Part shown: positions 1 to 53,572 of the stretch, piece after piece
Position numbering within the stretch: the stretch's first letter is position 1
Layout: the number at the start of each line of letters is the position of its first letter
DNA from: Bacteroidaceae bacterium
Lineage (GTDB): Bacteria; Bacteroidota; Bacteroidia; Bacteroidales; Barnesiellaceae_A
Assembly (NCBI GenBank): GCA_017935645.1
Contig: JAGBHF010000027.1
Coordinates: 1 to 53,572, forward strand
Direction of reading: 5' to 3'
DNA: 53,572 nucleotides
Program-made: the position numbers and the translations under genes
The notes under the pieces: generated by a model
Databases searched by the model: none
Told to the model about the DNA's origin: nothing
The model's input: only the letters and a program-made list of their open reading frames with translations

Positions 1-154
1 AAGCCTCTCGACCTTACGGGGTAAGGGGAAGGTGTCTGCATACAAGTCATGTCAAGCGTTTCTAAGCCTAGAGTCAGACACAATCGTCACAAGCAAGGGC
101 TAAATCTGACACTCGAAAAATTATCTGCGGATTTTAGGTTTATATGAAAGTGAC
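1..154. other. Foreign-looking left edge, possible mobile-element end or assembly junction
   Basis: Homology between the downstream gene and its tandem paralogue starts only around base 140. In that reading frame there are stops at 101-103 (TAA) and 107-109 (TGA), and nothing here encodes the signal peptide expected for a secreted protein. The frame from base 2 to 100 is open and ends in a Lys-rich peptide that I do not recognise. This pattern could be the edge of an insertion sequence that cut the gene, or a chimeric contig end. The sequence alone does not decide between them. Confidence 0.4.
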
Positions 155-1762
155 GTGCAAATGGCACCTAATGGTAATGCTTGGTTGTTCTTCAACTATC
201 CCGAGGATGGTACCATCAAGTATGCCGTGCAATTGGTCGACTCTCTCGGCAATCTCGTATTCGGAGAGGAGCCGCTGGTTGTATCGCAATATCCTACTCG
301 TACTTACAATGTAGTGAACGAATATCTCACCGTCGACTCGGAGGGTAATGCTATTGTTGTAGTACACGACTGCCGCTATAGCGACTCCGAAAAAATGGCT
401 ATGAGTTATACTGCTTATAAAATATCACAAACCGGCGAATTCCTTTGGGGCGAAGATGGCGTAGCGCTCGATGGCGAGAAAGCTCATGACTTCAGTGCAT
501 GTATGGCCACTACTGAGATTGCCGACAAGAGCATCGTATTTGCATGGCAAGAGGTCGATGTTGAAACCTACAAAAATGTACTCCGCATGCAACGCATCAG
601 TCGCGAAGGTGAGATTCTTTGGGATCCTGCCGAAGTGTGCCTAAAAGATCCTAAGGTCGACTATTCTTATCCCTATCTTGTTGATGGTGGCAACAATCAA
701 GTATTGATGGTGTACGCTGCAGGTTCAGCCAAAGACCTCTATGTGCGCAAAATCGACTTCGATGGCGCTTCGGTATGGAGTGAAGATACTCAAATATATC
801 GTGGCGGTTGGGGAAATATTCCTTTGCAATCGGTGCTCGATGTGCAACCTTCGGGCGATAACGGTGTGATAGTGGCATGGTATGACGACCGCTATTTTAC
901 ACAAATCGAGTCGGTATATATGACTTACGTTAAGACTAACGGTGAAATAGGCTTTGCTGCCGGAGTTGAAGGTCAAAAACTTGGCCTGGCAGGCTGGCGT
1001 TCTTTCCGTCCCCAATGTGTATATGACCCCGCAAGCGATAGCTTCTACGCTATATGGGAGGAGAGTAACTCAAGCCAAAGTTGGAACCGTATAGTTGCTC
1101 AACGTATAGGCAAAGAAGGTGAGTTGCTTTGGGGCGAAAATGCTCTCGAATTGCGTCCTTTGACACAGGTGAGATATGGATATCAATCGGTGCAATTGGG
1201 CGTTCCCGGCGAAGTGGCATTCTTCTATATGGAGAACGAGTCGGGTACTTATGCAGGTGGTGTAAAGACTACAGCTACTGTAATAAATGTAAACGATACT
1301 ACTCTGCGTCGCGAAAATGACTTTACCGCGTGTGAGAATTCAACTCCCAAGCAAAACCTCCGCACAACAACCATGCACGACGGTCGCTACTGGTTGGCTA
1401 TGTGGAGCGATGGTACCGAATCGCCCAAAGATCTTGTGATGCACCGTGTCAACAACGACTTGACAGTGGGTGTTCCTGAGAGTAATGCTGTAGAGGGTGT
1501 ACAAGCTGATGCCAACACATTTGTTGCTCTTGCTACACTTGTTGAGGGTGAGGCCATGTTTGCAACCAACTTTGCAACTGCTACACAAGCCACACTTGCT
1601 ATCTACGACATCAACGGAGCACTCGTTGCTACTCCCTTCGAGGGTGTGTTGGCTGCCGGTAAGCAATATATCGAATGGAATGCCAACGTTCCCGCCGGTA
1701 TCTACTTGGCTACACTCACATCGGCTCAAGGTGTTGAGACAGTGAAAGTGCTCGTTAAGTAA
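155..1762 (+). CDS. T9SS-secreted surface protein, 5'-truncated paralogue of the next gene
   Basis: This is a secreted protein of unknown function ending in a T9SS sorting domain. The last ~75 residues carry the type A pattern (ATQATLAIYDINGALV, then PAGIYLATL and a basic end VKVLVK), which directs passage across the outer membrane by the Por machinery. The body aligns along its whole length with the 578-residue neighbour (shared WGEDG, RKIDFDG, VWSEDT and GEIGFAAGV blocks) and looks like a beta-rich repeat fold. The given start is a GTG. In-frame similarity (LYESDV) begins slightly earlier, but no signal peptide or proper start exists because the upstream sequence is unrelated and has stops. 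The copy is therefore probably an expressed fragment or a pseudogene. Confidence 0.75.
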   Translation: MQMAPNGNAWLFFNYPEDGTIKYAVQLVDSLGNLVFGEEPLVVSQYPTRTYNVVNEYLTVDSEGNAIVVVHDCRYSDSEKMAMSYTAYKISQTGEFLWGEDGVALDGEKAHDFSACMATTEIADKSIVFAWQEVDVETYKNVLRMQRISREGEILWDPAEVCLKDPKVDYSYPYLVDGGNNQVLMVYAAGSAKDLYVRKIDFDGASVWSEDTQIYRGGWGNIPLQSVLDVQPSGDNGVIVAWYDDRYFTQIESVYMTYVKTNGEIGFAAGVEGQKLGLAGWRSFRPQCVYDPASDSFYAIWEESNSSQSWNRIVAQRIGKEGELLWGENALELRPLTQVRYGYQSVQLGVPGEVAFFYMENESGTYAGGVKTTATVINVNDTTLRRENDFTACENSTPKQNLRTTTMHDGRYWLAMWSDGTESPKDLVMHRVNNDLTVGVPESNAVEGVQADANTFVALATLVEGEAMFATNFATATQATLAIYDINGALVATPFEGVLAAGKQYIEWNANVPAGIYLATLTSAQGVETVKVLVK

Positions 1763-1810
1763 GAATACTTATAAAGTTAATAGAGAAAGTCAATATGTAA
1801 GGTTCATTTA

Positions 1811-1824
1811 TTAACCTTTAAAAC
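1811..1824 (+). promoter_or_regulatory. Leader motif TTAACCTTTAAAAC before a T9SS gene
   Basis: The sequence starts 21 nt before the ATG at 1832. Related copies occur at 3741 (before the 921-residue T9SS protein) and 22521 (before gcvH), each 21-24 nt before the start. There is no Shine-Dalgarno; it may be a translation enhancer. Confidence 0.45.
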
Positions 1825-1831
1825 AAAAAAA

Positions 1832-3568
1832 ATGAAAAAGTTATCAATGTTTGTATTAGCCCTTATTGCGGGTGTATTGACATCTGTAGCTCAATGGGGT
1901 AATAATGCAGGAGAAAGTGTTGCTATTTACACCGGTGAATCAAACGAGACTGAGATGGCTGTAGCGCCTAATGGCAATACTTGGGTGTATCTCCAAGCAC
2001 CTACCAATGATGGCAAGGGTACACTTGGCGTTTATTTGCAATTGTTGGACTCGGCCGGTAACAAGCTTTTAGGCGAGCAACCTCTTTTGATTTCGGCTCA
2101 TCCCACTCGTTCATGGACAACTTGCAACACATACTTGTTTGTTGACCGCGATGGTAATGCTATTGTGGCAGTACACGACATTCGTAATGCTCCCGAAACA
2201 CAATACCTCAGCTATCACATCTATAAAATCTCTCAAGAAGGAGAATACCTCTGGGGTGAAGATGGTTTAGCACTCGAAGGTACCGAGGCATTCCCCATGA
2301 ACAGCCACATGTCTATGGCTCAAATGGACGACAATAGCTATGTGTTCACTTGGAATTCGCTCAAGGATAACGATAATCTTTATGAGATAAAGATGCAACG
2401 CATCACACCTGAGGGCGAGATGTTGTGGAATATTGCCGACCTACGTATTACCGACCCCGAGAACAAGATAAGCTATACATGGCCTACTGTGGTAGATGCC
2501 GGTATGAATCAAGCCATCATTATCTTCTTCAAGGGTAGCAGCTATGATATGTATGCTCGTAAGATTGATTTCGACGGCTCGAGTGTATGGTCAGAGGACA
2601 CTCGTTTGTATCGTGCCGGTTGGCCCGGCAATATGCCCGCATGGAGCTTGATAAACGTAGAGCCCTCAGGCGACGGTGGTGCCTTGGTTGCATGGAACGA
2701 CGACCGCTACCTTACCGGTATGGCTACATACATGACCTATGTGAAAGGTAATGGCGAAATCGGTTTTGCTGCAGGCGTTGATGGTCAAAAACTTAGCTAC
2801 GGCGACTACTTGGGTGCCAACGCAGTTTGTAAGTACGACCCCCACACCGATTCTTTCTTGGCTGTATGGCGTGAGGCTTATTCGGCTGTAATGTTCCGCA
2901 CAATGGCACAACGCTTGTCGAAAGACGGTGAGTTGCTTTGGGGCGAAGAGGGTCTCGAATTGCACCCCTTCACCAACCACCAATATGGTTACTTCTCAAT
3001 ACAAACAGCTCCCAACGAAGAGGCTGCATTCTTCTACATGCACAACCAAACAACTTTTAGCAATACCGACGCCGGTGTTACACTCGTAAACACTGTCGAT
3101 CCTACTTTGCGTAGAGATTTCATCTTTACCGATACAGTTAATATTAGTGAGAAAGCCGGTCTTATTTCGTCAAACTTGCACAACAACTCATACTGGACTG
3201 TATTGTGGGAGGATGATTATATCGGTAACGAAGCTACTATCCATGTACACCGCCTCAATACTGACTTGACCCTTGGTAGCCGCACCGATGGCGCTGTTGA
3301 GGCTGTTAAGAACAACAACACAACATTCTCGGTAGTAACCGATATGGTACAAGGCAACACATTGTTTGCTGTAAACACACCTGTTGCTACACAAGCTACA
3401 CTTGCTATCTACGACATGCGTGGTGCGCTTGTGGCTACACCCTTCGATGGCATGGTTGATGCCGGCAAGCAATATATCGAATGGAACGCCAATGTTCCCG
3501 CCGGTGTATATGTGGCTACATTCACTACTGAAAATGGTGTAGAAACTGCAAAATTATTAGTGAAATAA
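1832..3568 (+). CDS. T9SS-secreted surface protein, full-length paralogue
   Basis: Protein of 578 residues. A signal peptide (MKKLSMFVLALIAGVLTSVAQ) exports it by Sec, and a type A T9SS sorting domain occupies about residues 505-578 (LAIYDMRGALV, PAGVYVATF, final KLLVK). The middle has repeated Trp/Gly/Asp-rich blocks such as WGEDG and YARKIDFDG, suggesting a beta-propeller or similar repeat structure. I see no catalytic motif and the function is unknown. The gene lies 69 nt after its truncated paralogue and shares the closest sequence at the 3' end. The leader carries TTAACCTTTAAAAC 21 nt before the ATG. It is probably anchored to or released from the cell surface. Confidence 0.85.
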   Translation: MKKLSMFVLALIAGVLTSVAQWGNNAGESVAIYTGESNETEMAVAPNGNTWVYLQAPTNDGKGTLGVYLQLLDSAGNKLLGEQPLLISAHPTRSWTTCNTYLFVDRDGNAIVAVHDIRNAPETQYLSYHIYKISQEGEYLWGEDGLALEGTEAFPMNSHMSMAQMDDNSYVFTWNSLKDNDNLYEIKMQRITPEGEMLWNIADLRITDPENKISYTWPTVVDAGMNQAIIIFFKGSSYDMYARKIDFDGSSVWSEDTRLYRAGWPGNMPAWSLINVEPSGDGGALVAWNDDRYLTGMATYMTYVKGNGEIGFAAGVDGQKLSYGDYLGANAVCKYDPHTDSFLAVWREAYSAVMFRTMAQRLSKDGELLWGEEGLELHPFTNHQYGYFSIQTAPNEEAAFFYMHNQTTFSNTDAGVTLVNTVDPTLRRDFIFTDTVNISEKAGLISSNLHNNSYWTVLWEDDYIGNEATIHVHRLNTDLTLGSRTDGAVEAVKNNNTTFSVVTDMVQGNTLFAVNTPVATQATLAIYDMRGALVATPFDGMVDAGKQYIEWNANVPAGVYVATFTTENGVETAKLLVK

Positions 3569-3675
3569 TGCATGTTTCCTCATGGATTAAACAACTACAA
3601 ACTTATACGGAGAAAAATTGAATTTTTAATCGAAAAAAACATCGAAAAATTGTAGCGTTTTTTTGATTTTTGTAT

Positions 3676-3683
3676 TAAATTTG
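3676..3683 (+). promoter_or_regulatory. Candidate Bacteroidota -7 box upstream of the 921-residue T9SS gene
   Basis: TAAATTTG matches the TAnnTTTG -7 consensus of the Bacteroidota primary sigma factor. A TTG lies 23 nt upstream (3650-3652), slightly wider than usual. The box precedes the ATG at 3764 by about 80 nt. Confidence 0.45.
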
Positions 3684-3763
3684 TAGCTGTTTAATCCGAG
3701 GGATTAATTGAACTTAAAAATAATCAAAACAATTATAACATTAACCTTAACAAAAAAACGCTT

Positions 3764-6529
3764 ATGAAAAAGCTATTTTTACTTTTTACACTCTTGTGTG
3801 CTACTGTAGCACTGCAAGCTCAAGTAATCTCGGCTTATAAAGTACAAGCCACTCAAGGAACCTACACCGCTATTACCGGTGGTACTGTAATGGATACTAC
3901 AGGTATGGCTGAGGATATGCTCGAGAAAGTATGGTTCCCCGACAGTATTTCAAGTGAAGTTACTAAGAAAGCCGGTTTCCCCATCGGTTTTGACTTTGAG
4001 TACAATGATATTATCTGTAACCAATTCGTAATTGGTACACATGGTTATATCGTATTGGGTCGCGATGAGATCCAACTTGATGCTACACACGGCAAGTGGG
4101 TATTTATCCGCGAAGATGATGCCGACAATGCATTGGGTGTTGTTGTTAATGCCGACATTCAAAAAAGAGAGGACACTCAGGTTAGCTACAAGCTCGAAGG
4201 TGAAGCTCCCAATCGTACACTCGTTGTTCAATATGACAACTTGGGTATTGAACTCGGTTGGAGTGACGAAGATATTATCTCGGCTGACTTCCAAATCCGT
4301 CTCCACGAGACTACCAATACCATCGATTTCGTATTTGGTGAAGCTGTTGGTACATCTGAGAATACAAAGAGCTTCCGCATAGGTTTGCGCGGTAACTACG
4401 AAGATATCTGCTCTCTCGAAGAGGGTGAAGAAGAAGGTATGCTCAACTACGTAGGTGAAGCTGGTGACAATAATGTTACTATTGGCTTGGATGATTTCGT
4501 AAATGGTGCTACATTTACATTTACACCTCCTGCAGAGTGTGTTGCTCCCATTATGAGTGTTACTCGTTTGTCTCTCGATGCAACAACTCTCGAAGTCTTT
4601 GGTAAATTCAACACTACAACCGATGCCGACAAGTATCTCATCATGATTACTGAAGGTACTTGCGCCGACGTACCCCAAAATGGTAAGATGTATCAACCCC
4701 TCGACTCTATCGGTAACTCTGTTGTTATGACATTCGATGCTGAGGATACTATCACAATGCCTTGGCAAATCAAATTGAAAGCTTCTACAGAATACGAAGT
4801 AAGCATCTATCCCGCCAACACTTACTGCTCAGGTGGTCCTCTTTACGGTCCTGTAACTAAGGGTAAAGTTAGCTCTAAGCCCGCTTCTGCTACTTCTGTA
4901 GACATTACTGCTACTACACTCAATACTCTTACATTTGATGTTGTTGCCAACGAAGTTAATAACGTAATGGTATTGCTTACCGACTCTGTTCGCTTAAATC
5001 GTCCTTATGCCAATGTTCGTGAGTTTGGTAATCCTAAGGGTGAATATGCTGTAGGTGACCTCGTTGATGGTCTTGGTCGCGTAGTATACATGGGTCCCAC
5101 TGCACAAGGTGTGGTAGTTGAGGGTCTTGAGTCATCGACTGCATACTATTTGCGTGCTATCAGCTACGATGCCAACTACAACTATGCAACCGAGTATGTA
5201 GAGGATGCCGATGCTACTGTAAATACACTCCCCTGGTGTCCTTATCTTGCCAATGAAGATCGCTCTTCTGTTCCCGCAGGTTGGACTGCCGGTGGCCAAG
5301 GTAATTTCATGGTAAATGAGTCTGATAGAGGTTATGGTGTTGACGAGTGGAACTTGTTGTGTAACATCAGCCAAAACGCTATGGACGGTGCATTGAATAC
5401 TATTTCGTTCGGTAAATTCTTTGTAAACCAACGCGATGCTGCCTTCACATTCAAGTATAATATGCACATCTGGCAACGTTTCGGTGGCAACCAAATTTAT
5501 GCCGAGTGGGCTGAAAAAGATACATTGGCTGTTCAAGTACGTCGCGAAGGCGGTCAATTCGAGAACAAAGTGGTTATCCTTGCTACTAACAATGTGAAAC
5601 CCGAGGTAGTAACTGATTTTATCCCCGTTGAACTCGACCTTACTGAGTATGTAAACGAAACTATCGAAATCCGTATCTACTGGAACTGCTTCGCAAGCCA
5701 AGGTGTTCGCGGTCGTTTCCAAGAGTTGAAGGCCGACGGTCGTCCTATCCCCGTAATTCCTGATGTAAAAGTAAGTGAAATTACTTGGAACAGCGCATTG
5801 GTAACATGGCGTGGTGAGCAAGAGACATTCGAGTTTGCTTATGCTAAGGCTGGTGAAGAGTTTGCTGCTCAAATCGTAACTGAAAAACAAGTTGCTCTTA
5901 CCGACCTTACTCACCTCACTGAATATCAAGTGAAAGTACGCGGTATCGTAGCCGAAGGTGATACTACTGACTGGTGCGAGGTTGTAACATTCACAACTGC
6001 CGATCTTCCTGCATGTCCCGTGCCCGACGGTCTTGCACATGCTCAAACCGAAGACTATGGTGACAAACTCACTTGGAACCTCAACGAAGAGCACCTCTCT
6101 TGGGATCTCCGCTACCGTCTCGGTGCAAGCACTACTTGGATTGACGTAGAAGGTCTTGAAACCAACGAATATACTCTCTATGAACTCGAAGCAGGTGCTG
6201 CTTATGTATGGCGTGTTCGCGCTCATTGCGACATGGATCGCGTGAGTGAATATGCTTCACAAGAAACATTCTATGCCAATGTTTGGTCATCAGTAAGTGC
6301 CGCTACAGCCGACCGCTTCAGAGTAGCTGCTAACAACGCTGGTGTTACAGTATACAACTCAGGTGTATTTGTAGAGAGCGTTACCCTCCTCGACGTACAA
6401 GGTCGCGTATTGGGTAGCTACGAGGTAAATGCTTGTGATAACATCACAGTTCCCACCAACATGAACGGTGTTGCTCTCGTAGTTGTTAAGACTATCGACA
6501 ACCAATTCGTATACAAGGTAATAAAATAA
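3764..6529 (+). CDS. Large T9SS-secreted multidomain protein with Fn3-like domains
   Basis: Protein of 921 residues with a clear signal peptide (MKKLFLLFTLLCATVALQAQ). An N-terminal beta-sandwich follows (about 20-255, containing GFPIGFDFEYN and FVIGTHGYIVLG, a layout common in Bacteroidota T9SS cargo). Next come fibronectin III-like repeats, a jelly-roll-like segment starting near LPWCPYLANEDR (about 490-660), and two more Fn3-like domains (WNSALVTWRG..., then LTWNLNEEHLSW...; about 660-835). The C-terminus is a T9SS-type sorting domain (VTLLDVQGRVLGSYE ... FVYKVIK). No catalytic motif was found. It is most likely an extracellular adhesin, matrix or binding protein. It has its own promoter-like box and a terminator, so it is probably transcribed alone. 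Confidence 0.85.
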   Translation: MKKLFLLFTLLCATVALQAQVISAYKVQATQGTYTAITGGTVMDTTGMAEDMLEKVWFPDSISSEVTKKAGFPIGFDFEYNDIICNQFVIGTHGYIVLGRDEIQLDATHGKWVFIREDDADNALGVVVNADIQKREDTQVSYKLEGEAPNRTLVVQYDNLGIELGWSDEDIISADFQIRLHETTNTIDFVFGEAVGTSENTKSFRIGLRGNYEDICSLEEGEEEGMLNYVGEAGDNNVTIGLDDFVNGATFTFTPPAECVAPIMSVTRLSLDATTLEVFGKFNTTTDADKYLIMITEGTCADVPQNGKMYQPLDSIGNSVVMTFDAEDTITMPWQIKLKASTEYEVSIYPANTYCSGGPLYGPVTKGKVSSKPASATSVDITATTLNTLTFDVVANEVNNVMVLLTDSVRLNRPYANVREFGNPKGEYAVGDLVDGLGRVVYMGPTAQGVVVEGLESSTAYYLRAISYDANYNYATEYVEDADATVNTLPWCPYLANEDRSSVPAGWTAGGQGNFMVNESDRGYGVDEWNLLCNISQNAMDGALNTISFGKFFVNQRDAAFTFKYNMHIWQRFGGNQIYAEWAEKDTLAVQVRREGGQFENKVVILATNNVKPEVVTDFIPVELDLTEYVNETIEIRIYWNCFASQGVRGRFQELKADGRPIPVIPDVKVSEITWNSALVTWRGEQETFEFAYAKAGEEFAAQIVTEKQVALTDLTHLTEYQVKVRGIVAEGDTTDWCEVVTFTTADLPACPVPDGLAHAQTEDYGDKLTWNLNEEHLSWDLRYRLGASTTWIDVEGLETNEYTLYELEAGAAYVWRVRAHCDMDRVSEYASQETFYANVWSSVSAATADRFRVAANNAGVTVYNSGVFVESVTLLDVQGRVLGSYEVNACDNITVPTNMNGVALVVVKTIDNQFVYKVIK

Positions 6530-6570
6530 TATTTTTCATGGAGTAAAGTTTAAGGGTATTTAATACCAGG

Positions 6571-6606
6571 CCGGCAGGATGCGTGAGCACCTTGCCGGTT
6601 TTTTTA
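6571..6606 (+). terminator. Rho-independent terminator after the T9SS gene
   Basis: A hairpin with arms CCGGCAGGATGC and GCACCTTGCCGG (loop GTGA; one G:T pair and one mismatch) is followed directly by a run of T. Confidence 0.85.
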
Positions 6607-6694
6607 TTCCGGCTTATACAAAAAAATAGAATAGCAGACCGAGCGGTGATGCTATTCTTTTAAACGGATATTTTTGTTTTGGATTTCTTGGAGA

Positions 6695-7978
6695 TTACTC
6701 GTCGCGGATAGCGTCTTGGGCGAGCAACTTGTGACCGATACGGCAGTATAGGCACTTCTTTTGTTGACAATACTCGTTGTAGAGTTGTAGGATGGCTTGG
6801 CTGTCGAGTGCCGATTTTGCCTCGATGCCTATGGCGGCAAATCGTCGCACGATGCTGTTCTGCTCGGGTCGTAACGACTCCCATATCCATTGTGCGCGGT
6901 CGATGTACCGGTCTTCGCCTAAGTATATGCCGTAGGCGTAGAGTAGGGGTGCAACGGTGTTGATGAGGATAATGTCAATGGCGGGTATGCCCAACACCGA
7001 TGTAGATGCCGGTGATGTGGTATCGAAGGTATAATGGGTGTCCCAGTAACCGGTTAGCTCTACTTGAAAGAGTGCTCGCATATCCTCGATAGTGTCGGCT
7101 TGACACAGACGGGCAAAGAGTGAAAACCCTCCGTGTATGTATTGCGCCAGCATTGCCAAGCGACGGTGTGGGAAATTTTGCGGTCGCAGTCGGAAGAATT
7201 TCCATGCCTCGGCAGGCAAAGGTGTAAGCCCAAACTTATTCTGCAAGAAAGTGTATTCGCTTGCAAGTCGGGTATAGTACGGGTCGTCGTCACGCTTATC
7301 GGCCAACAGTCCGGCTTGACCTATGAGGAATGCTTCTATCTGCATGATGCTGTCGGCATGTTTCTGCAGGAACGAAAGGGGCAGGCTGCGAGCAAGTCGC
7401 TCGAATGCATCGCTGTTGATGCCAAAACCCATATTGCGCGATAGGGTCACGTAGCATACCTCCTCCCAATTGCCTTTATAGAGGTCGAGCCATGTGGCAA
7501 TGCGTTCGCTCTTGGCTTGTAGTCGTTCCAGAGCAAGGCTGTTTACCCAGTCGGTAATCAGGAATGGGTCAATACCCGGTATACGTTCGCCACACGATAG
7601 CTGCGGAGCATTATCTACCAACTTGCTAAAGTCGCCTCGCAGTGTAGGTGCAGCACGCATCACGAGTTGCGGAATTACTTCACCGTTTGAGCGTTTTACG
7701 CTTGTATCGTCAAGTTCTACGATGTGCAGTATCACCGAGTCGTAGGCCTTGTCGGTGTGGTGGTTGTGGCGCTTCCAGTCGGAGGCGCGATAGTGAATTT
7801 CAATATTACCTACCCACATGCAACCATCAATGCGTATCTTGGCGTTAAAGAAGTCCGGCCCGGCATCATGGTTGAGTCGTCCGGCATCAATCACCTGTAC
7901 GCGCCGCCCGTCGGTGGTGACAAGGTGCGTGGTGTCGAGCAGTTGATGCTGCCATATATATTGCATGAGTTTTTCCAT
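6695..7978 (-). CDS. DUF2851 family protein
   Basis: Protein of 427 residues matching the Bacteroidota-restricted DUF2851 family. The recognisable N-terminal core is GRLNHDAGPDFFNAKI followed by VGNIEIHYRASDW and H.H.D.AYDSVILHIV. Spacing of the acidic and Asn-Ile-Glu-Ile-His elements is reminiscent of PD-(D/E)XK nuclease folds, but that is an inference from pattern only. A Cys cluster (C-x4-C-x2-C, in CQQKKCLYC) near the C-terminus could bind metal. There is no signal peptide or membrane segment, so it is probably cytoplasmic. It is divergent from dapB and its biological role is unknown. Confidence 0.8.
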   Translation of the reverse strand: MEKLMQYIWQHQLLDTTHLVTTDGRRVQVIDAGRLNHDAGPDFFNAKIRIDGCMWVGNIEIHYRASDWKRHNHHTDKAYDSVILHIVELDDTSVKRSNGEVIPQLVMRAAPTLRGDFSKLVDNAPQLSCGERIPGIDPFLITDWVNSLALERLQAKSERIATWLDLYKGNWEEVCYVTLSRNMGFGINSDAFERLARSLPLSFLQKHADSIMQIEAFLIGQAGLLADKRDDDPYYTRLASEYTFLQNKFGLTPLPAEAWKFFRLRPQNFPHRRLAMLAQYIHGGFSLFARLCQADTIEDMRALFQVELTGYWDTHYTFDTTSPASTSVLGIPAIDIILINTVAPLLYAYGIYLGEDRYIDRAQWIWESLRPEQNSIVRRFAAIGIEAKSALDSQAILQLYNEYCQQKKCLYCRIGHKLLAQDAIRDE

Positions 7979-8081
7979 AAAAGATGTTTATAGAATGAAT
8001 GGTAAGCAAAAATTAACTCTGTTTTTTACAATATTGGATGCAGTTGGGTATAAAAACTCAAGTAGACTTGTTTTTTCTTCT

Positions 8082-8089
8082 TATATTTG
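8082..8089 (+). promoter_or_regulatory. Candidate -7 box for the dapB-lepB operon
   Basis: TATATTTG fits TAnnTTTG and lies 60 nt before the dapB ATG. No convincing -33 element sits at the usual distance. Confidence 0.5.
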
Positions 8090-8149
8090 CAAATTAAACT
8101 ATCTTTCTTGAAAAAACGGTAATAAGAACCGAAAAATGTGAATGCGAAA

Positions 8150-8866
8150 ATGAAAATAGCACTTATAGGATATGGCAAGATGGGGCATGTGATAGAGGAA
8201 ATCGCTATAGCCCGCGGTCACGAGGTGGTGTGTCGCATTGATGTCGATAATCAGGACGATTTTGCTTCGCAGGCCTTTGCGTCGGCCGATGTCGCTATCG
8301 AATTTACCACCCCGGCAACAGCTGTCGACAATTATAAGAGAGCCTTTGCAGCCGGTGTGCCGGTAGTGTCGGGTACGACCGGTTGGCTGGAGCGTATGCC
8401 CGAGATTAAGGCTGCTTGTGAAGCCGGTGCAACATTCTTTTATGCCTCAAACTTCAGCTTGGGTGTCAATGTGTTCTTTGCAGTGAACCGCTGGCTGGCG
8501 AGTGTGATGAATCACTTTGAAGACTACAAGGTGAGTCTCGATGAGATACACCATATACATAAGCTCGACCACCCGAGTGGCACGGCTATAACCTTGGCCG
8601 ATGGTATTATTGATAATATCGACCGCCTATCGTCGTGGAGCGAAACATCGCAAGCCGATGATATACTGCCCATTACAGCACAACGCGAGGGCGAAGTGCC
8701 CGGCACACACATCGTGCGATATGACTCGGAGGTAGATACAATTACTATCGAACACCGCGCCAAGAGTCGTCGCGGATTTGCCTTAGGTGCTGTTGTTGCT
8801 GCCGAGTTTACCGTGGGTAAAAAGGGTTTCTTGACAATGAGCGATATGCTCTCATTTATGAAATAA
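8150..8866 (+). CDS. dapB: 4-hydroxy-tetrahydrodipicolinate reductase
   Basis: It reduces 4-hydroxy-tetrahydrodipicolinate with NAD(P)H in the diaminopimelate/lysine pathway (cytoplasmic), supplying DAP for peptidoglycan. The N-terminal Rossmann motif IGYGKMG is present. The family signature EIHHIHKLDHPSGTA holds the catalytic His pair and Lys. At 238 residues it is a compact form of the family. I chose the ATG at 8150 (MKIALIGYGKMG) over an in-frame GTG 12 nt upstream because the Rossmann strand starts right there. It is first in an operon with two signal peptidase genes and a WbqC-like gene; lepB starts 17 nt downstream. Confidence 0.95.
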   Translation: MKIALIGYGKMGHVIEEIAIARGHEVVCRIDVDNQDDFASQAFASADVAIEFTTPATAVDNYKRAFAAGVPVVSGTTGWLERMPEIKAACEAGATFFYASNFSLGVNVFFAVNRWLASVMNHFEDYKVSLDEIHHIHKLDHPSGTAITLADGIIDNIDRLSSWSETSQADDILPITAQREGEVPGTHIVRYDSEVDTITIEHRAKSRRGFALGAVVAAEFTVGKKGFLTMSDMLSFMK

Positions 8867-8883
8867 GAAAAGTACAATTAAGT

Positions 8884-10353
8884 ATGGAAAAGAAAATAGT
8901 AACCGATACAACATCGCAACAACCGCGACCTCGCAATTTGGTGGCTCGCCTTAAGACAGTAAGCACATCGCGTTGGGTGCGATTTGGTGTTTTTACACTC
9001 ATCTTTGTGTTGTTGACAATATGGATAGGCAGTGCGTGGACACTGTTGGCATATCCGCTCTTTTTTGATATCTATCTTACCCAATACATCCCTTGGGGTG
9101 GTTGGCGAAATATCAAGAATCCTATATTGCGCACCGTGTGTGAGTGGATAGATGCTATTGTATATGCCATAGTGCTGGTATATTTTATCTTTATCTTTGC
9201 CTTCCAAAATTTTCAGATACCCACACCCTCGCTCGAAAAGTCGATGTTGGTGGGCGACTTCCTCTTGGTAAGCAAGGTGAATTATGGCCCTCGTTTGCCA
9301 CAGACACCTATCCACTTCCCTTTGGCACAACACACCCTGCCTATTGTCAATACCAAGTCGTATTGCGATGCTTGGCAGTTGCCTTATAAACGCTTGAAGG
9401 GTTTGGGTCAAGTTGAGCGTAACGATATTGTTGTGTTTAACTTTCCTACCGGTGATACAGTGGCAAGCAAGATGCCCAACCCCGACTATTATACCTTGGT
9501 ACACTACTTCGGTCGTGAGGCGGTACATCGTGACAAAGCTCGTTTTGGCGAAATTATCTATCGTCCTGTCGACCGTCGCGAAGCGTATGTGAAGCGTTGT
9601 GTGGGTTTGCCCGGTGAGGACTTCGAGATACGCAACAACATTATCTACATCAATGGCGAGGCTATCGCTTCGCCCAAGCGTATGCAACTCAATTACTTCG
9701 TAAAGACAACCGGCAACAAGTTGAGTGAGAAGAACTTTGAGGATTGGGGTATCAGTGTTGACGACCGCATGTATGTCAACAACTCATCCAACGCACCCTA
9801 TCTTTTTGCATCGTTGGGTATTACTCCCAATGCAGCAGGTGGCTACAATCCTGTGTATCACTTCCCTCTCACCGAGGAGGCTCTCGCCAAGGTGAAGGCT
9901 TCGAGTTTTGTTGAACAAGTCGTGGTAGAGCCAGGTGAAATGGGTGGCGAAGTATTCCCTATGGATGGCATACACCATTGGACTCGTGCCGATTTTGGAC
10001 CTCTGTGGATTCCTGCCAAGGGCGAAACATTGCAACTCACTGCCGAGAATTACACACTCTACGAGCGTGCTATACGCACCTATGAGGGCAATAAAGTAGA
10101 GATGCGTAACGGTGTTATCTATATCAATGATGAACCGGCTACCGAGTATACCTTCAAGATGGACTATTACATGATGTTGGGCGACAATCGTGACAATTCG
10201 GCCGACTCGCGTTACTGGGGTTTTGTCCCTGAAGACCATGTAATAGGCAAGCCTGTGTTGGTACTTATCTCATTGGATAAGGATAAAGGCTGGTTTAACG
10301 GCAAGTTCCGTTGGAATCGCTTCATGCGTAGTGCCGATTCGCTTGTAGATTGA
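8884..10353 (+). CDS. lepB: Signal peptidase I, long Bacteroidota form, catalytically competent
   Basis: It cleaves signal peptides from Sec-exported preproteins at the periplasmic face of the inner membrane. Protein of 489 residues. Hydrophobic segments lie at about 32-57 and 88-109, then the catalytic core begins. Ser116 (IPTPSLEKSM, aligned with the canonical IPSGSM box) and Lys237 (YVKRCVGLPGE) form the Ser/Lys dyad. Box E, GDNRDNSADSRYWGF, is intact. About 200 residues separate the Lys box and box E, making this much longer than the E. coli enzyme. It is followed 7 nt later by a degenerate paralogue. The many T9SS cargos and lipoproteins nearby underline the demand for export, although lipoproteins themselves use LspA. 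Confidence 0.93.
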   Translation: MEKKIVTDTTSQQPRPRNLVARLKTVSTSRWVRFGVFTLIFVLLTIWIGSAWTLLAYPLFFDIYLTQYIPWGGWRNIKNPILRTVCEWIDAIVYAIVLVYFIFIFAFQNFQIPTPSLEKSMLVGDFLLVSKVNYGPRLPQTPIHFPLAQHTLPIVNTKSYCDAWQLPYKRLKGLGQVERNDIVVFNFPTGDTVASKMPNPDYYTLVHYFGREAVHRDKARFGEIIYRPVDRREAYVKRCVGLPGEDFEIRNNIIYINGEAIASPKRMQLNYFVKTTGNKLSEKNFEDWGISVDDRMYVNNSSNAPYLFASLGITPNAAGGYNPVYHFPLTEEALAKVKASSFVEQVVVEPGEMGGEVFPMDGIHHWTRADFGPLWIPAKGETLQLTAENYTLYERAIRTYEGNKVEMRNGVIYINDEPATEYTFKMDYYMMLGDNRDNSADSRYWGFVPEDHVIGKPVLVLISLDKDKGWFNGKFRWNRFMRSADSLVD

Positions 10354-10360
10354 TACCATT

Positions 10361-11365
10361 ATGTCACACCGAGGCTCGACAATCCTTTGGGGTATAGCTG
10401 TAGTCGCAGTGGCACTGCTATCGGCTGTGTTGTGTCGTGTATTTGTGGTGGAGATGTTTACCGTCGCACCACAACAAATGGAGAATACCCTCTTGCCCGG
10501 TGATAGAGTGCTGGTCGAAAAGTGGCACTATGGCGTGCGCCTGCCACAATCGTATGTTTCGTTGCCATGGGTCGACACCCTGCCCGGTACCGATCTGCCG
10601 GCACGTCTGCCTGAGACCCCGTTGCCATATAAACGATTGGGTGAACAATTGGTGAAACACAATGATGTAATAGCCTATAATTACCCTACCGGCGAGCCCT
10701 CTCCCTTGGCACAGTACCCTACAGCCGTGGCGCGTTGTATAGGTGTACCCGGTGATACGATAGAGGCGCATGAGGATATGTTGTATATCAATGGAAAGCC
10801 CTCGGTGCAAAGTCCGGTGATAACCGAAGCCTATCTTGTGCCCGACTCGTCGTTGAGTGTGGTCGAAGAGGCTATGAAAGAGCTTTGGGGCGAAGTGTTG
10901 CCTCGACAAACTATTGGCGAACAGTCGCTCTTCTATATCGACCGTTATAGTTATAGCAAACTTGCCGACAGAGTGTCGCCATCGCAACTGCCTCGCTTGG
11001 TTACGTTGGCACATGACAATTACTATATCGAGCTACCCTCTTATGGCAAAGATGCCATTATAACCCCGCGCAATGCGGCCTTATATGCCCATATCATTAA
11101 TAGTTATGAGCCCTGCAAGGTGGAGTTGCAAGGTGATACTTTGTATTGTGACGGGCGCAAGATGAGTCGTTATCGTTTTTCACAACCTTATTACTGGGTA
11201 TTGTGCGACAATCGTACGGCTGCAACCGACTCTCGCAACTTCGGGGTACTTCCTCATAGCCATGTGATAGGTCGTTGCGGGATGATTGTCTTTTCAATAG
11301 ATGCCGAGCAGAGGGGATTTGACTCATGGCGCATTGAGCGTTTTTTTCAATATCGCAAACTATGA
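10361..11365 (+). CDS. Signal peptidase I-like pseudoenzyme lacking the Ser/Lys dyad
   Basis: Protein of 334 residues with one N-terminal membrane segment (about 8-30) and clear collinearity with the preceding LepB: GDRVLVEKWHYGVRLPQ matches GDFLLVSKVNYGPRLPQ, LPYKRL is shared, and ARCIGVPGD matches KRCVGLPGE. The catalytic Ser position is Gln39 (APQQMENTLLPGD) and the general-base Lys position is Ala124. Box E survives only partly (CDNRTAATDSRNFG). The reading frame is intact and sits between lepB and an overlapping WbqC-like gene, so this looks like a maintained, inactive paralogue rather than a decaying gene. It may scaffold, regulate or bind substrate for LepB. Function is inferred only. 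Confidence 0.85.
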   Translation: MSHRGSTILWGIAVVAVALLSAVLCRVFVVEMFTVAPQQMENTLLPGDRVLVEKWHYGVRLPQSYVSLPWVDTLPGTDLPARLPETPLPYKRLGEQLVKHNDVIAYNYPTGEPSPLAQYPTAVARCIGVPGDTIEAHEDMLYINGKPSVQSPVITEAYLVPDSSLSVVEEAMKELWGEVLPRQTIGEQSLFYIDRYSYSKLADRVSPSQLPRLVTLAHDNYYIELPSYGKDAIITPRNAALYAHIINSYEPCKVELQGDTLYCDGRKMSRYRFSQPYYWVLCDNRTAATDSRNFGVLPHSHVIGRCGMIVFSIDAEQRGFDSWRIERFFQYRKL

Positions 11366-11991
11366 AACATCTATATTTGAGTAGTGCCTACTGGGCTCCT
11401 ATATCATACTATACAGCGTTGTATCGTCATCGTGGTGCGGTTATAGAGCAACACGATACTTACATAAAGCAAACCTATCGTAATCGTTGTGCTATTGTTG
11501 GAGCACAGGGCGTGCAGATGCTTACCGTTCCCGTTGAGAAACCTCAGCCCAATATGCTCATGCGCGATGTGCGCATCAGCGATCATGGCAATTGGCGTCA
11601 TCTGCATTGCTCGGCCATTGCGTCGGCTTATGGCTCATCACCCTTTTATGAATATTATGCCGATGATATCAATCACTTTTATGAGCAACGGTATGACTAC
11701 TTGCTTGACTATAATTGTGCACAAATCGACTGCGTGTGTAGGTGGTTGGACATAAAACTCGATATATCGCGTAGCGAAACATTCTTGACCAATATAGGAG
11801 ACCATATTACCGACCTGCGTGAGGCGATACATCCCAAGCATCCCGATATGACGCTCTTATCGCCCTATATACTCCAACCTTACTACCAAGTGTTTGCCTC
11901 TCGACATGGTTTTGTACCTAATCTTTCAATACTCGACCTGTTGTGTAATATGGGCAATGAGTCGTTGTTGTTATTGGCAGGAGTGCGTTAA
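11362..11991 (+). CDS. WbqC-like family protein
   Basis: Protein of 209 residues matching the WbqC-like family (YLSSAYWAPISYY at the N-terminus in place of the usual PxYfPsxxYF start, then YIKQTYRNRCAI, a TVPVEKP segment, and SAYGSSPFYEYYAD). Family members occur in O-antigen or surface-polysaccharide loci in Proteobacteria and are common as stand-alone genes in Bacteroidota; the biochemical role is not established. The start codon overlaps the stop of the preceding signal peptidase-like gene (ATGA at 11362-11365), indicating translational coupling. It is the last gene of the dapB operon. Confidence 0.85.
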   Translation: MKHLYLSSAYWAPISYYTALYRHRGAVIEQHDTYIKQTYRNRCAIVGAQGVQMLTVPVEKPQPNMLMRDVRISDHGNWRHLHCSAIASAYGSSPFYEYYADDINHFYEQRYDYLLDYNCAQIDCVCRWLDIKLDISRSETFLTNIGDHITDLREAIHPKHPDMTLLSPYILQPYYQVFASRHGFVPNLSILDLLCNMGNESLLLLAGVR

Positions 11992-12015
11992 TAGAAATAC
12001 ATAGTAATATATAAC

Positions 12016-12052
12016 CACAGCGCCCATACAGTATATCTGTGTGAGCGCTGTG
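12016..12052. other. Hairpin in the gap between the WbqC-like gene and rpsO
   Basis: CACAGCGC (12016-12023) pairs with GCGCTGTG (12045-12052) around a 21-nt loop. No T-run follows on the plus strand, so it is a weak terminator candidate or other structured RNA. The remainder of the 281-nt gap holds nothing else I can identify apart from the rpsO terminator. Confidence 0.4.
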
Positions 12053-12216
12053 TGTAATTGTATCGGTGCTTGGCGGGTTTATATTGCCTAAGATTTGCTG
12101 ATTGTGTATATAGATAATGTAAGATTGTAATAATGCAGCGACAATAACTGCCCTCGGGCTACCGATACTTATGTATATCGAGTGGAGTCAAATTGGGAGT
12201 GACCCCTTCTTTTCGT

Positions 12217-12257
12217 TAAAAGAAAACAGCGACTCTTTTGCGGAGCCGCTGTTTTTT
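12217..12257 (-). terminator. Terminator of rpsO (bidirectional)
   Basis: Inverted repeat AACAGCGACTC / GAGCCGCTGTT (12225-12235 and 12243-12253). On the minus strand the stem is followed by TTCTTTT, just downstream of the rpsO stop. On the plus strand it is followed by TTTTTT, so it can also stop readthrough from the dapB operon. Confidence 0.85.
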
Positions 12258-12272
12258 ACCTTCACCGGTATC

Positions 12273-12548
12273 TTATTTACGGATACCAAGCTCTTTTTGT
12301 GCAATGATGGCACGGTAGCGGTTGATGTCAGTGCGGATAAGATAATCCAACAAACGACGACGTTTACCTACCAACATTTTAAGAGCGCGTTGAGTGGTAT
12401 AATCTTTGTGATTTGACTTGAGGTGCTCAGTCAAATGAGATATACGGTATGAAAACAATGCAATCTGTGCTTCGGGTGAGCCAGTATCAGTGTTAGACTT
12501 TCCGTACTTCTCAAAGATTTCCTGTTTTTTCTCAGTGGTTAAATACAT
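12273..12548 (-). CDS. rpsO: 30S ribosomal protein S15
   Basis: Protein of 91 residues, the normal size for S15. It binds the central domain of 16S rRNA early in 30S assembly. Recognised by the four-helix sequence with TGSPEAQIALFSYRI, HLTEHLKSNHKDY and MLVGKRRRLLDYL, the conserved RNA-binding core. It is a single gene with its own strong promoter and terminator. Confidence 0.98.
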   Translation of the reverse strand: MYLTTEKKQEIFEKYGKSNTDTGSPEAQIALFSYRISHLTEHLKSNHKDYTTQRALKMLVGKRRRLLDYLIRTDINRYRAIIAQKELGIRK

Positions 12549-12590
12549 TTCCTTGAGTTTTTAGTTATGTTATATAATATTTTGAGCGCA

Positions 12591-12620
12591 CAAAGGTAAG
12601 CATTTCTTTTATATCTACAA
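12591..12620 (-). promoter_or_regulatory. Promoter of rpsO
   Basis: On the minus strand, TTG (12618-12620 as CAA) is followed after exactly 19 nt by TACCTTTG (12591-12598). This is a textbook Bacteroidota -33/-7 arrangement. The start codon is about 40 nt downstream. Confidence 0.8.
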
Positions 12621-12695
12621 GCGTTTGCCCTGCTTTTTTTATTTTTTCGCATCGCTATTGTCTTGTTTTTCTGCTTTTTGGTACCTTTCGCACTC

Positions 12696-14447
12696 TTATG
12701 GAATGCTCAATTTGGTAGCTGTATTGTTGTAGGCAACTATGTAAATACCTGCCGACGGAGCCGTGATAGCGCCCTCTCCGTGTACCACAGCAAAGCCTTG
12801 CATGTTATATAATGTTATGTGACCGTTGTATCGGATGGTGCGATTATCTACAATCAGTTCTCTCTTGTTGTAAATGGGTGTGACGGTAGCCAGATGAGTG
12901 CCTATAAATCCATTTATGTTGTACATGCCATTGTTGTGTAGAGGAAGGTCCTCGGTTTGATGTTCTCCCACACCGCTATGCCCATCGTTGAATATAATCA
13001 TGGGATTGTCGAGGATACACCCCGGGTCGAAGCTGATGGTGTAATACTCCACTCCGTCGATAAGGGTCGTGCGGTTGATGCGTCTGCCGGGCCAATCATC
13101 AAGAAGTATAGTTGTCGTATTGTTATACACCCAACTATAGGCATATATCTCCTCCCAATCGGTGCCTTGCGGGTCGAAGTATGCGGTGTAGCTTGTTTGA
13201 GAGGGTTTCTTCTCGGCATCACCCCAATGTTGAGCAAGGAAATCAGTTCGTTCACGAATGTTATTTTTCATTGTTGTGCCGTCCTTTGTTACGTTCATGC
13301 TGCCATAGTCCGGCCAGCGACGGTCGTCGGCTTGTATGGCTGCCTCGTAGGTTGTGACATAGTTGTCAATGAATGAGTATATATCGTCGAAATTCGCTTC
13401 GCGCAGTGATAGCCATATCTCTTTTACCTTTTCTTCAAATCGTGGAAATTTTGCTATTTCGGCAATCCACGTTTGTCCGTAGGGGGGATTTTCATAAATG
13501 AATAGTCCGTTGTCACGACGGAAGGTGTTGCCAAAATCCCATACGGGACCGAACTTCCACTTTTGCTCATTACCCATATCGCGGTACATATAGCAGCTAC
13601 CATGAAATGATTCGGCATTGTCGAGAATCTCTTGTACAATGTAAAAGCGAGCCAATAGGTCGAGGTCGATATATTCCTCCCATGTGGTTGAATTTTTATC
13701 TTCGGCATAGATGGCTGCATCTATGGCTGTCATTTGTTCGCGCAAGAAATTCTCTTGTTCTGCCGACAGCTCCTCGGGGGTCTTGTAGGTAAAAATAATA
13801 CGTTCGCCATTGCCTTCGGTAATGCGCACATGGGGGTCGGTATCGTAATTGTCTATTTCTACCAGCCAACCTCCGGTGATGGCATTGGGGTCGGTCTCAT
13901 TATCGGCTTGCTCGACAATATTCACGCGGTCGCTATCAACACGTATTGTCTCGGTAAGAAAGTATAGTCCTATATATTCGCCATTAAGAACGACCTCGAC
14001 GGGTTTTGCAGTAGGAGTCCATGGCATATCAAGCATACGAGCCAATTGGTAGCCAACGGCATTACGCAATCCCGAGAGTTCATCGTCGGCATTAGCCATC
14101 AAGGCAAAATGCTTGCTCTTGTTCATGCCCATTATAGCTGTTTTGGATGCAAACTTGATGCGGTAAGGTTTCTTGTCAAATCCATTCCAAGTCCAGTTTC
14201 CTCTACCTCTTATCTCGAGTGCAAGTTGGTTGTCGGCACTACCCAGCGCATCTATCCCCTCACATCCCATGGGATCGAGGTAGTATGTGGCTTGTAGATA
14301 CTCCTCTTTCGATGTGATAGGGGTGTTGTTTTCGGTATTGATGTACATGACAGGCTGTGTGCCCGAGAATGTAACCTCTTGTCCCCAAGTAATCAATGCG
14401 TACGAAATAGCGGCCAATAGGCTCGTGATTCTGTAACGTGTCAACAT
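12696..14447 (-). CDS. Secreted CotH-kinase-family protein with a starch-binding-like module and T9SS-like tail
   Basis: Protein of 583 residues with a signal peptide (SLLAAISYALITWGQ). Residues about 55-390 match the CotH kinase family: LEIRGRGNWTW, KPYRIKF, a SKHFALMANADD segment, ILDNAESFHGSCYMYRD and WKFGPVWDFGNTF. CotH proteins are atypical kinases that phosphorylate spore-coat or secreted proteins. In Bacteroidota their targets are unknown and some may act on surface glycoproteins or polysaccharides. A second domain (about 415-510; AYFDPQGTDWEEIYAYSW ... WPGRRI) resembles starch-binding module CBM26. The C-terminus (ITLYNMQGFAVV ... PSAGIYIVAY) resembles a T9SS sorting domain. Transcribed alone from a -7 box just upstream. 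Confidence 0.82.
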   Translation of the reverse strand: MLTRYRITSLLAAISYALITWGQEVTFSGTQPVMYINTENNTPITSKEEYLQATYYLDPMGCEGIDALGSADNQLALEIRGRGNWTWNGFDKKPYRIKFASKTAIMGMNKSKHFALMANADDELSGLRNAVGYQLARMLDMPWTPTAKPVEVVLNGEYIGLYFLTETIRVDSDRVNIVEQADNETDPNAITGGWLVEIDNYDTDPHVRITEGNGERIIFTYKTPEELSAEQENFLREQMTAIDAAIYAEDKNSTTWEEYIDLDLLARFYIVQEILDNAESFHGSCYMYRDMGNEQKWKFGPVWDFGNTFRRDNGLFIYENPPYGQTWIAEIAKFPRFEEKVKEIWLSLREANFDDIYSFIDNYVTTYEAAIQADDRRWPDYGSMNVTKDGTTMKNNIRERTDFLAQHWGDAEKKPSQTSYTAYFDPQGTDWEEIYAYSWVYNNTTTILLDDWPGRRINRTTLIDGVEYYTISFDPGCILDNPMIIFNDGHSGVGEHQTEDLPLHNNGMYNINGFIGTHLATVTPIYNKRELIVDNRTIRYNGHITLYNMQGFAVVHGEGAITAPSAGIYIVAYNNTATKLSIP

Positions 14448-14472
14448 ATCGTTTGTATTTATTTATGGAGAA

Positions 14473-14480
14473 CAAAGATA
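14473..14480 (-). promoter_or_regulatory. Candidate -7 box for the CotH-kinase gene
   Basis: TATCTTTG on the minus strand (CAAAGATA on plus), 25 nt before the start codon. No clear -33 element. Confidence 0.5.
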
Positions 14481-14512
14481 ACAAAAGAAACGGATGAATG
14501 GGGCGGGTATAA

Positions 14513-14556
14513 ATAAAAAAAAGAGGTTGCACCTCGTGAGTGAAGTGCAACCTCGG
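14513..14556 (-). terminator. Terminator of the TPR lipoprotein gene
   Basis: On the minus strand GAGGTTGCAC and GTGCAACCTC form a perfect 10-bp stem with a 12-nt loop, followed by a long uninterrupted T-run. It starts about 20 nt after the stop codon. Confidence 0.93.
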
Positions 14557-14577
14557 TATGTGCGTCAATCTCTACAA

Positions 14578-16254
14578 TTAGAGAGAAGCGATGTCAAATT
14601 TAGCAAACTCCATGTCTTTAGCAGCTTTATCGCGCATGTTAGCGTCGAGGCGGAAAGATTGACGGAGGTTAGAAGTTACCATTTGTTGGTTGTTGGTGCG
14701 AGCGCCCAATACAGCGAGCAAGTAGTAAGTAGTTGCGTCGGGAGTGGGGATAGCAGCCAATGTAGTGCGAGCCTTGTTGTAGTCATTTACCATGATTTGA
14801 GCCAAAGCAGCGTTGTTGCTCTTAGAGTCACCGAATGACTTCACAGCAGCGTTGTAGTCACCTTTCTTGAGGTAGAATACACCCATAGCTTCGTTAACCT
14901 CGGGAACTTGACCGGCTTTACCCAATGCAGCAGCAGCTTCGTTATACTCACCATTCAACATGTCGATAAGACCCAAGTTCATGATTACCTCGTCTGAATT
15001 AGGAGCGAGCTTGTTAGCTTTGTTGAAGAGGTCAGCAGCTTTCTCATACTTACCTGCTTTGTAGTACATCATACCCAAGTTGTTGTAACCACGGTAGTCC
15101 TCGGGATAGATTTCAGTTACCTTGCGGTAGATGTCAGTCTTAGCAGCAGCGTTCTTAGTGATAGCGGCAGCATAGAGCAACTCATCAACTGTAAGAGTAG
15201 CGGGATCAGACTCAACGAGAGCCAAGATTTCAGCGTCAGACTTACCGATTACGTTGATAGAAGCTGTGATGCGTGAACGACGCAATTGGGGGAGGATCTC
15301 CTCTGCCAAGTCACCGTAGATTGAAGAGAGGTTCTTGATTTCACGCTCACGTTGTTCGGGATCGTTGTACATCTCGAGAACGCGGAGGATCAAGTTCTTG
15401 TCTTGGATGTTAGAAGCAGCAACGAGTTCGCGGAAGCCTTCCCAGTCCTCAGCAGTAAATTCAGCTGTGAGCTCGGCGTTGATGTTGTCTTTCTTCCATT
15501 GTTTTTGCATCATCTTCACAGTGTTGCCTTCACGACCTTCGGCAAGACGAGTGTTGAGGTCGAGGTCACCATCAGGTGAAGCGTAAGAAGAGATGTTTAC
15601 GTTCTCAATCTCCAAGTGCTCTGCTTCGTTGGCGAGACGGATACGTTCGTTAAGAGCGTTGATGTCTTCCGATTTCAACTCTTGAGCGCGGATGTTAGTT
15701 TGGTGAATGAGGAACTTGATGTCGGCAGTGTATTTCTCTTTGATGATGCGTTGGAACTTGTCGGCAGTGATAGCGGGAGCTACTGTTTCTACACAAGCCA
15801 ACTCGGCAGTTGCCAATACACCTTCAGCTACTTTTACGCGGGGCAATTCGTAAGTTTTCTTACCTTGCTCAATGTTAAATGCGAGATAGAGAGCCGACTC
15901 TTGCATCTCGGGGATGTACTTGAAAGCTACGGGCATAGTGATTACGCCACCGGCTTTGTAAGAAATTGATTGGTCATTGCCTTTTACTTTCTCACCTTGG
16001 TAAGTGAAGGGTGTACCTGCAGTCTCACCTTCGGCATAAACCATGTAAGGAGTTACAGTCACAACTGCGTTTTTGTCAAAGTACTTCTCGGGGAATGTAC
16101 CGGTTACAGTTGCATTTACCATGCCACCCTTAGCTTCCAGCGGAGAAGGATTTACCTTGAAGTAATCAGCTGTGAGCGGAGTCATCTCTTTGTTACAACC
16201 TACCAATGTCATCAAACAGAGGAGGAATAACGGGAATGTTAATTTTCTTCTCAT
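14578..16254 (-). CDS. TPR-containing outer-surface lipoprotein with an OmpA-like middle segment
   Basis: Protein of 558 residues, probably an abundant periplasmic or outer-membrane lipoprotein of unknown function. The signal peptide ends in the lipobox LVGC, with the lipidated Cys followed by NKEM. Next is a beta-rich N-terminal part. A segment around ENVNISSYASPDGDLDLNTRLAEGREG resembles OmpA C-terminal peptidoglycan-binding domains (position of the N-x2-L-x3-R motif). A C-terminal half of TPR units follows (YRGYNNLGMMYYKAGKYEKAADLF, then NLGLIDMLNGEYNEAAAAL). I chose the ATG at 16254 because a -7 box at 16301 places the transcript start downstream of the longer ORF start (16296). Strong terminator; transcribed alone. 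Confidence 0.8.
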   Translation of the reverse strand: MRRKLTFPLFLLCLMTLVGCNKEMTPLTADYFKVNPSPLEAKGGMVNATVTGTFPEKYFDKNAVVTVTPYMVYAEGETAGTPFTYQGEKVKGNDQSISYKAGGVITMPVAFKYIPEMQESALYLAFNIEQGKKTYELPRVKVAEGVLATAELACVETVAPAITADKFQRIIKEKYTADIKFLIHQTNIRAQELKSEDINALNERIRLANEAEHLEIENVNISSYASPDGDLDLNTRLAEGREGNTVKMMQKQWKKDNINAELTAEFTAEDWEGFRELVAASNIQDKNLILRVLEMYNDPEQREREIKNLSSIYGDLAEEILPQLRRSRITASINVIGKSDAEILALVESDPATLTVDELLYAAAITKNAAAKTDIYRKVTEIYPEDYRGYNNLGMMYYKAGKYEKAADLFNKANKLAPNSDEVIMNLGLIDMLNGEYNEAAAALGKAGQVPEVNEAMGVFYLKKGDYNAAVKSFGDSKSNNAALAQIMVNDYNKARTTLAAIPTPDATTYYLLAVLGARTNNQQMVTSNLRQSFRLDANMRDKAAKDMEFAKFDIASL

Positions 16255-16300
16255 AATGTAATGTATTAATAAATGATTATGTTGCATAATTTTCAAGCTA

Positions 16301-16308
16301 CAAAATTA
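16301..16308 (-). promoter_or_regulatory. Candidate -7 box for the TPR lipoprotein gene
   Basis: TAATTTTG on the minus strand. The predicted transcript start near 16294 supports translation from 16254. Confidence 0.5.
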
Positions 16309-16397
16309 GCTAAAACTTATATATAATTGGGTATGTTTGAACGATTTTTTTGTTAATTTATATAATAATATAAGAATGAACGATTTTAAAACCTTTT

Positions 16398-17300
16398 TTA
16401 TTGTTTATTGCGGGGGTGGTGCATGATGATTTCCTCTCGTAAAAAATGTCGGTCAAGGTGTACATACACCTCGGTTGTTGTGATGCTTTCGTGCCCGAGC
16501 ATGTTTTGTATGGCGCGCAGGTTTGCCCCATTCTCCAGCAAGTGGGTTGCAAACGAGTGGCGCAAGGTGTGAGGGCTTACACGTTTTTTGATACCACATC
16601 GTTCGCAAGCATCGCGTACAATGTAGAATACCATTACCCGGCTCAGGTGTCGTCCGCGTCGATTTAGGAACAGGTAGTCTTCCTCTCCCGGCTTTATATC
16701 AAGTTCGTCTCGGTATTGTAAGTAACGCTTAATCTCGTCGATAGCAGTGGGCGATATTGGTACAAGACGTTGTTTACCACCCTTTCCTTCAACGCAGATA
16801 TATTCATCGTCGAGGTATAATTGCGAAAGTTTTAGGTTGACTAACTCCGATACACGTACACCGCAACTATACAATACCTCAAGGATGGCGCGGTTGCGTT
16901 GGCCCTCTTGCGTGGAGAGGTCTATTGAGTCAATCATGGCATTAATTTCGTCAACGGTGAGTATCGAGGGCAGGTGTCGTCCTAATCGAGGTGTTTCGAG
17001 CTGCTCTGATGGGTCATTTTCTATAAGCCCTTCAAGTTGAACAAATCGAAAAAAGGCTTTGATACCCGATATTACCCGAGCTTGCGAGCGAGCGACGATG
17101 CCTACATCTTGTAAGGTACATACAAAGTTGACAAGTGTGTCGCGTTGTGCATCCTGCCACGATTCGCCTGTGGTATCGAGGTAGCGCAACAACTTTTCTA
17201 TATCGTCTATATAGGCTTCTATGGTATTGCCGGACATACCTTTTTCGAGTCGTAAATAGGCAATATACCTGCGTATGATGTTATCTTGTGTAGTAGTCAC
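16398..17300 (-). CDS. xerD: Xer-type tyrosine recombinase (XerD-like)
   Basis: Protein of 300 residues, the standard Xer length. It resolves chromosome dimers at dif with a partner Xer protein. A SAM-like N-terminal core-binding domain (1-95) is followed by the catalytic domain with Arg149 (CGVRVSEL), Lys173 (EGKGGKQR), His244 and Arg247 (HTLRHSF), His270 (LGHES) and nucleophile Tyr279 (TTEVYVHL), all intact. No other phage or transposon genes are nearby, so it is read as the housekeeping recombinase rather than an integrase. The choice between XerC and XerD rests on overall similarity (PSEQLETPRLGRHLP segment). Confidence 0.9.
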   Translation of the reverse strand: MTTTQDNIIRRYIAYLRLEKGMSGNTIEAYIDDIEKLLRYLDTTGESWQDAQRDTLVNFVCTLQDVGIVARSQARVISGIKAFFRFVQLEGLIENDPSEQLETPRLGRHLPSILTVDEINAMIDSIDLSTQEGQRNRAILEVLYSCGVRVSELVNLKLSQLYLDDEYICVEGKGGKQRLVPISPTAIDEIKRYLQYRDELDIKPGEEDYLFLNRRGRHLSRVMVFYIVRDACERCGIKKRVSPHTLRHSFATHLLENGANLRAIQNMLGHESITTTEVYVHLDRHFLREEIIMHHPRNKQ

Positions 17301-17483
17301 TTAATTCCGATTTTTTTTCTACTTTTGCACTGTTGTACGATTAATATTGTGGAAGGAGTCGGTAGATATACTAATCTTAATAGATGTTGTATCTCTTGTA
17401 TCGCTCTCTATCTTCTACAAAGATAGTAACAAACGAGCGAGAAACATGAAGTTTACTTCAATGTTTTTCACAGCGAGTGCAGT

Positions 17484-17512
17484 GTATCTTTGAGATTTAC
17501 TTCAAAGATACC
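17484..17512 (+). promoter_or_regulatory. Perfect palindrome containing the aroQ -7 box
   Basis: GTATCTTTGA and TCAAAGATAC are perfect inverted arms (17484-17493, 17503-17512) around an 8- to 9-nt centre. Each arm contains TATCTTTG, a -7-type box, facing right at 17485-17492 and left on the other strand. The right-facing box would start transcription about 60 nt before the aroQ ATG. The symmetry suggests an operator, an mRNA 5' hairpin or overlapping opposed promoters. Confidence 0.55.
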
Positions 17513-17563
17513 GAATCTTACACAAATGAACAAATAGGTAATACTATAAACCACTTGACGGTA

Positions 17564-17989
17564 ATGAATATACTTATAATTAATGGCCCAAACCTCAATC
17601 TGCTCGGTAAGCGTCAAACCGATATTTATGGCACGCAATCCTTTGAAGCCTATATTGATGAGTTGCGACAATTGTATCCTCAGCATCGCATAGCCTATTT
17701 TCAATCCAATTGCGAAGGTGCTATTATAGACCGCTTGCATGCCGATGGCTTTGCTATTGATGCCATCGTTATCAATGCCGGGGCATATACACACACATCC
17801 ATCGCTATTGCCGATGCCATACGTTCCATAACATCTCCGGTTGTAGAGGTGCATATTTCCAATGTAAATGCACGTGAGGATTATCGTCGCGTGTCGTACC
17901 TTGCCGAGGCGTGTCGTGGTTCTATTGTGGGTTTTGGCTTGGATTCCTATCGTTTGGCAATTGAGGCTGTTGCACAATTTAATAAATAG
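17564..17989 (+). CDS. aroQ: 3-dehydroquinate dehydratase, type II
   Basis: It dehydrates 3-dehydroquinate to 3-dehydroshikimate in the shikimate pathway; the enzyme is a cytoplasmic dodecamer in this family. At 141 residues it is standard for type II. Key motifs are INGPNLNLLGKRQTDIYG (with the catalytic Tyr near the lid), FQSNCEGAIID, INAGAYTHTSIAI and VEVHISNVNARE (catalytic His). I chose the ATG at 17564 (MNILIINGPNLN) because the longer upstream frame has no family similarity and overlaps the promoter. It starts an operon with an O-methyltransferase 5 nt downstream, then rbfA and a permease gene. Confidence 0.95.
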   Translation: MNILIINGPNLNLLGKRQTDIYGTQSFEAYIDELRQLYPQHRIAYFQSNCEGAIIDRLHADGFAIDAIVINAGAYTHTSIAIADAIRSITSPVVEVHISNVNAREDYRRVSYLAEACRGSIVGFGLDSYRLAIEAVAQFNK

Positions 17990-17994
17990 ACATT

Positions 17995-18630
17995 ATGTAC
18001 GACGCTATAGAAGAGTATATATGCCGACATATCGATGCTGCCGAGCCGGCATTGGCGCAGCTCGACCGCGATACTCATGTGTATCACCTGCGTCCGCGCA
18101 TGGTGTCGGGGCATTTGCAAGGTCGCATTCTCAAGATGTTGTGTCGCATGATACAACCTCATCGTGTATTGGAGTTAGGTACATTTACCGGCTATTCGGC
18201 ACTCTGTTTTGCCGAAGGTATGCCCGAGGATGGCGAGGTGCATACGCTTGAAATTGATGATGAGGTTGAGGATTTTGCCAAAGAGCACTTCGAGCGCTCA
18301 CCTTATGGTCATAAGGTAAAGATGATAATAGGCGATGCGCTTGAGTCGATAGCGACACTTACCGATACTTACGATCTTGTATTTATCGATGCCAATAAAC
18401 GCGACTATTTGCGCTACTATGAAGCCGTATTGCCGTTGGTTCGTCCCGGTGGTTTTATTTTGGCCGATAATACCCTGTGGGATGGCAAGGTGGTTACTGA
18501 GCCCGACAGTAAGGATGCCCAGACGGTGGGCATTGTAACCTTCAACGACTTTGTTGCCACGGATGACCGTGTGGAAAAGGTAATACTTCCTTTGCGCGAC
18601 GGACTTACGATTTTGTGGAAAAAACCTTGA
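17995..18630 (+). CDS. O-methyltransferase, class I SAM-dependent (PF01596 type)
   Basis: Protein of 211 residues matching the small caffeoyl-CoA/catechol O-methyltransferase-like family found in bacteria. The SAM-binding motif is VLELGTFTGYSALCFA, with LEIDDE (ribose-binding acidic residue), the FIDANKRDY metal/substrate motif and GGFILADNTLW. The substrate cannot be deduced. The gene lies 5 nt after aroQ and before rbfA, but the operon context gives no clear pathway. Confidence 0.9.
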   Translation: MYDAIEEYICRHIDAAEPALAQLDRDTHVYHLRPRMVSGHLQGRILKMLCRMIQPHRVLELGTFTGYSALCFAEGMPEDGEVHTLEIDDEVEDFAKEHFERSPYGHKVKMIIGDALESIATLTDTYDLVFIDANKRDYLRYYEAVLPLVRPGGFILADNTLWDGKVVTEPDSKDAQTVGIVTFNDFVATDDRVEKVILPLRDGLTILWKKP

Positions 18631-18695
18631 TAAGATTTGCTCTATAGGCAATAAATGTGTTATTTTGCACACTATAAACTATTTAATGAAAAAGA

Positions 18696-19031
18696 ATGGA
18701 GACAACAAGACAAAATAAAATAAGCAGATTGTTGCAAAAAGAGTTGAGTGAGATATTCTTGAACGAAACTCGTAAGATGCCCGGAACACTTGTCTCGGTG
18801 AGTATTGTGCGTGTCAGCCCCGACTTGAGTATCGCAAAGGCCTACTTGAGTATATTCCCCTCGGAAAAGGCTCAAGAGACTATCGAGGCGGTAAATGCCT
18901 CGTCGCGTGAGATACGCTACCAATTGGCACAACGAGTACGCTTTCAATTGCGCAAGATGCCCGAGTTGCACTTCTATCTCGATGACTCTCTTGACTACAT
19001 TGAGAATATCGACAACCTGCTTAAGAAATAA
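18696..19031 (+). CDS. rbfA: 30S ribosome-binding factor A
   Basis: Protein of 111 residues with a KH-type fold. It helps mature the 30S subunit and the 5' end of 16S rRNA. Motifs include the N-terminal KISRLLQKELSEIF, the VSIVRVSPDLSIAKAYLSIF strand and the C-terminal LRKMPELHFYLDDSLDY. Located 65 nt after the methyltransferase and 12 nt before the permease gene. Confidence 0.95.
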   Translation: METTRQNKISRLLQKELSEIFLNETRKMPGTLVSVSIVRVSPDLSIAKAYLSIFPSEKAQETIEAVNASSREIRYQLAQRVRFQLRKMPELHFYLDDSLDYIENIDNLLKK

Positions 19032-19043
19032 TTCTTTATCAGC

Positions 19044-20261
19044 ATGCGTCTTGCCTTTCGCATAGCCTCGCGTTACCTCTTTTCCAAGAAGTCACACTCT
19101 GCTATCAATATTATTTCTATGATATCGGTGTGTGGCGTGGCTATCATTACGGCAGCACTTATATGTACCCTGTCGGTGTATAACGGATTCTCGCAACTGA
19201 TAGGCTCGTTGCTGTCCGACATACAACCCGAGGTGAAAATCTTGCCGGTGTCAGGTAAGACCATCGATGGTACCCTTCCTGTGTGGGACGAAATAGCAAC
19301 ATGGGATGAGGTGGCCTATATAACACCTGTTATTGAGGATATTGCACTTGCGGTGTACGACCGTCAGCAACCGGTCAATGTCAAGGGTATTCCCGACGAC
19401 TACTGCGAGAATATACCTCTTGTCAATACAATCTTGTCGGGTGAATATGCCTTGCGTGACGATATAACTTCTTATGCCATCTTGGGAGCGGGTGTTGCAG
19501 TACATATTGAGGCCGGAGCCAATTACTCGCGTCCTATTGAGCTGTATGCGCCACGCCGTCATGGTAGGGTCAATCTTGCCAATCCTGCTACATCGTTTGT
19601 GTCGCAGCGTTTCTATGTTTCATCAGTCTTCTACACCAATCAAGCCGAGTATGACGATAATTATGTGTATATACCATTGGATGATGCGCGTACACTATTT
19701 GATTATCCCACTGAGGCTACAGCCTATGAACTTTGTACGACCGAAGGTGCTCCAACGCAGCGAGTGATAGAGCGATTGCGTGCCACCTTAGGCGAGCAAT
19801 ATATTGTGCAAGACCGTCTCATGCAGAGTGGTGAGTCGTTTCGTTGGATACAGATTGAGAAGTGGATAACCTTCCTTATCTTGGCCTTTATCCTGCTCAT
19901 CGCCACCTTCAATATTGTTGGCTCATTAACAATGCTTATTGTCGATAAGCAAGATGACATAGCTACCTTGCGCAAGTTGGGAGCTAACGACAGGCTTATC
20001 ACCAATATCTTCATGGCCGAAGGATGGCTTATTTCAATGCTGGGAGCGCTCTCGGGCTTACTTATCGGTGTGGTGCTCTGTTGGTTGCAACAAGAGTACG
20101 GGCTGTTGCGACTGGGTGACTCCGGCGCGTTTATCGTCGATGCCTACCCTGTGCAGTTGCAATGGTTTGATACCTTTGTTGTTACAATGATAGTGTTGTT
20201 GTTAGGGGCTGTTACTGCAGGCTACCCCGCCAAGATATTACGACGTAAGCTGGGAGTGTAA
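19044..20261 (+). CDS. LolC/LolE-like ABC transporter permease
   Basis: Inner-membrane subunit of a MacB/FtsX-superfamily exporter, most likely the lipoprotein-release (Lol) system that extracts lipoproteins for outer-membrane targeting. Protein of 405 residues. The first membrane helix is at about 20-45, a large periplasmic domain follows at about 50-265, then three C-terminal helices at about 272-300, 320-345 and 372-398. It has the FtsX-like signature KQDDIATLRKLGA and the N-terminal IASRYLFSKKSHSAINIIS typical of LolC/E. No ATPase (LolD) gene is next to it, which is common in Bacteroidota. Confidence 0.88.
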   Translation: MRLAFRIASRYLFSKKSHSAINIISMISVCGVAIITAALICTLSVYNGFSQLIGSLLSDIQPEVKILPVSGKTIDGTLPVWDEIATWDEVAYITPVIEDIALAVYDRQQPVNVKGIPDDYCENIPLVNTILSGEYALRDDITSYAILGAGVAVHIEAGANYSRPIELYAPRRHGRVNLANPATSFVSQRFYVSSVFYTNQAEYDDNYVYIPLDDARTLFDYPTEATAYELCTTEGAPTQRVIERLRATLGEQYIVQDRLMQSGESFRWIQIEKWITFLILAFILLIATFNIVGSLTMLIVDKQDDIATLRKLGANDRLITNIFMAEGWLISMLGALSGLLIGVVLCWLQQEYGLLRLGDSGAFIVDAYPVQLQWFDTFVVTMIVLLLGAVTAGYPAKILRRKLGV

Positions 20262-20365
20262 TTCGATTTGTTATAATCGGTGTTGAAATTTCTGTAAACC
20301 GCACCTAATATTTGCGAAAAAAGAAAAAAACAAACTATTCTTATGGTTTACCCGAAAAAGATGTG

Positions 20366-20373
20366 TATCTTTG
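20366..20373 (+). promoter_or_regulatory. Candidate -7 box for the lplA-gcv operon
   Basis: TATCTTTG, 24 nt before the lplA ATG. A degenerate -33 region lies about 19 nt upstream. I see no glycine-riboswitch-like structure in the short leader. Confidence 0.6.
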
Positions 20374-20396
20374 AAAGTTGTTAACTTTAAGAACCG

Positions 20397-21380
20397 ATGA
20401 AGCACATCATATTACCCGACAATCGTCCGCGCAGGTTGGTCTTCTATTTAGCGATGGAAGAGTATGTGGCGCGTTGTCTTGACGAGAAGGAGTGCTTCTT
20501 CATGTGGCAAGTTGCCCCTACCGTAATCTTTGGTCGCAATCAAGTGCTCGAGGCCGAGATAAATCTTCCCTACTGCAAAGAGAATAATATCGCAATATTC
20601 CGTCGCAAGAGCGGTGGCGGTTGTGTATACTCCGATATGGGCAATATAATGCTGTCGTATATCAAGGATGGCGACTCGGTGGGTTTTGTTTTTGACACCT
20701 ATATGCGTCGTATAGCCTTTGCGTTGCAGAAGGCCGGTATTGTGGCACAAGTGTCGGGTCGTAACGATATATTGGTCGATGGTCGTAAGGTGTCGGGTAA
20801 TGCCTTTTATCAACTTCCCGGTCGTAGTATCGTGCATGGCACGATGTTGTTTGATACGAATTTCGATCATCTCGAGAATGCTATCACCCCTTCAAATAAA
20901 AAGTTGCAAAGCAAAGGCGTAGCTTCGGCCCGTCAACGTGTTACCAATCTTGTCGAGCACACCGATTTAAGCATAGAAGCCTTCAAAAAGCACATGATTG
21001 ATACCTTGTGCGATGGTGAGCGCATGCTTACCGAGGAGGATATTGCTGCAATCGAAGCCATAGAGCAAACTTACCTCGATGATGATTTTATATACGGTCG
21101 CAATCCGCGTTACAGTTTCAATAGCGGTATGTGCCACTGTAAAGCCGGTGAACTGGGAGTGGAAATAAACCTTCGTCACGCTCTTATAGAGCATGTGGAG
21201 CTTAAAGGCGATTTCTTCGTGTTGCGTGAGTTTGCTCAAGAGTTGAATGAGTTATTGCGAGGTAAGCCATTGGAACGTGAAGCTATGCAAGAGGCTTTGA
21301 AGGATTTCAACCTCGACACCTACATTAAAGATTTGACAACAGATAACTTTATTGAGATAATATTTACAGAAACCAATTAA
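20397..21380 (+). CDS. lplA: Lipoate-protein ligase A
   Basis: It activates lipoate with ATP and attaches it to lysine of acceptor proteins. The gene position makes GcvH, two genes downstream, the obvious acceptor. Protein of 327 residues. Motifs: RRKSGGGCVYSD (residues 69-80, lipoyl-AMP binding), GRNDILVDGRKVSGNAFYQ with the catalytic Lys, HGTMLFDTN, and a C-terminal accessory domain containing RNPRYSFNSG. It is complete with both domains, as in E. coli LplA. The first gene of a six-gene operon, 13 nt before gcvT. Confidence 0.95.
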   Translation: MKHIILPDNRPRRLVFYLAMEEYVARCLDEKECFFMWQVAPTVIFGRNQVLEAEINLPYCKENNIAIFRRKSGGGCVYSDMGNIMLSYIKDGDSVGFVFDTYMRRIAFALQKAGIVAQVSGRNDILVDGRKVSGNAFYQLPGRSIVHGTMLFDTNFDHLENAITPSNKKLQSKGVASARQRVTNLVEHTDLSIEAFKKHMIDTLCDGERMLTEEDIAAIEAIEQTYLDDDFIYGRNPRYSFNSGMCHCKAGELGVEINLRHALIEHVELKGDFFVLREFAQELNELLRGKPLEREAMQEALKDFNLDTYIKDLTTDNFIEIIFTETN

Positions 21381-21393
21381 TAACAAAAACCTT

Positions 21394-22494
21394 ATGGACA
21401 ATCTATTGAAAACCTGTCTTTATGACAAACACGTGGCTCTTAAAGCACAAATGAGCCCTTTCGCAGGCTATATGATGCCTATTCAATATACTTCTATCAT
21501 TGAGGAGCACCAAGCTGTTCGTAACAATGTAGGTATGTTTGACGTATCGCACATGGGCGAGATTTATGTATCAGGTCCCGATGCCGAAAAATTTGTCAAC
21601 TATATCTTCTCAAACCAAGTAGCCGGCATGCCCGTGGGCAAGGTGCTCTATGGTTTTATGCTCTATCCTACCGGTGGTGTGGTAGATGACTTGCTCGTGT
21701 ATCGCATGCAAGCCGAGAATACTTTCCTTCTCGTTGTCAATGCATCGAACATTGCCAAAGACTACCAATGGGTATATGAGCAAAGTAAGGGATTTGATGT
21801 AAAAGTTGTTAATGCATCGGACGATGTTGCACAAATAGCTCTTCAAGGTCCTAAAGCCGAGAGCGTAGCAGTTAATTTGTTGGGTTTGCCCGTTGCCGAC
21901 CTTGAGTTCTATACATTCAAGGAGTTAGAGTACAATGGTCATTATCTCATTGCCAGCCGCACAGGTTACACCGGTGAGGATGGTTTTGAGTTCTATGCCG
22001 ATCATGAAACAATCTTGGCATTGTGGGATAAACTCTACAACGAGGGTAATGTGGCTGCTTGTGGTCTTGGTTGCCGCGATACATTGCGTTTCGAAGCCGG
22101 TTTGCCTCTCTATGGTCATGAAATTGATGTTGATATCACACCCGTTGAGGCCGGTTTGAGCATGTTTGTTAAGCTCGACAAGGAGAACGACTTCTTGGGT
22201 AAAGAGGCATGCGCTCGTCAAAAGGCCGAAGGCGTAACTCGCAAGTCGGTTGGTATCGAACTCCACGACAAAGCAATTCCTCGTGCCGAGTATGAAGTAG
22301 AAGTAGACGGTAAGGTGGTAGGTCGTGTAACAACCGGTTATCGCTCAATCTCTTGCGATAAGAGTGTATGTGTAGCTCTCGTTGACAAAGAATATGCTGC
22401 TATGGGTAGCGAGGTAGAGGTACGCATCCGCAAGAAGACTTTCAAAGGCACTGTCTGCAAACGTCGTTTCTACGAAGCAAAATATAAAAAATAA
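21394..22494 (+). CDS. gcvT: Glycine cleavage system T protein (aminomethyltransferase)
   Basis: It transfers the methylene group from aminomethyl-lipoyl-GcvH to tetrahydrofolate, releasing ammonia. Protein of 366 residues, full length. Visible motifs are the N-terminal HVALKAQMSPFAGYMMPIQY, FDVSHMGEIYVSG (catalytic Asp region), LALQGPK-like IALQGPKAE, SRTGYTGEDGFEFY and GLGCRDTLRFEAGLPLYG. The C-terminal barrel has VTTGYRSIS. It is second in the operon, and a 50-nt gap with its own leader motif separates it from gcvH. Confidence 0.97.
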   Translation: MDNLLKTCLYDKHVALKAQMSPFAGYMMPIQYTSIIEEHQAVRNNVGMFDVSHMGEIYVSGPDAEKFVNYIFSNQVAGMPVGKVLYGFMLYPTGGVVDDLLVYRMQAENTFLLVVNASNIAKDYQWVYEQSKGFDVKVVNASDDVAQIALQGPKAESVAVNLLGLPVADLEFYTFKELEYNGHYLIASRTGYTGEDGFEFYADHETILALWDKLYNEGNVAACGLGCRDTLRFEAGLPLYGHEIDVDITPVEAGLSMFVKLDKENDFLGKEACARQKAEGVTRKSVGIELHDKAIPRAEYEVEVDGKVVGRVTTGYRSISCDKSVCVALVDKEYAAMGSEVEVRIRKKTFKGTVCKRRFYEAKYKK

Positions 22495-22544
22495 TTCTAA
22501 ACCTAAATAAACAAAAATATTTAACCTTTAAAAACGAAAATATT

Positions 22545-22931
22545 ATGAGCACAGTATTGAATGGTCTGTATTACAGCGAATCACACGAATGGGTAAAAGT
22601 AGAAGGTAATATCGCAATCGTAGGTATCACTGACTATGCGCAACACGCATTGGGTAACATCGTGTATGTTGATATGCCCGAAGTTGATGATGAAGTAGCT
22701 AAAGAAGAGGATTTTGGTGCAGTAGAGAGTACAAAAGCTGCCAGCGACCTTATCTCTCCCGTCAGCGGTACTGTTGTTGAGATTAACGAAGCTCTTGAGG
22801 ACAGCCCCGAGCTTATCAACGAGAATGCTTTTGAGAACTGGATTATGAAAGTGGAGATGAGCGATGCTGCCGAGCTCGAAGGCTTGATGGATGCTGCCGC
22901 TTATGAGGCTTTCTGCGCTAACGAACACTAA
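22545..22931 (+). CDS. gcvH: Glycine cleavage system H protein
   Basis: Lipoyl carrier that shuttles the aminomethyl group between P, T and L proteins. Protein of 128 residues. The lipoylated lysine is Lys64 in FGAVESTKAASDL. The hallmark HEWVKVEGN and GITDYAQHALG strands are present. The leader contains TTAACCTTTAAAAAC 24 nt upstream of the ATG, the same element as in front of two T9SS genes, suggesting specially efficient translation of this carrier, which is needed in stoichiometric excess. Confidence 0.97.
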   Translation: MSTVLNGLYYSESHEWVKVEGNIAIVGITDYAQHALGNIVYVDMPEVDDEVAKEEDFGAVESTKAASDLISPVSGTVVEINEALEDSPELINENAFENWIMKVEMSDAAELEGLMDAAAYEAFCANEH

Positions 22932-22944
22932 TCCGCATCAGATT

Positions 22945-24273
22945 ATGAGTTTTTCATATTTTCCCCATACCGAGGAAGATATACAAGCTATGTTGGCACG
23001 TATCGGCATGAAGTCACTCGATGACCTTTATGCCGATATCCCCAAAGATGTATTCTTCTCGGACGACAAGGAGTATGATCTTCCCTCGGCTTATAGCGAG
23101 GAAGAAATACGTCGTCGCTTTGCCGAATTGGAGAGCCGTAACCGTAACCTTACTGTATTTGCCGGTGCAGGTGCTTACGACCACTATGCTCCTTCGGTAA
23201 TTCCTTATTTGTTGCAACGCTCTGAGTTTATCACTGCCTACACTCCCTACCAAGCTGAGATTGCGCAAGGTACATTGCGCTATATCTTTGAGTTCCAGAG
23301 TATGATAGCTTCTCTTACAGGTATGGATTGCAGTAATGCCTCAATGTATGATGGCTCAACAGCTGCAGCCGAGGCTGTGATGATGGCTCTTGCCTCTACT
23401 CGTAAAAAAACACGCGTGCTTGTAGCCGATACATTGCCCGTTAACGTTCGTCGCGTTATCGATACTTATGCCAAGTATCGCGGTATCAATATCACCACAT
23501 TGGCTCATGTCGATGGTGTAACTTCGCTCGACGCTGTTAAGGCCGAACTTGCTGCCGGTGACGTAGCCGGTTTGTTGGTTCCTGCTATCAATAAGTATGG
23601 TATCATCGAGGACTTTACCGGTTTTGCCGATGCCATGCACGAGCAAAAGGCACTCTTTATGGTGTATGCCGATCCTTCGGCTCTCGCTGTTGTTAAGACT
23701 CCCGGTGAGTGGGGTGCTGATATTGCTTGCGGTGATGGTCAAACATTGGGTATGCCCATGAACTATGGTGGCCCCTATGTTGGTTTCTTGGCATGTAAGA
23801 AAGAACATGTGCGCAAGTTGCCCGGACGTGTGGTAGGCGCTACCCGCGATATCGATGGCAAGCGTGCCTTTGTACTTACTTTGCAAGCTCGCGAGCAACA
23901 CATTCGTCGCGAAAAGGCTACTAGCAACATCTGCTCTAACCAATCGCTCATGGCATTGTATGTTACCATCTATCTTGCTTTGATGGGTCCCAAAGGTCTC
24001 AAAGAGGTAAATGAAATGAGCTATGGTGGTGCACACGAGTTGTACAATCGTCTTATCGCTACAGGCAAGTTTACTCCCGTGTTTGACAAGCCTTTCTTGA
24101 AAGAGTTTGTACTCAACACAACCTTGCCCGTTGATAAGTTGCAAGAGGCGTTGCTCCGCGAAGGTATCTTCGGCGCATTGCAAACCGAAGAGGGCTACGT
24201 ATCGTTCTGCGTAACCGAGCGTCGTACTCCCGAAGAAATAGACCGATTAATTAATGTCATAAATACACTGTAA
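22945..24273 (+). CDS. gcvPA: Glycine dehydrogenase (decarboxylating) subunit 1
   Basis: N-terminal subunit of the split P protein, which decarboxylates glycine with PLP and loads aminomethyl onto GcvH. Protein of 442 residues, the usual length for GcvPA. Motifs include YFPHTEEDIQAML at the start, FAGAGAYDHYAPSVI, YTPYQAEIAQGTL and MYDGSTAAAEAV. I chose the ATG at 22945 because MSFSYFPHTEEDI is the family start; the longer frame would overlap gcvH. It lies 13 nt after gcvH and 3 nt before gcvPB. Confidence 0.96.
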   Translation: MSFSYFPHTEEDIQAMLARIGMKSLDDLYADIPKDVFFSDDKEYDLPSAYSEEEIRRRFAELESRNRNLTVFAGAGAYDHYAPSVIPYLLQRSEFITAYTPYQAEIAQGTLRYIFEFQSMIASLTGMDCSNASMYDGSTAAAEAVMMALASTRKKTRVLVADTLPVNVRRVIDTYAKYRGINITTLAHVDGVTSLDAVKAELAAGDVAGLLVPAINKYGIIEDFTGFADAMHEQKALFMVYADPSALAVVKTPGEWGADIACGDGQTLGMPMNYGGPYVGFLACKKEHVRKLPGRVVGATRDIDGKRAFVLTLQAREQHIRREKATSNICSNQSLMALYVTIYLALMGPKGLKEVNEMSYGGAHELYNRLIATGKFTPVFDKPFLKEFVLNTTLPVDKLQEALLREGIFGALQTEEGYVSFCVTERRTPEEIDRLINVINTL

Positions 24274-24276
24274 ACC

Positions 24277-25743
24277 ATGAAATACTACGATAGATTAGTT
24301 TTCGAATTATCGAAAGAGGGACGTATTGGTTACTCACTCCCCCGCAACCCATGGGCACAGCACACTTGTGACATTCCCGAAGGATTGCGTCGTGCTACCG
24401 ATACCGGCCTTCCTCAAGTAGATGAGTTGGGCGTGGTGCGTCACTATACCAACTTGTCAAATATGAACTTTGGTGTTGATACCGGTTTCTATCCTCTTGG
24501 TAGCTGTACCATGAAGTACAACCCCAAGATTAACGATGAAATGGCAGCACTCAATGGCTTCAAGAATCTTCACCCCCTACAACCTGTTGAGACTACTCAA
24601 GGTGCGCTTCAACTCTACTACGAGTTAAATCGCTCGCTTGCTACCATTACCGGTATGGCCGAGTGTACACTCAATCCCTTTGCCGGTGCTCATGGTGAGC
24701 TTACCGGCTTGATGATTATGCGTCAATACCACCTCTTGCGCGGTGACGTAAAACGTACCAAAGTTATCGTTCCCGATAGCGCACACGGTACCAATCCCGC
24801 CAGTGCTGCAGTGTGTGGATTGAATGTTGTTGAGGTGAAATCTCGCCCCGACGGTACTATCGACATCGAGTCGTTGCGCTCGGTACTCGATGATACTATT
24901 GCCGGTATCATGATGACAAACCCCAATACATTGGGCTTGTTTGAGACTCGCATCCTCGAGATTGCTCAAATGGTTCACGATTGTGGCGGTTTGCTTTATT
25001 ACGATGGTGCCAACATGAACCCCTTGTTGGGTCGTTGTCGTCCAGGTGATATGGGATTTGATATCCTCCACCTCAATTTGCACAAGACCTTCTCAACACC
25101 TCACGGTGGTGGTGGTCCCGGTTCGGGTGCAGTAGGTGTGGCAGCTCACCTTACCGAGTACTTGCCCAGTCCTCGCGTCATTCGCAATGCCGAGGGTCGT
25201 TACGAGATATACAATGGTCCTGAGGCCATTGGCCAAATCTCGGGCTTCTTGGGTAACTACGGTGTATTGCAACGTGCTTATACCTATGTTCTCTCGTTGG
25301 GTAAGGAGAATATCCGTTATGCCGGTCCTTTGGCTACACTTAACGCCAACTACATTAAGGAAGAGTTGAAGGATGACTATAAGTTGCCTATCGACACATT
25401 GTGCAAGCATGAGTTTGTATTCGATGGTTTGGCCGATACATCTACAGGTGTTACTACCCTCGATATCGCCAAGCGTCTGCTCGACTACGGCTACCATGCT
25501 CCCACAATCTACTTCCCCTTGTTGTTCCACCAATCAATAATGATAGAGCCTACCGAGACCGAGTCGCTCGAGACTATTACCGAGTTTATCTCTATCATGA
25601 AGAAGATTGCCGAGGAGGCACGTACTATGCCCGATGAGTTGAAGTCAGCGCCCCACAATACTCCTGTGCGTCGTCTCGACGAGACTACTGCGGCTAAGAA
25701 CCCCATCCTCACTTACACTGAGTTGAAAAACCAAGCCGAATAA
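24277..25743 (+). CDS. gcvPB: Glycine dehydrogenase (decarboxylating) subunit 2
   Basis: C-terminal, PLP-binding subunit of the split P protein; forms a heterotetramer with GcvPA. Protein of 488 residues. The PLP lysine is in NLHKTFSTPHGGGGPG. Other conserved stretches are FYPLGSCTMKYNPKIN, PFAGAHGELTGL, VPDSAHGTNPASA and YYDGANMN. Stop and next start are separated by 3 nt on both sides, implying coupled translation with gcvPA and lpd. Many Bacteroidota have a single fused gcvP, so the split form is a notable variant. Confidence 0.97.
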   Translation: MKYYDRLVFELSKEGRIGYSLPRNPWAQHTCDIPEGLRRATDTGLPQVDELGVVRHYTNLSNMNFGVDTGFYPLGSCTMKYNPKINDEMAALNGFKNLHPLQPVETTQGALQLYYELNRSLATITGMAECTLNPFAGAHGELTGLMIMRQYHLLRGDVKRTKVIVPDSAHGTNPASAAVCGLNVVEVKSRPDGTIDIESLRSVLDDTIAGIMMTNPNTLGLFETRILEIAQMVHDCGGLLYYDGANMNPLLGRCRPGDMGFDILHLNLHKTFSTPHGGGGPGSGAVGVAAHLTEYLPSPRVIRNAEGRYEIYNGPEAIGQISGFLGNYGVLQRAYTYVLSLGKENIRYAGPLATLNANYIKEELKDDYKLPIDTLCKHEFVFDGLADTSTGVTTLDIAKRLLDYGYHAPTIYFPLLFHQSIMIEPTETESLETITEFISIMKKIAEEARTMPDELKSAPHNTPVRRLDETTAAKNPILTYTELKNQAE

Positions 25744-25746
25744 TCT

Positions 25747-27096
25747 ATGCACACACCTCTTATTATAATAGGAGCAGGCCCCGGTGGTTACGAAACTGCT
25801 GTGTTGGCAGCTCAAAGAGGCATCGAAGTTGTTCTTATTGAGGCAAGTGCCATTGGTGGCACATGCCTCAATGAGGGCTGTATACCCACTAAGTCTTTCT
25901 GCAAGAATGCTCAAGTAATTAATGACTTGAAAGAAGCTGAGCTTTATGGCATCGAGGGTGTAAGCTACAACTTTAACTTTGCCGCTGTTACCGAACGAAA
26001 GAATAGCATTGTATCGCAACTCAAGCAAGGTGTTGCTACCTTGTTGAGCCACAAACTCATCCATCTTGTTGAGGGTAAAGCTCAATTTGTCGATGCACAC
26101 ACCGTAGAGGTCAATGGCGAGCAATATAGTGCCGATAATATCATTATTGCTACCGGTTCGGTAAGCAAGTTCTTGCCTATCGAAGGAGCTCATCTTCCCG
26201 GTGTGCTCACATCGAAAGAGATGCTCGAACTTACCGAGATACCTCGTCGCCTGTGTGTGATAGGCGCAGGTGTTATAGGCTTGGAGTTTGCTTCAATCTT
26301 CAATAGCTTTGGTAGCGAAGTAACTGTTGTGGAATTCTGTAAGGAGATTCTTCCTCGATTTGATACCGATATTGCCAAGCGTCTCAAACAAAGCCTTTCG
26401 AAACGTGGCATAGAGATTCTTACACAAACAGGTGTTACCTCTATCAAACAAGAGGGCGAAGAGATGCACGTGTCGTACAATCGCAAAGGAAAAGAGGAGA
26501 CTATTACTGTCGACAGAGTATTGATGGCAGTAGGTCGTCGTGCCAATACCGACTCGCTCAACCTTGCCGATGTAGGTATTGAATTTACACCCGCCGGTAT
26601 CAAGGTGAATGCAATGATGCAAACCAATGTTCCGCACATCTACGCGATAGGTGACGTGACCGGAGGTATTATGCTTGCTCATGCCGCCACATGGCACGGT
26701 ATTCGTGCGCTCAACCACATCTGTGGTAATGAGAATGATGGTATTCGTCTGGATGTTATCCCCGGTGCTGTATTTACAGTTCCCGAGGTAGCTACCGTCG
26801 GTCTTACCGAGGACGAGTGCAAGGATAAAGGTATCGACTATCGTTGTGGCAAAGCATTCTTCCGTGCCAATGGTAAGGCCTTGTGTATGAACGAACCCGA
26901 TGGATTGTGCAAGGTTATTGCCGATGCCGATGGTAAGTTGTTGGGTTGTCATCTCTATGGCCCTCATGCTGCCGACTTGGTACAAGAGGTATGTGCTCTT
27001 ATCTCTACCGGAGCAACTGTCGACCAGCTTAAACGCATTATTCACACACACCCCACATTGGGCGAAGTGATACAGACTGCGGCTCACACGATGTAA
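25747..27096 (+). CDS. lpdA: Dihydrolipoyl dehydrogenase (L protein)
   Basis: FAD flavoprotein that reoxidises dihydrolipoyl-GcvH with NAD+. Protein of 449 residues. The FAD-binding GAGPGGYETAVLAAQ, redox disulfide GGTCLNEGCIPTKS, NAD-binding GAGVIGLEFASIF, second FAD motif YAIGDVTG, and the C-terminal HTHPTLGEV (His-Glu acid-base pair) are all present. It closes the glycine cleavage operon and may also serve any 2-oxoacid dehydrogenases elsewhere in the genome. Confidence 0.97.
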   Translation: MHTPLIIIGAGPGGYETAVLAAQRGIEVVLIEASAIGGTCLNEGCIPTKSFCKNAQVINDLKEAELYGIEGVSYNFNFAAVTERKNSIVSQLKQGVATLLSHKLIHLVEGKAQFVDAHTVEVNGEQYSADNIIIATGSVSKFLPIEGAHLPGVLTSKEMLELTEIPRRLCVIGAGVIGLEFASIFNSFGSEVTVVEFCKEILPRFDTDIAKRLKQSLSKRGIEILTQTGVTSIKQEGEEMHVSYNRKGKEETITVDRVLMAVGRRANTDSLNLADVGIEFTPAGIKVNAMMQTNVPHIYAIGDVTGGIMLAHAATWHGIRALNHICGNENDGIRLDVIPGAVFTVPEVATVGLTEDECKDKGIDYRCGKAFFRANGKALCMNEPDGLCKVIADADGKLLGCHLYGPHAADLVQEVCALISTGATVDQLKRIIHTHPTLGEVIQTAAHTM

Positions 27097-27118
27097 TAAA
27101 CACGTGTTGACAGATATT

Positions 27119-27160
27119 GAACAATCGAGGTCGCCTTGTGGCGGTCTCGATTGTTCTTAT
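27119..27160 (+). terminator. Terminator of the glycine cleavage operon
   Basis: GAACAATCGAG (27119-27129) pairs perfectly with CTCGATTGTTC (27146-27156), with further inner pairing, followed by a T-rich tail (TTATTATAT). Confidence 0.88.
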
Positions 27161-27247
27161 TATATAATGTGTAGCAATGGGTGACGTGAAAAACATTCTT
27201 CTGCGGTATTGTGTTATAGTATCAAACTACAACATCGCAAAATCATA

Positions 27248-27829
27248 ATGACAATGAAGAAGATTCACGGAACAGTTACAGAACAAAATCTGCTCAAGGC
27301 CTTTGCCGGCGAATCGCAAGCGCGTAATCGTTACAACCTCTTTGCCGAGGTGGCTAAAAAAGAGGGGTATGAACAGATAATGGGCATATTTGCCGAGACT
27401 GCCGAGCAGGAATATGCGCATGCTACTCGTTTTTTTAAGTTTCTCGATGGTGGCATGGTTACTATTACAGCCGAGTATCCGGCCGGTCGTATAGGTACTA
27501 CCACCGAGAACCTTCTGGAAGCTGCCGAAGGTGAAAAGTTGGAATGGAGTGCGCTCTATTACGACTTTGAGCAGACGGCTATAGATGAGGGCTTTAAAGA
27601 CGTAGCGGCAGCATTCAAGAAGATAGCCGAGGTCGAGGCCTTTCATGAATGGCGTTATAGGCGCATGTTGCAGCGTCTTGAAGAAGGTACAATGTTTGTT
27701 CGCATGGAGCCTATTGCATGGCAATGTCGCAACTGTGGCTACATAATTGAGGATGTTAAGCCTCCGGTTGTGTGTCCCGCATGCTTGGTTGAGCGTGCAT
27801 ATTTCGAGCCCAAACGCAACAATTATTGA
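27248..27829 (+). CDS. rbr: Rubrerythrin
   Basis: Peroxide-reducing non-haem iron protein that protects anaerobes from oxidative stress (cytoplasm). Protein of 193 residues. The ferritin-like four-helix part carries the diiron ligands in AFAGESQARNRYNLFAEVA, ETAEQEYAHA and KIAEVEAFHEWRY. The C-terminal rubredoxin domain has CRNCGY and CPAC for one Fe(SCys)4 centre. I chose ATG 27248 (MTMKKIHG); 27254 is equally possible. Single gene with terminators on both sides. Confidence 0.95.
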   Translation: MTMKKIHGTVTEQNLLKAFAGESQARNRYNLFAEVAKKEGYEQIMGIFAETAEQEYAHATRFFKFLDGGMVTITAEYPAGRIGTTTENLLEAAEGEKLEWSALYYDFEQTAIDEGFKDVAAAFKKIAEVEAFHEWRYRRMLQRLEEGTMFVRMEPIAWQCRNCGYIIEDVKPPVVCPACLVERAYFEPKRNNY

Positions 27830-27844
27830 CCGATTATTACCAGA

Positions 27845-27880
27845 AAAAAGGCCTGCCGAGGTAGTCGGCAGGCCTTTCTA
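27845..27880. terminator. Bidirectional terminator between rubrerythrin and tryptophanase genes
   Basis: AAAGGCCTGCCGA and TCGGCAGGCCTTT form a 13-bp perfect stem with a short loop. T-rich sequence follows on the plus strand and an A-run (T on minus) precedes it. It serves two convergent genes. Confidence 0.92.
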
Positions 27881-27910
27881 TTGCGAAACTAAAAGTTATC
27901 TCTTTGCTTA

Positions 27911-29290
27911 TTATTCCTCAACGGGAGCAAGTTTCACAGTGAAGTGACGCATGAGCTCAGTTTCCCATACAATCTTCACACCGTGCTTGATCTCATTGCG
28001 ACGGTCGTATACATTCTTCAACGCAGCGGCGATAACGTCCATGTGGTTGTTAGTGTATACACGACGAGCGATACAGAGACGAAGGAGGTCGAGACCACCG
28101 AAACGGTTTTCACGAGTTACGGGATCGCGGTCAGCGAGGATGTAACCGATTTCGCAACCACGGATACCGGCCTCACGGTAGAGCTCGATAGCGAGAGTTT
28201 GAGCGGGGAACTCCTCTTTGGGAACGTTTGTGAGCACGCGGTCGGCATCAACGAAGATAGCATGACCACCTACGGGACGTTGGTAAGGAATACCATACTC
28301 GTCGAGCTTAGCAGCGAGGTAATGTACTTGTTTGATACGAGTTTCGATGTTGTCGAGCTCAGTGTTCTCGTCAAGACCAACAGCGAGAGCATCCATATCA
28401 CGACCGTTAAGACCACCGTAAGTCAAGAAGCCTTCGAAGGGGATACAGAAACGTTTAGCACCTTCGTAGAAGTCTTCGTGGCGAGTAGCGATGAAACCAC
28501 CCATGTTTACGAGACCGTCTTTCTTAGCCGACATTGTCATAGCATCGGCATAAGTGTACATCTCTTTTACGATTTCTTTGATAGTCTTGTCAGCGTAACC
28601 GGCCTCACGAGTTTTGATGAAGTAAGCATTCTCAACGAAACGTGCAGAGTCGAATACTACGCGTTTATTGTACTTCTCGGCAATAGCTTTAACGGCACGG
28701 AGGTTCTCCATAGAAACGGGTTGACCACCGGCTGTGTTGTTAGTTACTGTTACGATAACGAAAGGAATTTTGTCAGCGTTCTCAGCCAATACTTTTTCAA
28801 GCTTAGCGGGGTCAACGTTACCTTTGAAGGGGTGCTCGAGTTGAGTATCCTTAGCTTCATCGATAGTGCAGTCGATAGCAAAAGCTTTGCGGCTTTCGAT
28901 GTGACCCTTAGTAGTATCGAAGTGAGAGTTACCGGGAACGATATCACCGGCTTTTACGAGGTGGCTGAAGAGAACGTTCTCAGCACCACGACCTTGGTGA
29001 GTGGGGATTACATACTCAAAACCAGTGAGGCGAGTGATAGTATCTTTCAAACGGAAGAAAGAAGAAGAGCCGGCATAGCTCTCGTCACCCATCATCATAG
29101 CTGCCCATTGACGGTCGCTCATAGCGCCTGTACCTGAGTCGGTAAGACAGTCGATGTATACGTGGTCTGATTTCAAGTTGAACAAGTTGTAATGAGCTTC
29201 TTTGAGCCATTGTTCACGCTCTTCGCGAGTACTTTTGCGAAGGGGTTCTACCATCTTGATTTTCCAAGATTCTGCAAATGGTAATTCCAT
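27911..29290 (-). CDS. tnaA: Tryptophanase (tryptophan indole-lyase)
   Basis: PLP enzyme that splits tryptophan into indole, pyruvate and ammonia. Protein of 459 residues. PLP lysine is Lys257 in MSAKKDGLV. THQGRGAEN, DSARFVENAYFIK and GGQPVSMENL are conserved family segments. Two features separate it from the close relative tyrosine phenol-lyase: the residue matching TPL Arg381 is Ile (GCEIGYI instead of an ERG motif), and the tryptophanase His (E. coli His463) is conserved as His449 in LMRHFTVKL, where TPL has Phe. Length is nearer TPL, so some ambiguity remains. Single gene with a ~95-nt leader and a palindrome at the predicted transcript start. Confidence 0.88.
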   Translation of the reverse strand: MELPFAESWKIKMVEPLRKSTREEREQWLKEAHYNLFNLKSDHVYIDCLTDSGTGAMSDRQWAAMMMGDESYAGSSSFFRLKDTITRLTGFEYVIPTHQGRGAENVLFSHLVKAGDIVPGNSHFDTTKGHIESRKAFAIDCTIDEAKDTQLEHPFKGNVDPAKLEKVLAENADKIPFVIVTVTNNTAGGQPVSMENLRAVKAIAEKYNKRVVFDSARFVENAYFIKTREAGYADKTIKEIVKEMYTYADAMTMSAKKDGLVNMGGFIATRHEDFYEGAKRFCIPFEGFLTYGGLNGRDMDALAVGLDENTELDNIETRIKQVHYLAAKLDEYGIPYQRPVGGHAIFVDADRVLTNVPKEEFPAQTLAIELYREAGIRGCEIGYILADRDPVTRENRFGGLDLLRLCIARRVYTNNHMDVIAAALKNVYDRRNEIKHGVKIVWETELMRHFTVKLAPVEE

Positions 29291-29373
29291 ATCAATAATA
29301 TTTTATAAGATTAATGTTTTTATTATTAGGTTTACTTCAAATTCGAACTAAGGTATCTGCTCTCATTTACTCA

Positions 29374-29398
29374 CAGTGCTTTTAGCACTGCAAAGGTA
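29374..29398 (-). promoter_or_regulatory. tnaA -7 box abutting a palindrome
   Basis: On the minus strand TACCTTTG (29391-29398) is a good -7 box. Immediately downstream is the perfect inverted repeat CAGTGC-TTTTA-GCACTG (29374-29390), which covers the predicted transcript start. It could be an operator or a 5' mRNA stem. Confidence 0.55.
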
Positions 29399-29441
29399 GC
29401 TATTTATTGTGAAAGAACGACTCTTTTTTTAAAAAAAAGAA

Positions 29442-30935
29442 CTAATAATGTTTATTAAATGCATCGAATATGTCGGCATGATAGATGTTATCTTCTTCTT
29501 TTTGATGGCTGGCATGCCATACCTGAGAGAGAAATGGGTTGTGTCGTGCTTCGCGGTCGTATTGCCAAGGCTTCGGAAAACACTCGGGGCACCAATGGCC
29601 TCCTAATAGTATGAGTGCCGGTGTGGCTTTAAATCGATGACCGTCGTAGCATTCCCATTCGAGTGGTGTATAGATGTTGCCTTCAGTCATGCTCTCCGAT
29701 ATGCACTTGCCTCCTCGCCACATGGCTGCTTGTTGCATGTCGTCGATGTTCCACTCGCTTATGGGCTTGTACTCTTTGTATCCATGATTGAGTAGACGTG
29801 GTGTCTCATCGGGGCGAGAGAGGTCGGTATGTTCCCAATCGGGCAGTTTTTCCCATGCCTCAAGTGAGCCGAAGTAGGCCGTAATGCGTTGTTCGTCGTT
29901 GTCTTCTATCCAGCTCATCGTGCCGAATGGGCGTGTATAGGTAAGAGCTTTCATGCCGGCCTTGATAAGGGATGCCGGTACAATCTTGGCTAATGAGAAG
30001 AATGAAGGGAGTTGCTTGCTTAGTGATTCGAAGTATTTCTCTATAGGTATGTTGGCTCGGAAGTGCAGATACTCTTCGAGGACATCGGCATCGCTAAACC
30101 AATAGCCGTGGAAGTTGCGTGTTGCAAACCACTTGCGCTCGAATACTTGTTCGGGTGGCGGACACGATAATGACTTGAGAAGTAGTGACTCAAATTCATA
30201 GAGTGTGAGGCGGTAATGCTTGCCGCTACTGATGTTATAAAAGCGTCGCCAGAAGGCTTCGGGTAGTTCGGTATCGCACACTCTGGCCAGAAGTCGACCC
30301 GAGTCTTCGACTGTTGCCCATTCCAATACACCGTCTACAGGTACGTGGAAAGTAATGGGGTCGGCTCCGTTCAAGATAAGTTTGGGGTATAGTATTCCGG
30401 TTTGTCGTAGTGATACCCAATGTTTCAGTCCCGACTCGGCAAAGATGCGCTCGGCGATACATTTCGATATGGCATAGTGGTCGTATACACTCACGTTGAT
30501 GGGGTCTCCGGTGCGTCCCCAGTGTATAGGTGGACATCGATGGCCGGTTTGTGCCACGCTACCTATATACACGACACGTATTTCGTCGGCATTGGGTTGT
30601 GCTTTCACTGCTTGTACAATGTTTTCGGCGGCTGTTATATTTACTCGCAGTGTCTCCTCGGGGTATTTGTCGGCTTTGGGTGAAACCATACCGCCCACGT
30701 GCAATACGTAGTCGGCTCCTTTTACGCTTTCTTCTACATCCTCATAACAAGTGAGGTCGCCCCATACGATGCGAATAAATGGCAGGGGTGCGTATAGGCG
30801 CATTTTGCGACGATTCTTGGCCGATGGGCGCACCAATAGGGTAATGTCGAATTTATCATTTAATTTTACAAGTTCCTTAAGGCCGGCACTGCCCATAACT
30901 CCGGTCGATCCGGTAAGTAATATCGTTTTCTTCAT
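29442..30935 (-). CDS. NAD(P)-dependent SDR/epimerase-like protein with C-terminal zinc-finger-like tail
   Basis: Protein of 497 residues. The first ~310 residues are an extended short-chain dehydrogenase/NAD-dependent epimerase: GSTGVMGS (9-16), GDLTCYEDV and the catalytic YAISK (Tyr154, Lys158), with VYIGSVAQTG supplying the Ser. The rest is unusual. A ~150-residue tail contains Cys429, His433, Cys449 and Cys452 (WECYDGHRF ... GGHWCPEC), arranged like a treble-clef or zinc-ribbon unit. No signal peptide, so it is cytoplasmic. Substrate unknown; a sugar-nucleotide or steroid-type substrate is possible. Transcribed toward tnaA with 151 nt between the genes, but tnaA has its own promoter-like box. 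Confidence 0.82.
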   Translation of the reverse strand: MKKTILLTGSTGVMGSAGLKELVKLNDKFDITLLVRPSAKNRRKMRLYAPLPFIRIVWGDLTCYEDVEESVKGADYVLHVGGMVSPKADKYPEETLRVNITAAENIVQAVKAQPNADEIRVVYIGSVAQTGHRCPPIHWGRTGDPINVSVYDHYAISKCIAERIFAESGLKHWVSLRQTGILYPKLILNGADPITFHVPVDGVLEWATVEDSGRLLARVCDTELPEAFWRRFYNISSGKHYRLTLYEFESLLLKSLSCPPPEQVFERKWFATRNFHGYWFSDADVLEEYLHFRANIPIEKYFESLSKQLPSFFSLAKIVPASLIKAGMKALTYTRPFGTMSWIEDNDEQRITAYFGSLEAWEKLPDWEHTDLSRPDETPRLLNHGYKEYKPISEWNIDDMQQAAMWRGGKCISESMTEGNIYTPLEWECYDGHRFKATPALILLGGHWCPECFPKPWQYDREARHNPFLSQVWHASHQKEEDNIYHADIFDAFNKHY

Positions 30936-31060
30936 ACTCCTACTATTCTCAAATGTGAGGTAAAGATACTAATTCGTATGTAATTTTGCAATGTGTATCT
31001 ACGTATTTCATGATGAGTATGGCTCCTCTTTGCAGAAAACAGTTGTTGCCAATCATATAT

Positions 31061-31110
31061 AAAAAGGAGGGAGTCACTTCTCTCTTGCGCATGAAGTGAC
31101 TCCCTCTTTC
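31061..31110 (-). terminator. Terminator of the T9SS adhesin-like gene (bidirectional stem)
   Basis: GAGGGAGTCACTTC (31067-31080) and GAAGTGACTCCCTC (31093-31106) form a 14-bp perfect stem. The minus-strand side is followed by CTTTTTA, 20 nt after the stop codon of the adhesin-like gene. Confidence 0.92.
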
Positions 31111-31128
31111 GTGTAGCTAATCAGGTAA

Positions 31129-33459
31129 TCAGTTTATCACTATTTTTGCATCGAATGTGTTGTCGGCACATTGTACTTTTACAATGTAAAGTCCGTTGTG
31201 TAAGTGTGACAGTTCTATAATTTGTCTGTGCATATTATTGCCATCGTATGTTCCTACAAGCATACCATTGGTGTTGTATACCTGTACATTTTCGATTGCC
31301 GATGATGCTGACACCAACAATTGGCGACCGGCTATCATCGATATTGCAATCTCATCCGAGTGGTTCTTGTTTACTCCGAGGTCGTCGGTAACATATACCT
31401 TAAAGTTGTCTATAACCATATATCCATCACCGGCACCATCATAAATAATGCGGAACATAGGTGTAGCATTTTCTATAGCCGAAGTAATATCGATGCTGTA
31501 TTGGTAGTCGACCACATCTTCAGGATAAATATCGGCATACCACTCCCACGATTCTCCTGCATCATAAGATACCTCGATGCATACGTATGAAGACTCCCAT
31601 GCCGAGTAATAGTCCATTGTGCATGAAAGCATTACACTCTCACCTTCGGGGATGCTTGTGTTATTGAAGATAGGTGTGGTCATAGAACAGATGAGGTTGA
31701 TAAATTCGTTGGCTTCACTCGATATGGAGGCAAAGTTGCCTTTTACTTCGGTGCAAGGAGATGCTATTTCAAACCAATTGTCAAATCGCCAATTGAACAT
31801 GGGATCGATTTCATTAAGAACTTCAATCATCCAGTTATCGGGTGTAAGATCTCCGTTAAACTCTTGAGTGTAGGGCAACTCTGTTATGGTATAGTCATTA
31901 ACCAAAATATTTTGCTGGATGGGAAGTGAAAGTTCACCATCGCTATACAAAGCCTTTACCGAGTAGGTATAAACGCCACTAATGTTCTCATTATCGGTAT
32001 AGGTAAGTGTTTCGCCGGCGGGGATGTTGGCTATCTCGTTATTGCCGCGATATACTTTGTATGACTCCACTGTGAAGTCCGATTTTTTTGCTTCTTGCCA
32101 AGAGAGTGTAACGAATCCGTTATCAACGACTGCATCAAGGTTGCGTGCCGGGTAACGGGTATTCATGGCAACTTGGTCACCAATGCGTTGCGACTCGCCA
32201 TAGGGGTATTCGTATACAGCAGCTACCTCGTATGTATAGACACCTTTTTCCACCCATGTGTTGCCAAATTCGCCGAGAGGTATCTCAACTCCTGCCAAAA
32301 TACCATTTACATATATCGAATAGTATGCCGGCTCTCTATTGCCTTCGGGAGCATCCCATGTTATAATTACCTCACCCCAACCTTCTTCGTCGTAGTACTC
32401 ACTTGTTACTTGCACATTGGTAGGTGCATTAAAGGTGCTCTCGGCTATAGTTACTTGTATTGTAGCTGCTTCTGAAACGCCTTGTTCGTTTACAGCCTTT
32501 ACCTCATAGGTGTATGTGCCGGCATCTTTATCGCTTGTGTCGATATGGTTCAATGAGCACAACTTGTCGGCAAGAAGTTGGCCATCAAGGAATACTTGGT
32601 AATATGATGACGGCTCGTCTTTTTCTTGTGCAGCATTGCGACGATTGAGGCTTGTTGAGTTGTTGCTGTTAAATACTTTGTAAGATTGCATTGAGTCGCT
32701 TATGTTGCGACGGGTGTATTGCTGTGTACTTAGCATTGCGTCGCTTGATGTACCATTTGATGAAATTACTACATCGTCGATAGTCCATGAAAAGTATAGT
32801 GTCGACCACTCGTTTTCCATGTCACTTTGGGCATGAAATGCGATGCGAGTATTGGGTGTAGGCTCTCCTAAGTATAGTGATACTTGTTGCCAATCGTCCA
32901 ATCCATTGTGATGATTGCGTGCATCCCATATTACTTCCCAAGTCTCTCCGCCATCGTGGCTCAATTCTACACAATACTTGTCGACAAAGTCGGAGAATTG
33001 AGCATATTCAAGAATCATCGGGTTGATATAATACCAGAAGTCGAGGTATACGGCATCGTTATATATGGGCGATATGAGTTTTTCATCTTGATTGTAAACA
33101 ATACCTTCGTGGTATCCCATATCCATATATACCATAGCACTGCCTTCACCCTCTTTTATATAGTACTGCCAGTTATCCAGCTCTTTAAAGTCGTCGGTGG
33201 GGTAGTGAAACCAAGAGCATCGGTAATCGGTGGTATTGAAAGATTGTACTTCCCAACCTTCAGAGGGAAATTTTTCGCCTTCAAAGCCCTCGTGTGTCAA
33301 TATCGCATTGTTATCTCCTCTTTGCCACGACAGAGATACTTTGCATCCTTCCACTTCGGCTTGCAGATTGACGGGTGTAGCCGGTGCTTGTGCCATCAGT
33401 GATAAAACTGTTCCCATTGTCACCAGTAATGAGAGGCCTACTCTTTTTTTGTGTTCCAT
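31129..33459 (-). CDS. T9SS-secreted adhesin-like protein with two cleaved-adhesin-type domains and Fn3 repeats
   Basis: Protein of 776 residues with a signal peptide (LLVTMGTVLSLMAQ). A first Fn3 strand pair (TPVNLQAEVEGCKVSLSWQR) leads into a cleaved-adhesin/jelly-roll domain (about 55-240; ILTHEGFEGEKFPSEGW ... WTIDDVVISSN), a domain known from gingipain and haemagglutinin regions of Porphyromonas. Fn3-like repeats follow (about 300-535). A second jelly-roll (about 540-690; LPYTQEFNGDLTPDNWMIE ... YMVIDNFKVYV) precedes the T9SS sorting domain (VQVYNTNGMLVGTYDG ... NGLYIVKVQ). No protease triad. A promoter overlapped by a palindrome lies upstream, and the next gene upstream encodes a TPR-AraC regulator. 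Confidence 0.87.
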   Translation of the reverse strand: MEHKKRVGLSLLVTMGTVLSLMAQAPATPVNLQAEVEGCKVSLSWQRGDNNAILTHEGFEGEKFPSEGWEVQSFNTTDYRCSWFHYPTDDFKELDNWQYYIKEGEGSAMVYMDMGYHEGIVYNQDEKLISPIYNDAVYLDFWYYINPMILEYAQFSDFVDKYCVELSHDGGETWEVIWDARNHHNGLDDWQQVSLYLGEPTPNTRIAFHAQSDMENEWSTLYFSWTIDDVVISSNGTSSDAMLSTQQYTRRNISDSMQSYKVFNSNNSTSLNRRNAAQEKDEPSSYYQVFLDGQLLADKLCSLNHIDTSDKDAGTYTYEVKAVNEQGVSEAATIQVTIAESTFNAPTNVQVTSEYYDEEGWGEVIITWDAPEGNREPAYYSIYVNGILAGVEIPLGEFGNTWVEKGVYTYEVAAVYEYPYGESQRIGDQVAMNTRYPARNLDAVVDNGFVTLSWQEAKKSDFTVESYKVYRGNNEIANIPAGETLTYTDNENISGVYTYSVKALYSDGELSLPIQQNILVNDYTITELPYTQEFNGDLTPDNWMIEVLNEIDPMFNWRFDNWFEIASPCTEVKGNFASISSEANEFINLICSMTTPIFNNTSIPEGESVMLSCTMDYYSAWESSYVCIEVSYDAGESWEWYADIYPEDVVDYQYSIDITSAIENATPMFRIIYDGAGDGYMVIDNFKVYVTDDLGVNKNHSDEIAISMIAGRQLLVSASSAIENVQVYNTNGMLVGTYDGNNMHRQIIELSHLHNGLYIVKVQCADNTFDAKIVIN

Positions 33460-33531
33460 GATAATAGTGTTAAAATGGTTTATAATAATGTTGTTAGATT
33501 ATTTCTCTTGTATTAATCTTTGTAGGTAGGG

Positions 33532-33568
33532 CAAATTTATATAATACAAAAGATTGTTGCAATCTTTT
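33532..33568 (-). promoter_or_regulatory. Promoter of the adhesin-like gene with an operator-like palindrome on the -33 box
   Basis: On the minus strand TTG (33560-33562) and TAAATTTG (33532-33539) are separated by 20 nt, an excellent promoter. A perfect inverted repeat AAAAGATTG-TTG-CAATCTTTT (33548-33568) spans the -33 element, which is a natural place for a regulator to bind. Confidence 0.7.
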
Positions 33569-33581
33569 ATAAAAGACACAA

Positions 33582-33603
33582 TTTCTATTTCGAGAAATAG
33601 AAA
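33582..33603. other. AT-rich hairpin after the regulator gene
   Basis: TTTCTATTT-CGAG-AAATAGAAA is a perfect 9-bp stem, 32 nt past the stop of the TPR-AraC gene. It could be a weak terminator of that gene or part of the regulatory region of the adhesin gene; no long T-run follows. Confidence 0.45.
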
Positions 33604-33634
33604 GAGAAATTGCGAAAAAAGGAAGATAAAGCCC

Positions 33635-35326
33635 TTATACTCTTTCTTTTGATATTTTTTGATACATCGAAGGCTTGATACCGGTGTATTGTGTAAAGAC
33701 GCGAATGAAGTTGGCCTGCGATTTGTATCCGACGCTTTCACTTATAGCCTTTATAGTGTATAGACCATAATTCTCATTATCCGAGATGCGTTTCATGGCA
33801 ACTTTTACTCTACACTCGTTGAGTAGTGTGCGGAAATTCATGCCATACTCGTCATTTATTACTTGCGATACGTATCGTGTATTACTGCCGATAAGAGTGG
33901 CAAGGCGGGCTATATTGAATTCATTGTTGCATATTTCTTCCTCATTGGCCATAACCATAATGATGCCTTGCAGAATGTGCATTCGCAATTCATTTGATAT
34001 GCTCATACCCGAGTCGTTGCATTTTGTATCTTCAACCGACTCTTTTTCTGCTGCGACGGTAGGTTGTGGAGGTGACTCTACATTGCTTGTCTCGTATATC
34101 TCTCGTAGCGAGAGTAGGCGCTTTTTGTAGGATTCTTCGCGTTTCAAGGCCTCTTGATTGCGATTATATAATTCGTTGTAGGCCGATGAAAGATGACGCT
34201 TTTGTTTCCATATATATGCAAGGAGCATGCAACCCAATAACAGACCGATGGATATGGTCAATATGAGTAGGCGTTGTTGAGATATTTTTTGTTCGTCCTG
34301 ATGCTTTTGTTCGGTGAGTTGAGATATTATCTCATTGTTACTGTTGAGTTCGTACAAGAATTGGGCATTCTTGAGGCTGTTAAATTCTCTTTGGTTGAAT
34401 ATAGAGTCGTTCAGTTCTATATACAGTGTCTTGTAGTATTGGTGATTGCCACTATCTTTTTTACGCTCGTATATGCCGGCTAAATTTCCCAATGAAACAG
34501 CCAGCAGGTCGGTTGTCCCTGTTTTGCGTGCCAATGATTCGTTGAGGTGAAAATATTTCAACGCCGAGTCAAGCTCATTGGTGTGTACATATATTTTGGC
34601 GAGACCGTTGTATGCCGCACCGATGCATTGTGTGCCAAGGTTTTCGCTATTGGCTACTTGTGCGGCTTGTTGATAGTAAGCTATCGCTTCGTGGTTTTTT
34701 TTCTCGCACGATAGCAGTATGGCGTTGCTTATGAGCAGGTCGTAACGATACCGTATGCGATTGTCCTCTTTATTGGCTCTCAGCAACTCGAAGTATTTTC
34801 GAGCATCTTCGGTTTTTTCACAATAGCATAGCGCGCATATAAGATTGTTGAGGGCATGATTATATAGTGCAATATCGTTACATTGACGGGCTACGTCGGC
34901 CGATTTTTTGTAAAACGAAACGCTCTGTTCGTAGTCGTTATGTACGCTGTATATATTACCTATATAAATATATATTTGTGATAGTATGTCATAGAAATTG
35001 TTGTTTTGAGATATTTTCAATCCCTTGAGCCATATATTCATAGCCTCGGAATAATTGTTCTTCTTGTAGTGCATGATACCGGTCTTTAACATGGCTTCGG
35101 CACACATGTTTCTGTGTTTCGGGTTCATGGACTCGCTGTATCTGTTGTAGAGGATACTATAATAGAATATGGCACTATCGGACTTGGCTGTGAAGAGTTC
35201 CTCGGCATGCTCATATAGTGAGTCATTGGGCAATGTTGCTATGTATGATAAATCGACATTAGACCAACCATAAAACTCCATGGTCGATATAGCAATGAAG
35301 AGTAATATGTGGATAATGCGTTTCAT
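33635..35326 (-). CDS. TPR-repeat membrane regulator with a C-terminal AraC-type DNA-binding domain
   Basis: Protein of 563 residues. A signal sequence (MKRIIHILLFIAISTMEFYG) exports the N-terminal part to the periplasm, where about 330 residues form TPR units (e.g. AEAMLKTGIMHYKKNNYSEAMNIWLKGL and YIGNIYSVHNDYEQSVSFYKKSA). A transmembrane helix (LLILTISIGLLLGCMLLAYIW, about 375-395) and a coiled linker lead to a cytoplasmic AraC/XylS helix-turn-helix (about 460-563; FNIARLATLIGSNTRYVSQVI and YKSQANFIRVFTQYTG). I start it at ATG 35326 because the signal peptide begins there. It resembles one-component sensors of Bacteroidota. Its neighbour, a T9SS adhesin gene, is the likely target. Confidence 0.85.
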   Translation of the reverse strand: MKRIIHILLFIAISTMEFYGWSNVDLSYIATLPNDSLYEHAEELFTAKSDSAIFYYSILYNRYSESMNPKHRNMCAEAMLKTGIMHYKKNNYSEAMNIWLKGLKISQNNNFYDILSQIYIYIGNIYSVHNDYEQSVSFYKKSADVARQCNDIALYNHALNNLICALCYCEKTEDARKYFELLRANKEDNRIRYRYDLLISNAILLSCEKKNHEAIAYYQQAAQVANSENLGTQCIGAAYNGLAKIYVHTNELDSALKYFHLNESLARKTGTTDLLAVSLGNLAGIYERKKDSGNHQYYKTLYIELNDSIFNQREFNSLKNAQFLYELNSNNEIISQLTEQKHQDEQKISQQRLLILTISIGLLLGCMLLAYIWKQKRHLSSAYNELYNRNQEALKREESYKKRLLSLREIYETSNVESPPQPTVAAEKESVEDTKCNDSGMSISNELRMHILQGIIMVMANEEEICNNEFNIARLATLIGSNTRYVSQVINDEYGMNFRTLLNECRVKVAMKRISDNENYGLYTIKAISESVGYKSQANFIRVFTQYTGIKPSMYQKISKERV

Positions 35327-35407
35327 TATAACAATCGTAGCTGACACCAATGCAAAGGTAGTGAAAGGTGTGTGAAGAAACAAATATCTTTGCTACATAA
35401 GCGCGAC

Positions 35408-35437
35408 AAGCCCCGGCAAGTCGCTTTGCCGGGGCTT
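35408..35437. terminator. GC-rich hairpin after typA
   Basis: AAGCCCCGGCAA and TTGCCGGGGCTT pair perfectly over 12 bp with a 6-nt loop, 22 nt after the typA stop on the minus strand. A T-run is lacking, so it may be a Rho-assisted or mRNA-stabilising end. Confidence 0.65.
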
Positions 35438-35458
35438 GAGTATAGTATATAAGATTTA

Positions 35459-37258
35459 TTATACTTTATTGGCACGTTTACGCTCAATCTCGTCGAGGAT
35501 AATTTTGCGCAGACGTATGTGGTGGGGGGTTACTTCGACATACTCATCTTCTTTGATGTATTCGAGGGCCTCTTCAAGGCTGAATACTACGGGAGGAATG
35601 AGTTTTACCTTATCGTCCGAACCCGATGCACGCATGTTGGTGAGTTTTTTCGATTTGGTTACGTTCACCACGATGTCGTTGTCCTTGGCATTCTCGCCCA
35701 CAACTTGACCGGCATATACCTCCTCTTGGGGGAAGATGAAGAAGCGACCACGGTCTTGCAACTTGTCGATGGCGTAGGCGTATGCTGTACCGGCTTCCAT
35801 GGCAATGAGTGAGCCGTTGGTGCGACGGTCTATATCGCCCTTCCAAGGTTGGTATTCGTGGAATCGGTGTGCCATGATAGCCTCTCCGGCCGAAGCGGTG
35901 AGTACATTGTTGCGAAGTCCGATAATACCGCGTGAGGGAATGTAGAACTCCAAGTGTATGCGGTCGTTTTGGGTTGTCATCGATATCATTTCGCCTTTGC
36001 GACGTGTTACCATATCGATGATCTTGCTTGAATATTCTTCGGGAAGATTGATGGTGAGAAGTTCTATAGGCTCACATTTCACACCGTCTATCTCTCTGAT
36101 GATAACTTGTGGTTGACCTACTTGCAACTCATAGCCTTCGCGGCGCATGGTCTCAATAAGCACCGACAAGTGTAATACACCGCGACCATACACACTCCAC
36201 ACGTCTTCGTTTTCGTTTTTTTCTACACGAAGAGCCAAGTTCTTGTCCAACTCGCGAGTCAAGCGGTCGGCAATGTGGCGTGAGGTAACATATTTGCCAT
36301 CTTTGCCAAAGAAAGGCGAATCGTTGATGGTAAATGTCATTGACATTGTGGGCTCGTCAATGGCTATACGCTCCAGAGGCTCGGGGTTGAGTACATCGGC
36401 AATGGTGTCGCCGATTTCAAATCCTTCAAGTCCTACGATTGCGCAAATATCGCCCGATCCTACACGGTTGGTCTTGGTGCGGCTCATACCCTCAAATATA
36501 TTGAGTTCTTTGATACGTTGCTTAACAATAGAGCCGTCGCGCTTGCACAATGCTACGTCCATGCCCTCGCGCAACTCGCCACGATGTACGCGACCTACAG
36601 CAATACGACCTACATAAGAAGAGTAGTCGAGCGAGGTAATGAGCATTTGGGGTGTTCCTTCGAGATATTGAGGCTCGGGGATATGCTCAATAATGGCCTC
36701 AAGTAGGGGTTGAATCGAATCGGTGGGGGTGTGCCAATCGGAGCTCATCCAGCCTTGCTTGGCCGAGCCATATATGGTGGGGAATTCGAGCTGTTCCTCG
36801 GTTGCATCGAGGCTGAACATGAGGTCGAGCACCATGTCTTGTACCTCGTCAGGGCGACAGTTGGGCTTGTCTACTTTATTGATTACGACAACCGGTTTCA
36901 ATCCCATTTCGATAGCCTTTTGTAGTACGAAGCGGGTTTGAGGCATAGGGCCTTCAAAGGCATCGACGAGCAATAAGCAACCGTCGGCCATGTTGAGCAC
37001 GCGTTCTACCTCGCCACCAAAGTCGGCGTGACCCGGAGTGTCGATGATATTGATTTTATAATCTTTGTATTGGATAGAAACGTTTTTCGAAAGGATAGTG
37101 ATACCTCGCTCTCGTTCAAGGTCGTTGTTATCGAGTATCAACTCGCCGGAATTTTGATTCTCGCGAAAGAGATTTCCGGCCAACAACATCTTATCGACCA
37201 ACGTGGTCTTACCATGGTCGACGTGAGCAATAATGGCAATGTTTCTGATTTTTTGCAT
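35459..37258 (-). CDS. typA: Ribosome-associated translational GTPase TypA/BipA
   Basis: Protein of 599 residues, full length. It binds the 70S ribosome near the EF-G site and supports growth under stress and ribosome assembly. GTPase motifs: G1 AHVDHGKTT, G2 in the ERERGITI segment, G3 DTPGHADF, G4 NKVDKP and G5 SAKQGW. The C-terminal BipA-specific domain has RRKGEM and PSRGIIGLRN. Single gene on the minus strand, divergent from the YfhO-like gene. Confidence 0.97.
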   Translation of the reverse strand: MQKIRNIAIIAHVDHGKTTLVDKMLLAGNLFRENQNSGELILDNNDLERERGITILSKNVSIQYKDYKINIIDTPGHADFGGEVERVLNMADGCLLLVDAFEGPMPQTRFVLQKAIEMGLKPVVVINKVDKPNCRPDEVQDMVLDLMFSLDATEEQLEFPTIYGSAKQGWMSSDWHTPTDSIQPLLEAIIEHIPEPQYLEGTPQMLITSLDYSSYVGRIAVGRVHRGELREGMDVALCKRDGSIVKQRIKELNIFEGMSRTKTNRVGSGDICAIVGLEGFEIGDTIADVLNPEPLERIAIDEPTMSMTFTINDSPFFGKDGKYVTSRHIADRLTRELDKNLALRVEKNENEDVWSVYGRGVLHLSVLIETMRREGYELQVGQPQVIIREIDGVKCEPIELLTINLPEEYSSKIIDMVTRRKGEMISMTTQNDRIHLEFYIPSRGIIGLRNNVLTASAGEAIMAHRFHEYQPWKGDIDRRTNGSLIAMEAGTAYAYAIDKLQDRGRFFIFPQEEVYAGQVVGENAKDNDIVVNVTKSKKLTNMRASGSDDKVKLIPPVVFSLEEALEYIKEDEYVEVTPHHIRLRKIILDEIERKRANKV

Positions 37259-37336
37259 ATCCTATTGATTTTCAAACGTCTTATTTGCGTGCTGTAGCTT
37301 TAGTACAGCTTGTTATCCTATGTAATTTTCGGGCGA

Positions 37337-37344
37337 CAAAGGTA
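37337..37344 (-). promoter_or_regulatory. Candidate -7 box for typA
   Basis: TACCTTTG on the minus strand (CAAAGGTA on plus), about 80 nt before the start codon. A TTG lies 23 nt further upstream, wider than ideal. Confidence 0.5.
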
Positions 37345-37461
37345 CGAATTTTTTTGAAAAATTACAGCAAGTGTATGGCGTTTTGTAATGGTGTTTTTAT
37401 GCAATACGTTGCGTTGCGATAGAGTAATTATCTGCAGCGGATACAAATAAAGAATAGCTTC

Positions 37462-37492
37462 TTGGGAGAATGGAAAACAAGCACTATCTTTG
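37462..37492 (+). promoter_or_regulatory. Promoter of the YfhO-like gene
   Basis: TTG (37462-37464) and TATCTTTG (37485-37492) are separated by 20 nt, matching the -33/-7 consensus. This also shows that the longer ORF start at 37462 is actually promoter sequence, so translation begins at ATG 37513. Confidence 0.78.
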
Positions 37493-37512
37493 CTGTCATA
37501 AAAATCATAACT

Positions 37513-39960
37513 ATGAATTGGAAAGAAAACATCAGGAAAGCACTGCCTTATGTGTTGTCGGTGCTCTTTTTTGCCGTTGTGTCATACCTCTATTTTGCTC
37601 CCGAGATATTTGAGGGTAAGGTATTGTTTCAGCACGACACACAGCAGGGTATTGCTATAGGTCAGGAAGCCAAGGCCTTTAAGGAGGCTACAGGTGAAAC
37701 TACCCGTTGGAGTAACACTACATTCTCGGGTATGCCTACGTTTCAAATTTCACCGTCGTATAGTAACAACGATATTATACGCACAATAGGACATATCTAT
37801 CAGTTGTGGATGACCTCTCCGGCCTCTTATCTGTTTATCATGTTGGTAGGCTTCTTTATCTTTATGTTGGCTATGGGATGTAAGTGGTACTATGCCGTAT
37901 TGGGTGCTATTGCTTATACCTTCTCGTCCTATTTCTTTATCATCATTCAAGCCGGTCATATATGGAAATTTATCACCTTGGCCTACATACCGCCCACATT
38001 GGCAGGTTTTGTTTGGGCATATAGAGGACGCTATCTGTTGGGTGGTGGCGTAGCAGCTCTCTTTGCGATGTTGCAAATAGCTTCTAACCACATACAAATG
38101 ACATATTATTTCCTCTTTGTAATTGTCGCAATGGTTATAGCATTTGCTGTGGAACTTATTCGTGCAGGTAAATTGGCTCAATTCCTCAAGGCAAGTGGTG
38201 TGTTGCTGGTGGCTGCTGTATTGGCTGTCGGTGCCAACTTGCCCTCGCTCTATCATACGCAAAAGTATAGCAAGGAGACCATGCGCGGTGGACACTCGGA
38301 GCTTACACAACCTACTGTTGCAGGTGGTGAGGCCAAACCACAAAGCGGACTGAGTAAAGACTATATAACCCAATGGAGTTATGGTAAGATGGAGACATTC
38401 TCATTGCTGATACCTAATATAAAAGGTGGTGCATCGGGTATGTTGTCGAGCCAAAAAGCAGCTGTTGAGGCAGCACCCGCATCGGCTCGTCCTTATCTGT
38501 CGCAAGTGAATAGCTATTGGGGCGACCAACCCGGCACATCGGGTCCTGTATATGTAGGTGCTATTGTGTGTTTGCTCTTTGTAATGGGCTGTATTACTAT
38601 CAAATCGCCTATCAAATGGGCTCTTATAGTGGCTACCATACTATCGATATTGCTGTCGTGGGGTAAAAACTTTATGCCGCTTACCGATTGGTTTATCGAT
38701 TATTTTCCCATGTACAACAAGTTCCGTACAGTGTCGAGTATCTTGGTTGTTGCCGAATTCTGTATTCCTGTATTGGCTATATTGGCGTTGAAGGAGTTCT
38801 TTGAGAAACGTGATAATAAGCAATTGAAAGCCCTCTATATCGCTACCGGTATCACAGCAGGTATTGCATTGTTGGCGTGGATTGTTCCGAGTCTGTTTGG
38901 TCCATTCACAAGTGGCTACGAGCGAGATATGGTAGCGCAAAATGCGCAGTTCGGTGTGCTGTTTGACGGTATTGCCGAGGCGCGTACCGCTGTGTTCAAG
39001 GCCGATGCTTTGCGCACATTCCTCTTTATCGTAGTGGCAGCGTTGCTATTGTTCTTCTCGGCCAAGGGCAAGTTGCAATCGAAGTGGGCATTGCTTATCA
39101 TGGGTGTACTGCTCATTGCCGATATGGGTACAGTAAACAAACGTTATCTTAACGGCGACCATTTTGTCGAGAACCGTCGTTTGAAAGACCCCTTCCCCAT
39201 GACACAAGTAGATAAGTATATCCTGCAGGATCCCGACCCCAACTATCGTGTATTTAACCTTGCCGCAGGCGACCCCTTCAGCGATGCTCGCACTTCATAC
39301 TATCACAAGTCGGTGGGTGGTTATCATGCTGCCAAGTTGGCTCGCTATCAGGACTTGATAGACCGTCAATTGTCGCGTATGAACATGTCGGTGCTCAACA
39401 TGCTTAACACCAAATACTTCATCGTTCCCACGCAAGAGGGCAGTATAACTGTAGAACGCAACTCCGAGGCTATGGGTAATGCATGGTTTGTCGACGAGGT
39501 GCTATGGGTCGATAATGCCGATGCCGAGATGGATGCTCTTGACACATTTGATCCTGCACACACAGCCGTTATCGACAAGCGTTTTGCTCAACTTATCGAC
39601 GATATGGCTACAATCGGCACCGAGGGCGATAATATTGTGCTTACATCGTATAAGCCCAATGAGTTGCGCTATAAGAGCAATGCCGCGCAACCCCGTGTTG
39701 CTGTTTTCTCGGAGATATACTTCCCATGGGGGTGGCAAGTAACGATTGATGGTGAGGAGGTCAAAGAGGCTCGCGCCAACTATGTGTTACGCGCACTCAA
39801 CGTTCCTGCCGGCCAACACGAGATAGTATTCCGTTTCGACCCCAAATCGTTGGCTGTAACCGAGAACATTGCGTTTGCTTCAATCGGTGGCATATTCTTG
39901 CTACTTATTGCAGCCGTAGCTATTCCCATTATCATGCGCAAGCGTAGTGCTAAAGCATAA
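37513..39960 (+). CDS. YfhO-family polytopic membrane protein
   Basis: Protein of 815 residues matching bacterial membrane protein YfhO (GT-C-like fold). In Bacillus and Listeria, YfhO-type proteins act in glycosylation of wall teichoic or lipoteichoic acids using undecaprenyl-linked sugars; in Bacteroidota the substrate is unknown. A dozen or so hydrophobic helices are visible (e.g. ALPYVLSVLFFAVVSYLYF, then SYLFIMLVGFFIFMLAM and FLLLIAAVAIPIIM at the end). An extracytoplasmic loop with FSGMPTFQISPSYSNNDI and a C-terminal beta domain (YKPNELRYKSNA, YFPWGWQVTIDGEEV) are typical. Transcribed alone; converges with malQ. Confidence 0.9.
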   Translation: MNWKENIRKALPYVLSVLFFAVVSYLYFAPEIFEGKVLFQHDTQQGIAIGQEAKAFKEATGETTRWSNTTFSGMPTFQISPSYSNNDIIRTIGHIYQLWMTSPASYLFIMLVGFFIFMLAMGCKWYYAVLGAIAYTFSSYFFIIIQAGHIWKFITLAYIPPTLAGFVWAYRGRYLLGGGVAALFAMLQIASNHIQMTYYFLFVIVAMVIAFAVELIRAGKLAQFLKASGVLLVAAVLAVGANLPSLYHTQKYSKETMRGGHSELTQPTVAGGEAKPQSGLSKDYITQWSYGKMETFSLLIPNIKGGASGMLSSQKAAVEAAPASARPYLSQVNSYWGDQPGTSGPVYVGAIVCLLFVMGCITIKSPIKWALIVATILSILLSWGKNFMPLTDWFIDYFPMYNKFRTVSSILVVAEFCIPVLAILALKEFFEKRDNKQLKALYIATGITAGIALLAWIVPSLFGPFTSGYERDMVAQNAQFGVLFDGIAEARTAVFKADALRTFLFIVVAALLLFFSAKGKLQSKWALLIMGVLLIADMGTVNKRYLNGDHFVENRRLKDPFPMTQVDKYILQDPDPNYRVFNLAAGDPFSDARTSYYHKSVGGYHAAKLARYQDLIDRQLSRMNMSVLNMLNTKYFIVPTQEGSITVERNSEAMGNAWFVDEVLWVDNADAEMDALDTFDPAHTAVIDKRFAQLIDDMATIGTEGDNIVLTSYKPNELRYKSNAAQPRVAVFSEIYFPWGWQVTIDGEEVKEARANYVLRALNVPAGQHEIVFRFDPKSLAVTENIAFASIGGIFLLLIAAVAIPIIMRKRSAKA

Positions 39961-39984
39961 TAACGAGCAATATAAAGCAAAAAG

Positions 39985-40018
39985 AAAGAGACCGCACCAT
40001 CACGGACGCGGTCTCTTT
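39985..40018. terminator. Bidirectional terminator between the YfhO-like gene and malQ
   Basis: AAAGAGACCGC (39985-39995) and GCGGTCTCTTT (40008-40018) form a perfect 11-bp stem, with an A-run before it and T-rich sequence after it. It serves both convergent genes. Confidence 0.9.
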
Positions 40019-40039
40019 CGTGTTATTGTATTAATGCAA

Positions 40040-42700
40040 TTATCGGCCCGATTGAGTAATCTTATCGCGTAGGCGAGTGTTGAACTCGGTAGCGTTGATA
40101 AGATCCTCGATAGTCATGTGCATGCGGTACTTCCAATAGAAGGGGTTGATAGCGGGCACATTGATGCGCTCGTCGAGCGGATTTTCGCGACGTAGGTTCT
40201 CGTCCATCGACAACCAATCTTGCAAGGGTAAGATTACCAACATCGAGGGCGATGCAAGGTGTTGCTCAAGGATACGTTCGCAGATATAAGGCTCGCAGAA
40301 GTAGGGCGTGTTACCACCAAAACACAATACGCGATTGTAGAAGTCTTGCATGGCGGCACGATCCTCTTCCCACCATGCGCGTATGCCCGACATATCGTGA
40401 GTCGATGTTGTACCTACCGAGAGGTAAGGATAATTCCATGTGCAACCAAATTGGCTGTTTACATCCTTGGGCATGCGTTGTACCTCGAGTGAGAGGATTT
40501 GCAATTGGTTCATCACCGCAGGCACGCAGTGGGGTATCATACCCAAGTCCTCACCGCACACGAGCATGTTGGTAGCCGATAGTAGCGGGGGCAACTTCTT
40601 CATTGCCTCGTGATACCAGAAGTCGTTGTGACGATAGTAGTAGAAGTCGTTATACAAGGCGTCAAAGGCGTGACGTTGGTACTCGGGCATCGATTGGTAT
40701 ATGTACGATTGCCATGCCGATATGCGGGGATGGTAGTGTCCTATCTTCACGGGGTCCTCGACAAAGAGTACTTCGTCGTGTAGGCGCATAAGACCTTCGC
40801 ATATAACCTTGCTACGCTCGTCGTCTTGTCCGGCAAAGAGTTCGTGTACCTTGCGTTGTGTGTTGACCTCGGGTCGCATACCGTAGCAACCGCCTCCAAG
40901 GGGTGATAGATATTGTTCGCGCACCTCCTCGGTGTATTGACCGAAGATGTCGCCCAACATGTAGTCGCGTACGTAGGGGTAAGTGTAGAGGTTCTTATCG
41001 AAGTGAAATCCGCGTGAAGCCAACTCGTCGGCCGAGAAGGGCATTGCAGGGCTGAAGTGTCCGAGAAGACCATGCAAGGCATCGTAGGGAATCTCCCAAA
41101 TGCGGAAGAAACCTAAGATGTGGTCAATGCGGTAGGCATCGAAATACTCTGCCATCTTGCTGAAACGAGATTTCCACCACACGTAGCCATCTTTGTCCAT
41201 TTCATCCCAGTTGTAAGTGGGCAAGAACCAGTTTTGACCTAATACCGAGAAGTCATCAGGCGGAGCACCCGCTTGACTGTTCAGGTGGAAATATTTGGGA
41301 GTAGCCCATGCGTCGGCACTGCGGGGGCTAATACCGATGGGTATATCGCCCTTGAGAACAACACCTTTGCTGTGTGCATAGTCGCGAGTGGCGAGCAGTT
41401 GCAAGTGCAAGTGGTATTGTGTGAAGTAGTGCAAGCGCATAGTGTTGCAATAGGGGCTCTCAGGTGCATCAAAAGATGCAATGGTGTTGGCATCGTATAC
41501 AGCGTATGCGCCCCATTGGTTGAAGTCGGGTGTGCCGGTTTCGCTACACAATGTGCGATAGGCTGCATAAGGAACGAGCCAATATTTGTTTTCGTTGAAG
41601 AACTTCAAGAACTCTTTCGATACCAAGGTGGCATTGCCCTCTTGCTCGAAAATCTCTTTCAGATATTCGTTTTTGAGGCTGTTGACACGCTCATAGTCAA
41701 CATCGGGCAGTGAGTTCAACTCCTTTTGTGCTTGCTCGTAGTATTTGCAACGCTCTTTGTCCTTAAGGCTACCTACCTCGTCGAGGCGTAGGTATTGGGG
41801 GTGAAGTGCGTAGATAGAGTTGGCACTATAGGGGTATGAATCTTGCCATGTGCCGGTCATGGTGGTGTCGTTGATAGGCAGGATTTGGATAATACGTTGC
41901 TCGGTAATGGCAGCCCAATCGACAAGCAAACGAATATCGGCAAAGTCGCCCACACCGAAACTCTTCTCACTGCGGAGCGAGAAGACGGGTACTGCAACAC
42001 CGGCGCCTTTCCATGTGCGAGTGTAGGCAGTAACTTGTGAGTCGGCTATTACGATAGCATCGCAATCGGCTGTTTGGGGTACGATAAAGTGGCGGTTGTT
42101 ACGATTTTCCCAAGTTTTTACTTCGCCGCTCTTGGCATCAAGAATGACATATTTATATTCAAATTCACCACCGGCTTTGGCTGCATCGAGTACTGCAGTC
42201 CAAGTGGGGAAGAGGTTGTCATTCATTTTTACAGCCTTCTTGATATCCCATTCGCCCAGAGCCTTGCAGCTACCCGAGATGGCCAATACCTCGTCGGGTG
42301 CAATAGAAGCCGATTTTACTTGAATGAGTATTGAGCCGGTCTTGGCTGCTTGTGTGGTCTTTTTGGGACTTTTGCGAGCGTAGATACTGTGTGTAAAAGC
42401 CGAGCTGAAAAATGCGTTGTCAACCGGTATGTCGTTCCATGTATCAAAAACGCGACACGATTTTACATCCTTTTTGATGTGTAAGGTGTGAGCTTCACCC
42501 CACTCTTTGCGTATTTGTTCGTTGTTGCGACATACTACGTAGTGGTATTTTATGGTAGTTGCTTGTGGACAATCAAGCTCTATTTGCCAATTGTCAGCAT
42601 CTACATATGTAAGGGGAAGAATTTGTTCCGAGCCTTCGAGCATAAGTCCGATAGACTCTCCCCAATAAGTGTGGTACTTAACGCTTAATATTAACGTCAT
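40040..42700 (-). CDS. malQ: 4-alpha-glucanotransferase with N-terminal starch-binding modules
   Basis: GH77 disproportionating enzyme that moves maltosyl or longer units between alpha-1,4-glucans during starch/maltodextrin or glycogen use. Protein of 886 residues, longer than E. coli MalQ because two CBM20-like modules precede the catalytic barrel (about 1-90, and about 120-220 with ISGSCKALGEWDIKKAVKM). GH77 landmarks: KSFGVGDFADIRLLVDWAA, ILPINDTT, YPYSANSIYALHP, GDIPIGISPRSADAW, YDALHGLLGHFSP-like and FRIDH-type AYRIDHILGFFRIW. Plant-DPE2-like architecture is common in Bacteroidota. Start chosen at ATG 42700; the frame extends only 6 nt further to a TTG. Confidence 0.94.
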   Translation of the reverse strand: MTLILSVKYHTYWGESIGLMLEGSEQILPLTYVDADNWQIELDCPQATTIKYHYVVCRNNEQIRKEWGEAHTLHIKKDVKSCRVFDTWNDIPVDNAFFSSAFTHSIYARKSPKKTTQAAKTGSILIQVKSASIAPDEVLAISGSCKALGEWDIKKAVKMNDNLFPTWTAVLDAAKAGGEFEYKYVILDAKSGEVKTWENRNNRHFIVPQTADCDAIVIADSQVTAYTRTWKGAGVAVPVFSLRSEKSFGVGDFADIRLLVDWAAITEQRIIQILPINDTTMTGTWQDSYPYSANSIYALHPQYLRLDEVGSLKDKERCKYYEQAQKELNSLPDVDYERVNSLKNEYLKEIFEQEGNATLVSKEFLKFFNENKYWLVPYAAYRTLCSETGTPDFNQWGAYAVYDANTIASFDAPESPYCNTMRLHYFTQYHLHLQLLATRDYAHSKGVVLKGDIPIGISPRSADAWATPKYFHLNSQAGAPPDDFSVLGQNWFLPTYNWDEMDKDGYVWWKSRFSKMAEYFDAYRIDHILGFFRIWEIPYDALHGLLGHFSPAMPFSADELASRGFHFDKNLYTYPYVRDYMLGDIFGQYTEEVREQYLSPLGGGCYGMRPEVNTQRKVHELFAGQDDERSKVICEGLMRLHDEVLFVEDPVKIGHYHPRISAWQSYIYQSMPEYQRHAFDALYNDFYYYRHNDFWYHEAMKKLPPLLSATNMLVCGEDLGMIPHCVPAVMNQLQILSLEVQRMPKDVNSQFGCTWNYPYLSVGTTSTHDMSGIRAWWEEDRAAMQDFYNRVLCFGGNTPYFCEPYICERILEQHLASPSMLVILPLQDWLSMDENLRRENPLDERINVPAINPFYWKYRMHMTIEDLINATEFNTRLRDKITQSGR

Positions 42701-42846
42701 GTGCAATGGTTTTAATGAGTTTTGGGCTAAATTACTAAAAACTCTAAGAGCATGGTGGCGTTTTTAATGTTTTTTGTACAGGGTGTAGTGCAAACGTTTT
42801 CGTATTCGGCTCTGTTTGGTGAATATCTAATCTATAAATATAGGTG

Positions 42847-44949
42847 TTAGCGACTTACATATTTGTGGGTGTATTGTCCCTTGTTGGTTGTCACCTGTAT
42901 GTAATGTATGCCCTTGTATCCATTGGGAATTGTCATCTGCATGGGTGTATTGGCAGGATGCTTTTCTATGTTGTATGTGCCTATAAGCATACCTGTGGCG
43001 TTGTAGATGCGCAATTGTGTGGGATACTCACTTTCGTTATAGTAGAGCGTGAAATCACCGTCGCCTATGGTGGGATACAATTGAATGTTGGTATCGAGTG
43101 CGGGTGATGTTATGTTGCTACTATCGAAGATGTGGCAGAGTCCTCCATATAGGTTTACCTTGCCATGTCCTGCCGACTCGGTGTGGGTTGTGTACTCGTC
43201 TTTAATGGCAGTAAGTTTCAATATCTCCTTGGCCTCTTCGGGTGTCATGTCGGGCTTGGCTTGTAACCATATGGCGTAAGTACCGGTTACAATGGGTGCG
43301 GCCATTGATGTACCCGAGCTGAGTCCGTAGTAAGTTGTGTCATTGTGGAAGACAAACTCATTGGTTGTCATGCCGAACATGTTGCCTATCAACATTTTGT
43401 TATAGGCCGATGTGATAAGGCTTCCCGGTGCGATGATGTCGGGTTTGATGCGACCGTCGGCTGTGTGACCAAGGCTCGAGAAGGGGCTGACGGCATTTAT
43501 CTCATAGCCGGTGGTGTAGTTGTTGCCTCTGATGCACAACTTGCTGTCGTCGGTGGTGTAAGCTCCTACCGATGTGATGCGCTTGCCGGTACCACCGGTC
43601 TCATTGAGTGTCATCAATGTATCGCCGTGTAACCATCCATCGAAGCCGTGAGTGGTGAATACCGTGGCGGGTGCATTGGTCCACATATCCAATCGACCCT
43701 TTTCGCCCTTGACTTTCATCGCAAAATAGCAGTTGCCAATGTTGTTAATGCCGCTTACTACTATTTGGGTATTGTATTTGTTGTTGAATGGTGATAGTTG
43801 CGATGTGGCAGTTACGGTTATTTCACGTTGGAAATAGTTCAGTGTAGTTTCGTATAGAGAATCTAAAGGCATCCAGCCGGTAGCATCGAGAACGGTGTCG
43901 GTGTGACCGTGATAGAATTCAAGGTCGATGTATACAGGCTCTTCACTCCATGCATCTAAGATGGGTATACCGGTTAATCCGGTATGGAACTCGGTGTGTT
44001 CTTCGTCAAAGTCATATCCGAGGTGATAGTATTCATCGCCCGAATTGCCCATTGCTCCAACAATGAGTCGTCCGGGGCCTTGTAATGAGTCGCACATTTG
44101 GTCGAATGCCGAAGTGCCATCGTGCGGGCCGAGAACATTACCGATACTGAGGTTGATAACACAAGGCATACCCAAGCGCTCGGCATAATCGAAAATAAAG
44201 TTGACACCATCGGCAATACCTTCATCATACATGCTTGAGCCTCCTGCATGTTGTGCTTCGACAAGAATGAGCGATGCCTCTCGTGCTACACCTCCATAGG
44301 GCATATCGGGGTAGGCACTGCCTGCTGCTATACCTGTGACGTGTGTGGCATGTGTTTCGATGGCTTCTGTTTGTCCGTTGAGAATTTCTTCCTCGGTATC
44401 ATAAAGTGAGCCGTAGCTGTAGGGTTCGGGGGGTGTGCCACTCTTGTCATTTTGGTTCCATGCCGCTATGATGCGAGTAGAGCCGTCGGCATTGCGAAAC
44501 GCCGCATGATCCCATTGAAAACCAAGGTCGACAATACCCACGATAACGCCTTTGCCCAAATAGGGCTCTGGGGTGTAAATCGATGAGAGTAATTGATCGT
44601 ATCCGATGTAGGGAAGTGCCACGTCGAGCAACAGATGGGATGTTTGTCCGGCATCGATAAAGCTTATCTCGGGGATTTCTCCCAAACGGTCGTACATAGC
44701 TACCGGTACAAGTGCTGTTGCCAAGTCGCCTACTTGTGTTCCTACAATAATACCATATTGTTCTAAGACCTTTGTATCACTTACCTGTAGTGTGGTGTGG
44801 ATGTAATGCTCCTCACCATCGGCTTTCATTCGCTGTACGTTGCTTGTTTGCTTATTAAGTAGTTGCTGTGCCGATGGACTGTATTTGCCTTGTGCCAGTG
44901 ACATCGTGCTACAGATTACGAATAACAGGAAAAAAATTTTTTTCATCAT
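42847..44949 (-). CDS. T9SS-secreted S8 (subtilisin-like) serine protease
   Basis: Extracellular or surface serine protease of 700 residues with a signal peptide (MMKKIFFLLFVICSTMSLAQ) and an I9-like pro-region (about 21-115). The catalytic domain begins with Asp141 (GIVDLGFQWDH), then His200 (ETHATHVTGIAAG), the oxyanion Asn in GAMGNSGDE, and Ser in SSGTSMAAPIVTG. The His box is HATH rather than HGTH and the Asp box is DLG instead of DSG/DTG; the triad residues themselves are kept. The C-terminal ~75 residues are a T9SS sorting domain (LRIYNATGMLIGTYNI ... GIHYIQVTTNKGQYTHKYV). The gene starts only 12 nt after uvrA, suggesting cotranscription. Confidence 0.9.
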   Translation of the reverse strand: MMKKIFFLLFVICSTMSLAQGKYSPSAQQLLNKQTSNVQRMKADGEEHYIHTTLQVSDTKVLEQYGIIVGTQVGDLATALVPVAMYDRLGEIPEISFIDAGQTSHLLLDVALPYIGYDQLLSSIYTPEPYLGKGVIVGIVDLGFQWDHAAFRNADGSTRIIAAWNQNDKSGTPPEPYSYGSLYDTEEEILNGQTEAIETHATHVTGIAAGSAYPDMPYGGVAREASLILVEAQHAGGSSMYDEGIADGVNFIFDYAERLGMPCVINLSIGNVLGPHDGTSAFDQMCDSLQGPGRLIVGAMGNSGDEYYHLGYDFDEEHTEFHTGLTGIPILDAWSEEPVYIDLEFYHGHTDTVLDATGWMPLDSLYETTLNYFQREITVTATSQLSPFNNKYNTQIVVSGINNIGNCYFAMKVKGEKGRLDMWTNAPATVFTTHGFDGWLHGDTLMTLNETGGTGKRITSVGAYTTDDSKLCIRGNNYTTGYEINAVSPFSSLGHTADGRIKPDIIAPGSLITSAYNKMLIGNMFGMTTNEFVFHNDTTYYGLSSGTSMAAPIVTGTYAIWLQAKPDMTPEEAKEILKLTAIKDEYTTHTESAGHGKVNLYGGLCHIFDSSNITSPALDTNIQLYPTIGDGDFTLYYNESEYPTQLRIYNATGMLIGTYNIEKHPANTPMQMTIPNGYKGIHYIQVTTNKGQYTHKYVSR

Positions 44950-44961
44950 AATGGAATCGTT

Positions 44962-47745
44962 TTATAATTTTTCGCGTAAGAATTTACCTGTATAAGATTG
45001 TGGACAAGCTGCCACCTCTTCGGGTGTTCCGGTGCATACTACTTCGCCACCGGCATCGCCACCCTCGGGCCCCATGTCGATGATGTGGTCGGCACATTTG
45101 ATAACATCGAGGTTGTGCTCGATGATAATTACCGTATGTCCTCGTTCGATAAGGGCATTGAGCGACTTCATGAGCGTGCTGATATCGTGGAAGTGCAAGC
45201 CGGTGGTGGGTTCGTCGAAAATGAATATTGTAGGCTCTTGTCGCTCATTGCTCAAGTAGTAGGCAAGTTTTACACGTTGATTTTCACCGCCCGACAGGGT
45301 CGATGAGGATTGTCCCAACTTGATATATCCAAGACCTACATCTTGTAGCGGTTTGAGGCGTTTGATAATGCGTTTTTCGGTTGTTGCATCTACCTCACCA
45401 AAGAATTCGATGGCTTGGTTGACGGTCATGTCGAGAATATCGTTGATGTTCTTGCCACGATACTCTATGTCGAGCACCTCTTGTTTAAATCGTTTGCCCT
45501 TACACACCTCACATTCGAGAGTAATATCGGCCATGAATTGCATAGAAACAGTTATAGTGCCTTCGCCCTTACAATTTTCGCATCGACCACCTTCGGCATT
45601 AAACGAGAAGTAAGAGGCATTAAAGCCCATCTGTTTGGCTCCTTGTTGGTCGGCAAAGAGATGTCGTATTTCGTCAAAGGCCTTGAGGTATGTTGCAGCA
45701 TTGGAGCGTGATGAGCGTCCTATCGGATTTTGGTCGATATATTCTACACCCTTGGCCAAGTTCATATCTCCGCTTATGCCTGCGTGTGTGCCGGGTATCT
45801 CGCCACCCAAGCCGTAGTGTCGTATGAGTGAGCGATACAGAATATTGCTTACCAATGTAGACTTGCCCGAGCCACTCACGCCTGTTACCACCGTCATGGC
45901 TTTGAGCGGAAAGACTACATCGATGTTCTTCAGATTGTTTTCGGCAGCGCCCTCTACCTTTATATAGTTGTTCCAGTGGCGGCGTTGTGCGGGTGTGGGA
46001 ATGCTCAACTCTCCCGAGAGGTAGCGTAGTGTGTAACTTTGTGTGTTGGTGGTGTCATGGGTATATGCCCCTTGATATACAACTTCTCCGCCCAACCTGC
46101 CGGCTTTGGGGCCTATATCTATAATGTAATCGGCTGCACGTATAATGTCTTCGTCATGTTCTACCACCACGACGGTATTGCCCAGTTGTTGCAGTTGACG
46201 CAGTACTTTAATGAGCAAGGCTGTGTCGCGCGAGTGTAAACCGATGCTTGGCTCGTCAAGTATGTATAATGAGCCTACAAGGCTGCTACCCAGCGAAGTT
46301 GCCAAGTTGATGCGTTGGCTTTCACCGCCCGATAGGGTAGACGATAGGCGGTCGAGTGTGAGATACCCCAGCCCCACATCCATGAGGAATTGTAGGCGAT
46401 TGCGTATCTCAGTAAGCAGGCGCTTGGCTATGCACATTTCGGTTTCATCCAACTCAATATCGGCAAAGAAACGGTGTAGCTCCTTGACCGACATGGCTAC
46501 CAGTTGCATGATGGTTTTGTCACATATCTTCACGTACGATGCGGCAGGCTTTAGTCTCGACCCGTTGCATGATGGACAAGTTGTCTTGCCGCGATAGCGC
46601 GACAACATGACACGATATTGTATTTTGTACTGATTTTCCTGCAACATCCTGAAGAAGTCGTCTAATCCGTATACCCCTTCTCTACCATGCCACAACAGAT
46701 GCTTCTCGGCATCGGTAAGTTGATAGTAGGGGCGATGTATAGGAAATCCGGTGCGTTCCGATGCGACTATAAATTCGTGTTTCCACACACTCATTTTCTC
46801 GCCACGCCAGCATAGTACGGCATCTTGATATATTGAGAGGGTCTTGTTGGGTATAACCAGATTTTCGTCTATACCCATAACACGACCAAATCCTTCGCAT
46901 TCGGGGCATGCACCGGCGGGGCTGTTGAAGTTGAACATCAGGTCGCTTGGGGCTTCAAATTGTATGCCGTCGGCCTCAAAACGTTTGCTAAAGTTGTGTT
47001 CGACAATCTCACCGTTGATGTGGAATTGTAATGTACACTCGTCGTTTCCTTCAAAAAAAGCCGTCTCGGTCGAGTCGGTAAGGCGACTTATTGCGGCGCC
47101 ATTGTCGGCTACTGCCATGCGGTCTACCAGCAAGCGGGCATTCTCAACCTTGCACGAGGTCGATTGCGATAGAATGTCTTCTATCATTACAAATTGTCCG
47201 TCTTGCTCAATGCGGGTAAAACCCTCTTTGAGCAGTATTGCCAAGTGGTCGCACAAAGCGCGACCTTGCGGAAGGATAAGACGGGTAAGCAGGGCAAAGC
47301 GAGTGCCTTCGGGGTATGAAAGCATGCAACTTATCACATCCTTCACGTCGTGTCGACGAACTTCTTGCCCCGACACAGGCGATATGGTGCGACCTATACG
47401 TGCGAATAGCATGCGTAGGTAGTCGTAAATTTCGGTAGATGTGCCTACAGTCGAACGAGGATTGCGTGTGTTTACCTTCTGTTCGATGGCAATGGCGGGG
47501 GGTATTCCCTTGATATAATCACACTCGGGCTTGTTCATGCGCCCGAGAAACTGGCGTGCGTAGGCCGACAGGCTCTCGACATATCGGCGTTGTCCCTCGG
47601 CGTAGAGTGTATCGAATGCCAACGACGACTTGCCCGAACCCGATAGTCCGGTAATGACGGTAAGTGTGTTACGCGGGATGCGTATATCTATATTCTTCAG
47701 GTTATTGACCCGTGCGCCTTTGATTATAATCTCTTCTTGTGACAT
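44962..47745 (-). CDS. uvrA: Excinuclease ABC subunit A
   Basis: DNA-damage recognition ATPase of nucleotide excision repair; loads UvrB at lesions. Protein of 927 residues. Two ABC modules are seen: Walker A GLSGSGKSSLAFDTLYAEG and GVSGSGKSTLVSN, signature motifs LSGGESQRINLA and LSGGENQRVKLA. The second zinc module is complete (CENC ... CEVC), and the CPSC segment is present. The first zinc module keeps only the second pair (ACPEC); the CPIC pair of E. coli UvrA is replaced by FEADGIQF. I believe this loss is shared by other Bacteroidota UvrA proteins. The S8 protease gene follows 12 nt downstream. Confidence 0.97.
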   Translation of the reverse strand: MSQEEIIIKGARVNNLKNIDIRIPRNTLTVITGLSGSGKSSLAFDTLYAEGQRRYVESLSAYARQFLGRMNKPECDYIKGIPPAIAIEQKVNTRNPRSTVGTSTEIYDYLRMLFARIGRTISPVSGQEVRRHDVKDVISCMLSYPEGTRFALLTRLILPQGRALCDHLAILLKEGFTRIEQDGQFVMIEDILSQSTSCKVENARLLVDRMAVADNGAAISRLTDSTETAFFEGNDECTLQFHINGEIVEHNFSKRFEADGIQFEAPSDLMFNFNSPAGACPECEGFGRVMGIDENLVIPNKTLSIYQDAVLCWRGEKMSVWKHEFIVASERTGFPIHRPYYQLTDAEKHLLWHGREGVYGLDDFFRMLQENQYKIQYRVMLSRYRGKTTCPSCNGSRLKPAASYVKICDKTIMQLVAMSVKELHRFFADIELDETEMCIAKRLLTEIRNRLQFLMDVGLGYLTLDRLSSTLSGGESQRINLATSLGSSLVGSLYILDEPSIGLHSRDTALLIKVLRQLQQLGNTVVVVEHDEDIIRAADYIIDIGPKAGRLGGEVVYQGAYTHDTTNTQSYTLRYLSGELSIPTPAQRRHWNNYIKVEGAAENNLKNIDVVFPLKAMTVVTGVSGSGKSTLVSNILYRSLIRHYGLGGEIPGTHAGISGDMNLAKGVEYIDQNPIGRSSRSNAATYLKAFDEIRHLFADQQGAKQMGFNASYFSFNAEGGRCENCKGEGTITVSMQFMADITLECEVCKGKRFKQEVLDIEYRGKNINDILDMTVNQAIEFFGEVDATTEKRIIKRLKPLQDVGLGYIKLGQSSSTLSGGENQRVKLAYYLSNERQEPTIFIFDEPTTGLHFHDISTLMKSLNALIERGHTVIIIEHNLDVIKCADHIIDMGPEGGDAGGEVVCTGTPEEVAACPQSYTGKFLREKL

Positions 47746-47877
47746 CGCGTAGATACATCTTTTTTAGAACCTACAAACTTACAAAAATATTTCTGAGGAA
47801 AAAAGTGTATGAAGCTCAATTAACAAGAGCTGTAAACAAAGTATTTATAGTTGCATGTGCAACTATTGTATGGGTAT

Positions 47878-47908
47878 AAAAAAGAGTCGCTACCACGGGT
47901 AACGGCTC
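47878..47908 (-). terminator. Terminator of the small cysteine-rich lipoprotein gene
   Basis: On the minus strand GAGCCGTTACC and GGTAGCGACTC pair (one mismatch, one wobble) around CGT, followed by TTTTTT. It begins 24 nt after the stop codon. The rest of the 186-nt gap before uvrA shows nothing else. Confidence 0.82.
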
Positions 47909-47931
47909 AACTTCCTTCAGTGTGTAGTGAA

Positions 47932-48141
47932 TTATTCAGCTACTACTTCTTCAACAACTGCTTGGCAAGAGTCGCAGGGAACAGCGCAAGAATCGCACTC
48001 GTGTGTAGCGCAAGAGTCGCAAACAACTTCTTCTACAGCTACAACCTCTACAGTTTCCTCAGTAGCCTCAGCGGGTTTGTTTGTGCAAGCTGCGAAAGAT
48101 ACAGCAGCAGCAACAGCGAAGAACAATACTAATTTTTTCAT
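47932..48141 (-). CDS. Small cysteine-rich acidic lipoprotein with three CDSC motifs
   Basis: Protein of 69 residues with its own promoter-like box and terminator. A lipoprotein signal peptide (KKLVLFFAVAAAVSF) ends at the lipobox AAC, so lipidated Cys19 becomes residue 1 of a ~51-residue mature peptide. That peptide is very acidic and Val-rich (EATEETVEVVAVEEVV). It carries Cys41, 44, 49, 52, 56 and 59, arranged as three C-D-S-C units, ending in VVEEVVAE. Six cysteines as three CxxC pairs could hold zinc, iron or copper, or form disulfides in the periplasm. I do not recognise an annotated family; function is unknown. Confidence 0.85.
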   Translation of the reverse strand: MKKLVLFFAVAAAVSFAACTNKPAEATEETVEVVAVEEVVCDSCATHECDSCAVPCDSCQAVVEEVVAE

Positions 48142-48191
48142 TTTTTCTTCTTAATTAAGATAAACAATAACTTGTAGTTTCAAAAACGGCA

Positions 48192-48224
48192 CAAAGGTAG
48201 ATATAAATTTTTGAAATATTGCAA
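48192..48224 (-). promoter_or_regulatory. Promoter of the small cysteine-rich lipoprotein gene
   Basis: Minus-strand TACCTTTG (48192-48199) with TTG (48222-48224) 22 nt upstream. The leader to the ATG is about 45 nt and A-rich. Confidence 0.55.
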
Positions 48225-48275
48225 GGATTTAAGGTTTTTTTTGAATTAATTACCTTAAATCCTTGTATTTATATC

Positions 48276-49937
48276 TTAGTTGGTGTACAAATAGCGTTTG
48301 ATACTGCGTTTGGGAGTCTTTTCGAACTCATTTGCATGCAATTGTATCTTGGCTATTTGCTCGTATGGTGCTACAATTTTGTTTAGTTCTTTGCGATTTT
48401 CTTCCATAATGTTCGGAAGTTCGTCACTGCTGATACCCTCGGCATCCATTGTCTCGAAGTCGGGGAATACAAGGGCGGTGAGTCGACCGTCGCGTTCAAC
48501 AACGAGGCTTTCCATTACGTAGGGTAGGTTGTTGAGTTTGGCTTCAATCTCTTCGGGGTAGATGTTTTGTCCGTTTGCACCCAAGAGCATGGTTTTGCAA
48601 CGACCCTTGATGAATATTGTACCGTCGGGGCCTATTGTACCGAGGTCGCCTGTGTGCAACCAACCATCTTTGTCGATAACAGCGTTGGTGGCATCGTCAT
48701 TCTTGTAGTAGCCTTGCATTACGTGCTCGCCACGTACACATATCTCGCCCACAGTGCTATCGGCACAACTCTTCTCTATCTTGGTCTCAACATAACCAAA
48801 GAGTGTACGACCCGACGAACTAGACTGGAACTCGCGGTGCGGAGTGTAACTGATAAGAGGGGCACATTCGGTCATACCATAACCTACGGTGAAGGGGAAT
48901 TTGATTTTTTTCAAGAATGATTCTACTTCACCATTGAGGGGGGCGCCACCGATAATTACCTCTTCAAACTCTCCACCAAATGCGTCAATGAGTTGTTTGC
49001 GTATCTTGGCGTAAATTTGGTCATTGAGCAAGGGGATGTTCAATGCAAAGCGCATTGCACCTTTACTGATAAGGGGTTGTATCTGCTTGCGATAAATTTT
49101 TTCGAGAATAAGGGGTACACATATAATAAGATTGGGCTTAACCTCGGCAAGTGCCTTAAGCAAGATCTTGGGTGAGGGTGTGCGTCCTAATAATGTAATG
49201 TGTGAGCCGGCTGCCAATGGGGTGAGGAAGTCGAAGGCACATCCGTAGGCGTGTGCCAAGGGGAGGAATGAGAGTGCGCGACTACCTTTGTAGTGAAGGT
49301 GTGAGCGGAGTCCGAAGAGGACATTTCCTGCCAAGTTATTGCCTGTGAGCATTACACCCTTGCTAAATCCGGTTGTTCCCGATGTATAGTTGATAAGTGC
49401 CAACTCTTCGTTGCCATTCTCGGCATATACAACGTCTTCACGAGTGAAGCCATTGGGATATTTTTGAGCGAAAAGGTTATTTACCGAAGCTAAGATTTCA
49501 TCGGCTTTCTCATTGTCTTGTTGAGCTAAAATCTTGAAATTATCTATCGAGATAGCTGCGCGAATGTTGGGGAGTCGTTCCAACTCAAGGTGTTCCCATA
49601 TTTGATTGCTTGAGAAGCACAATTTAGAGTCGGAGTGATTGAGGATGTGGTGCATGTCATGCGGGTTAAACTCTTGCAGGATAGGCACGAGTATTGCACC
49701 GTAAGTTATGACACCAATAAATACTGTACACCATTGAGGTGTGTTCTTACCCACTAATGCTACTTTGTCGCCATGCTTTATGCCACATTCCTTCAAGAAA
49801 ATGTGCAATTTGGCTATTTCGGTAGCAAGGTCTTCATAAGTTAAAGTGTGCTTATTGCTGTAGTCGGTAAGAGCCGGTAGCTCCCAGTTTTCACGAATAC
49901 CGTCTTGATAAATTTGAATAAAACGTTTTTCTATCAT
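48276..49937 (-). CDS. Long-chain fatty-acid/acyl-CoA synthetase, AMP-binding family
   Basis: It activates a carboxylic acid, probably a fatty acid, as acyl-AMP and then acyl-CoA (or transfers it to a carrier). Protein of 553 residues. AMP-binding motifs: YTSGTTGFSKGVML (P-loop-like), GYGMTECAPLI, LHTGDLGTIGPDG and IFIKGRCKTMLLGANGQNIYPEEIE. The C-terminal lysine region is EKTPKRSIKRYLY. It resembles Bacteroidota FadD-like enzymes; the chain-length preference cannot be read from sequence. Single gene. A minus-strand -7 box TACTTTTG lies at 49973-49980. Confidence 0.9.
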   Translation of the reverse strand: MIEKRFIQIYQDGIRENWELPALTDYSNKHTLTYEDLATEIAKLHIFLKECGIKHGDKVALVGKNTPQWCTVFIGVITYGAILVPILQEFNPHDMHHILNHSDSKLCFSSNQIWEHLELERLPNIRAAISIDNFKILAQQDNEKADEILASVNNLFAQKYPNGFTREDVVYAENGNEELALINYTSGTTGFSKGVMLTGNNLAGNVLFGLRSHLHYKGSRALSFLPLAHAYGCAFDFLTPLAAGSHITLLGRTPSPKILLKALAEVKPNLIICVPLILEKIYRKQIQPLISKGAMRFALNIPLLNDQIYAKIRKQLIDAFGGEFEEVIIGGAPLNGEVESFLKKIKFPFTVGYGMTECAPLISYTPHREFQSSSSGRTLFGYVETKIEKSCADSTVGEICVRGEHVMQGYYKNDDATNAVIDKDGWLHTGDLGTIGPDGTIFIKGRCKTMLLGANGQNIYPEEIEAKLNNLPYVMESLVVERDGRLTALVFPDFETMDAEGISSDELPNIMEENRKELNKIVAPYEQIAKIQLHANEFEKTPKRSIKRYLYTN

Positions 49938-49972
49938 ATGTATGTAACGTTAGATTTAGCGTGATTGCGGCG

Positions 49973-49980
49973 CAAAAGTA
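49973..49980 (-). promoter_or_regulatory. Candidate -7 box for the acyl-CoA synthetase gene
   Basis: TACTTTTG on the minus strand, 36 nt before the start codon. No clear -33 at standard distance. Confidence 0.45.
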
Positions 49981-50055
49981 AGGCTTTACTTTGTGACAAG
50001 TCGATTATTTTACCGTAAAGTTGGCGATTTTGCTCCGTTTTTGGCACAAAATAGC

Positions 50056-50063
50056 TAACTTTG
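50056..50063 (+). promoter_or_regulatory. Candidate -7 box for the mtaB operon
   Basis: TAACTTTG, 21 nt before the ATG at 50084; a TTTG lies 23 nt upstream. This placement argues against the longer ORF start at 50021. Confidence 0.55.
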
Positions 50064-50083
50064 GGCAAAATTTTAAGTTAAGA

Positions 50084-51403
50084 ATGATTGACACCTCTAT
50101 ATTTCAAGATAAAACAGCCGTATTTTATACGTTAGGTTGTAAGTTGAACTTTGCCGAGACTTCTACTCTCGGTCAACTCCTTGCTGAACAGGGTATAAGG
50201 AAGGCTCGTGCCGGAGAACAGGCCGATATTTGTGTTATCAATACTTGTTCGGTTACTGAACTTGCCGACAAGAAATGCCGTCAGGCCATCCGTCGCATTG
50301 CTCGCAAGCATCCCCACGCTTTCATGGTGGTTACGGGTTGTTATGCTCAACTTAAGCCCCAAGATATAGCCGATATGCCCGAAGTGGACCTTGTGTTGGG
50401 TGCTGAGCAGAAGTTGGAGATACTGAAATACCTGCCTTCGCTCGACAAGCGTGAGCATGGCGAGGTGGTGGTTACTCCTCACAAGGATATTCGTCGTTTT
50501 GGGGCCTCTTGTTCGCGTGGCGACCGCACTCGTTATTTCCTGAAGGTGCAGGATGGCTGTGATTATTATTGTACCTATTGTACTATCCCTCTGGCACGTG
50601 GTCGCAGTCGCAGTGGTACAGTGGCACAAATGGTCGAGCAGGCTCGCGCGGTGGCTGCTGCCGGAGGCAAAGAGATTGTTATTACAGGTGTCAATATTGG
50701 TGACTTTGGTAAGCACACCGATGAAAACTTCTTCGACCTTATACGTGCGCTTGATGAGGTGGAGGGCATAGAGCGTTATCGCATATCTTCAATCGAGCCC
50801 GAGTTGCTCACTGATGAGATGATCGATTTCGTGGCGCAGTCGAAGCGTTTCTGTCCTCACTTCCACATTCCCCTGCAGTCGGGTAGCGATGAGGTGTTGA
50901 AGTTGATGCGTCGTCACTATGATACTGCACTCTTTGCACACAAGGTCGAGAAAATCAAGACCGCCATGCCCGATGCCTTTATAGGTGTGGATGTAATAGC
51001 CGGTATGCGTGGCGAGACTCCCGAGCTCTTTGAGCAGGCTTATCGTTTTATTGCTTCGTTGGATGTGTCGCAATTGCATGTGTTTACCTACTCCGAGCGA
51101 CCCAATACCCGTGCCTTGGCTATCGAGCCGGTTGTGGATGTGCACGAGCGTCATGAGCGTTGCAACAAACTAATCGAACTGTCGGATGTGAAGTTGCGCG
51201 AATTTTATAAGACCTATCAAGGTTGCGAACGTACAGTTCTCTTTGAACAACCTGCCAAGGGTATGCCCATGCACGGATTTACCGATAATTATATACGAGT
51301 TGAGATGCCCTATAATCGTGAGGCTATCAACAAGGTGTGTCGTGTGCGACTGGGTGAAATGAATGAGGCCGGAGATGCTCTCTTGGCCTATAATATCGAT
51401 TAA
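50084..51403 (+). CDS. mtaB: tRNA t6A37 methylthiotransferase MtaB
   Basis: Radical SAM enzyme that adds a methylthio group to N6-threonylcarbamoyladenosine-37 in ANN-decoding tRNAs. Protein of 439 residues. The N-terminal UPF0004 domain has cluster cysteines in TLGCKLNFAET, INTCSVTE and TGCYAQ. The radical SAM motif CDYYCTYC (Cx3Cx2C) leads PLARGRSRS, and the C-terminal TRAM region is present. The GCKLNFAETS start is the MtaB type found in Bacteroidota, as opposed to MiaB or RimO. First of a three-gene operon; the acyltransferase gene starts 1 nt after its stop. Confidence 0.92.
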   Translation: MIDTSIFQDKTAVFYTLGCKLNFAETSTLGQLLAEQGIRKARAGEQADICVINTCSVTELADKKCRQAIRRIARKHPHAFMVVTGCYAQLKPQDIADMPEVDLVLGAEQKLEILKYLPSLDKREHGEVVVTPHKDIRRFGASCSRGDRTRYFLKVQDGCDYYCTYCTIPLARGRSRSGTVAQMVEQARAVAAAGGKEIVITGVNIGDFGKHTDENFFDLIRALDEVEGIERYRISSIEPELLTDEMIDFVAQSKRFCPHFHIPLQSGSDEVLKLMRRHYDTALFAHKVEKIKTAMPDAFIGVDVIAGMRGETPELFEQAYRFIASLDVSQLHVFTYSERPNTRALAIEPVVDVHERHERCNKLIELSDVKLREFYKTYQGCERTVLFEQPAKGMPMHGFTDNYIRVEMPYNREAINKVCRVRLGEMNEAGDALLAYNID

Positions 51404-51404
51404 T

Positions 51405-52316
51405 ATGAGTAAGCGCTGTCAGGATATATTATATTTCCCACTATATGCTCTATTCTGTGTGCTCTCGTGGCTACCCCTGTCGGCCCTATATGTGCTGTCG
51501 CGCCTATTATATTATATAGTATATTATGTAGTGCGATACCGACGCAAGGTTACTCGTGGCAATATGGCCAAGGCGTTTCCCGACAAGAGCGATGAGGAAC
51601 TGTCGCAGATGGAGCGTGACTTCTACCGCTATTTTACCGACTACATGGTCGAGACCATCAAGTTGCTCCACATAAGCGATGCCGAGATGCGCCGTCGCAT
51701 GGAGTTTGTAGATGCCGAGGTTGTCAATCGATACACGCGCGAAGGTCGTTCGGTAATGCTGTTGCTGGGACACTATGGCAATTGGGAGTGGATACCCTCG
51801 CTCACCCTTTGGTGTGAAATGAATGACAAGTTGATAGGTGGACAGATATATAATCCACTCCACAATGAGTGGTTCAATGACTTTTTCTTGCGCCTGCGTA
51901 GTCGTTTTGGTACGATATGTATTGCCAAGAAAAATACCCTTCGCGAATTGTTGCAACATCGTCGCGACGGCATGACATCGCTTATTGGTTTTATATCGGA
52001 CCAAAGCCCCGATCGCCATAGCATACGCTATTTTACTACCTTTATGGGACGTGAGACAGCTACCATCATCGGTTATGAGGCTCTTGCCAAAAAACTCGAT
52101 ATGGCAGTTGTGTATATCGATGTAGAAGTAATCAAGCGCGGATATTATCGAGCCACATTCAAGTTGTTGGAAGATAACCCGACGGCTTGTCCCGAATATG
52201 ACATAGTAGACCGCTATATGCAGGCATTGGAGCAAACCATACGCCGAGCACCGCATGCATGGTTGTGGTCGCATCGTCGATGGAAGTATACACCCTCACA
52301 CATGAAAAAAGCATGA
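51405..52316 (+). CDS. Lysophospholipid/lipid A acyltransferase (LpxL/HtrB-like)
   Basis: Inner-membrane acyltransferase of 303 residues, most likely adding a secondary acyl chain to lipid A. One N-terminal membrane anchor (FPLYALFCVLSWLPLSALYVL). The catalytic HX4E motif is His123-Glu128 in LLLGHYGNWEW. Other family segments are RGNMAKAFPDKSDEEL, GFISDQSPD and WLWSHRRWKY. I chose ATG 51405 rather than the longer frame that overlaps mtaB, since MSKRCQDILYFPLYA gives the family start. The stop overlaps the next gene's ATG. Confidence 0.92.
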   Translation: MSKRCQDILYFPLYALFCVLSWLPLSALYVLSRLLYYIVYYVVRYRRKVTRGNMAKAFPDKSDEELSQMERDFYRYFTDYMVETIKLLHISDAEMRRRMEFVDAEVVNRYTREGRSVMLLLGHYGNWEWIPSLTLWCEMNDKLIGGQIYNPLHNEWFNDFFLRLRSRFGTICIAKKNTLRELLQHRRDGMTSLIGFISDQSPDRHSIRYFTTFMGRETATIIGYEALAKKLDMAVVYIDVEVIKRGYYRATFKLLEDNPTACPEYDIVDRYMQALEQTIRRAPHAWLWSHRRWKYTPSHMKKA

Positions 52317-53323
52317 AACCCATAGCTGTTGTTATACTCAACTGGAACGGAGCCGCGTTGCTTCAAGAATATTTACCCTCGGTGTGCCGTAATACACCCA
52401 GCCAACTGGCCGATGTTATAGTGGCCGACAATGGCTCTACCGACCATTCGGTCGACGTGTTGAGCCGTGAATTTCCCTCGGTACGCACCATCTTGTTTGC
52501 CGAGAATTATGGTTTTGCCGATGGTTATAATCGAGCTATCGAACAACTTGCCGACTACCGTTATATAGTACTGCTCAATTCCGATGTAGCTGTTGCCGAA
52601 GGGTGGCTGCAACCCCTATATGACTATGCCGAGGCGCACAACGATGTAGCCGCGATGCAACCCAAGATAAGGGCTTATCGCGACCGCGAGTCATTTGAGT
52701 ATGCCGGTGCGGCAGGTGGTTATCTCGATAGCAATGCTTATCCCTATTGCCGAGGTCGCATTTTCGACACGGTCGAGCGCGATAATGGGCAGTATGACGA
52801 GGTGTGCGATGTGGCGTGGGCGTCGGGTGCGGCACTCTTTGTACGCACCGACCTGTATCGTAAGGCTGGTGGTCTCGATGCTGCTTTCTTTGCACACATG
52901 GAGGAGATAGACCTCTGCTGGCGATTGCGACTGATGGGTTATCGTGTGGTTGCTGTTCCGCAGGGTGTAGTATATCACTATGGAGGAGCATCGCTCGATA
53001 GCAGTAGCCCCCGCAAGTTGTATCTTAACTATCGCAACAATCTGCTCATGATGTACAAGAACCTGCCGGCCGACATTCGTGCGTGGCGTATCTTCCGCCG
53101 TCAGGTGTACGATGACATATCGGCGGTAAAATATCTGCTATCGGGGCAATGGCATTTTGTCAAGGCGGTGTGGAACGCACACCGAGACTTCGACAAGATG
53201 AAGAGGCAATATCATACGCAACCTACCGAAAACCGCTTGAACGACCTGCCACAGGGCCGTGTTAATATTATTCTTGATTATTTCTTGCGCGGTAAGAAAC
53301 GCTATACCGATGTAATCAAGTAG
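52313..53323 (+). CDS. Family 2 glycosyltransferase
   Basis: Protein of 336 residues, GT2 fold (rhamnosyltransferase-like subgroup). VVILNWNGAALLQEYLPS and VADNGSTDHS form the nucleotide-sugar site; LLNSDVAV is the DXD-equivalent. ASGAALFVRTDLYRKAGG and the EEIDLCWRLRLMGY box supply the catalytic base region. The sugar is not deducible. ATG 52313 overlaps the acyltransferase stop (ATGA), so the two are translationally coupled, which fits a surface glycolipid/LPS role. No membrane helix is evident. Confidence 0.92.
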   Translation: MKPIAVVILNWNGAALLQEYLPSVCRNTPSQLADVIVADNGSTDHSVDVLSREFPSVRTILFAENYGFADGYNRAIEQLADYRYIVLLNSDVAVAEGWLQPLYDYAEAHNDVAAMQPKIRAYRDRESFEYAGAAGGYLDSNAYPYCRGRIFDTVERDNGQYDEVCDVAWASGAALFVRTDLYRKAGGLDAAFFAHMEEIDLCWRLRLMGYRVVAVPQGVVYHYGGASLDSSSPRKLYLNYRNNLLMMYKNLPADIRAWRIFRRQVYDDISAVKYLLSGQWHFVKAVWNAHRDFDKMKRQYHTQPTENRLNDLPQGRVNIILDYFLRGKKRYTDVIK

Positions 53324-53438
53324 CCCGCTTCAAGTGGCAATATGCCTACGCTTTCTGATACATAAAACTTCAGACACAAGAACATAAGGAACATATTCTG
53401 TGAGAGTGGTATATTTTTGCTCCTCTGCTCGTAGAGAT

Positions 53439-53531
53439 AGGGGAGCTGTCACGCAAGTGACTGAGGGGTTAATTGATATCCCTACGTTCGGTGCTATCCA
53501 CCAACCCCCTCGGCTTGCAGCCACTCCCCCT
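53439..53531. repeat. Imperfect inverted repeat element at the window's right end
   Basis: The left arm, GGGGAG-CTGTCACGCAAGTGACTG-AGGGGTT (53440-53470), itself contains a GTCAC-GCAA-GTGAC hairpin. The right arm (53503-53530) is its imperfect reverse complement, AACCCCCTCGGCTTGCAGCCACTCCCCC. The centre is 32 nt. It resembles dispersed palindromic intergenic elements found in many bacteria. No ORF is here. Whether the repeat extends past the window cannot be seen. Confidence 0.6.
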
Positions 53532-53572
53532 ATATTTTCCATGCGGAAAACACATGGGGAGAAAAGGTTACC

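What the first reader, a model, noticed from the sequence alone, without database searches (positions are those of the whole stretch)
10361..11365. Signal peptidase I paralogue with both catalytic residues replaced, kept in an operon with the active enzyme
Seen in the sequence: aligned to the adjacent LepB, catalytic Ser116 corresponds to Gln39 and catalytic Lys237 to Ala124, while the GDxxLV, YGxRLPQ, LPYKRL and RCxGxPG blocks are retained and the frame is intact. Known: type I signal peptidases need the Ser/Lys dyad. Inference: an inactive partner that may regulate LepB, hold substrate or assemble with it. The overlapping WbqC-like gene and dapB upstream suggest a conserved cell-envelope module.
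Basis: partly seen in the sequence, partly recalled or inferred. Interest (0 to 1): 0.72.

Follow-up and report, generated by a model that had tools for sequence, protein, structure and literature searches.

The report
Dead signal peptidase copy beside LepB
Next to its normal signal peptidase gene (the enzyme that trims exported proteins), this gut bacterium keeps a second copy that has lost the cutting residues but is still under selection, and related copies sit in the same operon slot in about a quarter of the Bacteroidales families sampled, so they probably have a non-cutting job in protein export.

Summary
At 10361-11365 an intact 334-aa S26 protein follows lepB by 7 bp; Gln39 and Ala124 replace the catalytic Ser and Lys, and the supporting Ser278 and Gly272 equivalents are also gone, while fold residues stay. 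It is not decay: 9 of 9 genomes of the genus keep it in frame, dN/dS is about 0.11-0.18, and a single-TM signal-peptidase fold is predicted (pLDDT 92). Across the order, a degenerate copy lies directly downstream of lepB in 28 of 112 families read, mostly in a dapB-lepB-copy-wbqC operon. A tree of the better-alignable copies puts them on one side of a strongly supported branch, apart from LepB. A few members keep Ser and Lys, so inactivation probably happened repeatedly after one old duplication (root not inferred). Most likely it is a non-catalytic partner of LepB (adaptor, scaffold or regulator); this is inferred, not shown. Inactive S26 homologues are known (S. aureus SpsA, S. pyogenes SipA), but I found no description of this Bacteroidales group. 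NCBIfam's equivalog model would name it 'signal peptidase I'.

The parts
8138..8866 (+). dapB, 4-hydroxy-tetrahydrodipicolinate reductase; first gene of the operon
   Evidence: PF05173/PF01113 and TIGR00036 above cut-off; adjacent to lepB in most loci read
8884..10353 (+). lepB, the active type I signal peptidase; Ser116 and Lys237 intact, box E GDNRDNSADSR intact
   Evidence: PF10502 136 bits, TIGR02227 128 bits; dyad invariant in relatives
10361..11365 (+). pseudo-signal-peptidase: single N-terminal TM helix (residues 2-28) plus S26-fold periplasmic domain without the catalytic dyad
10475..10477 (+). codon 39 (CAA, Gln) at the nucleophile position (LepB Ser116, E. coli Ser90)
10730..10732 (+). 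codon 124 (GCG, Ala) at the general-base position (LepB Lys237, E. coli Lys145)
11204..11236 (+). box E equivalent CDNRTAATDSR: Gly272 and Ser278 equivalents lost (Cys282, Ala288), Asp/Asn/Arg/Asp/Arg kept
11362..11991 (+). wbqC-like gene, overlaps the paralogue's stop by 4 nt
   Evidence: PF08889 124 bits; next gene after 31 of 52 adjacent degenerate copies

Best explanation
It is a membrane-anchored, catalytically dead paralogue of the type I signal peptidase, best explained by one old tandem duplication of lepB in Bacteroidales. The copy kept the fold, lacks the N-terminal membrane segments that precede LepB's last one, and lost the catalytic machinery repeatedly in different lineages. It most likely works as a non-catalytic partner of LepB: made from the same operon, it sits beside LepB in the inner membrane and either forms a complex with it or binds the ends of exported pre-proteins in its remaining cleft, and so assists, times or restrains LepB cleavage. 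Shown here: homology, loss of catalytic residues, predicted fold, purifying selection, operon linkage, separation from LepB in the tree. Inferred: single duplication and repeated loss (the tree is unrooted), inactivity (never assayed), physical partnership, and the direction of the effect.
For: Loss: both dyad residues in the window and in all genus members. Across the order, S90/K145/G272/S278 equivalents are lost while M91, R146, D273, D280 and R282 stay. Maintained: 9 of 9 genus genomes, no stops; NG86 dN/dS 0.11-0.18 against 0.05-0.08 for LepB. Distribution: 28 of 112 families with a lepB locus read have a degenerate copy directly downstream of lepB, 31 of 52 such copies followed by wbqC. 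Separation from LepB: 43 rows on one side of a branch, 100/99; 50 rows, 96 SH-aLRT, with more families. Dyad-bearing members inside the group (L097, L101, L103, L107, L110, L078) make repeated later loss the simplest reading. Fold: pLDDT 91.7; E. coli LepB top match, SipA 4n31 TM 0.75 normalised to SipA. Coupling: distances of the paralogue follow LepB's after controlling for DapB and WbqC (partial r 0.50-0.63; about 0 for DapB and WbqC). S26 paralogues (mitochondrial Imp1/Imp2) can form heterodimers (own knowledge).
Against: No interaction or activity data; no LepB-paralogue complex model could be made here. The rate covariation falls to 0.34-0.38 with one genome per family, little better than LepB with DapB or WbqC (0.27-0.34), and could partly reflect shared constraint on one fold. 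The gene is absent from many families and sometimes missing beside relatives that have it (L128 in f97, L235 in f20, L178 in f3), so LepB does not need it. Some copies are not next to lepB (f77, f80, f10). SipA, the best-studied analogue, acts in pilus assembly, not on LepB. Very divergent copies (L086, L140, L174, L183, L227, L236 and others) were left out of the careful tree or have long branches, so they may be separate origins.
Confidence: 0.5

Rival explanations
1. SipA-like client chaperone: the dead peptidase binds a particular exported protein or surface-assembly component in its cleft and does not work through LepB; operon linkage only ensures co-expression.
For: Cleft hydrophobics partly kept (position 84 Tyr/Phe in 32 of 47, 86 Val/Ile in 41, 91 Met in 45, 144 Ile/Val/Leu in 42 of 47); structural match to SipA; SipA keeps the cleft, lacks the dyad and is essential for pilus polymerisation (PMC4049620).
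Against: Position kept beside lepB over many families; bulky Gln, Arg, Lys or Asn at the nucleophile site would change the S1 pocket; no candidate client. T9SS is not the client system: SprA is found in 26 of 27 genomes with a copy and 21 of 25 without, and the one with a copy but no SprA is in f59.
Confidence: 0.27
2. Divergent but active peptidase using other residues.
For: Several members of the group keep Ser and Lys (L097, L101, L103, L107, L110) and may be active; 11 of 52 adjacent degenerate copies keep Lys and 5 keep Ser.
Against: No alternative conserved Ser/Lys pair in the degenerate copies; box-E Ser278 and Gly272 are mostly lost too.
Confidence: 0.06
3. Decaying duplicate without function.
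For: Amino-acid change about three times faster than in LepB; repeated absence in relatives.
Against: dN/dS 0.11-0.18, intact frames in all genus members, same slot across families.
Confidence: 0.03
4. Decoy or buffer: it binds signal peptides or natural lipopeptide inhibitors of signal peptidase and so shields or throttles LepB.
For: SPase-like cleft in a predicted membrane-anchored protein co-encoded with the enzyme.
Against: Arylomycin-type inhibitors contact the catalytic Ser and Lys that are missing here (own knowledge); no correlation data.
Confidence: 0.08

Closest known systems
Staphylococcus aureus SpsA (partner gene of SpsB)
   Same: Type I signal peptidase homologue lacking two conserved catalytic residues, in the same genome as the essential active enzyme SpsB; dispensable (PMC12445088). 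That spsA and spsB are adjacent is own knowledge.
   Different: Firmicute, small; an independent origin is likely but was not tested. Here the copy recurs across an order, has the Bacteroidota domain insert and follows lepB.
Streptococcus pyogenes SipA / LepA (PDB 4n31, 4k8w)
   Same: S26 fold with peptide cleft, Ser and Lys replaced (Asp48, Gly85), non-catalytic role (PMC4049620; structural match).
   Different: Encoded in a pilus operon and required for pilus polymerisation; the copy here is in the lepB operon.
E. coli LepB and Bacteroidales LepB (S26A, PF10502, TIGR02227)
   Same: Same family and fold, box-E structural residues kept.
   Different: Ser/Lys dyad, Gly272 and Ser278 missing; one TM helix.
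Mitochondrial inner membrane peptidase Imp1/Imp2
   Same: Two S26 paralogues acting as a pair (own knowledge).
   Different: Both subunits are catalytic there.

Membership tests
Type I signal peptidase fold family (S26, PF10502) | Sequence match above curated cut-off | tested here: met
   93.7 bits against 22.9; TIGR02227 99.1 against 47
Type I signal peptidase fold family (S26, PF10502) | SPase fold with N-terminal TM anchor | tested here: met
   AF2 pLDDT 91.7, helix 2-28, Foldseek top match E. coli LepB, E 2e-8
Active type I signal peptidase | Ser nucleophile and Lys general base | tested here: not met
   Gln39 and Ala124
Active type I signal peptidase | Box E Gly272 and Ser278 | tested here: not met
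   Cys282 and Ala288
Active type I signal peptidase | Cleavage of pre-proteins | not testable with these tools
   needs an assay
SpsA-type inactive paralogue | S26 homologue lacking catalytic residues in the same genome as the active enzyme | tested here: met
   PMC12445088
SpsA-type inactive paralogue | Common descent with SpsA | not tested
   a resemblance of kind only
SipA-type pilus assembly factor | Encoded with sortase and pilin genes | tested here: not met
   neighbours are dapB, lepB, wbqC
SipA-type pilus assembly factor | SPase-like peptide cleft without dyad | tested here: inconclusive
   S1/S3 hydrophobics partly kept, Pro87 and Tyr143 equivalents mostly not

The most novel reading that the evidence does not exclude
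Many Bacteroidales run a two-subunit signal peptidase: active LepB plus a dead paralogue that became a fixed non-catalytic subunit and whose active site has been lost independently many times (in family f22 a second, separately derived dead copy sits on the other side of lepB).
Probability: 0.3. Interest if true: 0.72.

Novelty: new variant of a known kind. Interest (0 to 1): 0.5.

Why it matters
Signal peptidase I is essential and a drug target, and it is usually treated as a stand-alone enzyme in bacteria. A dead paralogue kept beside lepB across many Bacteroidales families suggests that these bacteria may process signal peptides with an extra subunit. It is also a misannotation trap: it passes NCBIfam's 'signal peptidase I' equivalog cut-off by a wide margin, so automatic annotation would name a dead protein an enzyme. 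The group holds dyad-bearing and dyad-less members, which makes the path from enzyme to pseudoenzyme testable.

Tried and rejected
Decay: rejected by dN/dS and intact frames. Alternative Ser/Lys dyad: none conserved. Link to type IX secretion: SprA is found in 26 of 27 genomes with a copy and 21 of 25 without, so it does not discriminate. Presence outside the order: the 29 best-scoring loci read elsewhere in the phylum carried only intact S26 proteins, about half in dapB-lepB-wbqC; a degenerate copy there cannot be excluded because the profile also matches LepB. A link to the Bacteroidetes Q-rule (PMC10653852) was considered because of the Gln, but the Gln lies in the active site, not at a cleavage site, and other families have other residues: dropped. 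The first AF2 model (12 rows, pLDDT 69) was replaced by a 66-row model. Paper searches found no description of this group; the library is open-access only.

Full report
What is there. The + strand carries dapB (8138-8866), lepB (8884-10353), the paralogue (10361-11365) and a wbqC-like gene (11362-11991), with gaps of 17 and 7 bases and a 4-base overlap; Pfam confirms each. The paralogue matches the S26 family well above cut-off and even passes the NCBIfam 'signal peptidase I' equivalog model, 99.1 bits against 47. It aligns with LepB over residues 12-330 at 26% identity; Ser116 faces Gln39 and Lys237 faces Ala124. The window's genome holds only these two S26 proteins.

More than two residues. 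I placed the E. coli active-site residues on the alignment (numbering by motif; roles from own knowledge). In 47 degenerate copies the oxyanion residue (Ser88), Ser90, Lys145, Gly272 and Ser278 are widely lost, whereas Met91, Arg146, Asp273, Asn274, Arg275, Asp280 and Arg282 remain. In a larger set (155 LepB, 57 copies), of 46 columns at least 97% invariant in LepB, the four catalytic-site columns are all among the eight least kept; so is a Gly-Asp-Thr loop at LepB 190-192. The copies were classed as degenerate by the Ser and Lys columns, so only Gly272 and Ser278 are an unbiased sign; both are among the five least kept. The decay is aimed at the catalytic site, not spread over the protein.

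Kept by selection. All nine genomes of the genus have it, in frame. Gln is invariant at the Ser site there; the Lys site is Ala in seven, Thr in one and Ser in one. NG86 dN/dS between genus members is 0.11-0.18, against 0.05-0.08 for LepB; dS is high (0.84-1.65), so these values are rough. The copy changes about three times faster than LepB. Several same-genus genomes were also met as named records, ruminant-rectum MAGs labelled Bacteroidaceae bacterium.

Distribution. Twenty-eight families have a degenerate copy directly downstream of lepB (52 copies; 31 followed by wbqC). At the Ser position the 52 copies have Q 12, A 6, K 5, N 5, S 5, G 5, R 4, T 3 and others; at the Lys position S 23, K 11, G 8, A 6 and others. 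The sample was enriched for hits of a paralogue profile, so the genome fraction is not a prevalence, and families lacking the gene in one genome may have it in another. The gene is missing in some relatives of carriers, for example L128 (f97), L235 (f20), L178 (f3), so it is dispensable at that scale. Elsewhere in the phylum the 29 loci read carried intact S26 proteins only, about half of them in a dapB-lepB-wbqC arrangement, which therefore looks older than the copy.

Origin. A careful mixture-model tree without the two catalytic columns puts 43 downstream copies on one side of a branch, 100/99, apart from LepB (bootstrap not fully settled, correlation 0.987). Adding nine copies from further families leaves all 50 on one side, 96 SH-aLRT, short search. 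Inside the group are members with Ser and Lys: L097, L101 and L103 also keep Gly272 and Ser278 and may be active; L107, L110 and L078 keep the dyad but have Asp and Ala there. The simplest reading is one duplication followed by stepwise, repeated inactivation. The tree is unrooted, the copies are long-branched, and the most divergent ones (L086, L140, L174, L183 and others) were left out of the careful tree, so separate origins for some are open. Family f22 has a further dead copy between dapB and lepB (Ala or Gly at the Ser site, Ser at the Lys site) that groups with LepB rather than with the downstream copies: a separate event.

Structure. With 66 rows AlphaFold2 gives pLDDT 91.7 and pTM 0.86: one N-terminal helix (2-28) and an S26 domain. 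The top Foldseek matches are E. coli LepB entries (E 2e-8) and the fold also covers S. pyogenes SipA (TM 0.75 normalised to SipA). TM scores to E. coli LepB are about 0.5 by target length; I think an alpha/beta insert and a differently placed second domain explain this, but did not test it.

How it works. A partner role with LepB is my first choice (about 0.5): fixed position beside lepB, absence of chemistry, retained fold and anchor, selection. Pairwise distances of the copy track those of LepB after DapB and WbqC are controlled for (partial r 0.63; permutation p 0.001 in 31 loci), but one genome per family gives only 0.34-0.38, little better than LepB with its other neighbours. I treat this as suggestive. 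A SipA-like client chaperone is the main rival (0.27). Type IX secretion is not the explanation.

Known or new. Dead S26 homologues exist: SpsA of S. aureus, dispensable and lacking two catalytic residues (PMC12445088), and SipA of S. pyogenes, with Asp and Gly instead of the dyad, a retained cleft, required for pilus polymerisation (PMC4049620). I found no paper describing the Bacteroidales group in the library. I call it a new variant of a known kind.

Noticed in passing
L084, L085, L087 (family f22), between dapB and lepB: A second, separately derived dead S26 copy (Ser site Ala/Gly, Lys site Ser) upstream of lepB, so the active gene is flanked by two dead copies.
   Followed up: partly
L092, L123, L155, L173, L176, L183: Tandem S26 genes that both keep the Ser/Lys dyad next to dapB in other Bacteroidales families.
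   Followed up: no
window 10361-11365, residues 155-224 (and LepB residues about 268-345): Predicted alpha/beta insert (strand-helix-strand twice) with weak Foldseek resemblance to PII proteins (E 0.2-0.7), apparently shared with LepB; may be a Bacteroidota-specific subdomain.
   Followed up: no
LepB residues 190-192 (window about 9451-9459): Gly-Asp-Thr loop nearly invariant in 155 LepB but lost in the dead copies as strongly as the catalytic residues; possibly an active-site loop.
   Followed up: no
L119 (G007): In this same-genus genome dapB and lepB are separated by about 2.7 kb while lepB, the copy and wbqC stay together.
   Followed up: no
window 12273-12548 (-): Looks like ribosomal protein S15 (rpsO), read by eye from the translation.
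   Followed up: no
window 12696-14447 (-): Looks like a CotH-kinase-type protein, read by eye from the translation; not searched.
   Followed up: no

Follow-up and report, generated by a model that had tools for sequence, protein, structure and literature searches.

A PG1828-type small lipoprotein with a cysteine-bearing tail in a genus of Bacteroidales, and a putative role for its paired thiols

The lipoprotein gene and its transcription signals

The stretch of DNA analysed here, called the window, comprises 53,572 nucleotides of a Bacteroidaceae bacterium and is an entire contig (C66) of an assembly of 2.19 Mb (96 contigs, 95.6% complete). Towards its end, downstream of an AMP-binding acyl-CoA synthetase gene (acs), lies a real gene for a 69-aa lipoprotein (Table 1), which reads MKKLVLFFAVAAAVSFAAC (residues 1-19) followed by TNKPAEATEETVEVVAVEEVVCDSCATHECDSCAVPCDSCQAVVEEVVAE, with the lipobox cysteine at residue 19 and a mature part rich in Val and Glu. 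Six cysteines occur in the 50 residues of the mature part; cysteine content is at most three per 100 residues in all 32 window ORFs of at least 150 aa. The gene is held by eight of the nine genomes of the genus, the ninth (G007) being 85% complete and in about 350 contigs, and the ORF is therefore not a product of chance; these nine genomes, all of one genus, represent the whole family in our collection. Two plus-strand open frames overlap the gene, and nothing in the analysis supports either as a gene.

Table 1. Features of the lipoprotein locus in the window, and two related genes at other loci
Feature	Position	Strand	Basis
PG1828-type small lipoprotein ORF, CDSC variant, 69 aa	47932..48141	-	sequence; NF050142 match
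Signal peptide and lipobox, residues 1-19 (MKKLVLFFAVAAAVSFAAC)	48085..48141	-	sequence
CDSC unit 1, residues 41-44	48010..48021	-	sequence
CDSC unit 2, residues 49-52	47986..47997	-	sequence
CDSC unit 3, residues 56-59	47965..47976	-	sequence
Promoter -7 box TACCTTTG, TAnnTTTG type	48192..48199	-	invariant in aligned leaders
Conserved leader element CGTTTTTGAAAC...TTATTGTTT	48159..48188	-	leader alignment
Intrinsic terminator of lipoprotein gene	47880..47904	-	scan; stem 47888-47904, then T run
14-bp perfect inverted repeat between acs and lipoprotein gene	48222..48265	.	sequence
AMP-binding acyl-CoA synthetase (acs), conserved upstream neighbour	48276..49937	-	Pfam PF00501; synteny
Cys-rich PG1828-type lipoproteins of family f25	L072 1444-1689; L085 2164-2367		downstream of sulfate-permease-family gene

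The gene is preceded by a box of the TAnnTTTG type, the Bacteroidota promoter box, at 58 bases from its ATG. This box is invariant in the 15 aligned leaders and is found 51-75 bases before the start codon in all 18 relatives downstream of acs (window excluded), the relative in G128 having a second copy further upstream; a scan for sigma-70 promoters gave none on the strand of the lipoprotein gene. Across 15 aligned sequences chosen from six groups, the leader (CGTTTTTGAARC...ATTGTTTT) is conserved, and with up to three mismatches allowed its conserved element has a single match in its own genome. Leader and promoter together (48142-48199) show conservation in several Bacteroidales families that exceeds that of the protein tail, and possibly form an RNA-level or translation element; an Rfam scan returned only matches far below the gathering scores. 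Downstream of the gene, stems with T runs comparable to the one in the window follow most of 22 relatives, as judged by eye, while the inverted repeat on the upstream side is probably the terminator of acs. The data support a transcription unit of its own, monocistronic-looking. An earlier sequence-only reading of the window had given the same coordinates, strand, length and lipobox cysteine, with six cysteines in three C-D-S-C units and a Val-rich mature part, all of which the sequence bears out, and its proposal of a dedicated promoter-like box and terminator agrees with the TAnnTTTG box and the scanned stem and T run.

A search of the assembly for ribosomal proteins gave no L16 and, for L12, just a fragment close to the end of a contig, and rpoB/rpoC were therefore taken as the expressed set. 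The codon choice of the lipoprotein gene leans towards this set (mean log frequency difference +0.21), with values of -0.08 to -0.32 for six neighbouring genes, which are themselves the comparison set, and this bias suggests that the gene is highly expressed. Elsewhere in the window, the gene at 42847-44949 encodes a subtilase (PF00082), whose C-terminal end resembles, by eye, a type IX secretion sorting domain.

Family assignment and gene neighbourhood

The window protein matches NF050142, the NCBIfam model for PG1828 family lipoproteins, over residues 1-58 with 42.1 bits (E 1e-10). It has the lipobox signal and the short mature tail of this family, but its score falls short of the curated 50-bit cut-off, so that by the curated rule it is not a full member. 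The same model matches all 18 aligned relatives at E<=1 (best 1.1e-19), and among ten proteins scanned apart, two exceed the cut-off (L019, 58.9 bits; L018, 57.6 bits), and the five Cys-rich ones score 38-49 bits. L018 and L019, whose tails are Cys-free, also lie downstream of acs, at the same locus as the window gene, and judged by locus, leader and signal peptide the window protein is orthologous to full members of the family. The protein is very probably a small lipoprotein of the PG1828 type, and represents a Cys-bearing variant, in one genus, of a small lipoprotein already known in Bacteroidales. Across the order, NF050142 is matched at E<=1e-5 in 169 of 393 genomes, with only 17 above the cut-off and with many of the weak matches depending on the signal peptide.

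PG1828 of Porphyromonas gingivalis, whose family resembles the window protein in its lipobox signal peptide, its size and its short, acidic, low-complexity tail, has been reported to be triacylated (PMC10126205, PMC11225709), to be present in LPS preparations (PMC7352132) and to be the likely source of TLR2 signalling (PMC5693985), and has been called a strong cell activator (PMC6706054); the accessible parts of these papers state no role for the bacterium itself. A literature search found nothing on a Cys-rich or metal-binding version of PG1828-type proteins, subscription papers being mostly beyond its reach. Pfam matches to ARF7EP_C, DUF4995 and DUF6520 were all below their cut-offs and were set aside as composition or signal-peptide matches, and a PDB sequence search gave no match. 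Neither L002/L137 (a 342-aa frame with the look of an RND adaptor, by eye) nor L003, all matches in the protein's own genome, was accepted as a relative of the tail.

In a contig scan of 33 loci, including records of Barnesiella, Coprobacter, Dysgonamonadaceae and Paludibacteraceae, the lipoprotein gene lies directly downstream of acs, on the same strand, in 25, a sample biased to conserved signals since the signal peptide was among the patterns of the scan. L037, with only 34 bases upstream, was outside the synteny comparison; L045 (140 aa, no lipobox) was rejected as a family member and L043 is probably not one. Two tandem acs copies precede the lipoprotein gene in L023, L039 and L040 (two Dysgonamonadaceae records and one Symbiothrix record). 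To avoid the bias of a lipoprotein search, 198 genomes of the order were independently queried with the synthetase: Acs of at least 54% identity was found in 31 genomes (two matches being partial), with the lipoprotein downstream in 19 and not in 12, the inspected stretch in these 12 being about 1 kb, and some of the latter (G032, G145) carry a lipoprotein relative elsewhere in the genome. UvrA is encoded downstream at five of the seven loci of the genus that have 3-kb flanks and, among the other 26 loci, only at L041, and was rejected as a family-wide neighbour. Conservation of the neighbourhood next to uvrA and the acyl-CoA synthetase gene, which the sequence-only reading had proposed to check, thus holds for acs, and for uvrA mainly within the genus.

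Cysteine units in the genus and in a second lineage

The eight genus genomes with the gene have 54 of their 56 tail cysteines within CxxC pairs and contain 27 units of CDSC or CDTC, each protein having between two and five. These units differ synonymously (TGC/TGT, GAC/GAT), and both cysteines are kept while the linkers vary; two of the proteins (G000 and G003) are identical and so do not count as independent. The most distant member, in G008, combines two CDSC units with a single TDSA unit and two cysteines that are not part of a CxxC pair. Beyond the genus, relatives for the most part share this signal peptide, many of them with Cys-free tails of the V/A-D-S-A/V type, and CDSC aligns with these units. 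On this alignment, the V/A-D-S-A repeat units of relatives have become C-D-S-C in the genus.

Among the 63 NF050142 matches counted at E<=1e-8 (a 64th, in a 548-aa frame, was left out), 54 have no cysteine in the mature part and seven have five to ten, namely six of the genus and one (G317) of family f25, the remaining two being a G257 copy with two cysteines and a 236-aa G174 protein with one. Cysteine counts across the family are therefore bimodal, and the six tail cysteines set the window protein apart from the PG1828 family at large. The cysteines are not needed for the core role of the family, since most members have Cys-free tails. The cysteine pattern, which had been called unusual from the sequence alone, is indeed rare, and homologues with conserved cysteines, whose presence had been proposed as a test, do occur in the genus. 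At another locus (L096, G257:C37:33500-38000), two related small lipoprotein genes, one encoding a protein that ends in KCGEGKCGK, lie near a gene for what looks by eye like a c-type-cytochrome-like lipoprotein.

In f25, the tails are Cys-rich in two genomes (L072, six; L085, five) and Cys-free in a third (L087), all three genes lying downstream of a sulfate-permease-family gene (80-81% identical among the three); the f25 protein in G380 has six tail cysteines and, with E 3.2e-8, falls outside the E<=1e-8 set. L072 and L085 share with the window protein the family match, the leader, the TAnnTTTG box and cysteines in an acidic tail. In contrast with the window protein, however, their cysteines stand mostly in CC and DSC arrangements, not in CDSC, and their neighbour is the sulfate-permease-family gene rather than acs. 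Because Cys-rich and Cys-free tails of f25 share one locus, Cys-rich tails probably arose at least twice.

Possible roles of the cysteine-bearing tail

AlphaFold2 models the window protein as a signal helix with no confident structure in the tail (mean pLDDT 53; blocks of ten tail residues at 43-48), and the mature tail is accordingly predicted to be disordered. Our preferred reading, which we hold tentatively, is that of an abundant, disordered, lipid-anchored acidic tail that has gained thiol pairs in this genus, with putative binding of soft metals at the envelope; for metal binding by the tail cysteines itself, we likewise put the chances a little short of even. After lipidation the protein would be transported to the outer membrane, and numerous copies there may form an acidic brush; its paired thiols, beside Asp and Glu, would stay reduced in an anaerobe and could serve as ligands for soft or borderline metals (Zn, Cu, Fe or Ni), and the tethered tail might then act as a metallothionein-like metal buffer at the membrane. 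Soft-metal binding would fit best because, in an anaerobe, a chain that is flexible and tethered carries cysteine pairs beside Asp/Glu. Bacterial metallothioneins are likewise small, fold-poor chains with many CxxC pairs, but the window protein is instead exported, predicted to be lipid-anchored, and acidic; a Pfam scan of it at E<=1 gave no metallothionein model.

Against metal buffering stands the possibility that repeat copying could carry the cysteines along. The tail would then be a mere disordered acidic spacer, in which one unit changed from Val/Ala to Cys was amplified by repeat slippage and the cysteines have no function, as would suit tails that are of low complexity and vary in repeat number and sequence, and relatives in which this gene, at this locus, makes do with a Cys-free tail. 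We consider this unlikely, given that both cysteines of each pair are kept while linkers vary and units differ synonymously, that Cys-rich tails arose in f25 too, and that a change from Val or Ala to Cys takes two base changes per codon. The cysteines could also be redox-active, or cross-link neighbouring lipoproteins by disulfides, and so stabilise the envelope or buffer oxidants; CxxC is the typical spacing of thiol-disulfide motifs, and VKOR is matched in G380, whose f25 lipoprotein is Cys-rich. Yet no thioredoxin-type fold is predicted around CxxC, at the low confidence of the tail model, a Pfam scan of the window protein gave no thioredoxin-like match, and searches of the nine genus genomes yielded no member of the VKOR or DsbB families. 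This absence somewhat favours a reduced, metal-binding state over a disulfide role, as weak and non-specific evidence, absence being the norm in the order (VKOR matches in 19 and DsbB matches in two of 393 genomes). Moreover, VKOR does not track Cys tails, since it has no match in G317, which is Cys-rich, and is present beside Cys-free tails in G145 and G240. A redox or cross-linking role appears quite improbable.

A different emphasis would place selection mainly on the leader RNA and the signal peptide, with the mature tail secondary. Over the 18 relatives downstream of acs, residues 1-19 are on average 81.6% identical to those of the window protein, a mean pulled down by the misaligned, shorter signal of G048, compared with 63.4% for Acs of the same loci, so that the signal peptide is better conserved than both the mature tail and the neighbouring enzyme. 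Such conservation is unusual for a signal peptide, measured against general expectation rather than a control lipoprotein, and may point to a role of the signal peptide or its mRNA. Leu4 is encoded by TTA in all 17 relatives that keep Leu, and the leader is conserved across several families and unique in its own genome. However, most other codons vary synonymously, as under ordinary protein-level selection, Rfam gave no family above its gathering score, and the fixed cysteine pairs suggest that the tail matters too; we regard this explanation as the least probable of those considered.

Returning to soft-metal binding by the tail, a further-reaching and more doubtful version would have an abundant Bacteroidales envelope lipoprotein turned, on two or more occasions, into a disordered metallothionein tethered to the membrane, a lipid-anchored metal sponge that arose when the repeat unit of its acidic tail changed. 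PG1828-type lipoproteins are widespread in Bacteroidales, as the matches at E<=1e-5 indicate, and PG1828 itself is reported in the papers cited above to be immune-stimulating and to co-purify with LPS. Cys-rich tails of two lineages, which share their loci with Cys-free relatives, provide a natural contrast for tail function and, if the cysteines do bind metal, would show a simple way for gut anaerobes to acquire a metal buffer at the envelope.
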